Below are positions 1 to 42,312 of a DNA stretch of 42,312 bases, one piece after another. The stretch is taken from NCBI GenBank assembly GCA_021846565.1, contig JAJZWS010000024.1, positions 1 through 42,312 on the forward strand. The letters are read 5' to 3'. The notes below the pieces were generated by a model. That model saw only the letters and a program-made list of their open reading frames with translations. It was not told the DNA's origin and did no database searches. The DNA comes from Bacillota bacterium (GTDB lineage: Bacteria > Bacillota > Sulfobacillia > Sulfobacillales > JAIMBI01). Numbering within the stretch: position 1 is the stretch's first letter; every line of letters begins with the position of its first letter. The translations under genes and the position numbers were made by a program.

Positions 1-1011
1 GGCTGGGGCATTGGCCTGTGGCCGAACCGACAGATGCACGCGGACGGACACCAGTTCACTGCCCCGACCCACGACCATGGCCACCGCCGTCCCGATGGGC
101 GTGTGCTCCAAAATCGCCACCATGGTCCTGAGGTTTTTCACGGGAACGCCGGCCATCCGCAGCACCAGGTCGCCGGGGTGGATTCCAGCCCGCGCTGCCG
201 GACTGCCGGGATACACGTGGACCACCAGCAGGCCTCCGCCCTGGCTCACCCGGTTCGCCACCTGGACGCCCACCCAGGGACGGCGCACGTAGCCATAGCG
301 CAAGATTTCCTGCAGCACGTAGCGAACGGTATCTGCGGGAATTGAGAAGCCGATGCCTTCGACGCCCGTGCGCGCAATCTTGCTGGAGTTGATCCCGATA
401 ACCTGGTCCTGCTCATTGACCAGCGGCCCGCCGCTGTTGCCCGGGTTGATGGCGGCATCTGTCTGGATCAGGTGATAGGACCACCCATCGCGATACATGG
501 TGCGATCCGGTGCCGACACGATGCCCGCCGTCACCGAATGGCTTAAGCCCAGCGCCTGCCCGATGGCCACCACCAGCTCGCCCGGCTGCACCTGGCTCGA
601 TCGTGCGAGCGGCAGGTACGGGAGGTGGTGGTCCGGAATCTGCAGCACGGCCAAGTCGGTGGCGGGGTCCACCCCCACGAGCCGTGCCCGATAGCGATGC
701 CCCCCTCGCGTGACCACCACCACGGCCGCCGCCCGGGCCACCACGTGATAATTGGTGACAATATCCCCATGGGCGTTCACCGCCACGCCGGACCCCAGGC
801 CTTTCGTGGTCAGCCGCCCGCCCAGCCGCTGCTCGTTCAGCACGGCGACCACCGCCGGATCCGCTCGCTGCACGATTTGGACCACGGGCCACCTGGTGGC
901 CGAGAGCTGCGGGTGAGGCACGCCCTGAGCCGGACGCACCCACCACAGAAGCCCGGCCGCCAGCAGGCCCCCAATCATCCCGAACAGCAGGGATTCCCAC
1001 CGGTGGTGCAA
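1..1011 (-). CDS. HtrA/DegP-type serine protease with PDZ domain (C-terminus outside window)
   Basis: Trypsin-fold protease of the HtrA family, which degrades or guards misfolded proteins outside the cytoplasm. The frame is open to the left edge (337 codons seen), so the C-terminus is missing. A short N-terminal hydrophobic segment (about residues 7-25) looks like a membrane anchor. The catalytic triad is visible: His89 in TNYHVV, Asp119 in PATDLAVL, Ser193 in NPGNSGGP. A PDZ domain follows from about residue 240 (GGGLLVVHVYPGSPAARAGI, then GDLVLRMAGVPV). I start it at a TTG (1011-1009) because an AAGGAGG box lies about 8 bases upstream and no ATG fits. Single gene, read away from the GGDEF gene to its right. 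Family call is firm; the exact member is not. Confidence 0.93.
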   Translation of the reverse strand, partial: MHHRWESLLFGMIGGLLAAGLLWWVRPAQGVPHPQLSATRWPVVQIVQRADPAVVAVLNEQRLGGRLTTKGLGSGVAVNAHGDIVTNYHVVARAAAVVVVTRGGHRYRARLVGVDPATDLAVLQIPDHHLPYLPLARSSQVQPGELVVAIGQALGLSHSVTAGIVSAPDRTMYRDGWSYHLIQTDAAINPGNSGGPLVNEQDQVIGINSSKIARTGVEGIGFSIPADTVRYVLQEILRYGYVRRPWVGVQVANRVSQGGGLLVVHVYPGSPAARAGIHPGDLVLRMAGVPVKNLRTMVAILEHTPIGTAVAMVVGRGSELVSVRVHLSVRPQANAPA

Positions 1012-1525
1012 AAGTCGACCCCTCCTTGCCCCAAAAAGGTATGGGACGAGACCGCCGCTAGAATGTCCAGGCTCGAAACGCCATCAGTGGAACCCTGAGG
1101 ACATCCCCACGGACCCGGTGGGAACCGTTCGTGACGCCTGACATTCGCTTGACCCACCTTCCCATACAGCGAGGGAGCGTGGAGGAAGGATTTGTGGGGC
1201 GATCCAGCGAATAGTCCACGGGTCGGCGGAGAGCCGCCCGCTTTACCGGCTCAGGTGAGTCAGCGGTTCGAGGTGGATTCCCACAGGATCCACAGCCCAC
1301 CGCAGCAGCCTTACAAGAACCGCCTATGAGGATTTGGCTCTGTGTCCCTGTTTGCTACATGAATCGTGTATCATCTGGTAAAGGAACAGGCAGGGAAACC
1401 TTTCTCAGACGAGACCGCGCGAGCCGTGAGGGAGACGGGTGGGTGACCACGGTCCCTTGGACACAGGTGCAGCGGGTCGGCGATCCTCCCTCCGAGCCGA
1501 CCCCGCCAATGGGAAGGAGCGGCGG
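1012..1525. other. Intergenic region between divergent genes
   Basis: About 510 bases between the HtrA-type protease (minus) and the diguanylate cyclase (plus). Open frames here have no family resemblance and no ribosome binding site. I see no convincing sigma-70 promoter pair; a TATCAT at about 1369 has no good -35. Both ribosome binding sites lie at the edges. Confidence 0.5.
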
Positions 1526-2335
1526 ATGCCCATCGTCCCTCGCCAGCGTGACGCGGACCAGTCCCCGGCGCCGGACGCACGGTCCACGCGGGGCATGCCG
1601 CCAGCACTGCCCCCCGCGCTCGGTCCGTCCCCGACGGTCCGTGATCCATATCTGTCCTGGCTGTGGCTGGGGGTGGCGCTCGCCGGCCCGGCCATCGGGC
1701 TTATCTTTCCGCAGCTCGCTGCCCCTGACATTGTCGTTCGCCGCCTCTTTATGTTTCGGCTGCTGTGCCTGACGGCGGGCGTCGTAGCGGGGGCGTGGGC
1801 CCTCGCTGTGGCGTGGCTCACGTTGCACCGCGCCAACCGTCAGTTGGCTAAACTGGCGACGCAGGATCCGTTGACGGGACTGGCCAACCTGCGGCGGTTT
1901 CATGGCGGACTCACTGCGGTGCTGGGCCATGAAGGGCCGTCCAGCCTCATCATGGGGGACCTGGATAACTTTAAGCGCATCAACGACCAATACGGACACC
2001 TGGAGGGGGATCATGTCTTGGTGGGTGTCGCGGCCGCCCTTTCGCGCAGTATTCGGGAGGGTGACCTGGTGGCGCGCATTGGCGGTGAAGAATTTGCGGT
2101 CCTGCTGCCGGGAGCAGACCTCGCAGTCGCGACGGGGATTGCCGAGCGCATGCGCCGCACCGTCGAGGCTTTGTCCTTGGGCGTGACGATCAGTCTCGGC
2201 GTCGCCCTGTATCCCGATCATGCGGTGGAGCCCACCGCTTTGGTCAAAGCCGCGGACGATGCAACCTATCGCGCCAAGCTCGCGGGTCGCAACCAGGTGG
2301 TGGTCTGGGAGGAGCAGCCGGCCAGCGGAACCTGA
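1526..2335 (+). CDS. Membrane-anchored diguanylate cyclase (GGDEF domain)
   Basis: Makes cyclic di-GMP from two GTP. The 269-residue protein has two predicted membrane segments (about residues 43-63 and 76-100) followed directly by a GGDEF domain (about 108-265). Visible motifs: DPLTGLANLRRF at the domain start, the metal-binding MGDLDNFKRIND, and the active-site loop GGEEF (186-190). The product-inhibition I-site RxxD is present (Arg177, Asp180), five residues before the loop, so it should be an active cyclase under feedback control. No separate sensor domain is seen between membrane and catalytic part. Start chosen at ATG 1526 because AAGGAG lies just upstream; a longer frame from 1439 has no binding site. 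Monocistronic. Confidence 0.93.
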   Translation: MPIVPRQRDADQSPAPDARSTRGMPPALPPALGPSPTVRDPYLSWLWLGVALAGPAIGLIFPQLAAPDIVVRRLFMFRLLCLTAGVVAGAWALAVAWLTLHRANRQLAKLATQDPLTGLANLRRFHGGLTAVLGHEGPSSLIMGDLDNFKRINDQYGHLEGDHVLVGVAAALSRSIREGDLVARIGGEEFAVLLPGADLAVATGIAERMRRTVEALSLGVTISLGVALYPDHAVEPTALVKAADDATYRAKLAGRNQVVVWEEQPASGT

Positions 2336-2530
2336 TCTCCATCCGGCGTCCCAGGCCTGCGCGACGGTGGCGCAATGCCCCCGATGCTCCGCCGGGGCTG
2401 CTGTTTGGGACGGCTGCACGGGCTTTCAAACATCCCTTTGGCCTTCATCGGGGACTCCACGGGCGACAGCGGGTGGAGCGGCCCTCGATACCCGTCAGAC
2501 ACCGCACCTGCACTATGGCACCACGAGGGG

Positions 2531-3691
2531 TTACGCCAATGCCTGACGAAAATCGGCAATGATATCCCCCGCATCTTCAATGCCAACCGATATCCGCACA
2601 ACGCTTGCGTCGATGCCCACGGCCACCTTCTCCTCGGGAGAGAGTTCACGGTGAGAAGCGACCGCAGGATGCGAGACCGTGGTGGACACGTCGCCAAGGC
2701 TCGGGACGAACCGCACCAGTTGCAGCGTCTGGATCATGCGCTGTACCGCGCTGAAGCCGCCATTGAGGGACAGGGACACAATTGACCCGAACCCGCGCGT
2801 CAGGAGGCGCTGCGCCAGCCCATGGTCGGGATGGGACGGCAGGCCCGGGTAGTACACCCGCCGCACTGCCGGCATGCCCTCCAAGGCGTGCGCCAGTTGG
2901 AGCGCGTTGGAGCTTGACCGGTCCATACGGAGAGCCAGCGTCCGCGCACCGCGCAGGGCCAGCCAACTTGCAAACGGGTCCGGGGTGAACCCGGCGGAAT
3001 CCACAATGCTGTTCACGGACGCGATCCGCTCGCGGGAGCCGGCTACCACACCCAGAATGAGGTCGCTGTGGCCCCCAATGAACTTGGTCACGGAATGAAC
3101 GACCAGGTCGGCGCCCCAGGTGGCCGGGCGTGCATGAAAGGGGGTGGCAAAGGTGTTGTCCACCAACACGGGCACGCCGTGGGCGTGAGCCATCGCGATC
3201 AGCTCCTTCAAGGGGCTCACGCGACCCAGGGGATTAGAAATACTTTCCATGACCAAGATAGCCGGCGGTCCGCTGAGCGCGGCATCCATCGCCTCCGCAT
3301 CGTGGGTATCGACCCACTCCATCCGGTATCCGAACGGCGTGAGGAGATTGCGTGCGATGCCTACCGTGCCGCCATATATTTCGCGGGCCAGCAAGATGCG
3401 CGACGGCCTGGGCATCAACGCCAGAATGGCCGCAAAGAGGCCGGCGGTGCCGGAGGCAGTGACCACGGCCGCCTCGGTATCCTCCAATGCGGCGATCAGC
3501 TGCGCAAGTCCCTCGAAATTGGGATTTCCCCCTCGCGTATAGGAGTACCCCTGACGCTCACCGCCCAGCAAGGCATCCACTTCATCGATGTCGCGAAAGG
3601 CATACACCGACGTCTGAAAGATGGGAGGGGATACGGCGTTAATAGGGGTCGCAGTCTCCGAAGGACTCGCGGCCCTCGTGTAGAAGTCCAT
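2531..3691 (-). CDS. Trans-sulfuration-type PLP enzyme (cystathionine gamma-synthase / lyase family), copy 1
   Basis: 386-residue member of the Cys/Met metabolism PLP family (fold type I), which makes or breaks C-S bonds in cysteine, homocysteine, cystathionine or methionine. Visible signatures: YTRGGNPN (51-58) for cofactor phosphate contact, YGG (106-108), VDNTFATP (177-184) with the Asp that pairs with the pyridine nitrogen, and the cofactor lysine Lys203 in SVTKFIGGHSD. Start at ATG 3691: AAGGAGG lies 5 bases upstream, whereas the longer frame (3709) runs through that site. A probable own promoter is 50 bases upstream. It follows a second copy of the family on the same strand. Sequence alone does not separate gamma-synthase, beta/gamma-lyase and O-acylhomoserine sulfhydrylase. 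Confidence 0.92.
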   Translation of the reverse strand: MDFYTRAASPSETATPINAVSPPIFQTSVYAFRDIDEVDALLGGERQGYSYTRGGNPNFEGLAQLIAALEDTEAAVVTASGTAGLFAAILALMPRPSRILLAREIYGGTVGIARNLLTPFGYRMEWVDTHDAEAMDAALSGPPAILVMESISNPLGRVSPLKELIAMAHAHGVPVLVDNTFATPFHARPATWGADLVVHSVTKFIGGHSDLILGVVAGSRERIASVNSIVDSAGFTPDPFASWLALRGARTLALRMDRSSSNALQLAHALEGMPAVRRVYYPGLPSHPDHGLAQRLLTRGFGSIVSLSLNGGFSAVQRMIQTLQLVRFVPSLGDVSTTVSHPAVASHRELSPEEKVAVGIDASVVRISVGIEDAGDIIADFRQALA

Positions 3692-3741
3692 GGCGGCCTC
3701 CTTGTGCACCCGTTTGGGCGTGGTGAGTCTCTATGCCCCGT

Positions 3742-3771
3742 ATCATCCGAGAGCGCGTCCCCAACCGTCAA
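3742..3771 (-). promoter_or_regulatory. Candidate sigma-70 promoter for the first PLP gene
   Basis: On the minus strand TTGACG (3771-3766, 5 of 6 to consensus) is followed after 18 bases by GATGAT (3747-3742, 4 of 6). It lies about 50 bases before the ATG at 3691, in the 264-base gap after the second PLP gene, so copy 1 can be transcribed independently of copy 2. Confidence 0.45.
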
Positions 3772-3955
3772 CTGCCGGTCCGTGCACGGCCGCCACGATC
3801 GCGGACGACCGGGGAGCGCGGACTCTCCCGCCCCCTGTTGGCTGGCCACGGGCACCCCTTTGGGCCCCCCACAAACGACCATCGGCCCACCGTGGGAGCC
3901 GTCGGAATGTCGGCGTTCTCCAGCGATCCCCACAGAGTCGACGGCGAAGCTGTCC

Positions 3956-5149
3956 CTACTGCGCGTGACGGGCCCGCTTCAGAGCCTGGCCAAGGTCCAC
4001 AAGCAGGTCGTCGGGGTCCTCAAGCCCGATCGACAGCCGGATGAGCCCCGGGTGAATTCCCGCGATCCGACTTTCGTCTGCGGTCAGTGAGCGATGGGTC
4101 AGCGTGGACGGCTGTTCAACCAGAGATGTCGTGTCACCGAGGCTGACGGCCCGCGAAAACAGTTCCAGGCCATCCATGAAATCATCCGGTGACACATCCG
4201 GCGCCAGTTCAATCGCCATCATCCCACCGGCCTGGCCCCCGTGAAAGTGGTCGCGCACCCACCGATGCTGCGGATGGTTGGCCAGACCTGGATAGATCAC
4301 GCGACCGTATGAGGCCATATCGGCCAGTCCTTCCGCGACCGCCAGTCCGTGGCGGCTGTGTGCGTCCATCCGGAGCGGCAGTGTGGCCAACCCGCGCCAG
4401 AGCATATACGAAGCAAAGGGACTGGCGATGCTGCCCATTTGGCTGACCAGTGCCTTGACCGGAGCCAGCGCCTCTATAGTGCCCGACACGGTCCCCGCCA
4501 GCGTGTCTCCGTGACCATTCATGTATTTTGTGGCCGAATTCACCACCAAAGTGGCTCCATCACCTAATGGTCGGTAAAGATATCCTGTCGCAAATGTATT
4601 GTCCACAATGAGGGCAATTCCTCGTTCCTGACACAATGATCCAATTGTATCTAGCGGAGGTACAACCATGCCTGGATTTGCAATTGTTTCCACAATAATC
4701 GCTCGCGTCTTAGACGATATGTGGGACTTAATTTCATCGATGTTGGTCATGTCAACAAAGGTAAAGGTGAGTCCGTAAGCATCTCCCAGCCCATGGCGTA
4801 CGGCGTACGTGCCCCCATACTGCACGGGGCTCATCAGCACTTCATCGCCCGGCCTGACCAGCGACAGCAATGCCGCGGAGATGGCGGCCATGCCGGAGGC
4901 CAGGACGAGACTGCTGGCCGCGCCTTCCCACACGGACACGACCCGGCTCGTGGCATCTGTCGTGGGGTTCCCACTTCGCGTGTAAACGTAGCCGGGATGT
5001 TCGCCTCGCGCGACTTGGGACCCCTCCTCGTATTGCTCAAAGCGGAAGCTGGATGTGAGATACAATGGGGGAGTGAGCGACTCTCCGAAGGTGCTGGGAC
5101 CCCGGTCATGAGCGTGAAGCGCAGATGTTTGTCGCTGTGGCATAAGCAT
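3956..5149 (-). CDS. Trans-sulfuration-type PLP enzyme (cystathionine gamma-synthase / methionine gamma-lyase family), copy 2
   Basis: 397-residue second member of the Cys/Met PLP family, clearly diverged from copy 1 downstream. Signatures: GYVYTRSGNPTTD (53-65), YGGTYAVRHG (111-120), VDNTFATGYLYRPLG with Asp183, and cofactor Lys208 in NSATKYMNGHGD. Start at ATG 5149, preceded by AAAGG with a 5-base spacer; the longer frame to 5500 has no family sequence. A second ATG two codons later is possible. It is divergent from an APC permease. The codons between about 4540 and 4790 are unusually AT-rich (78 G+C in 180 bases at 4561-4740) compared with the flanks. Substrate (cystathionine, O-acetylhomoserine or methionine) cannot be fixed from sequence. 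Confidence 0.92.
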   Translation of the reverse strand: MLMPQRQTSALHAHDRGPSTFGESLTPPLYLTSSFRFEQYEEGSQVARGEHPGYVYTRSGNPTTDATSRVVSVWEGAASSLVLASGMAAISAALLSLVRPGDEVLMSPVQYGGTYAVRHGLGDAYGLTFTFVDMTNIDEIKSHISSKTRAIIVETIANPGMVVPPLDTIGSLCQERGIALIVDNTFATGYLYRPLGDGATLVVNSATKYMNGHGDTLAGTVSGTIEALAPVKALVSQMGSIASPFASYMLWRGLATLPLRMDAHSRHGLAVAEGLADMASYGRVIYPGLANHPQHRWVRDHFHGGQAGGMMAIELAPDVSPDDFMDGLELFSRAVSLGDTTSLVEQPSTLTHRSLTADESRIAGIHPGLIRLSIGLEDPDDLLVDLGQALKRARHAQ

Positions 5150-5344
5150 CCCTGCCTTTCCATCACACTTGAGCCGCCCGTGGGCTGGCCCGCCTCTACA
5201 TCTTGACACATTTTCATAGGGCGGCCGGGCGCGACAGGCACCAAAGAGGTGAGTGTTCGTCGCCATAGGGCGCCTTGTGGCCAGTCCGAGAGAGGCGGTC
5301 CTCCTTAACGGGACTTTCCGCGCTCGCACGAGCCGTGGCGCCTC

Positions 5345-5452
5345 GATGGCTCGCTTCATAGGGGATCGCGGGCGCCAGCTGTATTTTCTAGCGTGCGTCG
5401 AGGGCGGTCGCCAGGCGTTCATCCGAGCTCCCCTGGACGCTCTCTGCTCATA
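5345..5452 (-). promoter_or_regulatory. Possible S-box-like (SAM riboswitch-like) leader, tentative
   Basis: In the long 5' region of the copy 2 PLP gene the minus strand reads AGAG (about 5448) then an AGGGGA, then GGATGAAC, then GCCTGGCGACC (ending about 5405). This resembles the conserved 5' core of the SAM-I riboswitch (AGAG, GAGGGA, TGAA, GGCAACC), with some differences. CCAGG and CCTGG inside it can pair as a stem. I cannot find a convincing P1 partner or an intrinsic terminator downstream, so this is only a candidate, supported by the sulfur-metabolism gene that follows. Confidence 0.22.
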
Positions 5453-5567
5453 CGGAACCAAGCGCGCAATCAATTCTTCGTGGACGTCCCTGGAGCTCAC
5501 TTCGACAGCCGACCCACCTGTGTGTTGAGCCGCAGAAGCGGATGTTCAGCCGATGTGCAGAATTGGC

Positions 5568-5596
5568 TTGACATTCGGGGGGCGCGGCACCATGTT
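5568..5596 (+). promoter_or_regulatory. Candidate sigma-70 promoter for the APC permease
   Basis: A perfect TTGACA (5568-5573) is followed after 17 bases by CATGTT (5591-5596, 3 of 6). The permease start is about 155 bases further on, leaving room for an untranslated leader. The -10 match is poor, so confidence is moderate to low. Confidence 0.4.
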
Positions 5597-5752
5597 AAAA
5601 GTGGAACGTGTTGGCGTCATCGGTCCAGCAGGCTCGATCGGCGCCGACCCGTCCACTTACTGCGAATTCGTCAACGAGCGCAGAGCCAGGCCTCAATCCC
5701 GGCGTCTGCGACCAACCGGGTTCATACACGGTCCCGAAAGGGGAACTCTGCA

Positions 5753-7381
5753 TTGGCCAGCGTTCGAAAAGTTGCGGCCCCCTCCCAGGGGACCGGACTG
5801 CGACACGTGATGAGTCGATACGACTTGACGATGGCCAGCTTTGGTGGCGTTATCGGGTCCGGCTGGCTGTTCGGGGCGATGTACAGCGCCCAGTATGCCG
5901 GTCCTGCCGCGACACTGTCCTGGATCATTGGAGGAATCTTGATTTTCATCTTGGCCCTGCCTTTCACGGAAATGGTGTCGGCGATTCCGGAGGCAGGCGG
6001 CATCAACCGGTATCCGCAGCTCAGCCACGGTGGCCTCGTGTCTTCCGGCGTGTCTTGGGCGAACTGGATCGCCTACGCCATGACGGCGCCGATCGAAGCG
6101 GAAGCCGTCACCCAGTACGCCGCGGGATATATTCCCGCGCTGTACTCGAACGGCGTGCTGACCCCGTTCGGCCTCGTGGTGGCGGCGCTGCTGGTGTTGG
6201 TGTTCTTCATCATCAACTACTACGGTGTGAAGCTGTTCGCTCGCGTGAATACGACGGTCACAACGATCAAGGTGATCATTCCGTCCATCACGATGGTCGT
6301 GCTCCTGATCGCCGGCTTGACCGGAGGCGGGGGGAAGAACTTCAGCGACGCGGCGGCTGGGGGATTCATGCCGTTTGGTATGCACGGCGTCCTCGTGGCC
6401 ATCTCGATCGGTGGAATTCTCTTCGCCTACACGGGGTTCCGGCAGTCTCTGGATCTGGCGGCCGAGGGCAAGAACCCTAAACACGATGTGCCGCGGGCCA
6501 TTATCACGGTTATTTTGTCCGCCATCGTGATTTACACCTTGTTGCAGGTCGCCTTCATCGTGGCACTGAGCCAGCCGGATCTAGTCAAAGGCTGGGCGCA
6601 CGTGAGCTTCTCATCGCCCTTTGCGCAACTGGCATCGGCTCTCAACCTTGGCGTCCTGGCAGCTCTCTTGTACGGGGACGCGGTGTTGTCGCCCGGTGGA
6701 ACCGGCCTCGTGTACACGGCCACCACGGCCCGAGTACTGTACGCGATTCCCAAGAACGGCTACGGCCCCAAAGGCCTCTTGAAGCTGAACACCCGCGGCG
6801 TGCCGAAGAACGGGATGCTGGTCGCCCTGGTGGTGGGACTGCTGGCACTGCTGCCCTTCCCGTCTTGGGGCGCGATGGTGGGCATCTTGTCGTCGGCGGC
6901 TGCGTTCACGTTCTCCATGGGCGGCATTTCGCTGGGCGGCCTCCGCAAGGTGGCGCCGGATCTTCCGCGCCCGTTCTCGCTGGGGAACCATGCCCGATGG
7001 GTCGGACCTGCGGCCTTCGGCATTGGCGCTCTGCTGCTGTTCTGGAGCGGCTGGCCGTTGGTCCCTCAGGTGTTGGGGGTGGTCGCGGTGGGGCTCATCA
7101 TCTACCTGTTCTATCGGCGTGTGAACAACCTCCCTGCTCGCGACCTGAAGGCCGGGGTGTGGATGATCGCCTTCATGGCGTTCGAAGCCCTCATGAGCTT
7201 CCTCGGATCGTTTGGGAGCGGGAACAAGAACATCATCCCCTTCCCGTTCGACACCATCATCGTGTTCTTGGGGGCGATCGCGATTTACTACTGGGGGGTG
7301 GCCTCGTCTTATCGAACCCAGGCCCTGGACGACTACCTGGCGGGTATTGACGTGGACTACTCGGAACTCTCCAGTGGGTAG
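5753..7381 (+). CDS. APC-family amino acid permease
   Basis: 542-residue secondary transporter of the amino acid-polyamine-organocation superfamily in the cytoplasmic membrane. The N-terminal family signature is intact: LRHVMSRYDLTMASFGG followed by VIGSGWLFGA, the glycine-rich unwound first helix that binds the amino group of the substrate. About 12 hydrophobic segments follow, with a typical loop ASALNLG and a short polar C-terminal tail. Start chosen at TTG 5753: AAAGGGG lies 9 bases upstream, and the ATG at 5810 would cut off part of the first conserved block; the longer frame from 5393 has no family sequence. Divergent from a sulfur-amino-acid PLP enzyme, so methionine, cysteine or cystathionine is a reasonable but unproved substrate. 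Confidence 0.9.
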   Translation: MASVRKVAAPSQGTGLRHVMSRYDLTMASFGGVIGSGWLFGAMYSAQYAGPAATLSWIIGGILIFILALPFTEMVSAIPEAGGINRYPQLSHGGLVSSGVSWANWIAYAMTAPIEAEAVTQYAAGYIPALYSNGVLTPFGLVVAALLVLVFFIINYYGVKLFARVNTTVTTIKVIIPSITMVVLLIAGLTGGGGKNFSDAAAGGFMPFGMHGVLVAISIGGILFAYTGFRQSLDLAAEGKNPKHDVPRAIITVILSAIVIYTLLQVAFIVALSQPDLVKGWAHVSFSSPFAQLASALNLGVLAALLYGDAVLSPGGTGLVYTATTARVLYAIPKNGYGPKGLLKLNTRGVPKNGMLVALVVGLLALLPFPSWGAMVGILSSAAAFTFSMGGISLGGLRKVAPDLPRPFSLGNHARWVGPAAFGIGALLLFWSGWPLVPQVLGVVAVGLIIYLFYRRVNNLPARDLKAGVWMIAFMAFEALMSFLGSFGSGNKNIIPFPFDTIIVFLGAIAIYYWGVASSYRTQALDDYLAGIDVDYSELSSG

Positions 7382-7706
7382 GAGCCGGCGACCTCTTCAT
7401 TGAACGCGATTGAACGTGAAGTAGCGAACGGTCGGTGACCAGCCATACGGCCTACGGACGCCCAGCCGGAGGAATCTCCGTCTGGGCGTCCGTAGGCCGT
7501 GCTGATCGGAAGCAGCCACCGCTCCCCGCCCCACCTGCTCTCGGTTTGCCTTGCCCGATCGGTTCCCATCCTTCTCGCGGCTCCCGTCGTAGCTCACCGA
7601 GCGCAAGACCGTCTCCGGCCCACCGGGGTGGCGGTCGTGCGCGGCCTGGACACCGGCCACATACATTGCCTCAGCCATCGCCTTACGACGGAACGCAACA
7701 ATGCGG
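7382..7706. other. Intergenic region between convergent genes
   Basis: About 325 bases between the ends of the permease (plus) and the FAD oxidoreductase (minus). It carries the long hairpin at 7447-7500; I recognise no gene. Open frames have no family resemblance. Confidence 0.5.
7447..7500. terminator. Long near-perfect inverted repeat, probable bidirectional terminator or structural element
   Basis: Left arm 7447-7465 and right arm 7482-7500 are perfectly complementary over 19 bp. Inside, CGGAG (7467-7471) and CTCCG (7476-7480) extend the stem, giving 24 pairs with a single C/T mismatch (7466/7481) and a GAAT loop (7472-7475). It sits between convergent genes where a terminator is expected, but neither side has a T-run, so it is not a textbook intrinsic terminator. 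Confidence 0.6.
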
Positions 7707-8834
7707 CTACAAAGACCCACCCTGCCCCGGTCTTAACGTGAAATCCTCGTTCGGATAACGATGCGGCGACAGGTGCGATGATGGCGGCACCATCCCCAAC
7801 GCCATCTCGGCAGCGAATTCTCCGATGGCGGGGCCCCGTTTAATGCCGAATCCGTTGTCCCCACAAGCCACCCACACCCGGTCGCAAACCGGTCCGATGA
7901 GGGGGCGGCGATCAGGGGTGGCGCCGCAGAGTCCGGCCCACGAGCGACGAAGGCGCGCCTGCGCCCCGTACGAGGAGAGACTCATCACCCCTTCCGCCAC
8001 CGACTGCTCAAACTCAGGGTCTCCGGTGGTTCGATACGCATCGGGATCATGCTCCCATAGTTGGGTCCCATCTCCGACTAACACATTGCGCGGTCCATCC
8101 GGTACGATATACATATCGGTGGCCATATCCCGCACGATGGGCAGATGATATCCTGATGGAAATTCTAATGAGGCCAACTGCGTTCGGTAGGGGCGAAACG
8201 GGAGATCCATCCCGGCCGTTTGCAGCAACTTTCGCGTCCATGTCCCCGTCGCCAGCAGCACCCTCGCGGCATGGATCGTGTCGTTGGGACCCTGGAGCTG
8301 AACTTCCCGGTCGTCAACCCGCAGGGTGGCCACTGGGTACGACAGCTTGACCGTCAGACCGAGCGTCTTGGCCATGCCCAAGACGGCAAAGGCGTAAGCC
8401 GTTGGATTCACGTGCCAATCACGCGGGGTCCATACGCCAAATATCGGGTGCGCCACGCGGTCCAACTCGGGAAAGCGGCGACGAATCTCCTCAGCCGACC
8501 ACACCTCGACCGGAATCCCGCGCTCCCTGAGGCTCCCCTCGTGTTCTGCCACTTGACCCTGGTAGCTCGGAGGGAAGAGTGAGAGCATCCCATGCTCCCG
8601 AATCATGGTCTGGTCGCCGCTTGCAGACTGGGCTTCGCGAAACAGCGCCCGGCTGCGCTGCACCCACCGCTGGTCGTCGGGGGTGGCCACCATATCCGAC
8701 ACGATTGCCCCCGACTTGGCACTGCTCTCGCTGGCCACCGCCGGACGAGATTCGAGCAGCAGCACCGAGCCTTGCTCTGCCCTTACCGCCGCCAGAGCAG
8801 CCGCGACACCCCAAACGCCGCCTCCGACAACCAC
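7707..8834 (-). CDS. DAO-type FAD-dependent oxidoreductase (glycine/D-amino acid oxidase family)
   Basis: Flavoprotein of the DAO family, which oxidises amines such as glycine, sarcosine or D-amino acids. The dinucleotide-binding motif opens the protein (VVGGGVWG), followed by LLLESR at the end of the second strand, SAKSGAIVSDM for flavin contact, and the C-terminal GLCGATPDRRPLIGPV and GDNGFGIKRGPAIGE blocks. The GTG at 8834 lies inside the first beta-strand of the fold: residues YNL just upstream are in frame and look native, but no ATG, GTG or TTG exists before the in-frame stop. See the upstream mini-frame. No operon partner; convergent with the APC permease. Substrate unknown. Confidence 0.85.
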   Translation of the reverse strand: MVVGGGVWGVAAALAAVRAEQGSVLLLESRPAVASESSAKSGAIVSDMVATPDDQRWVQRSRALFREAQSASGDQTMIREHGMLSLFPPSYQGQVAEHEGSLRERGIPVEVWSAEEIRRRFPELDRVAHPIFGVWTPRDWHVNPTAYAFAVLGMAKTLGLTVKLSYPVATLRVDDREVQLQGPNDTIHAARVLLATGTWTRKLLQTAGMDLPFRPYRTQLASLEFPSGYHLPIVRDMATDMYIVPDGPRNVLVGDGTQLWEHDPDAYRTTGDPEFEQSVAEGVMSLSSYGAQARLRRSWAGLCGATPDRRPLIGPVCDRVWVACGDNGFGIKRGPAIGEFAAEMALGMVPPSSHLSPHRYPNEDFTLRPGQGGSL

Positions 8835-8869
8835 TAAGTTGTACGCGTCGCAACACCTCGCATCCTCAT
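8834..8869 (-). other. Eleven-codon mini-frame overlapping the oxidoreductase start
   Basis: ATG 8869 opens an 11-codon frame (MRMRGVATRTT) whose TAG stop (8836-8834) shares a base with the GTG of the oxidoreductase (TAGTG). An AGGG stretch precedes the ATG. This geometry fits translational coupling of a leader peptide, or alternatively marks a one-base frameshift that separated the true start from the gene. Confidence 0.3.
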
Positions 8870-9484
8870 GCCCTGTCCCGCCGCCGTTCCCTCAGCGGAT
8901 GCGGCTCCGGGGTTCCGTCCGAGACGAATGCCGCGGGAAGTCTCCTCAATGCGTGAGCCTGGCCTCAGGATAGCACCCCACCAGGCACCCGACGCACTCC
9001 ACGCCGCTTGATCCGCGAAAACATCCCGCAAGCTCCTGAGTGCTCGAAGCACCGGGCCGGCACAGGATGGCACGGCAGGCGGCCATTCCAGCGGACGTGG
9101 GCCGATATCCTGGTGCTGGCGGGTCACCTCGCTCCCTGTCCGTGGACGCGTCGGGTGGAGCAGCGCACCTCTGCCCCGCGACGTTGGGTACTCTCGCTCG
9201 GAGCACCGTGGCGTCGGGTACAATACTGGTGGTGCGGATCTCATGGCCGATGTCTTTCGGACGCATGTCCCTCTGTGGGAGCTGTTGCGCCTCATGTTGT
9301 TTGCGCTCGGCGCGAAGGCTTTTCGGCAGCCGCCGGTGGACTGCGCACCGTTCCCGTTCCTGGTGGGCTCCCCCGGGCCCGCACCCTGGGACCTTTCTTG
9401 CGGGCGCCCGCCCCCGGACGACAGAGCGGGAACCGACGTCCGCTCCCACCGGAGGCGACGGCGGCCGAGAACGGCGGTGATCAG
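8870..9484. other. Intergenic region with possible relic sequence
   Basis: About 615 bases between the divergent oxidoreductase and MFS genes. A TACAAT lies at about 9220, 22 bases before an ATG (9243) whose first 28 residues (MADVFRTHVPLWELLRLMLF...) look protein-like, but that frame soon turns into low-complexity arginine/proline sequence. It could be the start of a decayed regulator; I cannot assign it. Confidence 0.3.
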
Positions 9485-10654
9485 GTGAGGACCGCTTGGT
9501 TTGGTTTGCTCGCCGCGTCAGGACTGGAAGCGTTCTTTCTCCTCGTGATGGCTGCGTATGCCCCACTGTATGTCATGGAGCGCTTGCACGGGTCGTACTT
9601 CGTGGCCAGCCAGTCGGTCGCCTGGCCGTACCTCGCCACCTTTCTCGGATCAAACCTGTGGGGGGCTCAGTCCCGACGCCTTGGACTGGACCGCCTGGTG
9701 CTCATCGGTCTAGTAGGTTACTTTGGCCTCGGTCTGGTGGCGTTGCTGGCACGCACGGCGTGGACGCTGGTTGCCGGCCTCGGGCTCCTGACCTGCTTGT
9801 CCTCCGCCCTGGCGCCGGCGGCAATGGCGGCCATGACGCGCGCCGGCGGGGCCATGGGCAATCGGCTCGCCCTGCGCGTGCGCTGGCAAAGCGTGGGGTG
9901 GATCGTATCGGGCGTTTCGGCGGGATATCTCTACGGCCTGGGGCGCTATGGCTGGCCGCTGACTCTGGCCCTGTCAGGCACCCTCGCGCTCTTGCTGGCC
10001 GCCGTGCTGGCGGCGAGGCACGATCGGGATGGGGTTCTGGCACGCTCCCCCCGCTCTCCCTCGCAAACCAGCACGTGGCGAGGCCTCATGCCCCTGCTGG
10101 TCGTGGTCGTGCCGGTGTTTCTTGTGACGGCAGGGAATGAAGGCTTTTTTGCCTCCTTCTCCCTGTATCTGCGCTACATTCGACTCCCTATCGCTTGGGT
10201 GGGCTGGTCCGCCGCGATCAGCACGGGGGTGGGAGCACTCTCGGTGGGCTGGGTCGGCCGGTTCGCCGACCGCACGGGTGGCCGGGCCGTGTTGGGCTAC
10301 GTGCTGATCGGGTACGCCGTCATGTATAGCGCTATCGCGGTATCCCATTCTGCGGTGGTGGCAGTGCTGGCGTTCTCCTTGCCTCTCTACCCGTTCTTGA
10401 TGGTGGGCAGCCAGCGTGCCGCGGCGGAACGGGTGGCCCTGCACCACCACGGCGCGGCGATGGGGTTCGTCAACGGCCTGGCCGGGCTCGCGACGGCCGT
10501 CGGGATCAGCATCATGGGTTTGGGCGACACGCGTTTTGGGCCGGCCTTCGAGCCGTGGGGGGCCACGATCCTGGTTCTCCTGGCGATTGCCGCCCTGGCA
10601 CTGTTCGCCGTGCTGGGGCCGCGGACCGAAGACCCCTTGCGCAACACAAGCTAA
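9485..10654 (+). CDS. Major facilitator superfamily transporter
   Basis: 389-residue membrane protein with about 12 hydrophobic helices in two halves joined by a polar loop (about residues 178-197, DRDGVLARSPRSPSQTSTWR). The loop after helix 2 (WGAQSRRLGLDR) and its counterpart in the second half (GRFADRTGGRAVLG) match the MFS signature G-x-x-x-D/R-R-x-G-R. The C-terminal half has the typical AAMGFVNGLAGLATAVG helix. Start taken at GTG 9485, where similarity to the first helix begins; the binding site (GGCGGTGA) is weak. Sequence upstream in the same frame (9008-9484) is not MFS-like. Drug or metabolite exporter; substrate cannot be told. Convergent with the racemase/OSB-synthase homologue. 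Confidence 0.88.
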   Translation: MRTAWFGLLAASGLEAFFLLVMAAYAPLYVMERLHGSYFVASQSVAWPYLATFLGSNLWGAQSRRLGLDRLVLIGLVGYFGLGLVALLARTAWTLVAGLGLLTCLSSALAPAAMAAMTRAGGAMGNRLALRVRWQSVGWIVSGVSAGYLYGLGRYGWPLTLALSGTLALLLAAVLAARHDRDGVLARSPRSPSQTSTWRGLMPLLVVVVPVFLVTAGNEGFFASFSLYLRYIRLPIAWVGWSAAISTGVGALSVGWVGRFADRTGGRAVLGYVLIGYAVMYSAIAVSHSAVVAVLAFSLPLYPFLMVGSQRAAAERVALHHHGAAMGFVNGLAGLATAVGISIMGLGDTRFGPAFEPWGATILVLLAIAALALFAVLGPRTEDPLRNTS

Positions 10655-10655
10655 C

Positions 10656-10678
10656 GGCCACCCCGCGCGAGGGTGGTC
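10656..10678. terminator. Hairpin between convergent genes
   Basis: GGCCACCC (10656-10663) and GGGTGGTC (10671-10678) form an 8-pair stem with one G-T wobble and a 7-base loop, directly after the MFS stop codon. There is no T-run, so it is a weak terminator candidate. Confidence 0.35.
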
Positions 10679-10802
10679 GTCCCCGGCGTGCGATGCGGAC
10701 GCCTCCCACACTGCCTCAGCCGTTTGCCTGTGAGGCTAACGGCCCGGCACGGGGTCCATCCGATGGGCCGTCATCCTGGGCTATCCAATCGCCCCATGCG
10801 GC

Positions 10803-11936
10803 CTAGCGGGGCTGAATCTCTTCATGACCGGTCCGATAGCGCTGCAGGCGGGCCCCATCGGGCGCCACGCCAATTCCCGGGCCGGTCGGCACCATGAGCG
10901 TTCCGCGGTCCGTCAGCCGAAACGGCGGGTCGATAAGGTCCTCCGCAAAGTAGCGGTCGGACGCTGACGTGTCACCCGGCAGCACGAAGTTTGCCAGCGT
11001 GGTCAGGTGCAGATTGCCCGCCCGCCCAATCCCAGACTCCAGCATGCCCCCACACCAGACGGGGATGCCGTGCGCAGCCGCGATGTCATGAATGGCGCGC
11101 GCTTCGGCGAATCCCCCCACTCGGCCGGGCTTGATGTTGATGACGCGACAGGCAGCGATCTCGATGGCCTTTCGGGCATCCTCGCGCGTGCGAATGGATT
11201 CGTCCAGGCATACCGGGGTTTGGATGGCGCGCTGCAGGGTCGCATGATCGATGATGTCGTCCTCGGCTAGCGGCTGTTCCACCATCATAAGATCCAGTTG
11301 GTCCAGTTCCTTGAGCAGGGGGAGCTGGTCCAAGGTGTACGCGGAATTGGCGTCCGCCATTATCGGGGTGTCTGGCAAGGCTTCGCGGACCGCCGCCAGC
11401 GGGACGATGTCCATTCCGGGCCGAATTTTAATCTTGAGCCGCCGGTAACCCTGAGCCCAAAAATCCCGGGCCAGCGCGACCAAGTCGGCCGTGGTGGGCT
11501 GAATTCCGATCGAGACCCCGACGGGAATATCGGTGCGCGACCCGCCCAGCAGCTGATGGAGGGGTATCCCCGCTCGCCGGGCGAACCAGTCCCACACGGC
11601 CATCTCCAGGGCCGCCTTTGCCATCCGATTTCCGCGAAATGGTCGGAATCGGCGGCCCACATCCTCGGGTTGGACGATTGGGCCGGCAAACAGCCGTGGG
11701 GCCAATAGGTCCACAATCACGTGGTGAACGGTCTGGTTGGTCTCCTCGCTGTAGAGCGGCTCGTCGGTGGCAACCGTCTCGGCGTAGCCGGAAATGCCGT
11801 CCGCGTGCACCCCGACCACGTAGAACCTGCGCTCCAACTCTCTCCCGTACGACGTCTCGAAGGGGGCCTTCAGCGGCAGCATCACCTGGTCCAAGGTGAT
11901 GCGCTCCAGCGTTAAGGCATCTGCCGAGCCATCCAT
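10803..11936 (-). CDS. Enolase-superfamily N-acylamino acid racemase / o-succinylbenzoate synthase
   Basis: 377-residue member of the muconate-lactonising subgroup of the enolase superfamily. All catalytic residues are present: KxK at Lys168/Lys170 (RLKIKI), metal ligands Asp195 (MADANSAY), Glu220 (MMVEQPL) and Asp245 (CLDESI), and the opposite-face base Lys269 (NIKPGRVGG). Two lysines on opposite faces are what a 1,1-proton-transfer racemase needs, and the same active site makes o-succinylbenzoate for menaquinone. The GNAT gene upstream ends 6 bases before this ATG, the pairing known from N-succinylamino acid racemase operons, so racemase is the better guess; no other men gene is in the window. 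The hydrolase that completes that pathway is absent. Confidence 0.88.
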   Translation of the reverse strand: MDGSADALTLERITLDQVMLPLKAPFETSYGRELERRFYVVGVHADGISGYAETVATDEPLYSEETNQTVHHVIVDLLAPRLFAGPIVQPEDVGRRFRPFRGNRMAKAALEMAVWDWFARRAGIPLHQLLGGSRTDIPVGVSIGIQPTTADLVALARDFWAQGYRRLKIKIRPGMDIVPLAAVREALPDTPIMADANSAYTLDQLPLLKELDQLDLMMVEQPLAEDDIIDHATLQRAIQTPVCLDESIRTREDARKAIEIAACRVINIKPGRVGGFAEARAIHDIAAAHGIPVWCGGMLESGIGRAGNLHLTTLANFVLPGDTSASDRYFAEDLIDPPFRLTDRGTLMVPTGPGIGVAPDGARLQRYRTGHEEIQPR

Positions 11937-11942
11937 GCAATC

Positions 11943-12686
11943 CTACCCCTCTCGCGAAGCGTTCAGATCCGCTGCGGGCCGCAGCACGTAGCAGGGGACA
12001 TCCGACCATTCGAAACCCGCCACCACCCAGCCTTGGGCGAAGGCTGTCTGAAACTGCCGACGCACGTCCAATAGCGTCGCCCGTACCTTGCCCGGGTCTT
12101 GTTGCAACAACGCCTCGATGTCTCTCGGCACCCGAATCCGCTGCTCCCCGGGTCCCTCTGGGAGTGGCGGTCCCTCTGCGCCAACCGGCCACTCCACGAA
12201 GAGGCGATCCGTCGGATAGCCCTGGGTCAGCGATGTGTCGAGGATCCCATAATAGTCTTCATAGTAGGCCACCACGCGGGCGTTCAAGTGTTGAAGGTTG
12301 AACCAGGCATTCCGCGCTCGGAGCGGGTCGAACGTCCACCCGATGCGGGAGTAGCCAGCACGCCGGGCCCAGTCCCGCTGACGCTCCTTCAACCGCCTCC
12401 CGATGCCGCGGCTGCGCCACGCGCTCAGAACGCCGGTCAGATCCGAATGCAGATACCACCCCCGCCGATCCCGAGCCGGCAGCGCAACCGCCAACCCCAC
12501 CCAGTCATCCGGAGCGTCAACCGGAGCCGCCACCCACACGGCTCCACCGTGGTCTGCCCAGACACGCAGGACGGATGGCGGCGTTGGCTGCGGATTGTGC
12601 CAGATACGCTGTTCGAATGTTGGCACACGGCGAAGGTCGTCGTTCCCGAGAATTTCGCGAACTTGAATCGCCGGAGTTGGGTCCAC
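11943..12686 (-). CDS. GNAT-family N-acyltransferase (COG3375-like), partner of the racemase
   Basis: 247-residue protein with a GNAT acyl-CoA-binding core: VGLAVALPARDRRGWYLHSDLTG is the central strand pair and WRSRGIGRRLKERQRDWAR is the R/Q-x-x-G-x-G/A pyrophosphate loop and helix. The long C-terminal part (FNLQHLNARVVAYYEDYYG onward) is typical of the family encoded beside N-succinylamino acid racemases, where it acylates D-amino acids from succinyl-CoA. I start it at GTG 12686, since AAGGGAGG lies 7 bases upstream; the ATG at 12728 and the 12845 start have no comparable site. It is the first gene of a two-gene operon, ending 6 bases before the racemase ATG. Donor and acceptor are inferred from context, not from residues. 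Confidence 0.82.
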   Translation of the reverse strand: MDPTPAIQVREILGNDDLRRVPTFEQRIWHNPQPTPPSVLRVWADHGGAVWVAAPVDAPDDWVGLAVALPARDRRGWYLHSDLTGVLSAWRSRGIGRRLKERQRDWARRAGYSRIGWTFDPLRARNAWFNLQHLNARVVAYYEDYYGILDTSLTQGYPTDRLFVEWPVGAEGPPLPEGPGEQRIRVPRDIEALLQQDPGKVRATLLDVRRQFQTAFAQGWVVAGFEWSDVPCYVLRPAADLNASREG

Positions 12687-12944
12687 GACCGGCCCTCCCT
12701 TCAGGAATACGTCCCACCGCGAGTCCATGCGATCCACCAAGACCCGGATGGCACACTGCGCCAGCGCATTCTGCGGCCGGGGGCTCGATCGTGCTTCCGC
12801 CCGATGCCTGGTGATAATCTTCCGCCGCCGCCCCGCCCACGTCAACCGGAGAGCTCAAGCTTCCGCCTCACGCGGCGGTCCGGGTCGCGGCGGTGGGCCG
12901 GCCCCTTCAAGTCCTGGCGTGTCTGGCACATGGGTTCTGACAAT

Positions 12945-13336
12945 GTCCAAATCACCGCGCAGGAGGCGGAGCGGAACCGCCTGCGAGCGCGTGCGGACAA
13001 GCTGGCCGGGTCTTCGGCGGCCAAGGACCGGCAGCATCCGTCGCGTCCACCGGGTCCGACTCAAACTGGATGGCCGCCCGGCCAAGAGGCAAGCGAAAGT
13101 CAAGCGCTGGCTTTCTGAAGCAGTACGCAACGTCTTGCCGTCGCATCGGGAGCGCCCCGCGTGGAGACGGGGCACGCCGACCCGGTCCGGACGTGCCCCA
13201 GGGGCGGCGACGGCCACAAGGCCAACGGCATGGGGAGCGCTTCCCCTGCCCGCACTGCGGGTTTGCCGGCCGTGTCGATACGGTAGGCGCCGCAAACGTG
13301 GAATGCCGGTACACCGATCCGGAACCGCGGGAGTGA
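12945..13336 (+). pseudogene. Decayed TnpB-like (IS200/IS605 OrfB) transposase-associated nuclease
   Basis: Only the C-terminal zinc-ribbon region is recognisable. In one frame 13190-13240 reads TCPRGGDGHKANG, and after a frame change 13228-13336 reads GERFPCPHCGF then AGRVDTVGAANV and a stop. In intact TnpB this is CPxCG...GERFxCPxCGFxGHADxVGAxN. The second Cys of the first pair is now Gly, and His-Ala of HAD is Arg-Val. Upstream sequence from about 12945 is basic and frame-broken and assigned only by position. No RuvC catalytic block and no tnpA are found. A dead relic. Confidence 0.6.
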
Positions 13337-13367
13337 ATTGGGGTCTTCACACGGAAGAAGATGCGCG

Positions 13368-13768
13368 ATGGTACGGAAGATCTGGCAAGAGATTTTCGAG
13401 CACAGGGAGTTGCTTTTCACCCGATGGCGTGGCGGGCCTCTGGGGCTGGGAGGGTTCGGGCGCTCACCGGCACCGTGCCCCTGGGCTCCGTGACGCTGGC
13501 GGCGCTCGTGCTGTCCGGTGTGTTCAACGGGCTCATCAACGTCATGTGGACGACGTTCCTGCCCTCCCTGGCGCCCAGGGCCGGTCGTGTATTCGCGCTC
13601 ATCGGAACCCGCGCCAGCCTCTGCTGCTGGCCGGCATAGCGCCAACACGGGCCTGCTGGCCTAGATCGGTCCAGGGCGAACCCTGGTGGCGGTGGCAAGG
13701 CGCTGGACGCCGTGGTGTTCCGGCACACTCGGACGGAACCGGCGCTCAGGCACGAGCTGGCCCGCTGA
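13368..13768 (+). pseudogene. Remnant of an MFS transporter gene with internal deletion
   Basis: ATG 13368 opens MVRKIWQEIFEHRELLFTRW, plausible as a transporter N-terminus. In another frame 13466-13639 reads VTLAALVLSGVFNGLINVMW, then TTFLPSLAPRAGRVFALIG, the conserved helix and loop of the second half of MFS_3-type exporters. A third frame ends FRHTRTEPALRHELAR at a TGA (13766). The middle of the protein is missing and frames change at least twice, so this cannot be functional. It adjoins the TnpB relic, marking 12.9-13.8 kb as a decay zone. Confidence 0.5.
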
Positions 13769-13782
13769 CTCGCCCCGAGGCG

Positions 13783-15168
13783 TCAGGGCGCGGGTCTCGT
13801 TCGGTCCCGCCACGCATGGATGGGCCACATCGTGGAGCCTGCATGACGCACCGTCTCCACGTGACCGTCGCGGAAGTGAAACCGCACCAGCTCCCCCTCA
13901 GAGCCAAATCCGCTGGTCTCGACGATGCGGAGCGTGTCATCGTCAACAAACTCCAGCGCTTCGGGCGCGGTGAACGGCTCCCACGACCCCAGGTCCGCCG
14001 TCACCATCCGATTGCCCACCGCGACCAGCAGCATCTCCCCCCACAGGTTGGCGTAATGGCCTTCCAGGCGCCGTCCGTCGTGGACAGGCGCCGAGTCAGA
14101 CCGGTGCTCCTGAAAATAGCTGATGGCTTGGTAGATGCCCTTCACGATGCTGGCCGCGGGCCCGTCGGCGTTGGTCAGCGCCACCACCACCACGCCACTC
14201 TCGGGGTCCGCGGCCGACAGCGTGATGAATCCGGGAAATCCCCCGGAGTGCCCAAATAGACGCCGGTCCCCCGTAGGCTGGATCACCATCCCGAGCCCGT
14301 AGTCGGTGCGCTCTGTGGTACCCGGGGTCTTGGCCGTCCACGCGGTTCGCTGCATCTCTTTCTTCGACTCATCCGACAAAAGCTCCCCCGACCCCACCAT
14401 ATGCGCGGTGAAGTAGCGAGCAAGGTCGGCGGCGGTCGAGCAGAAGCCCGTCGCGGGCGACATGGCGTGGGTGCTAACATGCGGCAGGGCTTGGCGACGT
14501 TGGTTCTCGCGGCGGGAGTACCCGGTCGCGAGGTTCCTGCCCGGCGCATACTCCGGCGCCGTGTCGTGAAGCCCCAGGGGTTCCACGATGCGGTTCGTGA
14601 CAAACTGGTTGTACGGCTGCCCGGACACGCCCTCGACCACCAGCCCCAAAAGCGTGTAGCCATAGTTGGAGTACTTGAGCCGCGTGTTGTTCTCCAGCAC
14701 GAGGTCCGCCTCCTGCATCTCGGCCTGGAACCGGTCCGCGTCGGGAAAGGCTCGCTCCAGCTGCCAGTAGTCCGTATCGAACCCGTCGCGAATCACCCCT
14801 GCCCCGTGCGACAGCAACTGCCGCAAGGTGACGTATTGCCACCGCGGATCGCGGTGGCTGCGGAGCCAGGGCACATGCTGCGCCACCGGGTCATCCAGGC
14901 GGAGCCGACCCTCTTCCACCAGCAGCATCACCGCTGTGGCGGTGAACGTCTTCGAATGCGACGCCACCCGAAACTGATGGGCGGGTGTGAGCGACACTTT
15001 CCGATCCACATCCGCCCACCCATACGCCTGGTTCAACAGCAGCGATCCGCGGTGAGACACCGCCACCGCCAAACCCGGCAGATCCATACTGGCAAACCGG
15101 GCCGGCAGCCACGTCTGCAAAAACGCCACCGACTGCTCCAACGCACCGAGATTCGTGTTCCCGCTCAT
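13783..15168 (-). CDS. Beta-lactamase-fold serine hydrolase (class C / D-aminopeptidase-like)
   Basis: 461-residue cytoplasmic-looking protein (no signal peptide) of the beta-lactamase/penicillin-binding-protein-like family. The three active-site motifs are present: SxxK at Ser70-Lys73 (VASHSKTF), YxN at Tyr166-Asn168 (LKYSNYGYTLLG), and HSG at 307-309 (LFGHSGGFPG). The roughly 100-residue C-terminal extension (EGHYANLWGEMLLVAVGN...) is a beta-rich domain like that found after esterase and D-aminopeptidase members. Start ATG 15168 with AAAGGAG 7 bases upstream. It is the last gene of the acyl-CoA operon, 52 bases after the thiolase. Members hydrolyse esters, amides or D-amino-acid peptides; which applies here is unknown. 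Confidence 0.85.
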   Translation of the reverse strand: MSGNTNLGALEQSVAFLQTWLPARFASMDLPGLAVAVSHRGSLLLNQAYGWADVDRKVSLTPAHQFRVASHSKTFTATAVMLLVEEGRLRLDDPVAQHVPWLRSHRDPRWQYVTLRQLLSHGAGVIRDGFDTDYWQLERAFPDADRFQAEMQEADLVLENNTRLKYSNYGYTLLGLVVEGVSGQPYNQFVTNRIVEPLGLHDTAPEYAPGRNLATGYSRRENQRRQALPHVSTHAMSPATGFCSTAADLARYFTAHMVGSGELLSDESKKEMQRTAWTAKTPGTTERTDYGLGMVIQPTGDRRLFGHSGGFPGFITLSAADPESGVVVVALTNADGPAASIVKGIYQAISYFQEHRSDSAPVHDGRRLEGHYANLWGEMLLVAVGNRMVTADLGSWEPFTAPEALEFVDDDTLRIVETSGFGSEGELVRFHFRDGHVETVRHAGSTMWPIHAWRDRTRPAP

Positions 15169-15220
15169 GGTCGTGCTCCTTTAAGGATCGCGGTCGTTCT
15201 TGGGTCCGGGGATCCTCCCG

Positions 15221-16429
15221 CTACACGCGCTCGACCAAGGTCGCGATGCCCTGACCCACGCCGATGCACATCGTGGCCAGTCCGCGCCGGGCTCCCCGAT
15301 GCTTCATGGCATACAGCAGCGTGGTCAAAATCCGCGCCCCGCTGGCCCCCAGCGGATGGCCCAGCGCAATGGCGCCCCCGTTGACATTCAAACGCTCAGG
15401 ATCGAAAGGCAGCTCGCGCAACACCGACAGGCTCTGGGCGGCAAAAGCCTCGTTCAGCTCAACCAAATCGAGGCTCTCCATGTCCCATCCAGCCCGCCCC
15501 AGCGCCTGATGGGTGGCGGGAACCGGCCCGATGCCCATCACCGCGGGGTCCACACCGGCCACGCCGGTGGCCACCACGCGGGCCAGCGGCTCGGCGCCGT
15601 GTTCCCGGACCGCCCGCTCCGACATGAGAACCAGCGCCGCCGCCCCGTCATTGATGCCCGAGCTGTTGCCGGCGGTCACGGTGCCGCCGGCACGAAACGC
15701 GGGCTTCAGCCGGCTGAGCTGTTCGAGCGTGGTGTCGCGCCGGGGATGCTCGTCGGTGTCCACCCGCCTGGGGCCGGACCGACCCACGACCGGCACTGGC
15801 ACGAGCTCGTCCGCAAACAGGCCCGCGTCCTGGGCCGCCACCGCGCGGCGGTGCGACTCCAGGCTGAACGCATCCTGCTCTGCGCGGCCGACGCCATACC
15901 GTTCCGCCAGGTTCTCCGCCGTCTCCCCCATGCTGTAGGGATGGTACTGGGCCGCCAGCGCCGGATTGGTCATGCGCCACCCGATGGTTGTGTCGTACAT
16001 CGTCTGGTTGCCCCCGGCAAACCCGCGATCGGCCTTGGGCAGCACCCACGGGGCGCGGGTCATGCTCTCGACCCCCCCGGCCACGATGATGTCCCCCTCC
16101 CCACACCGTATCGCGTGAAACGCGTTGTTCACGGCTTCCAGCGACGATCCGCACAGGCGGTTCACCGTGGCTCCGGGCACCGTAACGGGAAAGCCGGCCA
16201 GCAGCAGCGCCATGCGTGCCACGTTGCGGTTGTCCTCCCCCGCCTGGTTGGCCGCCCCCATCTGCACATCGTCCACCGTCGCCGGATCCACGCCGGCCCG
16301 CTCCACCACGGCTTTTAACACCAGCGCCGCCAGATCGTCGGGCCGCACCGCCGCCAGGCTTCCCCGATAGCGGCCCACCGGCGTGCGCGCCGCCGCCACC
16401 ACAAACACATCCTGCAAGCGCTCGACCAT
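15221..16429 (-). CDS. Acetyl-CoA acyltransferase (degradative thiolase)
   Basis: 402-residue thiolase that cleaves 3-oxoacyl-CoA with CoA, releasing acetyl-CoA. Catalytic residues are seen: nucleophile Cys93 in [11 protein letters not shown], His358 in [10 protein letters not shown], and second Cys388 in MCIGVGQG. Loop sequences such as [13 protein letters not shown] and [10 protein letters not shown] are typical; overall it resembles 3-oxoadipyl-CoA/acetyl-CoA thiolases (PaaJ/PcaF type). ATG 16429 is chosen over 16645 because similarity starts there and an AAGAAGG lies just before. It follows the 3-hydroxyacyl-CoA dehydrogenase by 83 bases in the same operon, so it should act as the last step. 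Confidence 0.93.
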
Positions 16430-16512
16430 CCTCGACCTTCTTTCCGCTGTATCCCCCACTATCCCGCGGGTCCTGCTGTGCACCACTCCCGCACCGACCT
16501 TCGGCCCACGCG

Positions 16513-18033
16513 TCACGCGTCCGTGACTGCCTCCCGCTCCACCGCCCGGACCAGGTCTTCCGACGGCCGATACCGATCGCCCCCCACGCGGCCAAGCGCC
16601 TCGAGCACCCCCAGCACCCGCCGCGCCCCCAACAAGGTGAGCCACTCGAAGGGTCCCCGCGGCTGATTGACGCCCAAGTGCACCGCTTGGTTGACCCGGT
16701 CACGATCCAGCCGCGGGCGAAAGCTGAGCGCCTCGTCCACCAGCACCGCCACCACCCGGCTCAACACCTGCCCGTAGGCATCGTCCACGGGGACCACGGT
16801 TAGCGGCGCGAAAATCCGCGCGGCGGTCTCCTCCCAACCCCCGGCCACCGTCATGACGCGGCCGCCGGCCAGCACCAACGCGGGATCGAAGCCCATGACC
16901 GGCCGCCGCCATCGGGCCGACAACGCCCCCACGTGCTGCCGGGTGCCGTCCACGACCACCAGTGTGTCGGGCCCGGCCTCCCGCGGCGGCTCGGAGCCGC
17001 CCTCGGGGTCCACCACAAAGCGCAGGAGCCCGGGCTCGGGCGGCTCCGACGCCAGACGGCCGGCGAGTCCCAACGCTCGCCAGGCCGACTGGAACCCGGG
17101 AGACCCCTTGACCAGGCCCCCGGGGAGCGGCTGGGAAGGGTCCGGAACGTACTCTGGCGACGCGGACGGCGAGGCCGCGCCGTAATCGTAGAATCCGCGG
17201 CCGCTTTTCCGACCTAGCCACCCCAAGTCTCGCATCATCACCTGCAACGGATGGGGGCGATAACGGGGTTCGCCAAACGTCTGGGTGTACACGGCGTCCG
17301 TCACCGCTAGGTTGACGTCGATGCCCACCAGGTCCATGAGCCGAAAGGGTCCCATGGGGAAGCCCGCCCCTTCCATCACCCGGTCCACCGCCTCGGGGCG
17401 AGCCACCTCTTCCTCCACCAGTCGCAGCGCCTCGGCGTAAAACGGGCGCATCAGGCGATTGACCAAAAACCCTGGGCGGTCCGGCGCCGCCACGGCGGTC
17501 TTGCCCAGCTGCGCCGCGAGTTCAAAGGCGGCGCGGGTCCATACGTCGCCCGTCGCCGGGGAGCTGATGACCTCCACCAGCGCCATGCGGGGGACCGGAT
17601 TGAAGAAGTGCAGCCCACCCAAGCGCGCCGGGTGCCCGAGGCCCCCCTGCAGCGAGGCGATCGTAAGCGACGACGTGTTGGTGGCAAGTCGCGTGTCGCC
17701 CTCCCAGTGCTGGTCCAGCTCCGCCAACAGGCGCCGCTTCAAGTCCAGGTTCTCCGAAGCCGCCTCAATCACCCAGGCAGGCGGAGAGGGCACCGCGTCG
17801 TACCCGCGCGCCGCCGACAAGGCGGCTTCGTACTGGGCCGCGCGCGCGGCATCCAGCCGGCCGCGGTCCACCGCCCGTGCCCAGGCGGCCCGGACGGCGT
17901 CACGGCCGTTCACGGCGGCCTCGCCCACGGGGTCCACCAGGTGGACCCTAAATCCCGCTTCGACCAGCACCTGGGCAATGCCGCGCCCCATGGTGCCGGC
18001 CCCCACCACCACGGCGACGTCCGGCTTGGTCAC
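16513..18033 (-). CDS. 3-hydroxyacyl-CoA dehydrogenase, double C-terminal domain type (PaaH-like)
   Basis: 506-residue NAD-dependent dehydrogenase oxidising 3-hydroxyacyl-CoA to 3-oxoacyl-CoA. The Rossmann motif GAGTMG is at 11-16 with acidic Asp at the end of strand 2 (VHLVDP). [15 protein letters not shown] carries the catalytic His region, and [20 protein letters not shown] ends the N-domain. Two 3HCDH_C domains follow (about 185-285 and 405-500), the length typical of PaaH/PaaC rather than the short Hbd type. Start GTG 18033, one base after the hydratase stop (TAGcGTG), indicating translational coupling; upstream residues in frame are shadow of the hydratase gene. Part of the acyl-CoA operon. 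Confidence 0.92.
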
Positions 18034-18034
18034 G

Positions 18035-18844
18035 CTAGCGGCCCGTAAAGCGCGCGGGCCGCTTCTCCAGAAAGGCCGCGAGCCCCTCCTGATGGTCCTG
18101 GGTGGCGGCGGCCGTCGCCTGGAGCCACGACTCATATTCGAGTGCGTCCTGCAGGAGCCGCAAGCTGCCGCGCCGCATCCCCCGTTTGATAAGCTCAACG
18201 GCTTTCGGCGGCGCCGCGGCCAGCTCCCCCGCCCACGCGGTCGCCGCGCCCACCACGGCGTCGTCCGCGACCAGACGATTCACCAGACCCCAGCCGAGCG
18301 CCGTCTGGGCGTCGACCGGTGCCCCGGTCAGCGCCATCTCCAAGGCGCGAGCCGGTCCCACCAACAGCGGCAGGAGATGGGTGGAGCCCGAATCGGGCAC
18401 GAGTCCCACCCCCACAAACGCCTGCACAAACCGGGTCCGGCTGCCCGCCACGCGGAAGTCGCACGCGAGTGCGAGGCTCATGCCGGCGCCTGCCGCCACC
18501 CCGTTCACGGCCGCCAGCGTGGGCTTGGCCATGCCGTACAGTCTCTCGATGATGGGATGATAGCGGGTGCGCAGATGGTCCCCAATCGTGGATGCGCCGC
18601 CGTTAGCGACGTGCTCCTTCAAGTCCTGGCCGGCGGAAAAGCCGCGGCCCGCCCCGGTTACCACCAACGCACCCACTTTGGAGTCGCGCTCCGCCCGCTT
18701 TAGGGCATCGGCCACCTCGTCCAGCATCTGGTTGGTGAATGCATTTAGGGCATCAGGTCTATTGAACGTCAGGACTCCCACCCGGGTGTCCGGGTTCACC
18801 ATCCATGCCACCGTCTCGTAGGGACTCGGGTTCGTGGCCATCAT
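18035..18844 (-). CDS. Enoyl-CoA hydratase/isomerase (PaaG-like)
   Basis: 269-residue crotonase-fold enzyme. VTGAGRGFSAGQDLKEH forms the first oxyanion-hole block and AAVNGVAAGAGMSLALACD the second. The active-site stretch FVGVGLVPDSGST has Asp, not Glu, at the second position, as in PaaG-type 1,2-epoxyphenylacetyl-CoA isomerases (GLVPDSG), which favours isomerase or a PaaG-like role over plain hydratase. C-terminal RPARFTGR matches the usual end (FLEKRxPxFxG). Start ATG 18844 (a second ATG follows directly) with GAGGAG 8 bases upstream. The preceding gene overlaps its 5' end by 86 bases; the dehydrogenase starts one base after its stop. Together they form a beta-oxidation or phenylacetate lower pathway. 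Confidence 0.9.
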   Translation of the reverse strand: MMATNPSPYETVAWMVNPDTRVGVLTFNRPDALNAFTNQMLDEVADALKRAERDSKVGALVVTGAGRGFSAGQDLKEHVANGGASTIGDHLRTRYHPIIERLYGMAKPTLAAVNGVAAGAGMSLALACDFRVAGSRTRFVQAFVGVGLVPDSGSTHLLPLLVGPARALEMALTGAPVDAQTALGWGLVNRLVADDAVVGAATAWAGELAAAPPKAVELIKRGMRRGSLRLLQDALEYESWLQATAAATQDHQEGLAAFLEKRPARFTGR

Positions 18845-19811
18845 GCTCTCTGCTCCTCTCGCCGGGCCGACCCCTGGGGGCCGGCACCAGGGTGGCCTGC
18901 ATCCCCACCCCCAGCCGATACGCCGCCTGCTCCACCAGGGTCACCGCCCGACGCTCCAGTTGACGTTGGGTTTGAATCTGATCCAGCAGCGGATACAGCC
19001 CCACCGGACCGGTTCGATGCAACTCCTGATATCCGCGCAACAGTTGTCCCACCAGCATCCACGTGGGCCGGCGGCTCCTTCTGGCCGTCTCGGCCGCCCA
19101 CGCCCCAATGCCCCCATACACGGTCGGACCTATGGTGGGCACCACCGTCAAAATCCAATCGGCCGATTCGGTCGCCGCCGACAACTTTAAATAGTGGACC
19201 AGATAGGCGGCGGCGGGTCGCGCATCCACACCCAGCGCCGCCAGCGCGGGCCCCAGCTCCCCACTGTAGTGGCCCACCGCGCGGCCGCGCCACTCCTCGA
19301 GCCGCGTCACCCATTCGCGGGCCCGGAGCCCCGCCACCGGCACCGTGCCGGGTTCCACCACCAGATGGGTCACCGGGGACGGCAGCGGCCAGCGCGGCTC
19401 CCCGGGGGCCGGCTCCACCCCAAGCCCCTCGTACAGGCCACGGCCAAAATCCGTCTGGCGCACACCCCCGAGGGCCAACAGTACGCGGCGTGGCTTGTTT
19501 TCCCACACGCGCCGCAACACCACCGCCAGGTTCTGCGTGCCATGTTCGCGGATGGCCGTCCGATCCAAGATGGCCGTGCCATCCGCCAAGGCCCCGTACC
19601 GAACGGGCTCAGCGCCCCGAACGGCCACCGTGTGCACCCGGCCGCCCATCTGGCGCACCAACGCTTCCACGGTGCCCGGCTCGCCCAGCATCAGGGGCGC
19701 GCCCACCACATCCCAGCCGGAGCGCACAAGGCCGCGTGCCGCCGCGTCGCGCACCGCCGCCGCACCCATATGGGGGCCTAGGCCGCCGGGCACCAGGAGC
19801 ACACGCCCCAT
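18759..19811 (-). CDS. Degenerate glycerate-kinase-fold protein of unknown function
   Basis: 350-residue protein that aligns by eye along its whole length with bacterial glycerate kinases: GAAAVRDAAARGL, LGEPGTVEALVRQMGGRV (for ADGGEGTVEALVAALGG), RRVLLALGGV, and ADWILTVVPTIG then RRPTWMLVGQL (for ADLVITGEGRLD then GVPVIALVG). The family's hallmark residues are lost: ADGGEGT is LGEPGT, GGSATNDGG is GGVRQTDFG, and GEGRLD is VPTIGP. It is therefore unlikely to be a normal glycerate kinase; compare the intact one at 39806-40930. ATG 19811 follows a GGGGGG box by 7 bases and a TATAAT by about 30. The stop lies 86 bases inside the hydratase gene, so the last 28 residues may be non-native. Confidence 0.75.
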   Translation of the reverse strand: MGRVLLVPGGLGPHMGAAAVRDAAARGLVRSGWDVVGAPLMLGEPGTVEALVRQMGGRVHTVAVRGAEPVRYGALADGTAILDRTAIREHGTQNLAVVLRRVWENKPRRVLLALGGVRQTDFGRGLYEGLGVEPAPGEPRWPLPSPVTHLVVEPGTVPVAGLRAREWVTRLEEWRGRAVGHYSGELGPALAALGVDARPAAAYLVHYLKLSAATESADWILTVVPTIGPTVYGGIGAWAAETARRSRRPTWMLVGQLLRGYQELHRTGPVGLYPLLDQIQTQRQLERRAVTLVEQAAYRLGVGMQATLVPAPRGRPGERSREHDGHEPESLRDGGMDGEPGHPGGSPDVQ

Positions 19812-19842
19812 GCGAGTTCCCCCCCGCATCGCCGCTGCCGTC

Positions 19843-19848
19843 ATTATA
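19843..19848 (-). promoter_or_regulatory. TATAAT -10 element for the acyl-CoA operon (candidate)
   Basis: A perfect TATAAT on the minus strand lies about 30 bases before the first gene of the operon. The hexamer 17 bases further upstream (ACGCCG) is a poor -35, so activator dependence or a different sigma factor is possible. It is in the short divergent gap shared with DAHP synthase. Confidence 0.4.
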
Positions 19849-19909
19849 CCGGTAGGTCGCCGAGCCGGCGTGCGCCCGCGTGATACCATGGGGCAATGAG
19901 GCGAGAACC

Positions 19910-21244
19910 ATGAACACTTGGACCCCCAGCCAATGGCGAAACCATCCTGCCGCCCAACAGCCGTCGTGGCCGGACGCGGACGTGCTCGCCTCTGTGCTGC
20001 GGCAGTTGGCGGACAAACCGCCGCTGGTGTTTTTAGGCGAGGCGCGCTCGCTCCAGGAGGGCTTGGCCCGTGTGGCGCACGGCCAGGCGTTCCTGCTGCA
20101 GGCCGGCGACTGCGCGGAGTCTTTCAAGGAATTTTCTGCTGCCAACATCGGGGACCGTCTGAAAGTGATTCTCCAAATGTCCGCCATCCTCACGTACGGC
20201 ACCGGCGTTCCCGTAGTCAAAGTCGGCCGGATCGCCGGACAATTTGCGAAGCCCCGCTCGGAGGACACCGAGGTCATCGGGGGCATCACGCTGCCGTCAT
20301 TTCGCGGACACATCGTGCATGACGACGACCCCACACCCGAAGCCCGGATTCCGGATCCCAGCCGCATGATCGCCGCCTACAACCAATCGGCGGTCACGCT
20401 GAACCTCCTGCGCGCGTTCACGCGGGGCGGGTATGCCGACCTGCATGAAGTGCACCGCTGGAACCAGGAATTCGTCGCGTCCACCCCCGGCGGACAGCGC
20501 TACGAGCAGATGGCGTCGGACATCGACCGCGCGATCCGCTTCATGGAAGCGTGCGGCGTGCGGGATGTGCAGGCACTCAAGGAAACGGAGTTCTGGACCT
20601 CGCACGAGGCGCTGCTGCTGGGATACGAGGAGGCGCTCACCCGCCGGGACCCTCTCACCGGCGAATGGTTCGCCACCTCCGCCCACCTGTTGTGGGTGGG
20701 GGAGCGCACCCGGCAGCTGGGTGGGGCGCACCTAACGTTTCTCTCAGGGATCCAGAACCCGTTAGGCGTTAAGGTGGGCCCGTCGGCCACCCCGGACGAG
20801 GTGCGGGCCATCTGCGACCAGCTGGACCCGGATCGGGTACCCGGCCGCCTGACCCTCATTGCGCGGATGGGCGCCTCCCAGGTAGCCGACCGGCTGCCGC
20901 CCCTGCTGGCGGCGGTCCGGGACTCGGGCCATCCGGTGGTGTGGGCGTCGGACCCGATGCATGGCAACACTTTTGTTAATGCGGACGGTCACAAGACGCG
21001 CCGCTTCGAGGACGTGGTGTCCGAGGTGGGGGGCTTCTTTCAAGCCTGCCGGCAGGAGCGGGTGTGGCCCGGGGGAATCCACCTGGAGCTGACCGGCGAT
21101 GACGTGACGGAGTGCTTGGGCGGCACCGATGAAATCACGGATGAGCATCTGGGACTCCGCTACACCACCACCTGCGACCCGCGGCTCAACGGCCGCCAAT
21201 CGGTGGACTTGGCTTTTCGCGTGGTGGAGTTGCTGGAACGCTAG
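19910..21244 (+). CDS. Class II 3-deoxy-D-arabino-heptulosonate 7-phosphate (DAHP) synthase
   Basis: First enzyme of the shikimate pathway, condensing phosphoenolpyruvate and erythrose 4-phosphate. The 444-residue protein is of the plant/mycobacterial class II type: WRNHPAAQQPSWPD at the N-terminus, metal-ligand Cys in LLQAGDCAESF, RIAGQFAKPRS, the PEP/E4P-binding region GERTRQLGGAHLTFLSGIQN, His in SDPMHGNTF, Glu in HLELTGDDVTECLGG, and Asp in CDPRLNG. Start ATG 19910 behind GAGGCGAG; an in-frame GTG at 19880 is possible but less likely. No other aro gene is nearby. It is divergent from the acyl-CoA operon with only about 98 bases between the starts, so the two could share control. Confidence 0.95.
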   Translation: MNTWTPSQWRNHPAAQQPSWPDADVLASVLRQLADKPPLVFLGEARSLQEGLARVAHGQAFLLQAGDCAESFKEFSAANIGDRLKVILQMSAILTYGTGVPVVKVGRIAGQFAKPRSEDTEVIGGITLPSFRGHIVHDDDPTPEARIPDPSRMIAAYNQSAVTLNLLRAFTRGGYADLHEVHRWNQEFVASTPGGQRYEQMASDIDRAIRFMEACGVRDVQALKETEFWTSHEALLLGYEEALTRRDPLTGEWFATSAHLLWVGERTRQLGGAHLTFLSGIQNPLGVKVGPSATPDEVRAICDQLDPDRVPGRLTLIARMGASQVADRLPPLLAAVRDSGHPVVWASDPMHGNTFVNADGHKTRRFEDVVSEVGGFFQACRQERVWPGGIHLELTGDDVTECLGGTDEITDEHLGLRYTTTCDPRLNGRQSVDLAFRVVELLER

Positions 21245-21259
21245 GCTCCCACTGAGAGA

Positions 21260-21735
21260 GAGCGGCTATCCATATGGAGCCAAACCTTGTCTCGCCTGTT
21301 CGGTGAACACGGGGCACAGAGCGCCGCCGGGCGGGGTCCTCATGACATCATATACCAGAGGGGGTGGTGGCAGGTGGACCCCCGGGTGGATCTGGGTCCC
21401 CTCCTGGGATGGCTGGTGTTGAAGCCGCGACGCCATGTGGAGTTGCTCGACGAACGGGCCGATGACGAAGCGGCTACGCTGGCCGGGTGACCCGCCGGGT
21501 CGTGGGGGCGCGGCGCACCACCCTTCCGTCACCGCCGCGGAAGGTTTACGCCCTCCTGCTGGCGGAGGCGGCCGACTGCCCGCCCCTCCACTACACCTGG
21601 TGCGCCGTTCCGAGAGCCCCCTGCGGGAGTGGCGCGGGCCCCGCATCTTCAGCACGGCGGCACCCATGTCCCTCGGGCAGACCTTGATGCGCTGGCCGAC
21701 CGCCTCCGGTCTCTGCTTGATGCGCGTTAGCGGGA
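21260..21735 (+). pseudogene. Frameshifted HIT-family (histidine triad) gene
   Basis: Pieces of one protein lie in successive frames: CLACSVNTGHRAPPGGVL (from about 21287), then GWWQVDPRVDLGPLLGWLVL and KPRRHVELLDERADDEAATL (21363-21487) closed by a TGA, then PPRKVYALLLAEA...PPLHYTWCAVPRAP, then RGPRIFSTAAPMSLGQTLM (about 21634-21690). This order (CxxC, WWxVD, GWLVLKPRRHVE, KVYxLLL, HxHxH, RGPRIF) is that of HIT-domain nucleotide hydrolases/transferases. The catalytic triad is destroyed (HYTW). At least three frame changes make it non-functional. It lies between DAHP synthase and the toroid gene with no start-proximal promoter recognised. Confidence 0.6.
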
Positions 21736-21742
21736 CAGCCCG

Positions 21743-22684
21743 TCACCGGTTTCGCTCGTACCACCCCAGCACGCGCAGCGCCCGGAGCGTGTTCCACCGG
21801 CTGGGCTCGCCTACGCGTTCTCCCAGGTCCACGGGCATCGTGCCGGCGTGGGACGCGTCCAGCACCCACCGGCCGTCCGAACTGCGCCGGGACTGCACCA
21901 GCGCCAATGCCTCGTCCACCCGGGCGTCTGGCGTGACGCGGGTCTGGGCCAAATAATCCAGTGCGCGCAGCACGTCGTCGTGCCACCAGGCAGGGAAGGC
22001 AAATTGCCGCCAGTCGTGCCCGCTCTTGCGGTCCGCCGCGATGGGTTCCCCCGTCGACCGCCGCCGACCGAGGCGGCGCTCCAGAAGATACGCCTGTCCC
22101 CGGTGCCGGGCCGGCATTGTGGTGATCTGTCCGCCCGAGCGCTCGTACTGCAGCAGCGCCTCCAACACGCAGAGGGTCGTATTAAACGACGACCGCGTGG
22201 ATTCGTGCGGCGCGTCGCAGTTCCACCCCCCGTCGGGCAGCTGCTCGGACAGCAGGCGCGCAATCAGGGGGGAGACGTCCTGGCCGAAGTACGCGCCCGC
22301 CATCGCCACCTGCCCGTTGATGCACGGTTCCAGCTCCCCGGCGAAGAACGGGTGATCATCGCACTCCGGCGGTCCGCAGCCCCGCCACGTGACGTGGTCG
22401 CACACCCGCTCGACCGCTGCCGTCGCGGCCGGACTCCGGGGATCCAGGCCCAGGTGGGCCAAAAGCCAAAGCACGTGCATGGTGGAGTCCCACCCGTGGT
22501 TCCAGGCAGCTCCGCCCCAGCGCCCGTTCGCGGCCTGGCGGCTCAGCAGCGCGGCCCCCCAACCCTCGGTCGCCACCCGGGCCCGCTCGGCCGCCACCAC
22601 GTCGGGCGGCACTCCCTCAACATCCTGCAGAACCTGCCAGCGAATCGCGGGGTCCCCATCCAACAGCCAGTCCACCGCCGTCAT
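21743..22684 (-). CDS. Alpha/alpha-toroid protein (squalene-cyclase/prenyltransferase-repeat fold), function unknown
   Basis: 313-residue soluble protein with repeats of the terpenoid-cyclase/protein-prenyltransferase toroid fold: NGRWGGAAWNHGWDSTMHVL, then LPDGGWNCDAPHESTRSSF with NTTLCVLEALLQYE, and SDGRWVLDASHAGTMPVDLG near the end (QW-like D-G-x-W motifs). It lacks a DXDD cyclase motif and is half the length of squalene-hopene cyclase, so it is not a canonical cyclase. Conserved Cys/His/Asp positions (CDHVTW, CGPPECDDHPF, NCDAPH) could bind a metal, but this is speculation. ATG 22684 has GGAAGGG upstream. Last gene of a four-gene operon, 27 bases after the class V PLP enzyme. Confidence 0.8.
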   Translation of the reverse strand: MTAVDWLLDGDPAIRWQVLQDVEGVPPDVVAAERARVATEGWGAALLSRQAANGRWGGAAWNHGWDSTMHVLWLLAHLGLDPRSPAATAAVERVCDHVTWRGCGPPECDDHPFFAGELEPCINGQVAMAGAYFGQDVSPLIARLLSEQLPDGGWNCDAPHESTRSSFNTTLCVLEALLQYERSGGQITTMPARHRGQAYLLERRLGRRRSTGEPIAADRKSGHDWRQFAFPAWWHDDVLRALDYLAQTRVTPDARVDEALALVQSRRSSDGRWVLDASHAGTMPVDLGERVGEPSRWNTLRALRVLGWYERNR

Positions 22685-22711
22685 CGCCGAACCGCCCTTC
22701 CTGCCCCAACA

Positions 22712-23887
22712 TCAGTCGCCGCGGGCCAGCTCCCGGACGGCCGTCACCAGCCGCTCAACGTCCGACGCCTCGTTGTACACATGGAACGCGGCCCGCACCG
22801 CCCCTGCGCGGGCCGCGCACACAATCTGGCGGGCCGCGAGCCGGTCCACGAGGGCGCGGGCGTCCCACCCGTCTACGCGAAACACCGCCAGCGACAGCCG
22901 CTCCGCGTCATTCAGTGGCGTCACCAGCCGAACCCCGGGCACTTGGCGGAGTCCGTCCAGCGCCAGCCCGGATAAGTGCAGCACCCGCGCTGTAATGGCG
23001 TCCCATCCCAGGGAATCGAAAAACGTCAACAGGTCCGCCAGCGCTGAAAGGCCCTCCGTGTTGACGTGCGCCAGGTGGAAGCGGCTGGCCTGGTCCCGGT
23101 AGGCGAGCGGGGCGCGGCCCTGGACCAGGTCCGCCAGCCCGGCGGCGTCCTCCATGTCCAGCGTCACCGACGCGTACCCCACCATGGCCGGAATGAGCCG
23201 CTCCGCCACCTCGGGGCGGACATACAGCAGGCCGAGGCCCCGGGGACCCAGCAGGTGCTTGAACGAGGCGCCCATGTAGAAATCCACCTGCGACAGGGGC
23301 GGCCGCATGAGCCCCAGCGCCTGGATGCCGTCCACGGACAGCAGGATGCCGCGCGGGTGCAGGACCTGGCCCAGCGCGTCCACGTCCACACGGTAGCCCG
23401 TGTGGTACAGCACATGGGACACCGCCACCAGGCGCGTCTTGTTCGTCACCTGGGCCATGATGGCATCGAGCGGCAGCCGGCCGCCCTCCGGTTCCGCGGC
23501 CCGCACCACGACGCCCCGGTCGCGGAGCCGCAGCCACGGCAGCACGTTGGACGGAAAGTCGCGGGCATTCACCACGACTTCGTCGCCTGCTCGCCAGTCG
23601 ATGGATCCCGCCACCACGTTGATGGCCTGGGTGGTGTTGGTCCAAAACGAGAGGCTCGCGCCCTCCACCCCCAGATACTGGGCCAACTCCGCGCGCGCCC
23701 GCGCGGCGGCGTCGCCCGGGGTCAGGTACTGCCGGTCCAGCACCGCCTGCTGATACGTCGCCAATAAAAAGTCGGGCATGGGGCCCAGCGCGGCGCAGTT
23801 GAGATAGGTCGTGTCTCGCAACACGGGAAATCGCTGGCGCACCGGGGCCCAGGCTTGGTCATCGTGGGCACCGATCCCACCGGACAT
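22712..23887 (-). CDS. Class V aminotransferase-fold PLP enzyme (cysteine desulfurase / isopenicillin N epimerase-like)
   Basis: 391-residue PLP enzyme of the class V aminotransferase group. Features: N-terminal YLNCAALGPMP, ASLSFWTNTTQAINVVAG for phosphate binding, SHVLYHTGYRVDV, Asp186 in LSVDGIQALG, and cofactor Lys210 in YMGASFKHLLGPRGLGLLYV. The Gln after VDG (rather than the His usual in desulfurases) and the absence of a catalytic Cys loop (no SSGSAC-type motif) argue against a housekeeping cysteine desulfurase; epimerase, lyase or EgtE-like roles are more likely. ATG 23887 with GAGGAGG upstream. It follows the ABC exporter by 33 bases and precedes the toroid protein by 27, so it probably makes or modifies what the exporter moves. 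Confidence 0.88.
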   Translation of the reverse strand: MSGGIGAHDDQAWAPVRQRFPVLRDTTYLNCAALGPMPDFLLATYQQAVLDRQYLTPGDAAARARAELAQYLGVEGASLSFWTNTTQAINVVAGSIDWRAGDEVVVNARDFPSNVLPWLRLRDRGVVVRAAEPEGGRLPLDAIMAQVTNKTRLVAVSHVLYHTGYRVDVDALGQVLHPRGILLSVDGIQALGLMRPPLSQVDFYMGASFKHLLGPRGLGLLYVRPEVAERLIPAMVGYASVTLDMEDAAGLADLVQGRAPLAYRDQASRFHLAHVNTEGLSALADLLTFFDSLGWDAITARVLHLSGLALDGLRQVPGVRLVTPLNDAERLSLAVFRVDGWDARALVDRLAARQIVCAARAGAVRAAFHVYNEASDVERLVTAVRELARGD

Positions 23888-23920
23888 CGCGCCCCTCCTC
23901 GCTCACGCCTACATGCGCTT

Positions 23921-25813
23921 TCACAGCGCCGCCGTCGCCACGTCCTCGCGGCCGGCAAACTGGCTCTCGTACAAGTCATGGTAGAAGCCGCCCCGGGCCA
24001 GGAGCCCCTCGTGGGTGCCCTGCTCGATGATGCGGCCATGGTGCATCACCAGAATGAGGTCCGCCTCGCGAATTGTCGAGAGCCGATGCGCAATGACAAA
24101 GCTGGTGCGACCCCGCATGAGGTTCGCCATGGCTTGCTGGATCGCGGCTTCGGTGCGCGTGTCCACACTGCTGGTCGCCTCATCCAGAATGAGAATGGGC
24201 GGGTCTGCCACAAACGCACGCGCAATGGTCAGCAGTTGGCGCTGTCCCGCCGAAATGTTGGAGGCCTCCTCGTTTAAGACCGTCTCGTAGCCCTCCGGCA
24301 GGGTGCGGATGAAGTGGTCCGCATGTGCGGCCTGGGCCGCCGCGACAATGTCGTCAGGGCTGGCGCCGGTTCGCCCGTAGCCGATGTTGTCCCGAATGGT
24401 GCCATGGAACAGCCAGGTGTCCTGCAGCACCATGCCCAACAGCTCCCGCAGGCGGTGGCGGGTCAGTGTGGACACATCGTGGCCGTCCACCGTGATCCGG
24501 CCGTGCTGAACGTCGTAGAAGCGCATCAGGAGGTTGACCAGGGTGGTTTTGCCCGCCCCTGTCGGGCCGACGATGGCCACCATGGCGCCGGCGGGGACGG
24601 TGACGTTGAGGTGGTCGATGAGCGGCTCCGCCGGCTGGTACCGAAAGCCCACGTCTCGGAAGGCGACGGCTCCCCGAGGCGCGGCCACGTCGTCCGCCGG
24701 CACCGGGTCGGGTCGCTCTTCGGGCTCATCCAGAATCTCAAACACGCGCTCGGACGACGCCAGCGCGGACTGAATGACGTTAGAGATGCTGGAAAGCTGG
24801 GTGATGGGCTGGGTGAACTGGCGCGCGTATTGGATAAACGCCTGGATGTCGCCGATGGGCATCGCGCCCTGCGCCACCAGGACGCCCCCGATGACGGCCA
24901 CCAGCACGTAGCCCAGATTGCCGATAACGTTCATGAGCGGCATGATGATGCCCGTGACAAACTGCGCCTTCCACGTCGACTCGTACAGCTGGCGGTTTAT
25001 GGCCTCAAACTGCTCGATGGAGCGGCGCTCATGGCCAAAGGCCTTCACGATCAGGTGGCCGGTGTACATCTCTTCCACGTGGCCGTTTAATGCGCCGAGC
25101 CGCCGCTGGCGCGCCAAAAAGTAGCGCTGGGACCGGGTGGCGATGCTTTTGGTGACCACAAACGAGAGGGGCAGTGTCGCCGCGATCACCGCGGTCAACA
25201 AGGGACTGATGGTCAGCATCATGATCACCACGCCGATAAACGTGACGACCGCCGTGATGGCCTGGGTCAAGCTTTGCTGCAGCGTGCTGCTGATGTTGTC
25301 AAAGTCGTTGACAAACCGGCTCAGCACCTCGCCGTGCGGGTGGGTATCAAAAAACGCGACCGGCAGCCGCGGCAGCTTTTCGGCCACCTGCTGCCGGATG
25401 GTGAACACCGTGCGCTGCGCCACCCCCGCCATGACGTATTGTTGAACCCAGTTGAACACCGCGCTGAATACATAAAGAAACGCGAGGTCTGCCAACAGGC
25501 GCACGATGCTGGGGAAGTTCACCCCGCCCCCTGGCACCCCGTGCAACTTTAAGACTACCCCCTGAAACAGGTCGGTCGTGATGTTGCCCAACAGCTTCGG
25601 GCTCAGCACGTTGAACACTGTGGACAAAATGGCGGCTGCCGCCACCACGGTCAGCCAGGGCCATGACGGCTTGAAGTAGGCCAGCAGCCGCCATAGCGTA
25701 CCCTTGGCGTTCTTGGGCTTTTCCACCGGCATAACGAGCCCCATAGGCCCGCCGCCGCCAAAGCCGCCGGGCCCGCCGCCTCCCGGCCCCACTTGGCGGT
25801 TGTTCACGCTCAC
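23921..25813 (-). CDS. ABC exporter half-transporter with consensus ATP site (LmrD/TM288-like)
   Basis: 630-residue fused membrane/ATPase subunit. A glycine-rich N-terminal tail (residues 9-25) precedes six membrane helices (about 50-330) and an ABC domain: Walker A GPTGAGKT (416-423), Q-loop Gln464 (LGMVLQDTW), signature ISAGQ (520-524), Walker B LILDE with catalytic Glu545, and switch His576. The non-canonical ISAGQ matches a degenerate partner site, as in heterodimeric exporters. The GTG start overlaps the stop of the preceding half-transporter (GTGA), with GGAGGAA upstream, indicating equal production of both subunits. Exported substrate (drug, peptide or metabolite) unknown; the two downstream genes may make it. 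Confidence 0.94.
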   Translation of the reverse strand: MSVNNRQVGPGGGGPGGFGGGGPMGLVMPVEKPKNAKGTLWRLLAYFKPSWPWLTVVAAAAILSTVFNVLSPKLLGNITTDLFQGVVLKLHGVPGGGVNFPSIVRLLADLAFLYVFSAVFNWVQQYVMAGVAQRTVFTIRQQVAEKLPRLPVAFFDTHPHGEVLSRFVNDFDNISSTLQQSLTQAITAVVTFIGVVIMMLTISPLLTAVIAATLPLSFVVTKSIATRSQRYFLARQRRLGALNGHVEEMYTGHLIVKAFGHERRSIEQFEAINRQLYESTWKAQFVTGIIMPLMNVIGNLGYVLVAVIGGVLVAQGAMPIGDIQAFIQYARQFTQPITQLSSISNVIQSALASSERVFEILDEPEERPDPVPADDVAAPRGAVAFRDVGFRYQPAEPLIDHLNVTVPAGAMVAIVGPTGAGKTTLVNLLMRFYDVQHGRITVDGHDVSTLTRHRLRELLGMVLQDTWLFHGTIRDNIGYGRTGASPDDIVAAAQAAHADHFIRTLPEGYETVLNEEASNISAGQRQLLTIARAFVADPPILILDEATSSVDTRTEAAIQQAMANLMRGRTSFVIAHRLSTIREADLILVMHHGRIIEQGTHEGLLARGGFYHDLYESQFAGREDVATAAL

Positions 25814-27543
25814 GCCGATTCCTCCGGCGAGAGTTGCGACGCCACAATCTCCCGATACACGGCCGAGGACTGCATCAGGTCGGCGTGCCGGCCCGAGCCG
25901 GCCAGCCGACCATCGTCCAGCACAATGATCTGGTCGGCATCCCGCACCGTGCTGACCCGCTGCGCCACGATGATGACCGTGGCGTCGTGCACTTCGCGGT
26001 GCAGGGCCTGGCGCAGCTGGGCGTCGGTGTGATAATCCAGCGCGGAGAAGCAGTCGTCCAGCAGATAGATGGGCGCGCGGCGCGCCAGTGCCCGCGCGAT
26101 GGCCAGCCGCTGCCTTTGCCCTCCCGACAGGTTGGCACCGCCCTGATTGATGACGGTGTCAAACCCATCCGGCAGTTGGTCGATGAACTCCGTGGCTTGT
26201 GCCGTTGCAGCCGCCCGGCGGACCGCATGGTCATCCGCGGCCAGATCCCCGTAGCGGATGTTGTCGGCCACACTGCCCGAGAATAGGACGGCGCGCGACG
26301 GGACGTAGCCCATCTCGGCTCGCAGTGCCTCCTGCGTCCACGCGCGCACGTCGCGGCCGCCCACCAGCACGCGGCCCCCGGTAGCATCGTAGAACCGGGG
26401 GATGAGGTTCACGAGCGTGGACTTGCCGGCCCCCGTCCCCCCGATGATGGCCGTGGTTTCGCCCGCGCGCGCTGTGAACGAAATGTCCGACAGCGCCGGC
26501 TCCTCGGCCCCGGGATACGAGAACGTTACACGCTCGAACGTGACGGCCCCGCGCTCGGCGTCGCGCGGAGCGCGGGCGCCGTTCGGCGGGTCGGTGATGT
26601 CCGTGTCCATGTCCAGCACCTCGTTGATGCGCAAGGCCGAGGCTTGGCCGCGGGGGATCATGAACATCATCATGGACACCATCATGACGGCAAACATGAT
26701 TTGCATCATGTACTGGATGAACGCCATCAGCTGCCCGATCTGCAGGGTCCCAGCGTTGATCTGGAGGCCCCCGAACCACATCACGGCCACAACGGACAAG
26801 TTCATCACCAGCATGACCGCGGGCATCGCGATAGCCATCAACTGGAATACCGCGACCGAGGTGTCGGTCAGGTCCCGGTTCGCGCTGCGGAACCGCTCCA
26901 CTTCGGAGCCGGCGCGATTAAACGCCCGAATCACGCGCACGCCGGTCAGGCTTTCGCGCAACACCCGGTTCAACCGGTCCACCTTCGTCTGAATGGCGCG
27001 GAACAACGACAGCCCCCGGCCCATCACCACCGCAATGACGGCCGCCATGAGCGGCAGGGACACCACGACGATCCAGGTGAGGCCCGCATCTGTGTAAATG
27101 GCCAAAACAATCCCGCCGATGGCGGTCAGCGGCGCCATGACCATCATGCGGAGAATCATGCCCACCAGTTGCTGCACTTGCATGACGTCGTTGGTGGTGC
27201 GAACAATCAGGGAGCTCGGGCCCACCTGGTCAAACTCCCGGAGCGTAAACGCCCCCACATGGTGAAACAGCCGGCTCCGAATACGCTGGCCAAAGCCCGC
27301 CATGGCGTACGAGCTGTACAGGCTCGCAAACACGGCCGCCACGCCACCGGCCACGGTCACGGCCAGCATCACGGCGCCCACCCGCACGATGTAGGCGATG
27401 TGCCCAGTGATCACCCCGTTGTCCACGATGTTGGCCATCAGGGTCGGCAGGTACAGCGTGGACATCGTTTGCCCGAACGTCAGCAACAGCACCCACAACA
27501 CGAACCAGCGGTCCGGACGCAGGAAACGCCAAAGCTTCAGCAT
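25810..27543 (-). CDS. ABC exporter half-transporter with degenerate ATP site (LmrC/TM287-like)
   Basis: 577-residue six-helix plus ATPase subunit, first gene of the operon. Walker A GGTGAGKST (368-376) and signature LSGGQ (472-476) are canonical, but Walker B reads YLLDDCFSALD with Asp497 in place of catalytic Glu, and the switch His is Gln528 (IIVAQRVST). These are the known marks of the subunit that carries the degenerate site in heterodimeric exporters. The Q-loop Gln is also replaced, by Ser416 (GYVPSRAVLFSG), which is less usual. Methionine-rich helices (about 275-297) line the membrane part. Start ATG 27543 follows GGGAGGG; a longer frame to 27597 is not family-like. Its stop overlaps the partner's GTG. 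Confidence 0.94.
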   Translation of the reverse strand: MLKLWRFLRPDRWFVLWVLLLTFGQTMSTLYLPTLMANIVDNGVITGHIAYIVRVGAVMLAVTVAGGVAAVFASLYSSYAMAGFGQRIRSRLFHHVGAFTLREFDQVGPSSLIVRTTNDVMQVQQLVGMILRMMVMAPLTAIGGIVLAIYTDAGLTWIVVVSLPLMAAVIAVVMGRGLSLFRAIQTKVDRLNRVLRESLTGVRVIRAFNRAGSEVERFRSANRDLTDTSVAVFQLMAIAMPAVMLVMNLSVVAVMWFGGLQINAGTLQIGQLMAFIQYMMQIMFAVMMVSMMMFMIPRGQASALRINEVLDMDTDITDPPNGARAPRDAERGAVTFERVTFSYPGAEEPALSDISFTARAGETTAIIGGTGAGKSTLVNLIPRFYDATGGRVLVGGRDVRAWTQEALRAEMGYVPSRAVLFSGSVADNIRYGDLAADDHAVRRAAATAQATEFIDQLPDGFDTVINQGGANLSGGQRQRLAIARALARRAPIYLLDDCFSALDYHTDAQLRQALHREVHDATVIIVAQRVSTVRDADQIIVLDDGRLAGSGRHADLMQSSAVYREIVASQLSPEESA

Positions 27544-27944
27544 GACAACCCTCCCGACCCCACAACCAGGGCCCCCTAAGACCGGCCGGCTCATCAACTA
27601 CTTATGATACCTGATATTTCACGCGGGGCTAAGGGATCGGCAAACCCGGATGTGACACCATAGGCAACCCCAGACGCCGTCATACTTGGGCACCTGGTTG
27701 ATGGAGCGGACAGCGCCAGGCAGTGGCCTCGGTCGAAACCCCAGCGATCGCCTGGGTGGGGTGGGCGCCGACTCCGTGCTAGGACGCAGATGCGGCTCTC
27801 GTCCTCGCGTCGTGCATCGCCCATGTGGCCGCGTCCGCTCCGGCCCGGCTGAGATTTTCAAGTGGCCGTGATAGGCGACCGTGGACACCAGCGCCGACCA
27901 ACCGGCGGGTTTATAATAAGCACCAGCAACTGGAGGGATGGGTA
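27544..27944. other. Divergent intergenic region
   Basis: About 400 bases between the ABC exporter operon (minus) and the coiled-coil gene (plus). A TATCAT on the minus strand (27609-27604) is a possible -10 for the exporter operon but has no good -35; TATAAT on the plus strand (27912-27917) lies about 28 bases before the coiled-coil GTG. I recognise no gene. Confidence 0.45.
27912..27917 (+). promoter_or_regulatory. TATAAT -10 element before the coiled-coil gene (candidate)
   Basis: Perfect TATAAT about 28 bases before the GTG start at 27945. The hexamer at 17 bases further upstream does not resemble TTGACA; TGGACA at 27882 is at 24 bases, too far. Confidence 0.35.
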
Positions 27945-28768
27945 GTGGCCTTCACCGTTGCGGATTTTCATGACCTAATCGCTTTGCTGGACAAAAACCC
28001 TGACTGGCAGCGGGAGCTTCGTCGGCTAACCCTCAGCGACGAGTTGCTGGCGTTGCCGGCAGAGTTTCATGCCCTCGCGGCGGCGGAAGCTCATGTGGAC
28101 GAGCGATTGGCGGCCCTGCTGGCGACGCAGGAACGCACGGATCAGCAGCGCCGGGTGGACGCGGCGGTTGCGGAAGCTCGCTTCGCCGAGTTGCGTGCCG
28201 CCGCCCAGGGCTTGGCCGACAAGCTCGCCGCCGCCCAGGCCCGCTCCGAGGAACAGTTTACCGAGCTGCGTGCTGCAGACCAGCACTTGGCCCGCCGCTT
28301 GGATGACCTGGCATCGGAATTCCACCAAATTCGGCGGCACACCGAGAATCGACTGGCCAACCTTGATGGGGCCTCTCTGGAGCAGCAGTTTGCCATGCGT
28401 GCGCCCGCCCATCTTGGCAACCTCGGGTTGCGGGGTGCACACGTCCTCTCGGCGGCGGAGTGGGTATCGAAGGTGGAGGCCGCCCTCGACGCAGGGCTTT
28501 TGGACGAGAACGAGGGCAGCAAAGTGCGCAACTTAGACTCGGTAGTACAGGCACGTGACGCGATGGCGAAGTGTGGCTGGCCGTCGAACTGTCGGTCACT
28601 ATTGACCTGCACGATGTAGACCGGGCGGTGCGGCGCGCTGGCCTCTTGGCCCGCGCTCTGGGACGGAGTCGACCGCTGGTTGCAGGGGCACGCCTGACTG
28701 AAGGAGCGCAGAAGCGATTGGAGTCGACCCCCGACAGTCTCTGCGTTCGGTGGCCAACATCCCGCTGA
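27945..28768 (+). pseudogene. Coiled-coil protein with PD-(D/E)XK-like C-terminal domain, frameshifted
   Basis: GTG 27945 (GGAGGGATGGGTA upstream) opens a protein with a short helical head (ADFHDLIALLDKNPDWQREL), an alanine-rich coiled coil (about residues 40-145), and a C-terminal domain starting NLGLRGAHVLSAAEWVSKVE. The reading frame stops at 28617 after NLDSVVQARD, but the next frame (28571-28768) continues with VWLAVELSVTIDLHDVDRAV and RRAGLLARALGRSRPLVAGA. This is the order D...ExS typical of restriction-endonuclease-like domains attached to coiled coils (DUF3782-like proteins of unknown function). One frame change at about 28560-28575 therefore splits the nuclease core between its Asp and Glu. 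The end after 28725 also looks eroded. A sequencing error is an alternative. Confidence 0.6.
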
Positions 28769-29142
28769 TCGCGTGGGGCGCGTGCCGGGAAGTCTTTCTC
28801 ATTCGGCGGAAGGTGCCGCTTCGCGTGATCCGCATGAGGTGGGCATCGCTGGTGCGCGTAGGGGTGACTCGCTGAGGGCGGGCGCACGGGGCCATGACAC
28901 CCTCCCGCGGGTCCACCCGCAGCGCCTGCGCTTGGCGTGGGTGCCCCTTACCAGCCGAAAGCTTGGCCACAACGCCGACGAACCACGGCGCAAGCCCCAA
29001 CGGGCGTCCTTGACGGTGTGGAGGCTTTGTGGTGTCTTGCCAGGTGACGCGAGGTAGCCCGTGGCTTCAAGCCGGTGGTTATCCGTCGCGGCGACAGACT
29101 CGCGGATTAGCGGATTAGCGGATTAGAGGAGGGTGTGCCCCC
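28769..29142. other. Intergenic region with possible IS605-type end and tandem repeats
   Basis: No supported gene. At 29055-29080 the plus strand reads AGCCCGTGGCTTCAAGCCGG and GTGGTT, resembling the hairpin at the right end of IS200/IS605-type elements. Three copies of GCGGATTA follow at 29102-29125. Confidence 0.35.
29102..29125 (+). repeat. Three tandem copies of the octamer GCGGATTA
   Basis: Perfect copies at 29102-29109, 29110-29117 and 29118-29125, followed by GAGGAGGG, the ribosome binding site of the transporter gene (GTG at 29143). Could be a slippage tract or a cluster of protein-binding sites. Confidence 0.85.
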
Positions 29143-30933
29143 GTGGCATTGGGAATCGCGGTGGGCATTCTCTTCATCACCATGGTACTGTTGATTACCA
29201 ACGCGGTCCGCATTGACGTCGTGGGACTTGTCGCGCTCGGACTGGTGGGCATCTTCAACCTGGTGCCCGTGGCTCAGATGTTCAATGGCTTCAGTTCGTA
29301 TGCGGCCATCATTATTGCGGCCATGTTTGCGCTGGGGGAGGCGCTCCGGCAGTCGGGCGTGACCGACATGTTGGCCAACTTCTTAGAGAAGATGGGACGA
29401 CGGGGCGAGGAGTCCCTGCTGACGACCCTGTTGGTGCTGCCCCCGGCCCCGTCGGCGTTTATCTCCGACGTGGGCCTCATGGGCATTTTTCTCCCGACCA
29501 TGATTCGGTTGCGCAATGACCTCAAAGTTTCCCTGCACCGCCTGTTGATGCCGCTCGCCATCGCCATTGCGCTGGGTGGCCTCTTGACGATGATTGGGTC
29601 GGCGGGCAACATCATCGCCAACGCCGATTTGGCGAGCCACCACCTGACCCCGCTTCCGCTGTTTGCCATCACGCCGCTGGGTGTCATTTTGGTGGCGGCG
29701 GGCTATCTGGTCATGCGCTGGTGGGGGGTCGCCCGCCTGCCCGCCACCGGACCGGCGACGGAGTTCGCGGCGGACTACGCCGAGGTCAAGTCGTACATGA
29801 CGGAAATCCGGATTCGGCCGGACTCTCGCCTCATCCAAACACCGCTGAGCGAGATCGAGTATTTTCGCCAGCACCATGTGAGCGTGGTGCGCGTCATTCA
29901 CCCGGACCACACCCAGGTGGTGTCGCCGGGTCCCCGGGACACCCTGGGCGCCGGTGACCGCGTGGTGGTCCAGGGCGACCCCGACGCCATCGTCGGCCTG
30001 AGCGAAGATCATGGGCTCGAAGTGGTGGGCGCGGTTGCCGACCGCATTCGCCTGCGCCAGGGGGACGCCCGTGTGGTGGAGCTGCTGATTCCCAGTGGCT
30101 CGCGCCTCGGCCGTCGCACGCTGCGCGAGCTGAATCTGCGCCGCCGGTACGACGTGGGTGTGTTGGCCGTGCTGCGTCACGGCATCACCCGGACAGCCAC
30201 CCTGGCCGACATCCGGCTGGCCGCCGGCGACGTGCTGCTGGTCCAGGGCAGTGCTGCCGCCGTGGGGCGCCTGCAGCTGTCGGACGACGTCGTGGTGCTG
30301 GCGGACCGGGACCGCCCCCCGGTGCGCGCGGCCTGGCACCCGGTGCTCACCACAGCGGTGGTGCTGGGAGTGCTAGCCCTGGCGGCTTTTAACTTCTTAA
30401 ACATCGAGGTGGCAGCGTTTGCCGGGGTGGCGGTGCTGGTCCTCACGCGCATCGTGACACCCGACCAAATTTACCGGGCCATCGACTGGCGCATCATCGC
30501 GCTGATCGGCGGCATCACCCCGCTGTCCATCGCCTTGGACCACACGGGCTTTACGGCGGACGTGTCGCACACCATGGTGGCGGTTTTGGGGCCGCTGGGC
30601 TCGTACGCGCTGGCCGCGGCCTTTTACTGGCTGGCAGCGCTGTTGACGCAGGTGATCAGCAACGTGGCGGCGGCGCTGGTGCTGGCGCCGCTGGCGCTCT
30701 CGATCGCCCATGCCAACGCGTGGTCGCCCTATCCGCTGGTCATCATGATGATCGTGGCGCTGTCGGCGGCCCCCTTGACCCCACTGGCCAACAAGGTGTA
30801 CCTGATGGCCATGGGCCCCGGGCAATATCGCTACCAGGACTTCATCCGCGTGGGCGGGCCGGTCACGCTGGTCATGTTTGCCTTGTCGCTGATCTTGGTC
30901 CCGCTCATGTTCCCCTTCTTCGTGACGCATTAA
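29143..30933 (+). CDS. SLC13/DASS-type anion symporter with two RCK_C (TrkA-C) domains
   Basis: 596-residue membrane transporter of the divalent anion:sodium symporter family. Two clusters of helices (about 1-200 and 395-595) flank a cytoplasmic middle with two RCK_C domains (about 220-290 and 305-375; SRLIQTPLSEIEYFRQHHVS, SRLGRRTLRELNLRRRYDVG), which bind small ligands and gate transport. The substrate-site motif of the first half is seen as MIGSAGNIIANADL, with an inverted-topology counterpart around TQVISNVAAALVLAPLALS. Such RCK_C-containing members often move sulfate or dicarboxylates. Start GTG 29143 with GAGGAGGG upstream. Followed after 22 bases by the YigZ-family gene; a sulfate role would suit the sulfur genes here but is inference. 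Confidence 0.88.
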   Translation: MALGIAVGILFITMVLLITNAVRIDVVGLVALGLVGIFNLVPVAQMFNGFSSYAAIIIAAMFALGEALRQSGVTDMLANFLEKMGRRGEESLLTTLLVLPPAPSAFISDVGLMGIFLPTMIRLRNDLKVSLHRLLMPLAIAIALGGLLTMIGSAGNIIANADLASHHLTPLPLFAITPLGVILVAAGYLVMRWWGVARLPATGPATEFAADYAEVKSYMTEIRIRPDSRLIQTPLSEIEYFRQHHVSVVRVIHPDHTQVVSPGPRDTLGAGDRVVVQGDPDAIVGLSEDHGLEVVGAVADRIRLRQGDARVVELLIPSGSRLGRRTLRELNLRRRYDVGVLAVLRHGITRTATLADIRLAAGDVLLVQGSAAAVGRLQLSDDVVVLADRDRPPVRAAWHPVLTTAVVLGVLALAAFNFLNIEVAAFAGVAVLVLTRIVTPDQIYRAIDWRIIALIGGITPLSIALDHTGFTADVSHTMVAVLGPLGSYALAAAFYWLAALLTQVISNVAAALVLAPLALSIAHANAWSPYPLVIMMIVALSAAPLTPLANKVYLMAMGPGQYRYQDFIRVGGPVTLVMFALSLILVPLMFPFFVTH

Positions 30934-30955
30934 TGCGGATCGAGACCCGCCGGCC

Positions 30956-31609
30956 ATGACCCCGCACGAATTCACGACCGACGCCACGGCCGAGCGGCTC
31001 ATCCTCCGCTCTCGGTTCGTGGGGTGTGCCGTGCGGCTGGAAGAGCCCGCGGTGGAGGAGGCGCTCGACCGCATTCGCCAGCAGTTTCCCGGCGCCAGCC
31101 ATTACTGTAGCGCCTATCGGTGGGCACCGGGGCACGAACGCGCGGACGATCACGGTGAACCCCGCGGCACTGCCGGCCTTCCCCTCTTAGCCACGCTGCA
31201 GCGGGCCAACCTGGTTCATGCGCTCGTGGTCGTGGTGCGCTACTTTGGGGGCGTCAAGCTGGGACGCCCAGGGCTGTACCGCGCGTACCAGGAGGTCGCG
31301 CAGCTGGCGGTGGCCGCCGCCCGCCCCGCGCCGCTCCAGGAGCTGCAGCGCGTCCGCCTCACGTGCTCGTACGCCGCTTTCGACGCCGTGCGCCGCTGGG
31401 TGGCCGCGGTTTATGCCAACACCCCCCTCGACGTCCCGCCATTCCAGTTTGATGCCGAGGTGCACTGGCGCGGCGTGGTGCCGCGAACCGCCGAGAGCGA
31501 CGCCGAGACACTCCGAGAACGCTGGCACGGCGAGGTGGACTGGATGGTGGAGGCGACCACACTCGGCGTCTGGCCTGACCGGGCCGACGACGACTCCGCC
31601 GATCGGTGA
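30956..31609 (+). CDS. yigZ: YigZ/IMPACT family protein (UPF0029)
   Basis: 217-residue protein with the IMPACT N-terminal domain (residues about 15-125): ASHYCSAYRW, then DDHGEPRGTAGLPLLATLQ, then VVVVRYFGGVKLGRPGLYRA, all diagnostic of the family. A C-terminal ferredoxin-like domain (DUF1949-type) follows (LQRVRLTCSYAAFDAVRRWV). The molecular role in bacteria is not settled; the eukaryotic homologue modulates the Gcn2 translation-stress pathway. It starts 22 bases after the anion transporter and ends 30 bases before the PatB/MalY gene, so the three are probably one transcript. Confidence 0.92.
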   Translation: MTPHEFTTDATAERLILRSRFVGCAVRLEEPAVEEALDRIRQQFPGASHYCSAYRWAPGHERADDHGEPRGTAGLPLLATLQRANLVHALVVVVRYFGGVKLGRPGLYRAYQEVAQLAVAAARPAPLQELQRVRLTCSYAAFDAVRRWVAAVYANTPLDVPPFQFDAEVHWRGVVPRTAESDAETLRERWHGEVDWMVEATTLGVWPDRADDDSADR

Positions 31610-31639
31610 GACAATGGGCCGAGACGCAAGAGGAGGCGC

Positions 31640-32815
31640 ATGATGCAGGCATTTGACGAGTTGGTGGAGCGGCGCGGCACCCAGTCGGTGAAATGGGACG
31701 ACCTGGCGACTCGGTTTGGGCGTGCTGATGTGATTCCCATGTGGGTGAGCGACATGGACTTTCCAACATATCCCGGAATCCCGGAGGCGCTCGCCGAGCG
31801 AGCGCGGCATCCTTTGTATGGCTACACCACCAAACCCCCCGACTATGCCACCGTGATTGGGGGATGGCTCCAGCGCCGGCACGGGTGGCAGCCCGACCCG
31901 GACGCGCTGGTGCATGTGAACGGCGTGGTGCGCGGCCTGGCCACGGCCGTGGCCAGCCTGACCGAGCCCGGAGACACGGTGCTGGTGCTGTCGCCCACCT
32001 ATCATCCGTTTCGCGACATCACCGAGCACCAGGGACGACACCTCTTGGAAGTGCCCTTGGTGTGGGATGGCACCCGTTATGTCATGGACTTCGACGCGGT
32101 CGCCGCGGCGCTGGAAACCCAGCGGGTGGCGGCGGCCATCTTATGCAGCCCGCACAACCCCGTGGGGCGGGTGTGGACACGGGACGAACTGCTGCGTCTC
32201 GGGCAGGTCCTGCTGGACCACCATGTGCTGGTGCTGTCCGACGAGGTGCACTGCGACCTGATTTATCCGGAATACCGCCACATCCCGTTTGCCAGCCTGT
32301 CGCCCGCCTTTGCCAGCCACTCGGTGACGTTTGTGGCGGCCAGCAAGACGTTTGGCCTTGCGGGCCTGCAAACCTCGGTGGCCATCATTCCGTCCGCCAC
32401 GCTGCGCGAGCCGTTTGTTGCCATGCAGGATGCGCTTGGGTCGGGGTTGGTGAACACGTTCGGCATCGCCGCCACGATGGCCGCGTTTCGCGGGGGCGAC
32501 CGTTGGGTGGACGCCCTCATGGCGTACTTGGCCGAAACCCGCGACCTGATGCTCCAATATTGTGCCGCCCATATCCCCGCCATCCGGCCCGTGCCGCCCG
32601 AGGGCACGTACCTGGCCTGGCTGGATTGCCGAGCGCTTGCGTTGACTGACGACGAGCTGTCGCGCTGGTTCGTCGATCAGGCCGGCGTGGCGCTGACGGG
32701 CGGCAGCGACTTCGGCGAGGCGGGCTGCGGCTTTCAGCGCATGAACCTCGCGATGCCCCGCCCGGTGGTGGAGCAGGCATTGGCCCAAATCGCGGCCGCC
32801 TCGTCGAGGCCGTAA
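31640..32815 (+). CDS. patB: PatB/MalY-type aminotransferase-fold C-S lyase (cystathionine beta-lyase)
   Basis: 391-residue class I/II PLP enzyme. The MalY/PatB N-terminus is characteristic: RRGTQSVKWDD and PMWVSDMDFPT. Other marks are HPLYGYTTKP, NGVVRGL, CSPHNPVGRVWT, Asp201 in LSDEVHCDLIY, and cofactor Lys236 in VAASKTFGLAGLQTS. Enzymes of this group cleave cystathionine or S-conjugates to pyruvate, ammonia and a thiol. AGGAGG sits 3 bases before ATG 31640 and 6 bases before the next ATG (31643), so the second may be the real start. It is the third C-S PLP enzyme of the window and is probably cotranscribed with the anion transporter and YigZ genes. Convergent with the alpha-galactosidase, 12 bases apart. 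Confidence 0.9.
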   Translation: MMQAFDELVERRGTQSVKWDDLATRFGRADVIPMWVSDMDFPTYPGIPEALAERARHPLYGYTTKPPDYATVIGGWLQRRHGWQPDPDALVHVNGVVRGLATAVASLTEPGDTVLVLSPTYHPFRDITEHQGRHLLEVPLVWDGTRYVMDFDAVAAALETQRVAAAILCSPHNPVGRVWTRDELLRLGQVLLDHHVLVLSDEVHCDLIYPEYRHIPFASLSPAFASHSVTFVAASKTFGLAGLQTSVAIIPSATLREPFVAMQDALGSGLVNTFGIAATMAAFRGGDRWVDALMAYLAETRDLMLQYCAAHIPAIRPVPPEGTYLAWLDCRALALTDDELSRWFVDQAGVALTGGSDFGEAGCGFQRMNLAMPRPVVEQALAQIAAASSRP

Positions 32816-32827
32816 GTCCGGCGGGAG

Positions 32828-33946
32828 TTAGCGTGGAGCCACCCGCCACACCCGAGTTTGGTGCGGAGCCAGCTCGACGGTCCCCCGGCTTGCGGTGACG
32901 CCCGTCCACAGATCCCGAACCGTCGCGACCCCGGGCACGTGAGCCCAGGGGTCGGCGGCGGTGGGCGCATCGGTTTGGTTGAACAGCGCGACCGCCTGGC
33001 CTCCGTCGGCCAGTGGCTTGACCAAGAGGTGCACACCCGCCGCGTGCCACACGCGCCGGGCCTGTCGGCCCAGGGGATCCTGATTCACCGCGATGAGATC
33101 CCGGTTCCCCACGATGGCCCGGGTTTGCGCCGACAGGGCCCGCACGTCGCAGCCCAGCAGCAGCGGCGCGGCCATCAGGCACCACAACGCGAAGTGCGTG
33201 CGGTATTCTTCGTCCGTCATGCCGCCGTTGCCCACTTCCAGCATGTCGGGGTCGTTCCATCCTCCGGGGCCGGCAAAGGCGTCCAATCCCACATTGACGT
33301 CGAAGATGCCCAAGAGATCCCCCGACCAGCCCGATCGGGGCCGATGATACGCGTCCACGATGTCGCCGGTGGTGCGCCACAGATGGCCAAGCCCCCGGGC
33401 CCACTCCCACGGTTCCCCATGCCCCCAGTTGCACAGCGACAGGATGATGGGGCGCCCCGTGTCGGCCAACGCCTCCGAGACGCGGCCGTAAAGAATCTGA
33501 GCCACCTGGCGCTCGGTTTGGCCCGGAAAGTCTTCGAACGGCACATGGCACCAGTCCTGCTTCAGGTAGTCAATGTCCCAGCTGGCGAACGTCTCCGCAT
33601 CCTGACGCTCGTGCCCATAGCTGGCGGGCAGCCCCCCGCAGGTTTTCCGACCACAGTCCGAGTAGAGGCCCAGCTTGAGCCCCAGGCCGTGAGCCCGGCC
33701 TGCGAGGCGTCGGATGCCGCCGGGAAAGCGCACGGGGTCTGGCATCAAAGCCCCGGAGGCGCTTCGCTCCGGGGCCATCCAGCCATCGTCGATGTTCAGA
33801 TGGATGTAGCCCAACGCCGCGAGTCCACTCGCGACCAGGGCATCCATCGTCTCGTTGATGAGCGTCTCGTTGATATCCATCCCAAAGCGATTCCAGGTGT
33901 TGAACCCCATGGGCGGTGTGGGGCATAGTGTGCGGTCAATGGCCAC
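32828..33946 (-). CDS. Alpha-galactosidase, glycoside hydrolase family 27
   Basis: 372-residue retaining glycosidase releasing alpha-linked galactose (or related sugars). The GH27 barrel is clear: TPPMGFNTWNRF at the start, IHLNIDDGWM, GLKLGLYSDCGRKTCGG, nucleophile Asp131 in DYLKQDWCH, acid/base Asp195 in WRTTGDIVD, and GGWNDPDMLEVGNGG. A C-terminal beta domain ends the protein. I start at GTG 33946, where a GAGGTGA lies 7 bases upstream; the ATG at 33994 adds 16 residues with no family match. There is no signal peptide, so it works on sugars taken into the cell. The solute-binding protein gene upstream on the same strand is separated by a terminator. Confidence 0.93.
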   Translation of the reverse strand: MAIDRTLCPTPPMGFNTWNRFGMDINETLINETMDALVASGLAALGYIHLNIDDGWMAPERSASGALMPDPVRFPGGIRRLAGRAHGLGLKLGLYSDCGRKTCGGLPASYGHERQDAETFASWDIDYLKQDWCHVPFEDFPGQTERQVAQILYGRVSEALADTGRPIILSLCNWGHGEPWEWARGLGHLWRTTGDIVDAYHRPRSGWSGDLLGIFDVNVGLDAFAGPGGWNDPDMLEVGNGGMTDEEYRTHFALWCLMAAPLLLGCDVRALSAQTRAIVGNRDLIAVNQDPLGRQARRVWHAAGVHLLVKPLADGGQAVALFNQTDAPTAADPWAHVPGVATVRDLWTGVTASRGTVELAPHQTRVWRVAPR

Positions 33947-34049
33947 CGTCGTGTCACCTCGCTGTACAAGGTCGGCCTGCCAGGTGCCGCGCATGCGAGC
34001 CTGGAGCCACCCTCAGCATGCCGCGCGGGCGGTCCGCGGTCAAAGGGCG

Positions 34050-34088
34050 CACACAAAGCGGCGGAGGGACTCTCGCCCCCTCCGCCGC
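34050..34088 (-). terminator. Rho-independent terminator after the solute-binding protein gene
   Basis: Perfect 11-bp stem (34078-34088 with 34058-34068), 9-base loop, followed on the minus strand by TTTGTGTG. It lies 13 bases after the stop of the solute-binding lipoprotein gene and before the alpha-galactosidase start. Confidence 0.75.
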
Positions 34089-34101
34089 GCGTGAATTCGA
34101 A

Positions 34102-35799
34102 TCACGATCCGATGCGGACCTCGTTGGGCGGCGTCCCCAAGTAGGCGCTGTAGTTGCTGTAGAAGCCCTTCACATAATTGGCCACCGCGTAGAACGTCGG
34201 CGCCAACGGCACGTACAGGACGGGCAGCTGCTGCGCCGCGTACACTTGGTACGCATCGAACCGCTGGTGAACCTGCGCCGCCGTGCCGCTCTCCACCGTG
34301 GTCACCTGGATGAGATGGTTCATCGTCGAGCTGGAATATCCCCCGAAGTTGGCGCCGCCGCCGGGATTGAACAGACCGTCCCCGGACGGGTAGTAGTCGG
34401 GAACGTAGCTCCAGCCGCCGCCCCACGACAGGAGAACCCACTTGCTGGGGTCGGACGCACCGTTGGCGATTACCTGGCTGAACGGCTCCTGACGAATAGT
34501 GACGTCAATCCCTTCCTGCGCCCAGTCCTGTTTCAGCAACTGAGCGATGTTGGTTTGCGTCGTGGACCCACTCGCTACCAGGAAGTCAAAGGCGAGCTTC
34601 ACCCCGTTCTTGGTCATGACGCCGTTCTGGAGTGTCCAGCCGTTTTTCTCCAGCAGCGCCTTCCCCTGGGCCGGGTTGAACGGGTACGGGTTCTTGAGGT
34701 TCTTGTCGAAAAACACGTTGGGGGGCTGCTCGGGCACCGGGTCGTAGACGGGGTACCCATACCCTTGGTACAACGCCTTCACGATGGCAGTCTGGTCAAT
34801 GCCCAGCTGCATCGCCTGGCGGAAGTACAGCTGGTTGAAAAGCCCGCCAATGCCGGGCGTCTGGTTCGACAGGTTAGGCTGGATATAGTTAAAGCCGGGG
34901 TAGTACAGCGGCTTCACGACATAGCCCTTCAGCTGCTTGGCCTCTTTCAGGAGCGAGAATGGGATCGTGCCCTGCTGAATCGTGCCCTTCTTCATCTGCG
35001 CAAACTCAGCCACGTTGGACGTCTCGGCGGAAAAGATCTGCGTCTGGATGGTCGGCTTAGGCGATCCGCCGAACGACGGGTTGATTTTGAATTCCCAGAA
35101 TTGGTTCGGTACCACCTTGACCAGCCGATACGGACCGTCAATCACCCGGAAGTTGGCGTTCATCGGCTGGCCGCCGATGTTCTTGATGTAAGCCAGCTCC
35201 TGGGTCATGTTGGTGGGGTACTTGTCCCACACCTTGACCGGGACCGGGGTCAACTGGGAGATGGCGTTCAACTCGAACCAGGTGGGGTTCACCCCTTGGG
35301 TCGTCGTGATTTGCACCGTGTCCTGATTGAGTGCGGTCACGCTCTTGAATTCACCGGGCATGCCCCCGATGCCAAGGCCGCACGCTGCCCACGGCGCGTT
35401 GCTGGCGGCTGACGCCTTCATGACCTGAAACTGAAACACCACATCCTGGGCCGTCACCGGGGTGCCGTTGGACCACTTCCACCGCGGATTGATGTGAACG
35501 TCAAACACGTTGTCGGTGTTGTTCACGGTGATGCCCTTGGCCACCGACTGGGACCAGTTGATCGTGCCGTTGCTGTTGATCCACAGCAAATCCTGGTAGT
35601 CCATCCCAAACAGCGTGCCGCCACACGCCGTGGTGGACCAGATTGGATACCACCACGACGGGGACACACCGGCCCCGAGCGCAACGTCCAACTGACTGGG
35701 ATGGGTGGGCGCCGCCGTCGAGGATCCGGCGCCGCACCCGGCCAGCAACAGGGCAAAGGCAGCGAGGCTGGCGCCCACGAGGCTTTTCAAACGGTGCAT
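34102..35799 (-). CDS. ABC transporter solute-binding lipoprotein, family 5 (oligopeptide/nickel/oligosaccharide type)
   Basis: 565-residue extracytoplasmic binding protein. A lipoprotein signal peptide ends in LLAGC (Cys22), followed by a Ser/Ala/Thr-rich linker (GAGSSTAAPTHPSQ). The SBP_bac_5 fold is seen in WKWSNGTPVTAQDVVFQFQV, GPYRLVKVVPNQFWEFKINP, YFRQAMQLGIDQTAIVKALY and ALLEKNGWTLQNGV. ATG 35799 has AAGGGAG 9 bases upstream; the longer frame to 36084 is not family-like. Neither permeases nor ATPases lie beside it, so it is an orphan whose transporter must be elsewhere. Some family members bind oligosaccharides, so supply of alpha-galactosides to the nearby GH27 enzyme is possible but unproved. 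Confidence 0.93.
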   Translation of the reverse strand: MHRLKSLVGASLAAFALLLAGCGAGSSTAAPTHPSQLDVALGAGVSPSWWYPIWSTTACGGTLFGMDYQDLLWINSNGTINWSQSVAKGITVNNTDNVFDVHINPRWKWSNGTPVTAQDVVFQFQVMKASAASNAPWAACGLGIGGMPGEFKSVTALNQDTVQITTTQGVNPTWFELNAISQLTPVPVKVWDKYPTNMTQELAYIKNIGGQPMNANFRVIDGPYRLVKVVPNQFWEFKINPSFGGSPKPTIQTQIFSAETSNVAEFAQMKKGTIQQGTIPFSLLKEAKQLKGYVVKPLYYPGFNYIQPNLSNQTPGIGGLFNQLYFRQAMQLGIDQTAIVKALYQGYGYPVYDPVPEQPPNVFFDKNLKNPYPFNPAQGKALLEKNGWTLQNGVMTKNGVKLAFDFLVASGSTTQTNIAQLLKQDWAQEGIDVTIRQEPFSQVIANGASDPSKWVLLSWGGGWSYVPDYYPSGDGLFNPGGGANFGGYSSSTMNHLIQVTTVESGTAAQVHQRFDAYQVYAAQQLPVLYVPLAPTFYAVANYVKGFYSNYSAYLGTPPNEVRIGS

Positions 35800-35875
35800 G
35801 ACTGCGTGCTCCCTTCTTGCCTTCCGGCAATGACCGAATCGATGGAGAAACCCTCCACTTTTACAAGAGTCAGAA

Positions 35876-35881
35876 CTTATA
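35876..35881 (-). promoter_or_regulatory. Candidate -10 (TATAAG) for the solute-binding protein gene
   Basis: TATAAG on the minus strand, about 77 bases before the ATG at 35799, in a locally AT-richer stretch. No convincing -35 at the right distance. Confidence 0.3.
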
Positions 35882-36089
35882 CTTCGATTGCCGACAGGCG
35901 GATCCCTGCCATGAGGCGCCTCAAGCCAAATCATCGGGTCCTTCAAGGCAGAGTTGATGGCAACGCCACTCGTGCCGCAGATTGGAGAACGAGGTTGAGC
36001 CCCCGACCCGAAGGCGTCGATGAGACATGGAGCCCCTCGGCCATTCCCAAGACTGCGTTCCCGCCGCACTTCACGCATGTGCATAAATT

Positions 36090-36890
36090 GTGACCGGTGC
36101 CGAACCCGAGGTCGGGGTACCCCGGACGCGTGGCCGCCACTGGATGGGGTGGTCCGAAGGCGCGTGTTGCAGCATAGAGCTGCCCCAACGCCTGTGGGTC
36201 GCCTGGCCGCCGATTGTGGATTTGACCCAGGGAACGGTCATCGAACACGAGGCGCTGATCCGAGGCCCGACCGCGTCGCGGTGGCCCCAACCGCCCCAAC
36301 GGTTCGGGTGGGCCAAGGACGTGGAACCGTCCGACGTGCTAGAGATGACGTGTCGGCAGTTGGCATACTGTGGACAATCGGTGGCCGACGTTGCTGAATC
36401 CGTGGGAGCGCCCGCATGCTGACGAGGTACCTTGGGCGATTGAGACCTCGGAGCAGCAGTCCGCCCTACACAATCCTTCCCTGCGGTCGGCCCTCGACTG
36501 ACGGCGAGAGACGGGCGACCTCATCGTGATGGACGCCTACGGGATCGGGTCGCCGCGGCGGCAGCGCTGGCCATCCCGCCGCATCTTCTGACGGCGGATC
36601 GGCAGCAGATCGCCAACATCGACAGCAACCAGCAAAAGCCGGTATGGGGCGGGCGATGCGCACCGGAACCCACGATCTGCGCATTCGGATACCCGCGGAC
36701 GGCCGTTCTGCCCACATGCCACCTCACCTTCTGCGCCCAGTCCACCGCCCAATCCCCCATCCCAAGCGGTGTGGCCGACCGCCGGCGTCGGTCCGTGGCG
36801 TGGAACCCCGCAGTCGGGACCCTCCTTGGCTGCGCGCCGGAGGACCGGGTGGCCAGCCCCTGCTTTGAGAGCCAGTCGACATCAGGATGA
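36090..36890 (+). pseudogene. Decayed EAL-domain (cyclic di-GMP phosphodiesterase) gene
   Basis: The first piece (36204-36420) reads RLWVAWPPIVDLTQGTVIEH then EALIRGP; the EAL motif itself is intact at 36249-36257. A stop at 36420 follows. In another frame 36439-36498 reads IETSEQQSALHNPSLRSALD, then a stop, then GDLIVMDAYGIGS (36511-36550), where active enzymes have DDxGxG; the second Asp is Ala. Further downstream only scraps remain. This order (EAL, E-x-x-E/Q, DDFGTG) identifies an EAL domain broken by at least one frame change and two stops. It cannot make a working phosphodiesterase. Confidence 0.6.
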
Positions 36891-37383
36891 AGACGGGCGA
36901 CGCTGACCGGCCCGTGCCCGCTGGTGCACAGCATGGTGTCGCAGCCACCTATCCCGTGGTGGGCAGCACCCGGGGCCGCGCCGGGCAGCGTCACATCCTA
37001 CAGATGGGGGTCGCGCCGCTGTTAGATGCGGCTCGGGGACGGGTCGTGGAGACGCTGGAGCCGTTTCAGCCACAGGCGGCGTGACCATCGACCGCACCGC
37101 CGCGCCAAGAGGCCCCCGTCGTCGGCAGCCGATGCAGATCGCGTGGCAGGGCGCCGGCACCCGGCGCCCGACTGGGCAACCAGCGTTGGGGAGACCAGAT
37201 CCCGGCGCACCTAGCGGCTGCCACGCGGCGGTGGCCGTTCGAGAGTCCCCCGCCGGTCGATCGGTCACCGCGCGGGATGCGGCCGTACCCGGCCGGTCGC
37301 TGCCGCCCAGGTTGGCGCGCCGTGGCGGCGTCCGGCGACCCTGACCCCACACGGGTCACCCATCCCATTGCCGTCCAAACTCC
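36891..37383. other. Non-coding or decayed sequence
   Basis: About 490 bases. The frame 36887-37084 (ending MGVAPLLDAARGRVVETLEP) looks vaguely protein-like but I do not recognise it; it may be relic material continuing from the EAL pseudogene. No RNA gene, repeat or clear promoter seen. Confidence 0.35.
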
Positions 37384-38076
37384 TCAGCACTGCCACAGCA
37401 GGGCGGCAAAGCCGGGACGCGCCCCGCTTTGGGGACCATCGTCCTCGATCGCTGCTGCCGCCGTGGCACCGGGCCAACCCACCGGACTTGCCCACAACCC
37501 GCAGCGCATGACGTCGGCGGGCCGTCCCATCCACTGCGCGAGCGTCTCCGGATCGAAGAAGCGCGCGTGGTGCCAGACGGATTGCGCATCCGAGCGGCCG
37601 CGGATCTGATAGTACTCTGCCCATGGGCCGGAGGCGAGAATCAGGCCCACGACCAGCCGCCCGCCGGGGGCGATGACGCGGGCGGCCTCTTGGAGGGCGC
37701 GGGCAGGATTCTCGACAAACTCCAGCGCTACGTGCACCAGTCCTCGGTCGAATTGGCCGTCGGGAATCGGAAGCTGGGTCACATCGGCCTCCATCCAGGC
37801 GGGGCACACGGCGCCGCCCCCCGCAGCGAGAGGTTTCGCCCGTGCGACGGACAGCATGGCACGAGAACGGTCGACGCCCACGAGGCGGCATCCGGCGTCA
37901 GCCATCCGCACGGTGTAGGCGCCGGTGCCGCATCCGAGATCCACAACCCGGAGTCCCGGCCTCAACGCGAGCAGGCGCCACAGCAGATCTCGCTCCACCC
38001 GGTCGACATACTGACCAATCTCCGTTTCGCAATAGCGGTCATAGCGATCGGCCACGCGCTCGTCGAACACGTTCAC
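37384..38076 (-). CDS. SAM-dependent methyltransferase (class I, UbiE/type 11-like)
   Basis: 230-residue class I methyltransferase. Motif I VVDLGCGTGAYT (44-55) binds S-adenosylmethionine, GVDRSRAML is the acidic loop, ADVTQLPIPDGQFDRGLVHV covers motifs II/III, and EAARVIAPGGRLVVG is motif III/post-III. The N-terminus FDERVADRYDRYCETEIGQY is typical of small-molecule methyltransferases that alkylate lipids, quinones or metalloids; the acceptor is not predictable. GTG 38076 is chosen because GAGGAGG lies 6 bases upstream; the GTG at 38082 abuts that site. No operon partner; a good promoter is found upstream. Confidence 0.88.
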   Translation of the reverse strand: MNVFDERVADRYDRYCETEIGQYVDRVERDLLWRLLALRPGLRVVDLGCGTGAYTVRMADAGCRLVGVDRSRAMLSVARAKPLAAGGGAVCPAWMEADVTQLPIPDGQFDRGLVHVALEFVENPARALQEAARVIAPGGRLVVGLILASGPWAEYYQIRGRSDAQSVWHHARFFDPETLAQWMGRPADVMRCGLWASPVGWPGATAAAAIEDDGPQSGARPGFAALLWQC

Positions 38077-38142
38077 CCGCACCCTCCTCGATCAGACGGC
38101 GGCGGTCCTGACTCTTCTCGCACGTCGGTCCCCTGCATCATA

Positions 38143-38171
38143 ATTGTATAGCCGCTCTGGTGACGGGTCGA
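38143..38171 (-). promoter_or_regulatory. Candidate sigma-70 promoter for the methyltransferase gene
   Basis: TCGACC (38171-38166, 4 of 6) and TACAAT (38148-38143, 5 of 6) are separated by 17 bases on the minus strand, about 67 bases before the GTG start. Flanked by a short AT-rich stretch in an otherwise GC-rich region. Confidence 0.5.
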
Positions 38172-38718
38172 TGGATCCCCGCGCGAGGGCCAGGGTCCCC
38201 CGAGCGCCACCGAAGCCGTCGCCCCACCGCGCTCACATGCGGCCGAACACGGTGGGCGGACCGACCTCGCCTCACGGATGGGTCGGCGGCGTGGACCCCC
38301 AGCAGGCGCGCTGTGGCAGAAGGGGACTCAGGCATCCTTCGCCCAAGCTCGCCAGATCCAAGGCGCCGGAGAACACCGCTTTCCCGTCACATGCTTCTCG
38401 AACGCAAACCCGGTGGGGCAGCGATGTGGGAACCGTTACAATGGCTCGGGCGGGCGCGGCGGCTCTCCGAGCGAAGGGCACCACGACACCTTGACGGAAC
38501 AGCGGGCGATGGCACGACGGCGCGGCACTTGGGGTCAGCTTAGCGACGGACACGCTTCAGCGGCGTCCGAGCGGTTTGGGTCGTTGCCTTCCCCCACCAG
38601 CGATCGCCCCTGGGCGGGCGATCCCCAGTTGGCCGCCGGGATTGGGTTTCGTCAGGTGACCCACGGGCATTGGGCAACTGCCGCGACGCCGAGCAGGTCG
38701 GCTAAGGGGGTGCGAGAC
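38172..38718. other. Upstream region of ctaA
   Basis: About 550 bases with open frames on the plus strand that show no family resemblance and low-complexity arginine/serine/glycine content. A TTACAATGG at about 38436 could be a -10 for the downstream gene. I see no riboswitch or RNA gene. Confidence 0.4.
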
Positions 38719-39666
38719 ATGGAGAGGCATGCGCTCCGCACGCTGCGTCGTTGGACCGATACAGCCACGGTAGGCCTCTACGTCGTCATTTTATTGGGAT
38801 TTCTGGACACATTCACTCTGTCCGCCGAAGGATGCGGGGCCGAATGGCCCCTGTGCGACGGCGGCGTGACACCTGGGCCCGGACTAAAATCTGCGGTGGA
38901 GTACGGACATCGGGCCGTGACGGGTTTGGTGGCTGTGCTGGTGGTGGTGGTCGTGGTGTCGGCCTGGCGTCGATTTTCTCAGCCCCGGCAGGTCCGGTGG
39001 TTTGGGGCCATTGGGTTGGGGTTCGTCGCCATTCAGTCGGCGCTGGGCGCAGCCGCCGTGCTTCATCCCGAGTCCGCCCCTATTCTGGCGCTGCACTTCG
39101 GGTTTTCCCTGCTGGCGCTTGGCGGCATCGCTCTGATGGATGTAACCCTGCGGCAGCTGGAGCGCTCGCAGACCGGGTGGACGTTTCGACAGCGAGACAT
39201 TGCGCCCGCACTGCGCCGCTACATCTGGCTCGTCCTCGCATACACGATGGCGCTGATCTATTGGGGAACCTACGTGTCCCATCGCGGTGCAGGAACGGCG
39301 TGTCAGGGGTGGCCCTTGTGCAACGGTCAAGTATGGCCGGGATTCCACGGACTGGAAACCTTGATCTTCATCCATCGCTTGGGCGCGCTGATGGAGGCGT
39401 TGCTGGTCACCGTGTTGGCCTGGGCGGTTCGGCGAGGCAGCCGCCAGCGACCGGATATGACGCGCGCCGCCCACGGAACGTTGATTCTCGTTGGAATGCA
39501 AATCGTCAGTGGAGCATATTTAATATTGTCTAACTTAAGTTTGCCAGCTGAAATACTTCACGTTGCCATAGTCACTGTATTGTTCATAATGTTATCTTAT
39601 TTGGCGATCCAAAGTCTCCATAACGAACCATTGCCGCATGCGGAGCTGCAGACTAGTGTCGAGTGA
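38719..39666 (+). CDS. ctaA: Heme A synthase, COX15/CtaA family
   Basis: 315-residue integral membrane protein with 8 predicted helices that oxidises heme O to heme A for aa3-type terminal oxidases. The four heme-ligand histidines fit the two-bundle pattern: His64 (EYGHRAVTG), His126 (LALHFGFS), His219 (FIHRLGAL) and His281 (EILHVAIV). Cysteine pairs in the extracytoplasmic loops are Cys39/Cys46 (CGAEWPLC) and Cys195/Cys201 (CQGWPLC), as in Bacillus-type CtaA. ATG 38719 has GGGGG about 10 bases upstream; the longer frame from 38278 is not family-like. No ctaB or oxidase genes are in the window. The last 150 bases are strikingly AT-rich (41 G+C in 120 bases at 39481-39600). Confidence 0.94.
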   Translation: MERHALRTLRRWTDTATVGLYVVILLGFLDTFTLSAEGCGAEWPLCDGGVTPGPGLKSAVEYGHRAVTGLVAVLVVVVVVSAWRRFSQPRQVRWFGAIGLGFVAIQSALGAAAVLHPESAPILALHFGFSLLALGGIALMDVTLRQLERSQTGWTFRQRDIAPALRRYIWLVLAYTMALIYWGTYVSHRGAGTACQGWPLCNGQVWPGFHGLETLIFIHRLGALMEALLVTVLAWAVRRGSRQRPDMTRAAHGTLILVGMQIVSGAYLILSNLSLPAEILHVAIVTVLFIMLSYLAIQSLHNEPLPHAELQTSVE

Positions 39667-39805
39667 AGTCCAATCACCCCGCAATCACACGGCCTGGTGC
39701 GGAGAGGCGGTCGTCGATCGCGCTGCGTTGCTGAGAGCGGAGCGCCCTGGCATCCGAGGAATCCTCTTAGCCGCACGGATCGTCGGGACCGGGAGAAGCC
39801 GTGGC

Positions 39806-40930
39806 TCACAGGGAGCCGCGCTCATGGGGGCGGTCCCGCCCCATCGCGAGCCAGCGGCCGAGGTGGGCGGCGGCCTCCTCCGCCGCCCGGGCACTGTCGC
39901 GCATCGCCATCGACCGGCTCGTCGGTCCCAGCGTGAGCGGAAATGCCGCGGCGAGGCCCGCGCGATACACCGCATCCATAGCGTCCCGGTCGCCAAATTC
40001 GCCCACCAGCGCGACCACGGGCGTGTTCGCCACCCGTGCGTGCGCGAGAACGGTTCCCACAACCTTGCCGTCCAGCGACGAGGCGTCGAGGCGCCCCTCT
40101 CCCGTGATGACGAGGTCCGCCCACGTCAGCTGTGACTCCAGCTGCACCAGCTGGGCGATGGCCTCCGCACCAGGCGTCAGCACTCCGCCAAGCGCGGCAA
40201 GTGCCATACCGGCCCCGCCGGCCGCCCCCGCCCCCGCCAGCGTCCGAAGCGGCCGGCCCACCACCTGCTCAAGACACTGGCCCAGCACATCCATACGCTC
40301 CGCCAGCACCGGCAAGTCAGCGGGAGCCACCCCCTTCTGCGGACCAAAACGGTAAACCGCCCCGCGCGGTCCCCCGGCGGGCACATTCACGTCGCACCAG
40401 CACGTGAGCGGAATCGGATAGGGCGGCACGTCGAAAATCTGGGGTGCCGTCGGGAGGCCCTCCGGCGATGCCTCGGACCTCGCGCCCATGGCGTGGAGCA
40501 AACCCCATCCGCCATCCGTCGACCCGGTGCCCCCCAGTCCCAGCCACACGCGTCGGGCGCCCCCGTCGCGGGCGGCCACCAACATGTCACCCAGTCCCAC
40601 ACTGGTGGCACGGGCTGCGTCGCGGGGGCGCTGCCGCTCCGGCACCCATCCGGGTCCGTCGGCTGCCTCCAGGACCCACGTGTGGTCCGGCAGCACCAGC
40701 ACCGGAGCCTGACGAGGCCGCCCGTAGGCGTCTCGGACGCGGATGGTCCGCAGGTCGCCGCCCAGGGCGGCCCGCACCACGTCGCGCGTGCCTTCGCCGC
40801 CGTCAGCCAGGGGGCACGGGGTAACCTTGGCGTCAGGCATCGTCCGTTGGAGTCCCACCGTAATCGCCGCCGCCAACCGCCGCTGGTCCAAGGCCCCCTT
40901 CAGCGAGTCCGGTGAAACCAGCACGTTCAC
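39806..40930 (-). CDS. Glycerate kinase (GarK/GlxK family)
   Basis: 374-residue kinase phosphorylating D-glycerate, giving 2-phosphoglycerate in most members of this family. The family motifs are intact: SPDSLKGALDQRRLAAAI, PLADGGEGTRDVVRAALGGD, WLGLGGTGSTDGGWGLLHAM, CDVNVPAGGPRGAVYRFGPQ followed by KG, and ADLVITGEGRLDASSLDGK. GTG 40930 lies behind a GGAGATGAGG box. It starts 21 bases after the small aconitase-X subunit gene and is read with it, so its substrate may come from that dehydratase's pathway. It offers a direct contrast to the degenerate homologue at 18759-19811. Confidence 0.94.
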   Translation of the reverse strand: MNVLVSPDSLKGALDQRRLAAAITVGLQRTMPDAKVTPCPLADGGEGTRDVVRAALGGDLRTIRVRDAYGRPRQAPVLVLPDHTWVLEAADGPGWVPERQRPRDAARATSVGLGDMLVAARDGGARRVWLGLGGTGSTDGGWGLLHAMGARSEASPEGLPTAPQIFDVPPYPIPLTCWCDVNVPAGGPRGAVYRFGPQKGVAPADLPVLAERMDVLGQCLEQVVGRPLRTLAGAGAAGGAGMALAALGGVLTPGAEAIAQLVQLESQLTWADLVITGEGRLDASSLDGKVVGTVLAHARVANTPVVALVGEFGDRDAMDAVYRAGLAAAFPLTLGPTSRSMAMRDSARAAEEAAAHLGRWLAMGRDRPHERGSL

Positions 40931-40951
40931 ACCCTCATCTCCTCTCCCCGT

Positions 40952-41362
40952 TCAGGTCACCAAGCGAAGATCGCGCTTGGCCGGTCGCAACTCAGCCCAT
41001 CGGGCGGTTCGCAGCTGCTCCCAGGCCTCGACCGACAGCCCATCGGCTATGGGCACCCCCGCCATCACCGCTCCATGCACCATAACGGAATTGGTGATGC
41101 CAAAGATGAAGGCCAACGGCGCGAGCCCTCGCGAGTGCAGGTCCAAAAAGGCCCATCCAGCCGCCACACCCCCTTTGGCCGTCGGGAAGGCGACGATCGA
41201 CCCGGCCAATTGGTGCCCGTACAGGCTGTGTCCCACGCGCGTAACCACGCCGGTCGCACGGTCCAGATCATAGCGCGGACTAAACCCGTCGGCGGACACC
41301 AACAGCGGGCCCTCGACCCGAGCGCCGTACGCCCGCGCCAGCTTGACGAATTGCTCGCTCAT
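40952..41362 (-). CDS. Aconitase-X small (swivel, DUF126) subunit
   Basis: 136-residue swivelling domain of an aconitase-X type dehydratase. Typical sequence: SADGFSPRYDLDRATGVVTR, GHSLYGHQLAGSIVAFPTAK, GGVAAGWAFLDLHSRGLAP, and ITNSVMVHGAVMAGVPIAD. In the archaeal mevalonate pathway the homologous pair is phosphomevalonate dehydratase; bacterial fused forms dehydrate cis-3-hydroxy-L-proline. Split subunits are seen here. The ATG overlaps the stop of the large subunit (ATGA), and glycerate kinase follows after 21 bases. Substrate cannot be predicted. Confidence 0.88.
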   Translation of the reverse strand: MSEQFVKLARAYGARVEGPLLVSADGFSPRYDLDRATGVVTRVGHSLYGHQLAGSIVAFPTAKGGVAAGWAFLDLHSRGLAPLAFIFGITNSVMVHGAVMAGVPIADGLSVEAWEQLRTARWAELRPAKRDLRLVT

Positions 41363-42312
41363 GGCACCAGCCTCCCTGCTACGGCGGCGGCCACGCAGTC
41401 AGGCGTGCGTCGCAGAATCGGACGATAGGGATGTGCCCCCACGATGTTGGCCAACTTGGTGGAATTCGTCACCACGGTGTGCCAGCCATGTTCACGTTGG
41501 AGCCGGTCGATGGTCATCAGGTAGAAGCAGACCCCCGTCAGCACCAGCCCGCCGGCTTTTTCGATCGTCTGAATGTAGCCCAGCTGGTGCGCCCACTGAT
41601 AGTAGGCTTGGTTGGTGGTCACAATGAGGCGCGTGTTGGCGTGCACGTGCTGGCCATCCAGCAGCTCCGCCAAGCACGCCAACTCATAGAGCGACTGCTG
41701 CGGGCCGCTGAACACCACCAGGTCAACGTCCGTCGTGTTCAGGTCGGCTCCATACGAGGCGTACACTTCTTCCAGCTCCTTGGCGCCCACGGTCAGCGTC
41801 CGCTGCCGGCGGGCACCCTCGGGGTTCATCGCGGCCCAGTCTGGCGTCACGTCGCGTGCCCCAAACAGTGCAATGGATCCATAGCTCGCCAGTGCTGCCG
41901 CGAGATGCTTCAACTGATCCGCCGACCGCGTGAGGGAGGGGCCGATCCCGTCAAAGAAGGGGACGTCCCAGTAGCTGGGCGAACGCCGCCCCACCCACGC
42001 TCCCAGGGCCCCCCAGTCCGCATAGTCCGCCAGAGGCGTGGTCACCTGCACGTAGGTCGTGGCCCGCCGATGTCGATCGAGGTGGTAGCCGAACGCGGGC
42101 ACCCGCCCCGTGATGCCGGCCGCCAGGGCTGCGGGACCGGCCTCAAAGTTGGACCGGCCCCCCAAGACACTGTTGGCAAAGCAAACGGCCCCGGTGTCTC
42201 CCCATGCCAGATGTTCGCCCACGTGCGGCTGATACACGCTTTGGTAGTTGATGCAGGTGTCCACGTTGAGGACCCCCAGCGCCCGAAGGCGCTCCCGCAT
42301 CACCACCTGCCG
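41359..42312 (-). CDS. Aconitase-X catalytic (large) subunit, N-terminus outside window
   Basis: Partial gene: the frame is open through the right edge, so GTG 42306 is probably internal and some 80 N-terminal residues are missing by comparison with the usual length of about 400. Conserved blocks include NVDTCINYQSVYQPHVGEHL, AWGDTGAVCFANSVLGGRSN, FEAGPAALAAGITGRVPAFG, and near the C-terminus KAGGLVLTGVCFYL followed by TNSTKLANIVGAH. Cysteines in DTCINY, AVCFAN and TGVCFY are candidates for the Fe-S cluster ligands of this superfamily. The stop overlaps the ATG of the small subunit. With glycerate kinase it forms an operon for an unidentified hydroxy-acid. Confidence 0.88.
   Translation of the reverse strand, partial: RQVVMRERLRALGVLNVDTCINYQSVYQPHVGEHLAWGDTGAVCFANSVLGGRSNFEAGPAALAAGITGRVPAFGYHLDRHRRATTYVQVTTPLADYADWGALGAWVGRRSPSYWDVPFFDGIGPSLTRSADQLKHLAAALASYGSIALFGARDVTPDWAAMNPEGARRQRTLTVGAKELEEVYASYGADLNTTDVDLVVFSGPQQSLYELACLAELLDGQHVHANTRLIVTTNQAYYQWAHQLGYIQTIEKAGGLVLTGVCFYLMTIDRLQREHGWHTVVTNSTKLANIVGAHPYRPILRRTPDCVAAAVAGRLVP

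Follow-up and report, generated by a model that had tools for sequence, protein, structure and literature searches.

Aconitase X Subunit Genes beside a Glycerate Kinase Gene: a Separate Clade with a Changed Active Site and a Possible Hydroxy-Acid Pathway

Introduction

The locus described here raises the question of what an aconitase X (AcnX) enzyme might do when the genes for its two subunits run almost directly into a gene for a glycerate kinase. AcnX enzymes dehydrate phosphomevalonate in archaea or cis-3-hydroxyproline (C3LHyp) in bacteria. These are the two functions assigned so far, and two papers on the family describe types IIc-IIf, all bacterial, as lacking an assigned one (PMC8184944, PMC10040528). 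The locus lies at one end of the window, by which we mean the whole stretch of DNA analysed, 42,312 bases in length and equal to an entire contig (G000:C118). The host is an acid-mine relative of Sulfobacillus, and its genus is acidophilic. The original prediction held that neither known AcnX role explains a kinase for glycerate, and that the dehydratase may instead act on a hydroxy-acid whose catabolism yields glycerate. The observation behind that prediction is confirmed by what follows, and its interpretation is supported in part. Our literature search found no paper on the function of the clade to which the enzyme belongs.

The Three Genes of the Locus

All three genes lie on the minus strand. 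The AcnX large subunit (domains 1-3; 41359..42312) is represented by its C-terminal 317 codons and is open at the contig end, leaving roughly 98-100 N-terminal residues missing, and the host's own assembly holds no sequence past the right edge. It matches PF04412 with 252.6 bits against a gathering score of 31.5, covering positions 104-399 of the 400 in the profile. The small subunit (the swivel, domain 4; 136 aa; 40952..41362) matches PF01989 with 75.3 bits against a gathering score of 27. Direct reading bears out the predicted arrangement, in which an ATGA serves as both large-subunit stop and small-subunit start and the kinase gene (374 aa; 39806..40930) begins with GTG after a gap of 21 bases (40931-40951) behind the small subunit. 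The predicted kinase is a clear member of the PF02595/TIGR00045 glycerate kinases, scoring 294.5 bits with PF02595 (cut-off 23.3) and 249.3 bits with TIGR00045 (cut-off 168.45), and its best solved relative is 3cwc (E 1.5e-40).

The first 98 residues of the large subunit were read from the copy in a genome of the same genus (G002, locus L013), which is 96% identical over the shared part, and from other aligned rows. In predicted models, the small subunit resembles 7cnr_D (Z 20.0, rmsd 1.7, 129 aligned) and the large subunit, in the G002 copy, resembles 7cnr_A (Z 53.5, rmsd 1.8, 383 aligned). With both domains above their gathering scores and a modelled AcnX fold, the pair belongs to the Aconitase X family. 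All three genes are under purifying selection, with NG86 dN/dS values in two comparisons each of 0.06 and 0.11 (large subunit), 0.13 and 0.14 (small subunit) and 0.21 and 0.22 (kinase), figures to be read with dS exceeding 1 in three of the six comparisons. Because this selection is joined by a gene order common to all four genomes of the genus that were examined, the arrangement is not a matter of chance.

An Operon Shared within the Genus

The order large subunit, small subunit, kinase recurs in four of four genus genomes, the window's own included. The full genus operon comprises a divergent GntR regulator gene followed by genes for an aldehyde dehydrogenase (ALDH), an enzyme of the 3-hydroxyisobutyrate dehydrogenase (HIBDH) family, an MFS transporter, the two AcnX subunits and the glycerate kinase. 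All seven genes, from GntR to kinase, stand on one contig in G004 (L012), where a TAG at codon 240 of 479 interrupts the reading frame of the ALDH gene and the other six are free of internal stops; the TAG reflects either a mistake in the assembly or a disrupted gene, and the ALDH frame of G003 is open. A second contig of G004 (L016) carries the middle of a second operon copy, from the end of the ALDH gene to the start of the large subunit. The operon of G003 is split between two contigs, one running from GntR through ALDH, HIBDH and MFS to the large subunit and the other from the large subunit through the small subunit to the kinase; their ends share an exact 127-base overlap inside the large-subunit gene, making two half-operons with one AcnX gene. 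In G002 the MFS, large-subunit, small-subunit and kinase genes follow one another. Pfam assigns the operon proteins of G003 and G004 to Aldedh, NAD_binding_2 with NAD_binding_11, MFS_1, GntR with UTRA, AcnX and Gly_kinase.

Elsewhere in the order, Sulfobacillus benefaciens AMDSBA4 has ALDH (cut by one contig end), HIBDH, MFS and large-subunit genes before its contig ends, and its AcnX is 65% identical to that of the window. In G435 the order is MFS, large subunit, small subunit and GntR, and no kinase gene adjoins. The original prediction had directed attention to transporters, dehydrogenases or aldolases beyond the right edge; the window's own contig ends there, and the relatives supply the transporter and the dehydrogenases but no aldolase gene within the operon. 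Since the kinase is linked to AcnX in all four genus genomes and HIBDH, ALDH and MFS genes share the operon, a hydroxy-acid catabolism ending in glycerate fits this gene content.

A Separate Clade of AcnX

A scan of genome contigs with alignment A2 returned at least 395 related loci, and the best 80 of these were examined. Three belong to this order and the rest, 41-52% identical, come mostly from Pseudomonadota, the others including Amycolatopsis, Arthrobacter, Paenibacillus, Rubrobacter and a member of the Methylomirabilota. The A2 profile has matches in 13 of 42 genomes of the order, the strongest outside the genus being those in G432 and G435 (65% and 51%). A sample of the phylum contains AcnX (E <= 1e-20) in 30 of 398 genomes, the host's own included, and the best match in another genome is 38% identical; none of the 20 loci fetched from this sample carries the operon's other genes, except for one GntR match. 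The nearest AcnX proteins encoded on plasmids are 39-43% identical.

A tree of 113 large subunits, built by a quick method with no bootstrap, places the window within a clade of 86 rows with an SH-aLRT of 100 and a long stem (1.26); it flags long branches, also at the join at the base of this clade. The C3LHyp dehydratase of A. tumefaciens (At) groups instead with L010 and L011 (SH-aLRT 96, the join again flagged for long branches), and the T. kodakarensis (Tk) protein likewise stands outside the window's clade. L010 and L011 are a different AcnX carried by two genomes of another genus of the same family (G005 and G006); that of G006 (L010) adjoins genes for DHDPS, two proline racemases and a DAO-type oxidase. 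Plasmid loci L071-L075 lie inside the clade and L076 outside. A GG motif in the small subunit marks 78 of the best 80 loci, the two others being L140, which has no small subunit and is assigned to the clade by the large-subunit tree, and L079, which shows only the start of one. A placement within the phosphomevalonate or C3LHyp dehydratases would have told against the original prediction; the window's large subunit sits in a clade apart from both, and most of their active-site residues are missing. Judged by these residues together with the tree, the clade is separate from both.

A Uniformly Changed Active Site

The catalytic and substrate-binding residues of the At and Tk enzymes are named in PMC8184944, and its numbering was checked on our reference rows. 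The general-base serine (At Ser70, Tk Ser62) is glycine in 87 of 87 clade rows, a count that includes the window and two duplicate record pairs (L013/L077 and L012/L078) and that concerns rows chosen for carrying the GG motif, on which the large-subunit tree does not depend; the residue is serine in all 22 of the other small subunits fetched. In the window it is Gly65 of KGGVAAG (41168..41170, minus strand). The substrate-contacting position At Trp35/Tk Leu27 is arginine throughout (87/87), represented here by Arg30 of FSPRY (41273..41275, minus strand). The Phe, Arg and Tyr of the motif FSxRY (87/87 each) and an Asp at the position of Tk Val49 (85/85) are invariants specific to the clade.

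The large subunit is altered no less consistently. The metal-water glutamate (Glu292/129) is Asp in 86 of 86 rows (Glu in 21 of 22 others), Ser293/130 is Thr in 86 of 86 (Ser in 19 of the others, Thr in 3), and Asn294/Ser131 is Gly in 86 of 86. Thus Glu292-Ser293-Asn294 of At and Glu129-Ser130-Ser131 of Tk become Asp-Thr-Gly in the window, within a GDTG motif whose G-D-T codons occupy 42193..42201 (minus strand). At the third cluster cysteine (At Ser449, Tk Cys283) all 87 rows have Gly or Ala, with Gly in the window; Cys510 is Tyr in 87 of 87, and Tyr534 is replaced by Ile, Thr or Asn and is never Tyr. What is kept is equally uniform, window included: the cluster cysteines Cys273/110 (86/86) and Cys508/342 (87/87) and the catalytic lysine Lys530/361 (87/87). 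The enzyme keeps the aconitase fold along with the catalytic lysine and two cysteines of the cluster, and because these are retained it probably still performs Lewis-acid chemistry on a hydroxy-acid.

Such changes bear on what reaction is performed. The pair may no longer dehydrate at all and, deprived of its serine base, may be an isomerase, epimerase or lyase of a hydroxy-acid. The uniform replacement of the serine, of Glu292/129 and Ser293/130, of the third cysteine and of Tyr534 speaks for this, as does the report in PMC10040528 that conservation of the glutamate is high across all AcnX enzymes and that its replacement by Ala inactivated the P. aeruginosa enzyme. Retention of both remaining cluster cysteines and of the lysine in every covering row points the other way, and we regard a loss of dehydration as rather unlikely.

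The same residues bear on the two established functions. A C3LHyp dehydratase would accord with family homology and with the NCBIfam C3LHyp model, under which the large subunit, truncated as it is, scores 150.9 bits, the cut-off for the fused protein being 700. Trp35, Ser70, Thr72, Ser293, Asn294 and Tyr534, however, are all changed in the window, and Asp203, whose position lies beyond it, is changed as read from other clade rows. At the five C3LHyp landmark positions the clade has Arg, Ala, Met/Val/Thr, Thr and Ile/Thr/Asn, whereas L010 and L011, which keep all five, though not Cys510, and thereby serve as a positive control, group with the At enzyme, L010 moreover beside its proline racemases. 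This identity is rejected by residues and tree, and we consider it extremely improbable.

A phosphomevalonate dehydratase of the archaeal-type mevalonate pathway would share the two-subunit form, the Tk AcnX is the best-scoring solved structure for the large subunit, and an HMG-CoA reductase is present in the host genome. Against this, Val49, Ser50 and Asn53 of the Tk phosphate-binding stretch are changed, as is Cys283, although 50 of 85 clade rows retain Gly48, and the operon is of a catabolic kind. The UbiD-family decarboxylase (PF01977) has no match in the host genome, which is 95.67% complete, and 9 of 14 controls were positive; an archaeal mevalonate role is therefore unlikely. With residues, tree and the UbiD search in agreement, this identity too is rejected and has next to no probability in our estimation.

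Gene Neighbourhoods of the Clade outside the Genus

Neighbours of the clade were counted by tblastn with chosen queries, together with 63 chosen proteins, since our longest-ORF caller took antisense frames in GC-rich DNA; the counts are thus no complete annotation. A glycerate kinase was found at none of the 81 clade loci outside the genus, whether the search took in 5 kb or all of the sequence fetched, and only 49 of the 81 have flanks longer than 4 kb at both ends. A gene for TctC, a carboxylate-binding protein of carboxylate uptake, lies within 5 kb at 43 of the 81, followed by amidohydrolase (15), GntR (12), acyl-CoA dehydrogenase (11), sulfatase (10), ALDH (7), SDR (6) and HIBDH (2). The control loci showed SDR in 2 of 20 and the other families in 0 of 20, but these 20 come from the window's own phylum, in which TctC may be rarer, and 43 of 81 versus 0 of 20 is no fair test of enrichment. 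TctC also accounts for 17 of the 63 adjacent plus-strand proteins, which were picked by eye with near-copies left out and scanned as one alignment. The neighbourhoods are varied, ranging over an amidohydrolase with a cupin, acyl-CoA dehydrogenase, a CoA-transferase with a biotin-carboxylase set, sulfatases and aldehyde dehydrogenases, and across the other phyla the gene context does not converge on one pathway. Given TctC near so many loci, a tie of the clade to the uptake and catabolism of carboxylates in general would fit.

The conserved kinase link that the original prediction looked for accordingly holds in the genus, at four of four genomes, and fails outside it; as far as we have seen, the glycerate link is confined to this genus, and its lack elsewhere implies that glycerate is no general product of the clade's enzyme. 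Perhaps, then, the kinase joined the operon in this genus only. The substrate of the clade's AcnX would in that case be a carboxylate that is widespread, has no relation to glycerate and often enters through a tripartite tricarboxylate transporter, any glycerate coming from a side branch or from an independent pathway sharing a regulator. The kinase and TctC counts and the wide differences among neighbours favour this account. The tight spacing, the single gene order in the genus and the GarR-type enzyme in the operon disfavour it, and the short flanks of many loci temper the kinase count. We think it less probable than the glycerate route, if by no means fanciful.

A Candidate Route to Glycerate

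Our preferred reading is that the three window genes form the 3' end of a catabolic operon in which an AcnX-family dehydratase for a hydroxy- or dicarboxylic acid would feed a route from an aldehyde to D-glycerate; we give this reading as a whole a probability of about 0.5. The gene content and order, the homology, the separate clade and the changed active site on which it builds are direct observations. The MFS transporter would import the hydroxy-acid and AcnX would remove water from it; a different residue would act as base where the serine is lost, and the arginine gained would bind part of the acid, perhaps a second carboxylate. After at least one further step, the dehydrogenases would handle an aldehyde or semialdehyde, such as tartronate semialdehyde or glyceraldehyde, to give D-glycerate, from which the kinase would make phosphoglycerate for glycolysis. 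Two funnels can be envisaged: an aldaric acid might pass through tartronate semialdehyde and HIBDH, or an aldonic acid through glyceraldehyde and ALDH, each to D-glycerate and the kinase.

The partner proteins are compatible with either. Among solved structures, those closest to the HIBDH are tartronate semialdehyde reductase (1vpd) and sulfolactaldehyde reductase (6sm7), enzymes of the GarR/YihU type; the G003 protein lies below the NCBIfam cut-offs for both, with 191.1 versus 340.75 bits for TIGR01505 (tartronate semialdehyde reductase) and 195.9 versus 348 for the sulfolactaldehyde reductase model. The MFS transporter comes closest to the galactonate family; the ALDH is a generic aldehyde dehydrogenase. 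Among the models listed (8 for HIBDH, 25 shown of 40 for ALDH and 14 for MFS), all three proteins fall below every NCBIfam cut-off. In the window's own assembly the best match to the operon HIBDH is a distant one, at 31% identity. A straight pathway for galactarate or glucarate as in E. coli, with GarL, is rejected as stated: the GarL-type aldolase family PF03328 has no match in the host genome at 95.67% completeness, and neither was the Eda-type family PF01081 found there. The carbon-cleavage step is therefore unaccounted for unless a PF00701 protein performs it; that family has five matches in the genome, and one of them acting in trans, in a non-phosphorylative Entner-Doudoroff-like route, is possible.

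Several points tell against the preferred reading: the operon has no aldolase, its HIBDH, ALDH and MFS proteins score below cut-off, and the host assembly has no close copy of the HIBDH. To these are added the stop in the L012 ALDH gene, the kinase count of 0 of 81 outside the genus and the GntR gene that follows the small subunit in G435; loss of the serine base could, moreover, mean a different reaction. The original idea of a hydroxy-acid catabolism yielding glycerate is supported in part: it fits the operon of the genus and, as far as seen, does not extend to the clade.

Taken further, and more tentatively, the whole branch may have a rebuilt active site, with no serine base, with Asp-Thr-Gly for Glu-Ser-Ser/Asn and with the FSxRY arginine gripping a second carboxylate. 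Hydroxy-dicarboxylic or polyhydroxy acids would then be the substrates of a so far undescribed Fe-S dehydratase (or isomerase) class, which in this genus would open an undescribed pathway from a hydroxy-acid to glycerate. The branch as examined covers the best 80 of at least 395 loci, from Pseudomonadota, Bacillota, Actinomycetota and others.

Significance and Comparison with Known Systems

The clade has a wide range, the active-site changes run uniformly through all rows examined, and a short list of operon partners points to glycerate. The family is a known one, and the operon supplies a concrete hypothesis. Finding the substrate would give a function to what are probably hundreds of genes recorded only as 'aconitase X catalytic domain-containing protein', and the clade offers a test of whether aconitase-fold dehydration can work without a serine base.

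The garPLRK operon of E. coli unites an MFS transporter, a GarR-type reductase, a GarK-type kinase and the GarL aldolase. Similarly, the genus operon brings together an MFS transporter, a GarR-type reductase and a kinase, but it has AcnX and ALDH where E. coli has the aldolase. With the C3LHyp dehydratase of A. tumefaciens (7CNP), the window's enzyme shares family, fold (Z 40.1) and the absence of cysteine at the Cys283 position, and type IIa is described in PMC8184944 as potentially having two cluster cysteines only; unlike that enzyme, the window's clade is without the substrate landmarks and its genes do not lie in a hydroxyproline cluster. The type IIb phosphomevalonate dehydratase of T. 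kodakarensis (7CNR/7CNS) is alike in its two subunits, fold, two cluster cysteines and catalytic lysine. It differs in having the serine base, Glu129, Ser130/131, the third cysteine and a phosphate-binding stretch most of which the clade has lost, and the window's enzyme stands outside its tree branch in a different gene context. Like types IIc-IIf as portrayed in PMC8184944 and PMC10040528, the clade is bacterial, has two subunits and carries neither the C3LHyp nor the MVA5P landmark set, and it is probably one of these types.

Glycerate kinase family proteins and an HMG-CoA reductase gene in the genome

The PF02595 search of the genome matched just two proteins, both encoded on the window contig: the operon glycerate kinase, and a second, divergent protein of 376 aa (window 18759-19889, minus strand; 60.2 bits). 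UbiD, the partner decarboxylase of the archaeal-type mevalonate pathway, was not found in this genome (G000), though an HMG-CoA reductase gene is present there (G000:C61 10214-11425).

Neighbors of the AcnX clade

Within the genus, the aldehyde dehydrogenase gene of the seven-gene operon in G004 (L012 5745-7181, minus strand) is interrupted at codon 240 of 479 by an in-frame TAG; the frame is open in the G003 copy. Outside the genus, where 81 loci of the clade holding the window's AcnX were scanned by tblastn with chosen queries, 10 (L113, L118, L121, L146 and six more) have a sulfatase-family gene no more than 5 kb from AcnX. In Paenibacillus thalictri (L120 10833-17871), clade AcnX is followed downstream by a PycB-like carboxylase subunit, accompanied by a protein that by eye looks AccC-like, and by a CoA-transferase; SDR-like and MFS-like genes follow as well, again as judged by eye. 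A PycB-like subunit is also encoded at an Arthrobacter locus (L153), together with a thiolase-like protein.

Other AcnX types in the order and family

A cluster from the same order (L175 2670-11137, genome G421) contains AcnX of a type other than the window's, with the GS motif, together with a 658-aa protein in which histidinol dehydrogenase and imidazoleglycerol-phosphate dehydratase domains are joined, and, by eye, an FAD-linked-oxidase-like protein and an imidazolonepropionase-like amidohydrolase. A resembling amidohydrolase occurs near AcnX at L177 (G409), where the large subunit is split into two reading frames. Elsewhere in the family, a different genus carries AcnX copies (L010 in G006, L011 in G005) that bear the substrate landmarks of cis-3-hydroxyproline dehydratase. 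The L010 copy lies next to DHDPS, a DAO-type oxidase and two proline racemases, so this locus likely encodes a hydroxyproline pathway.
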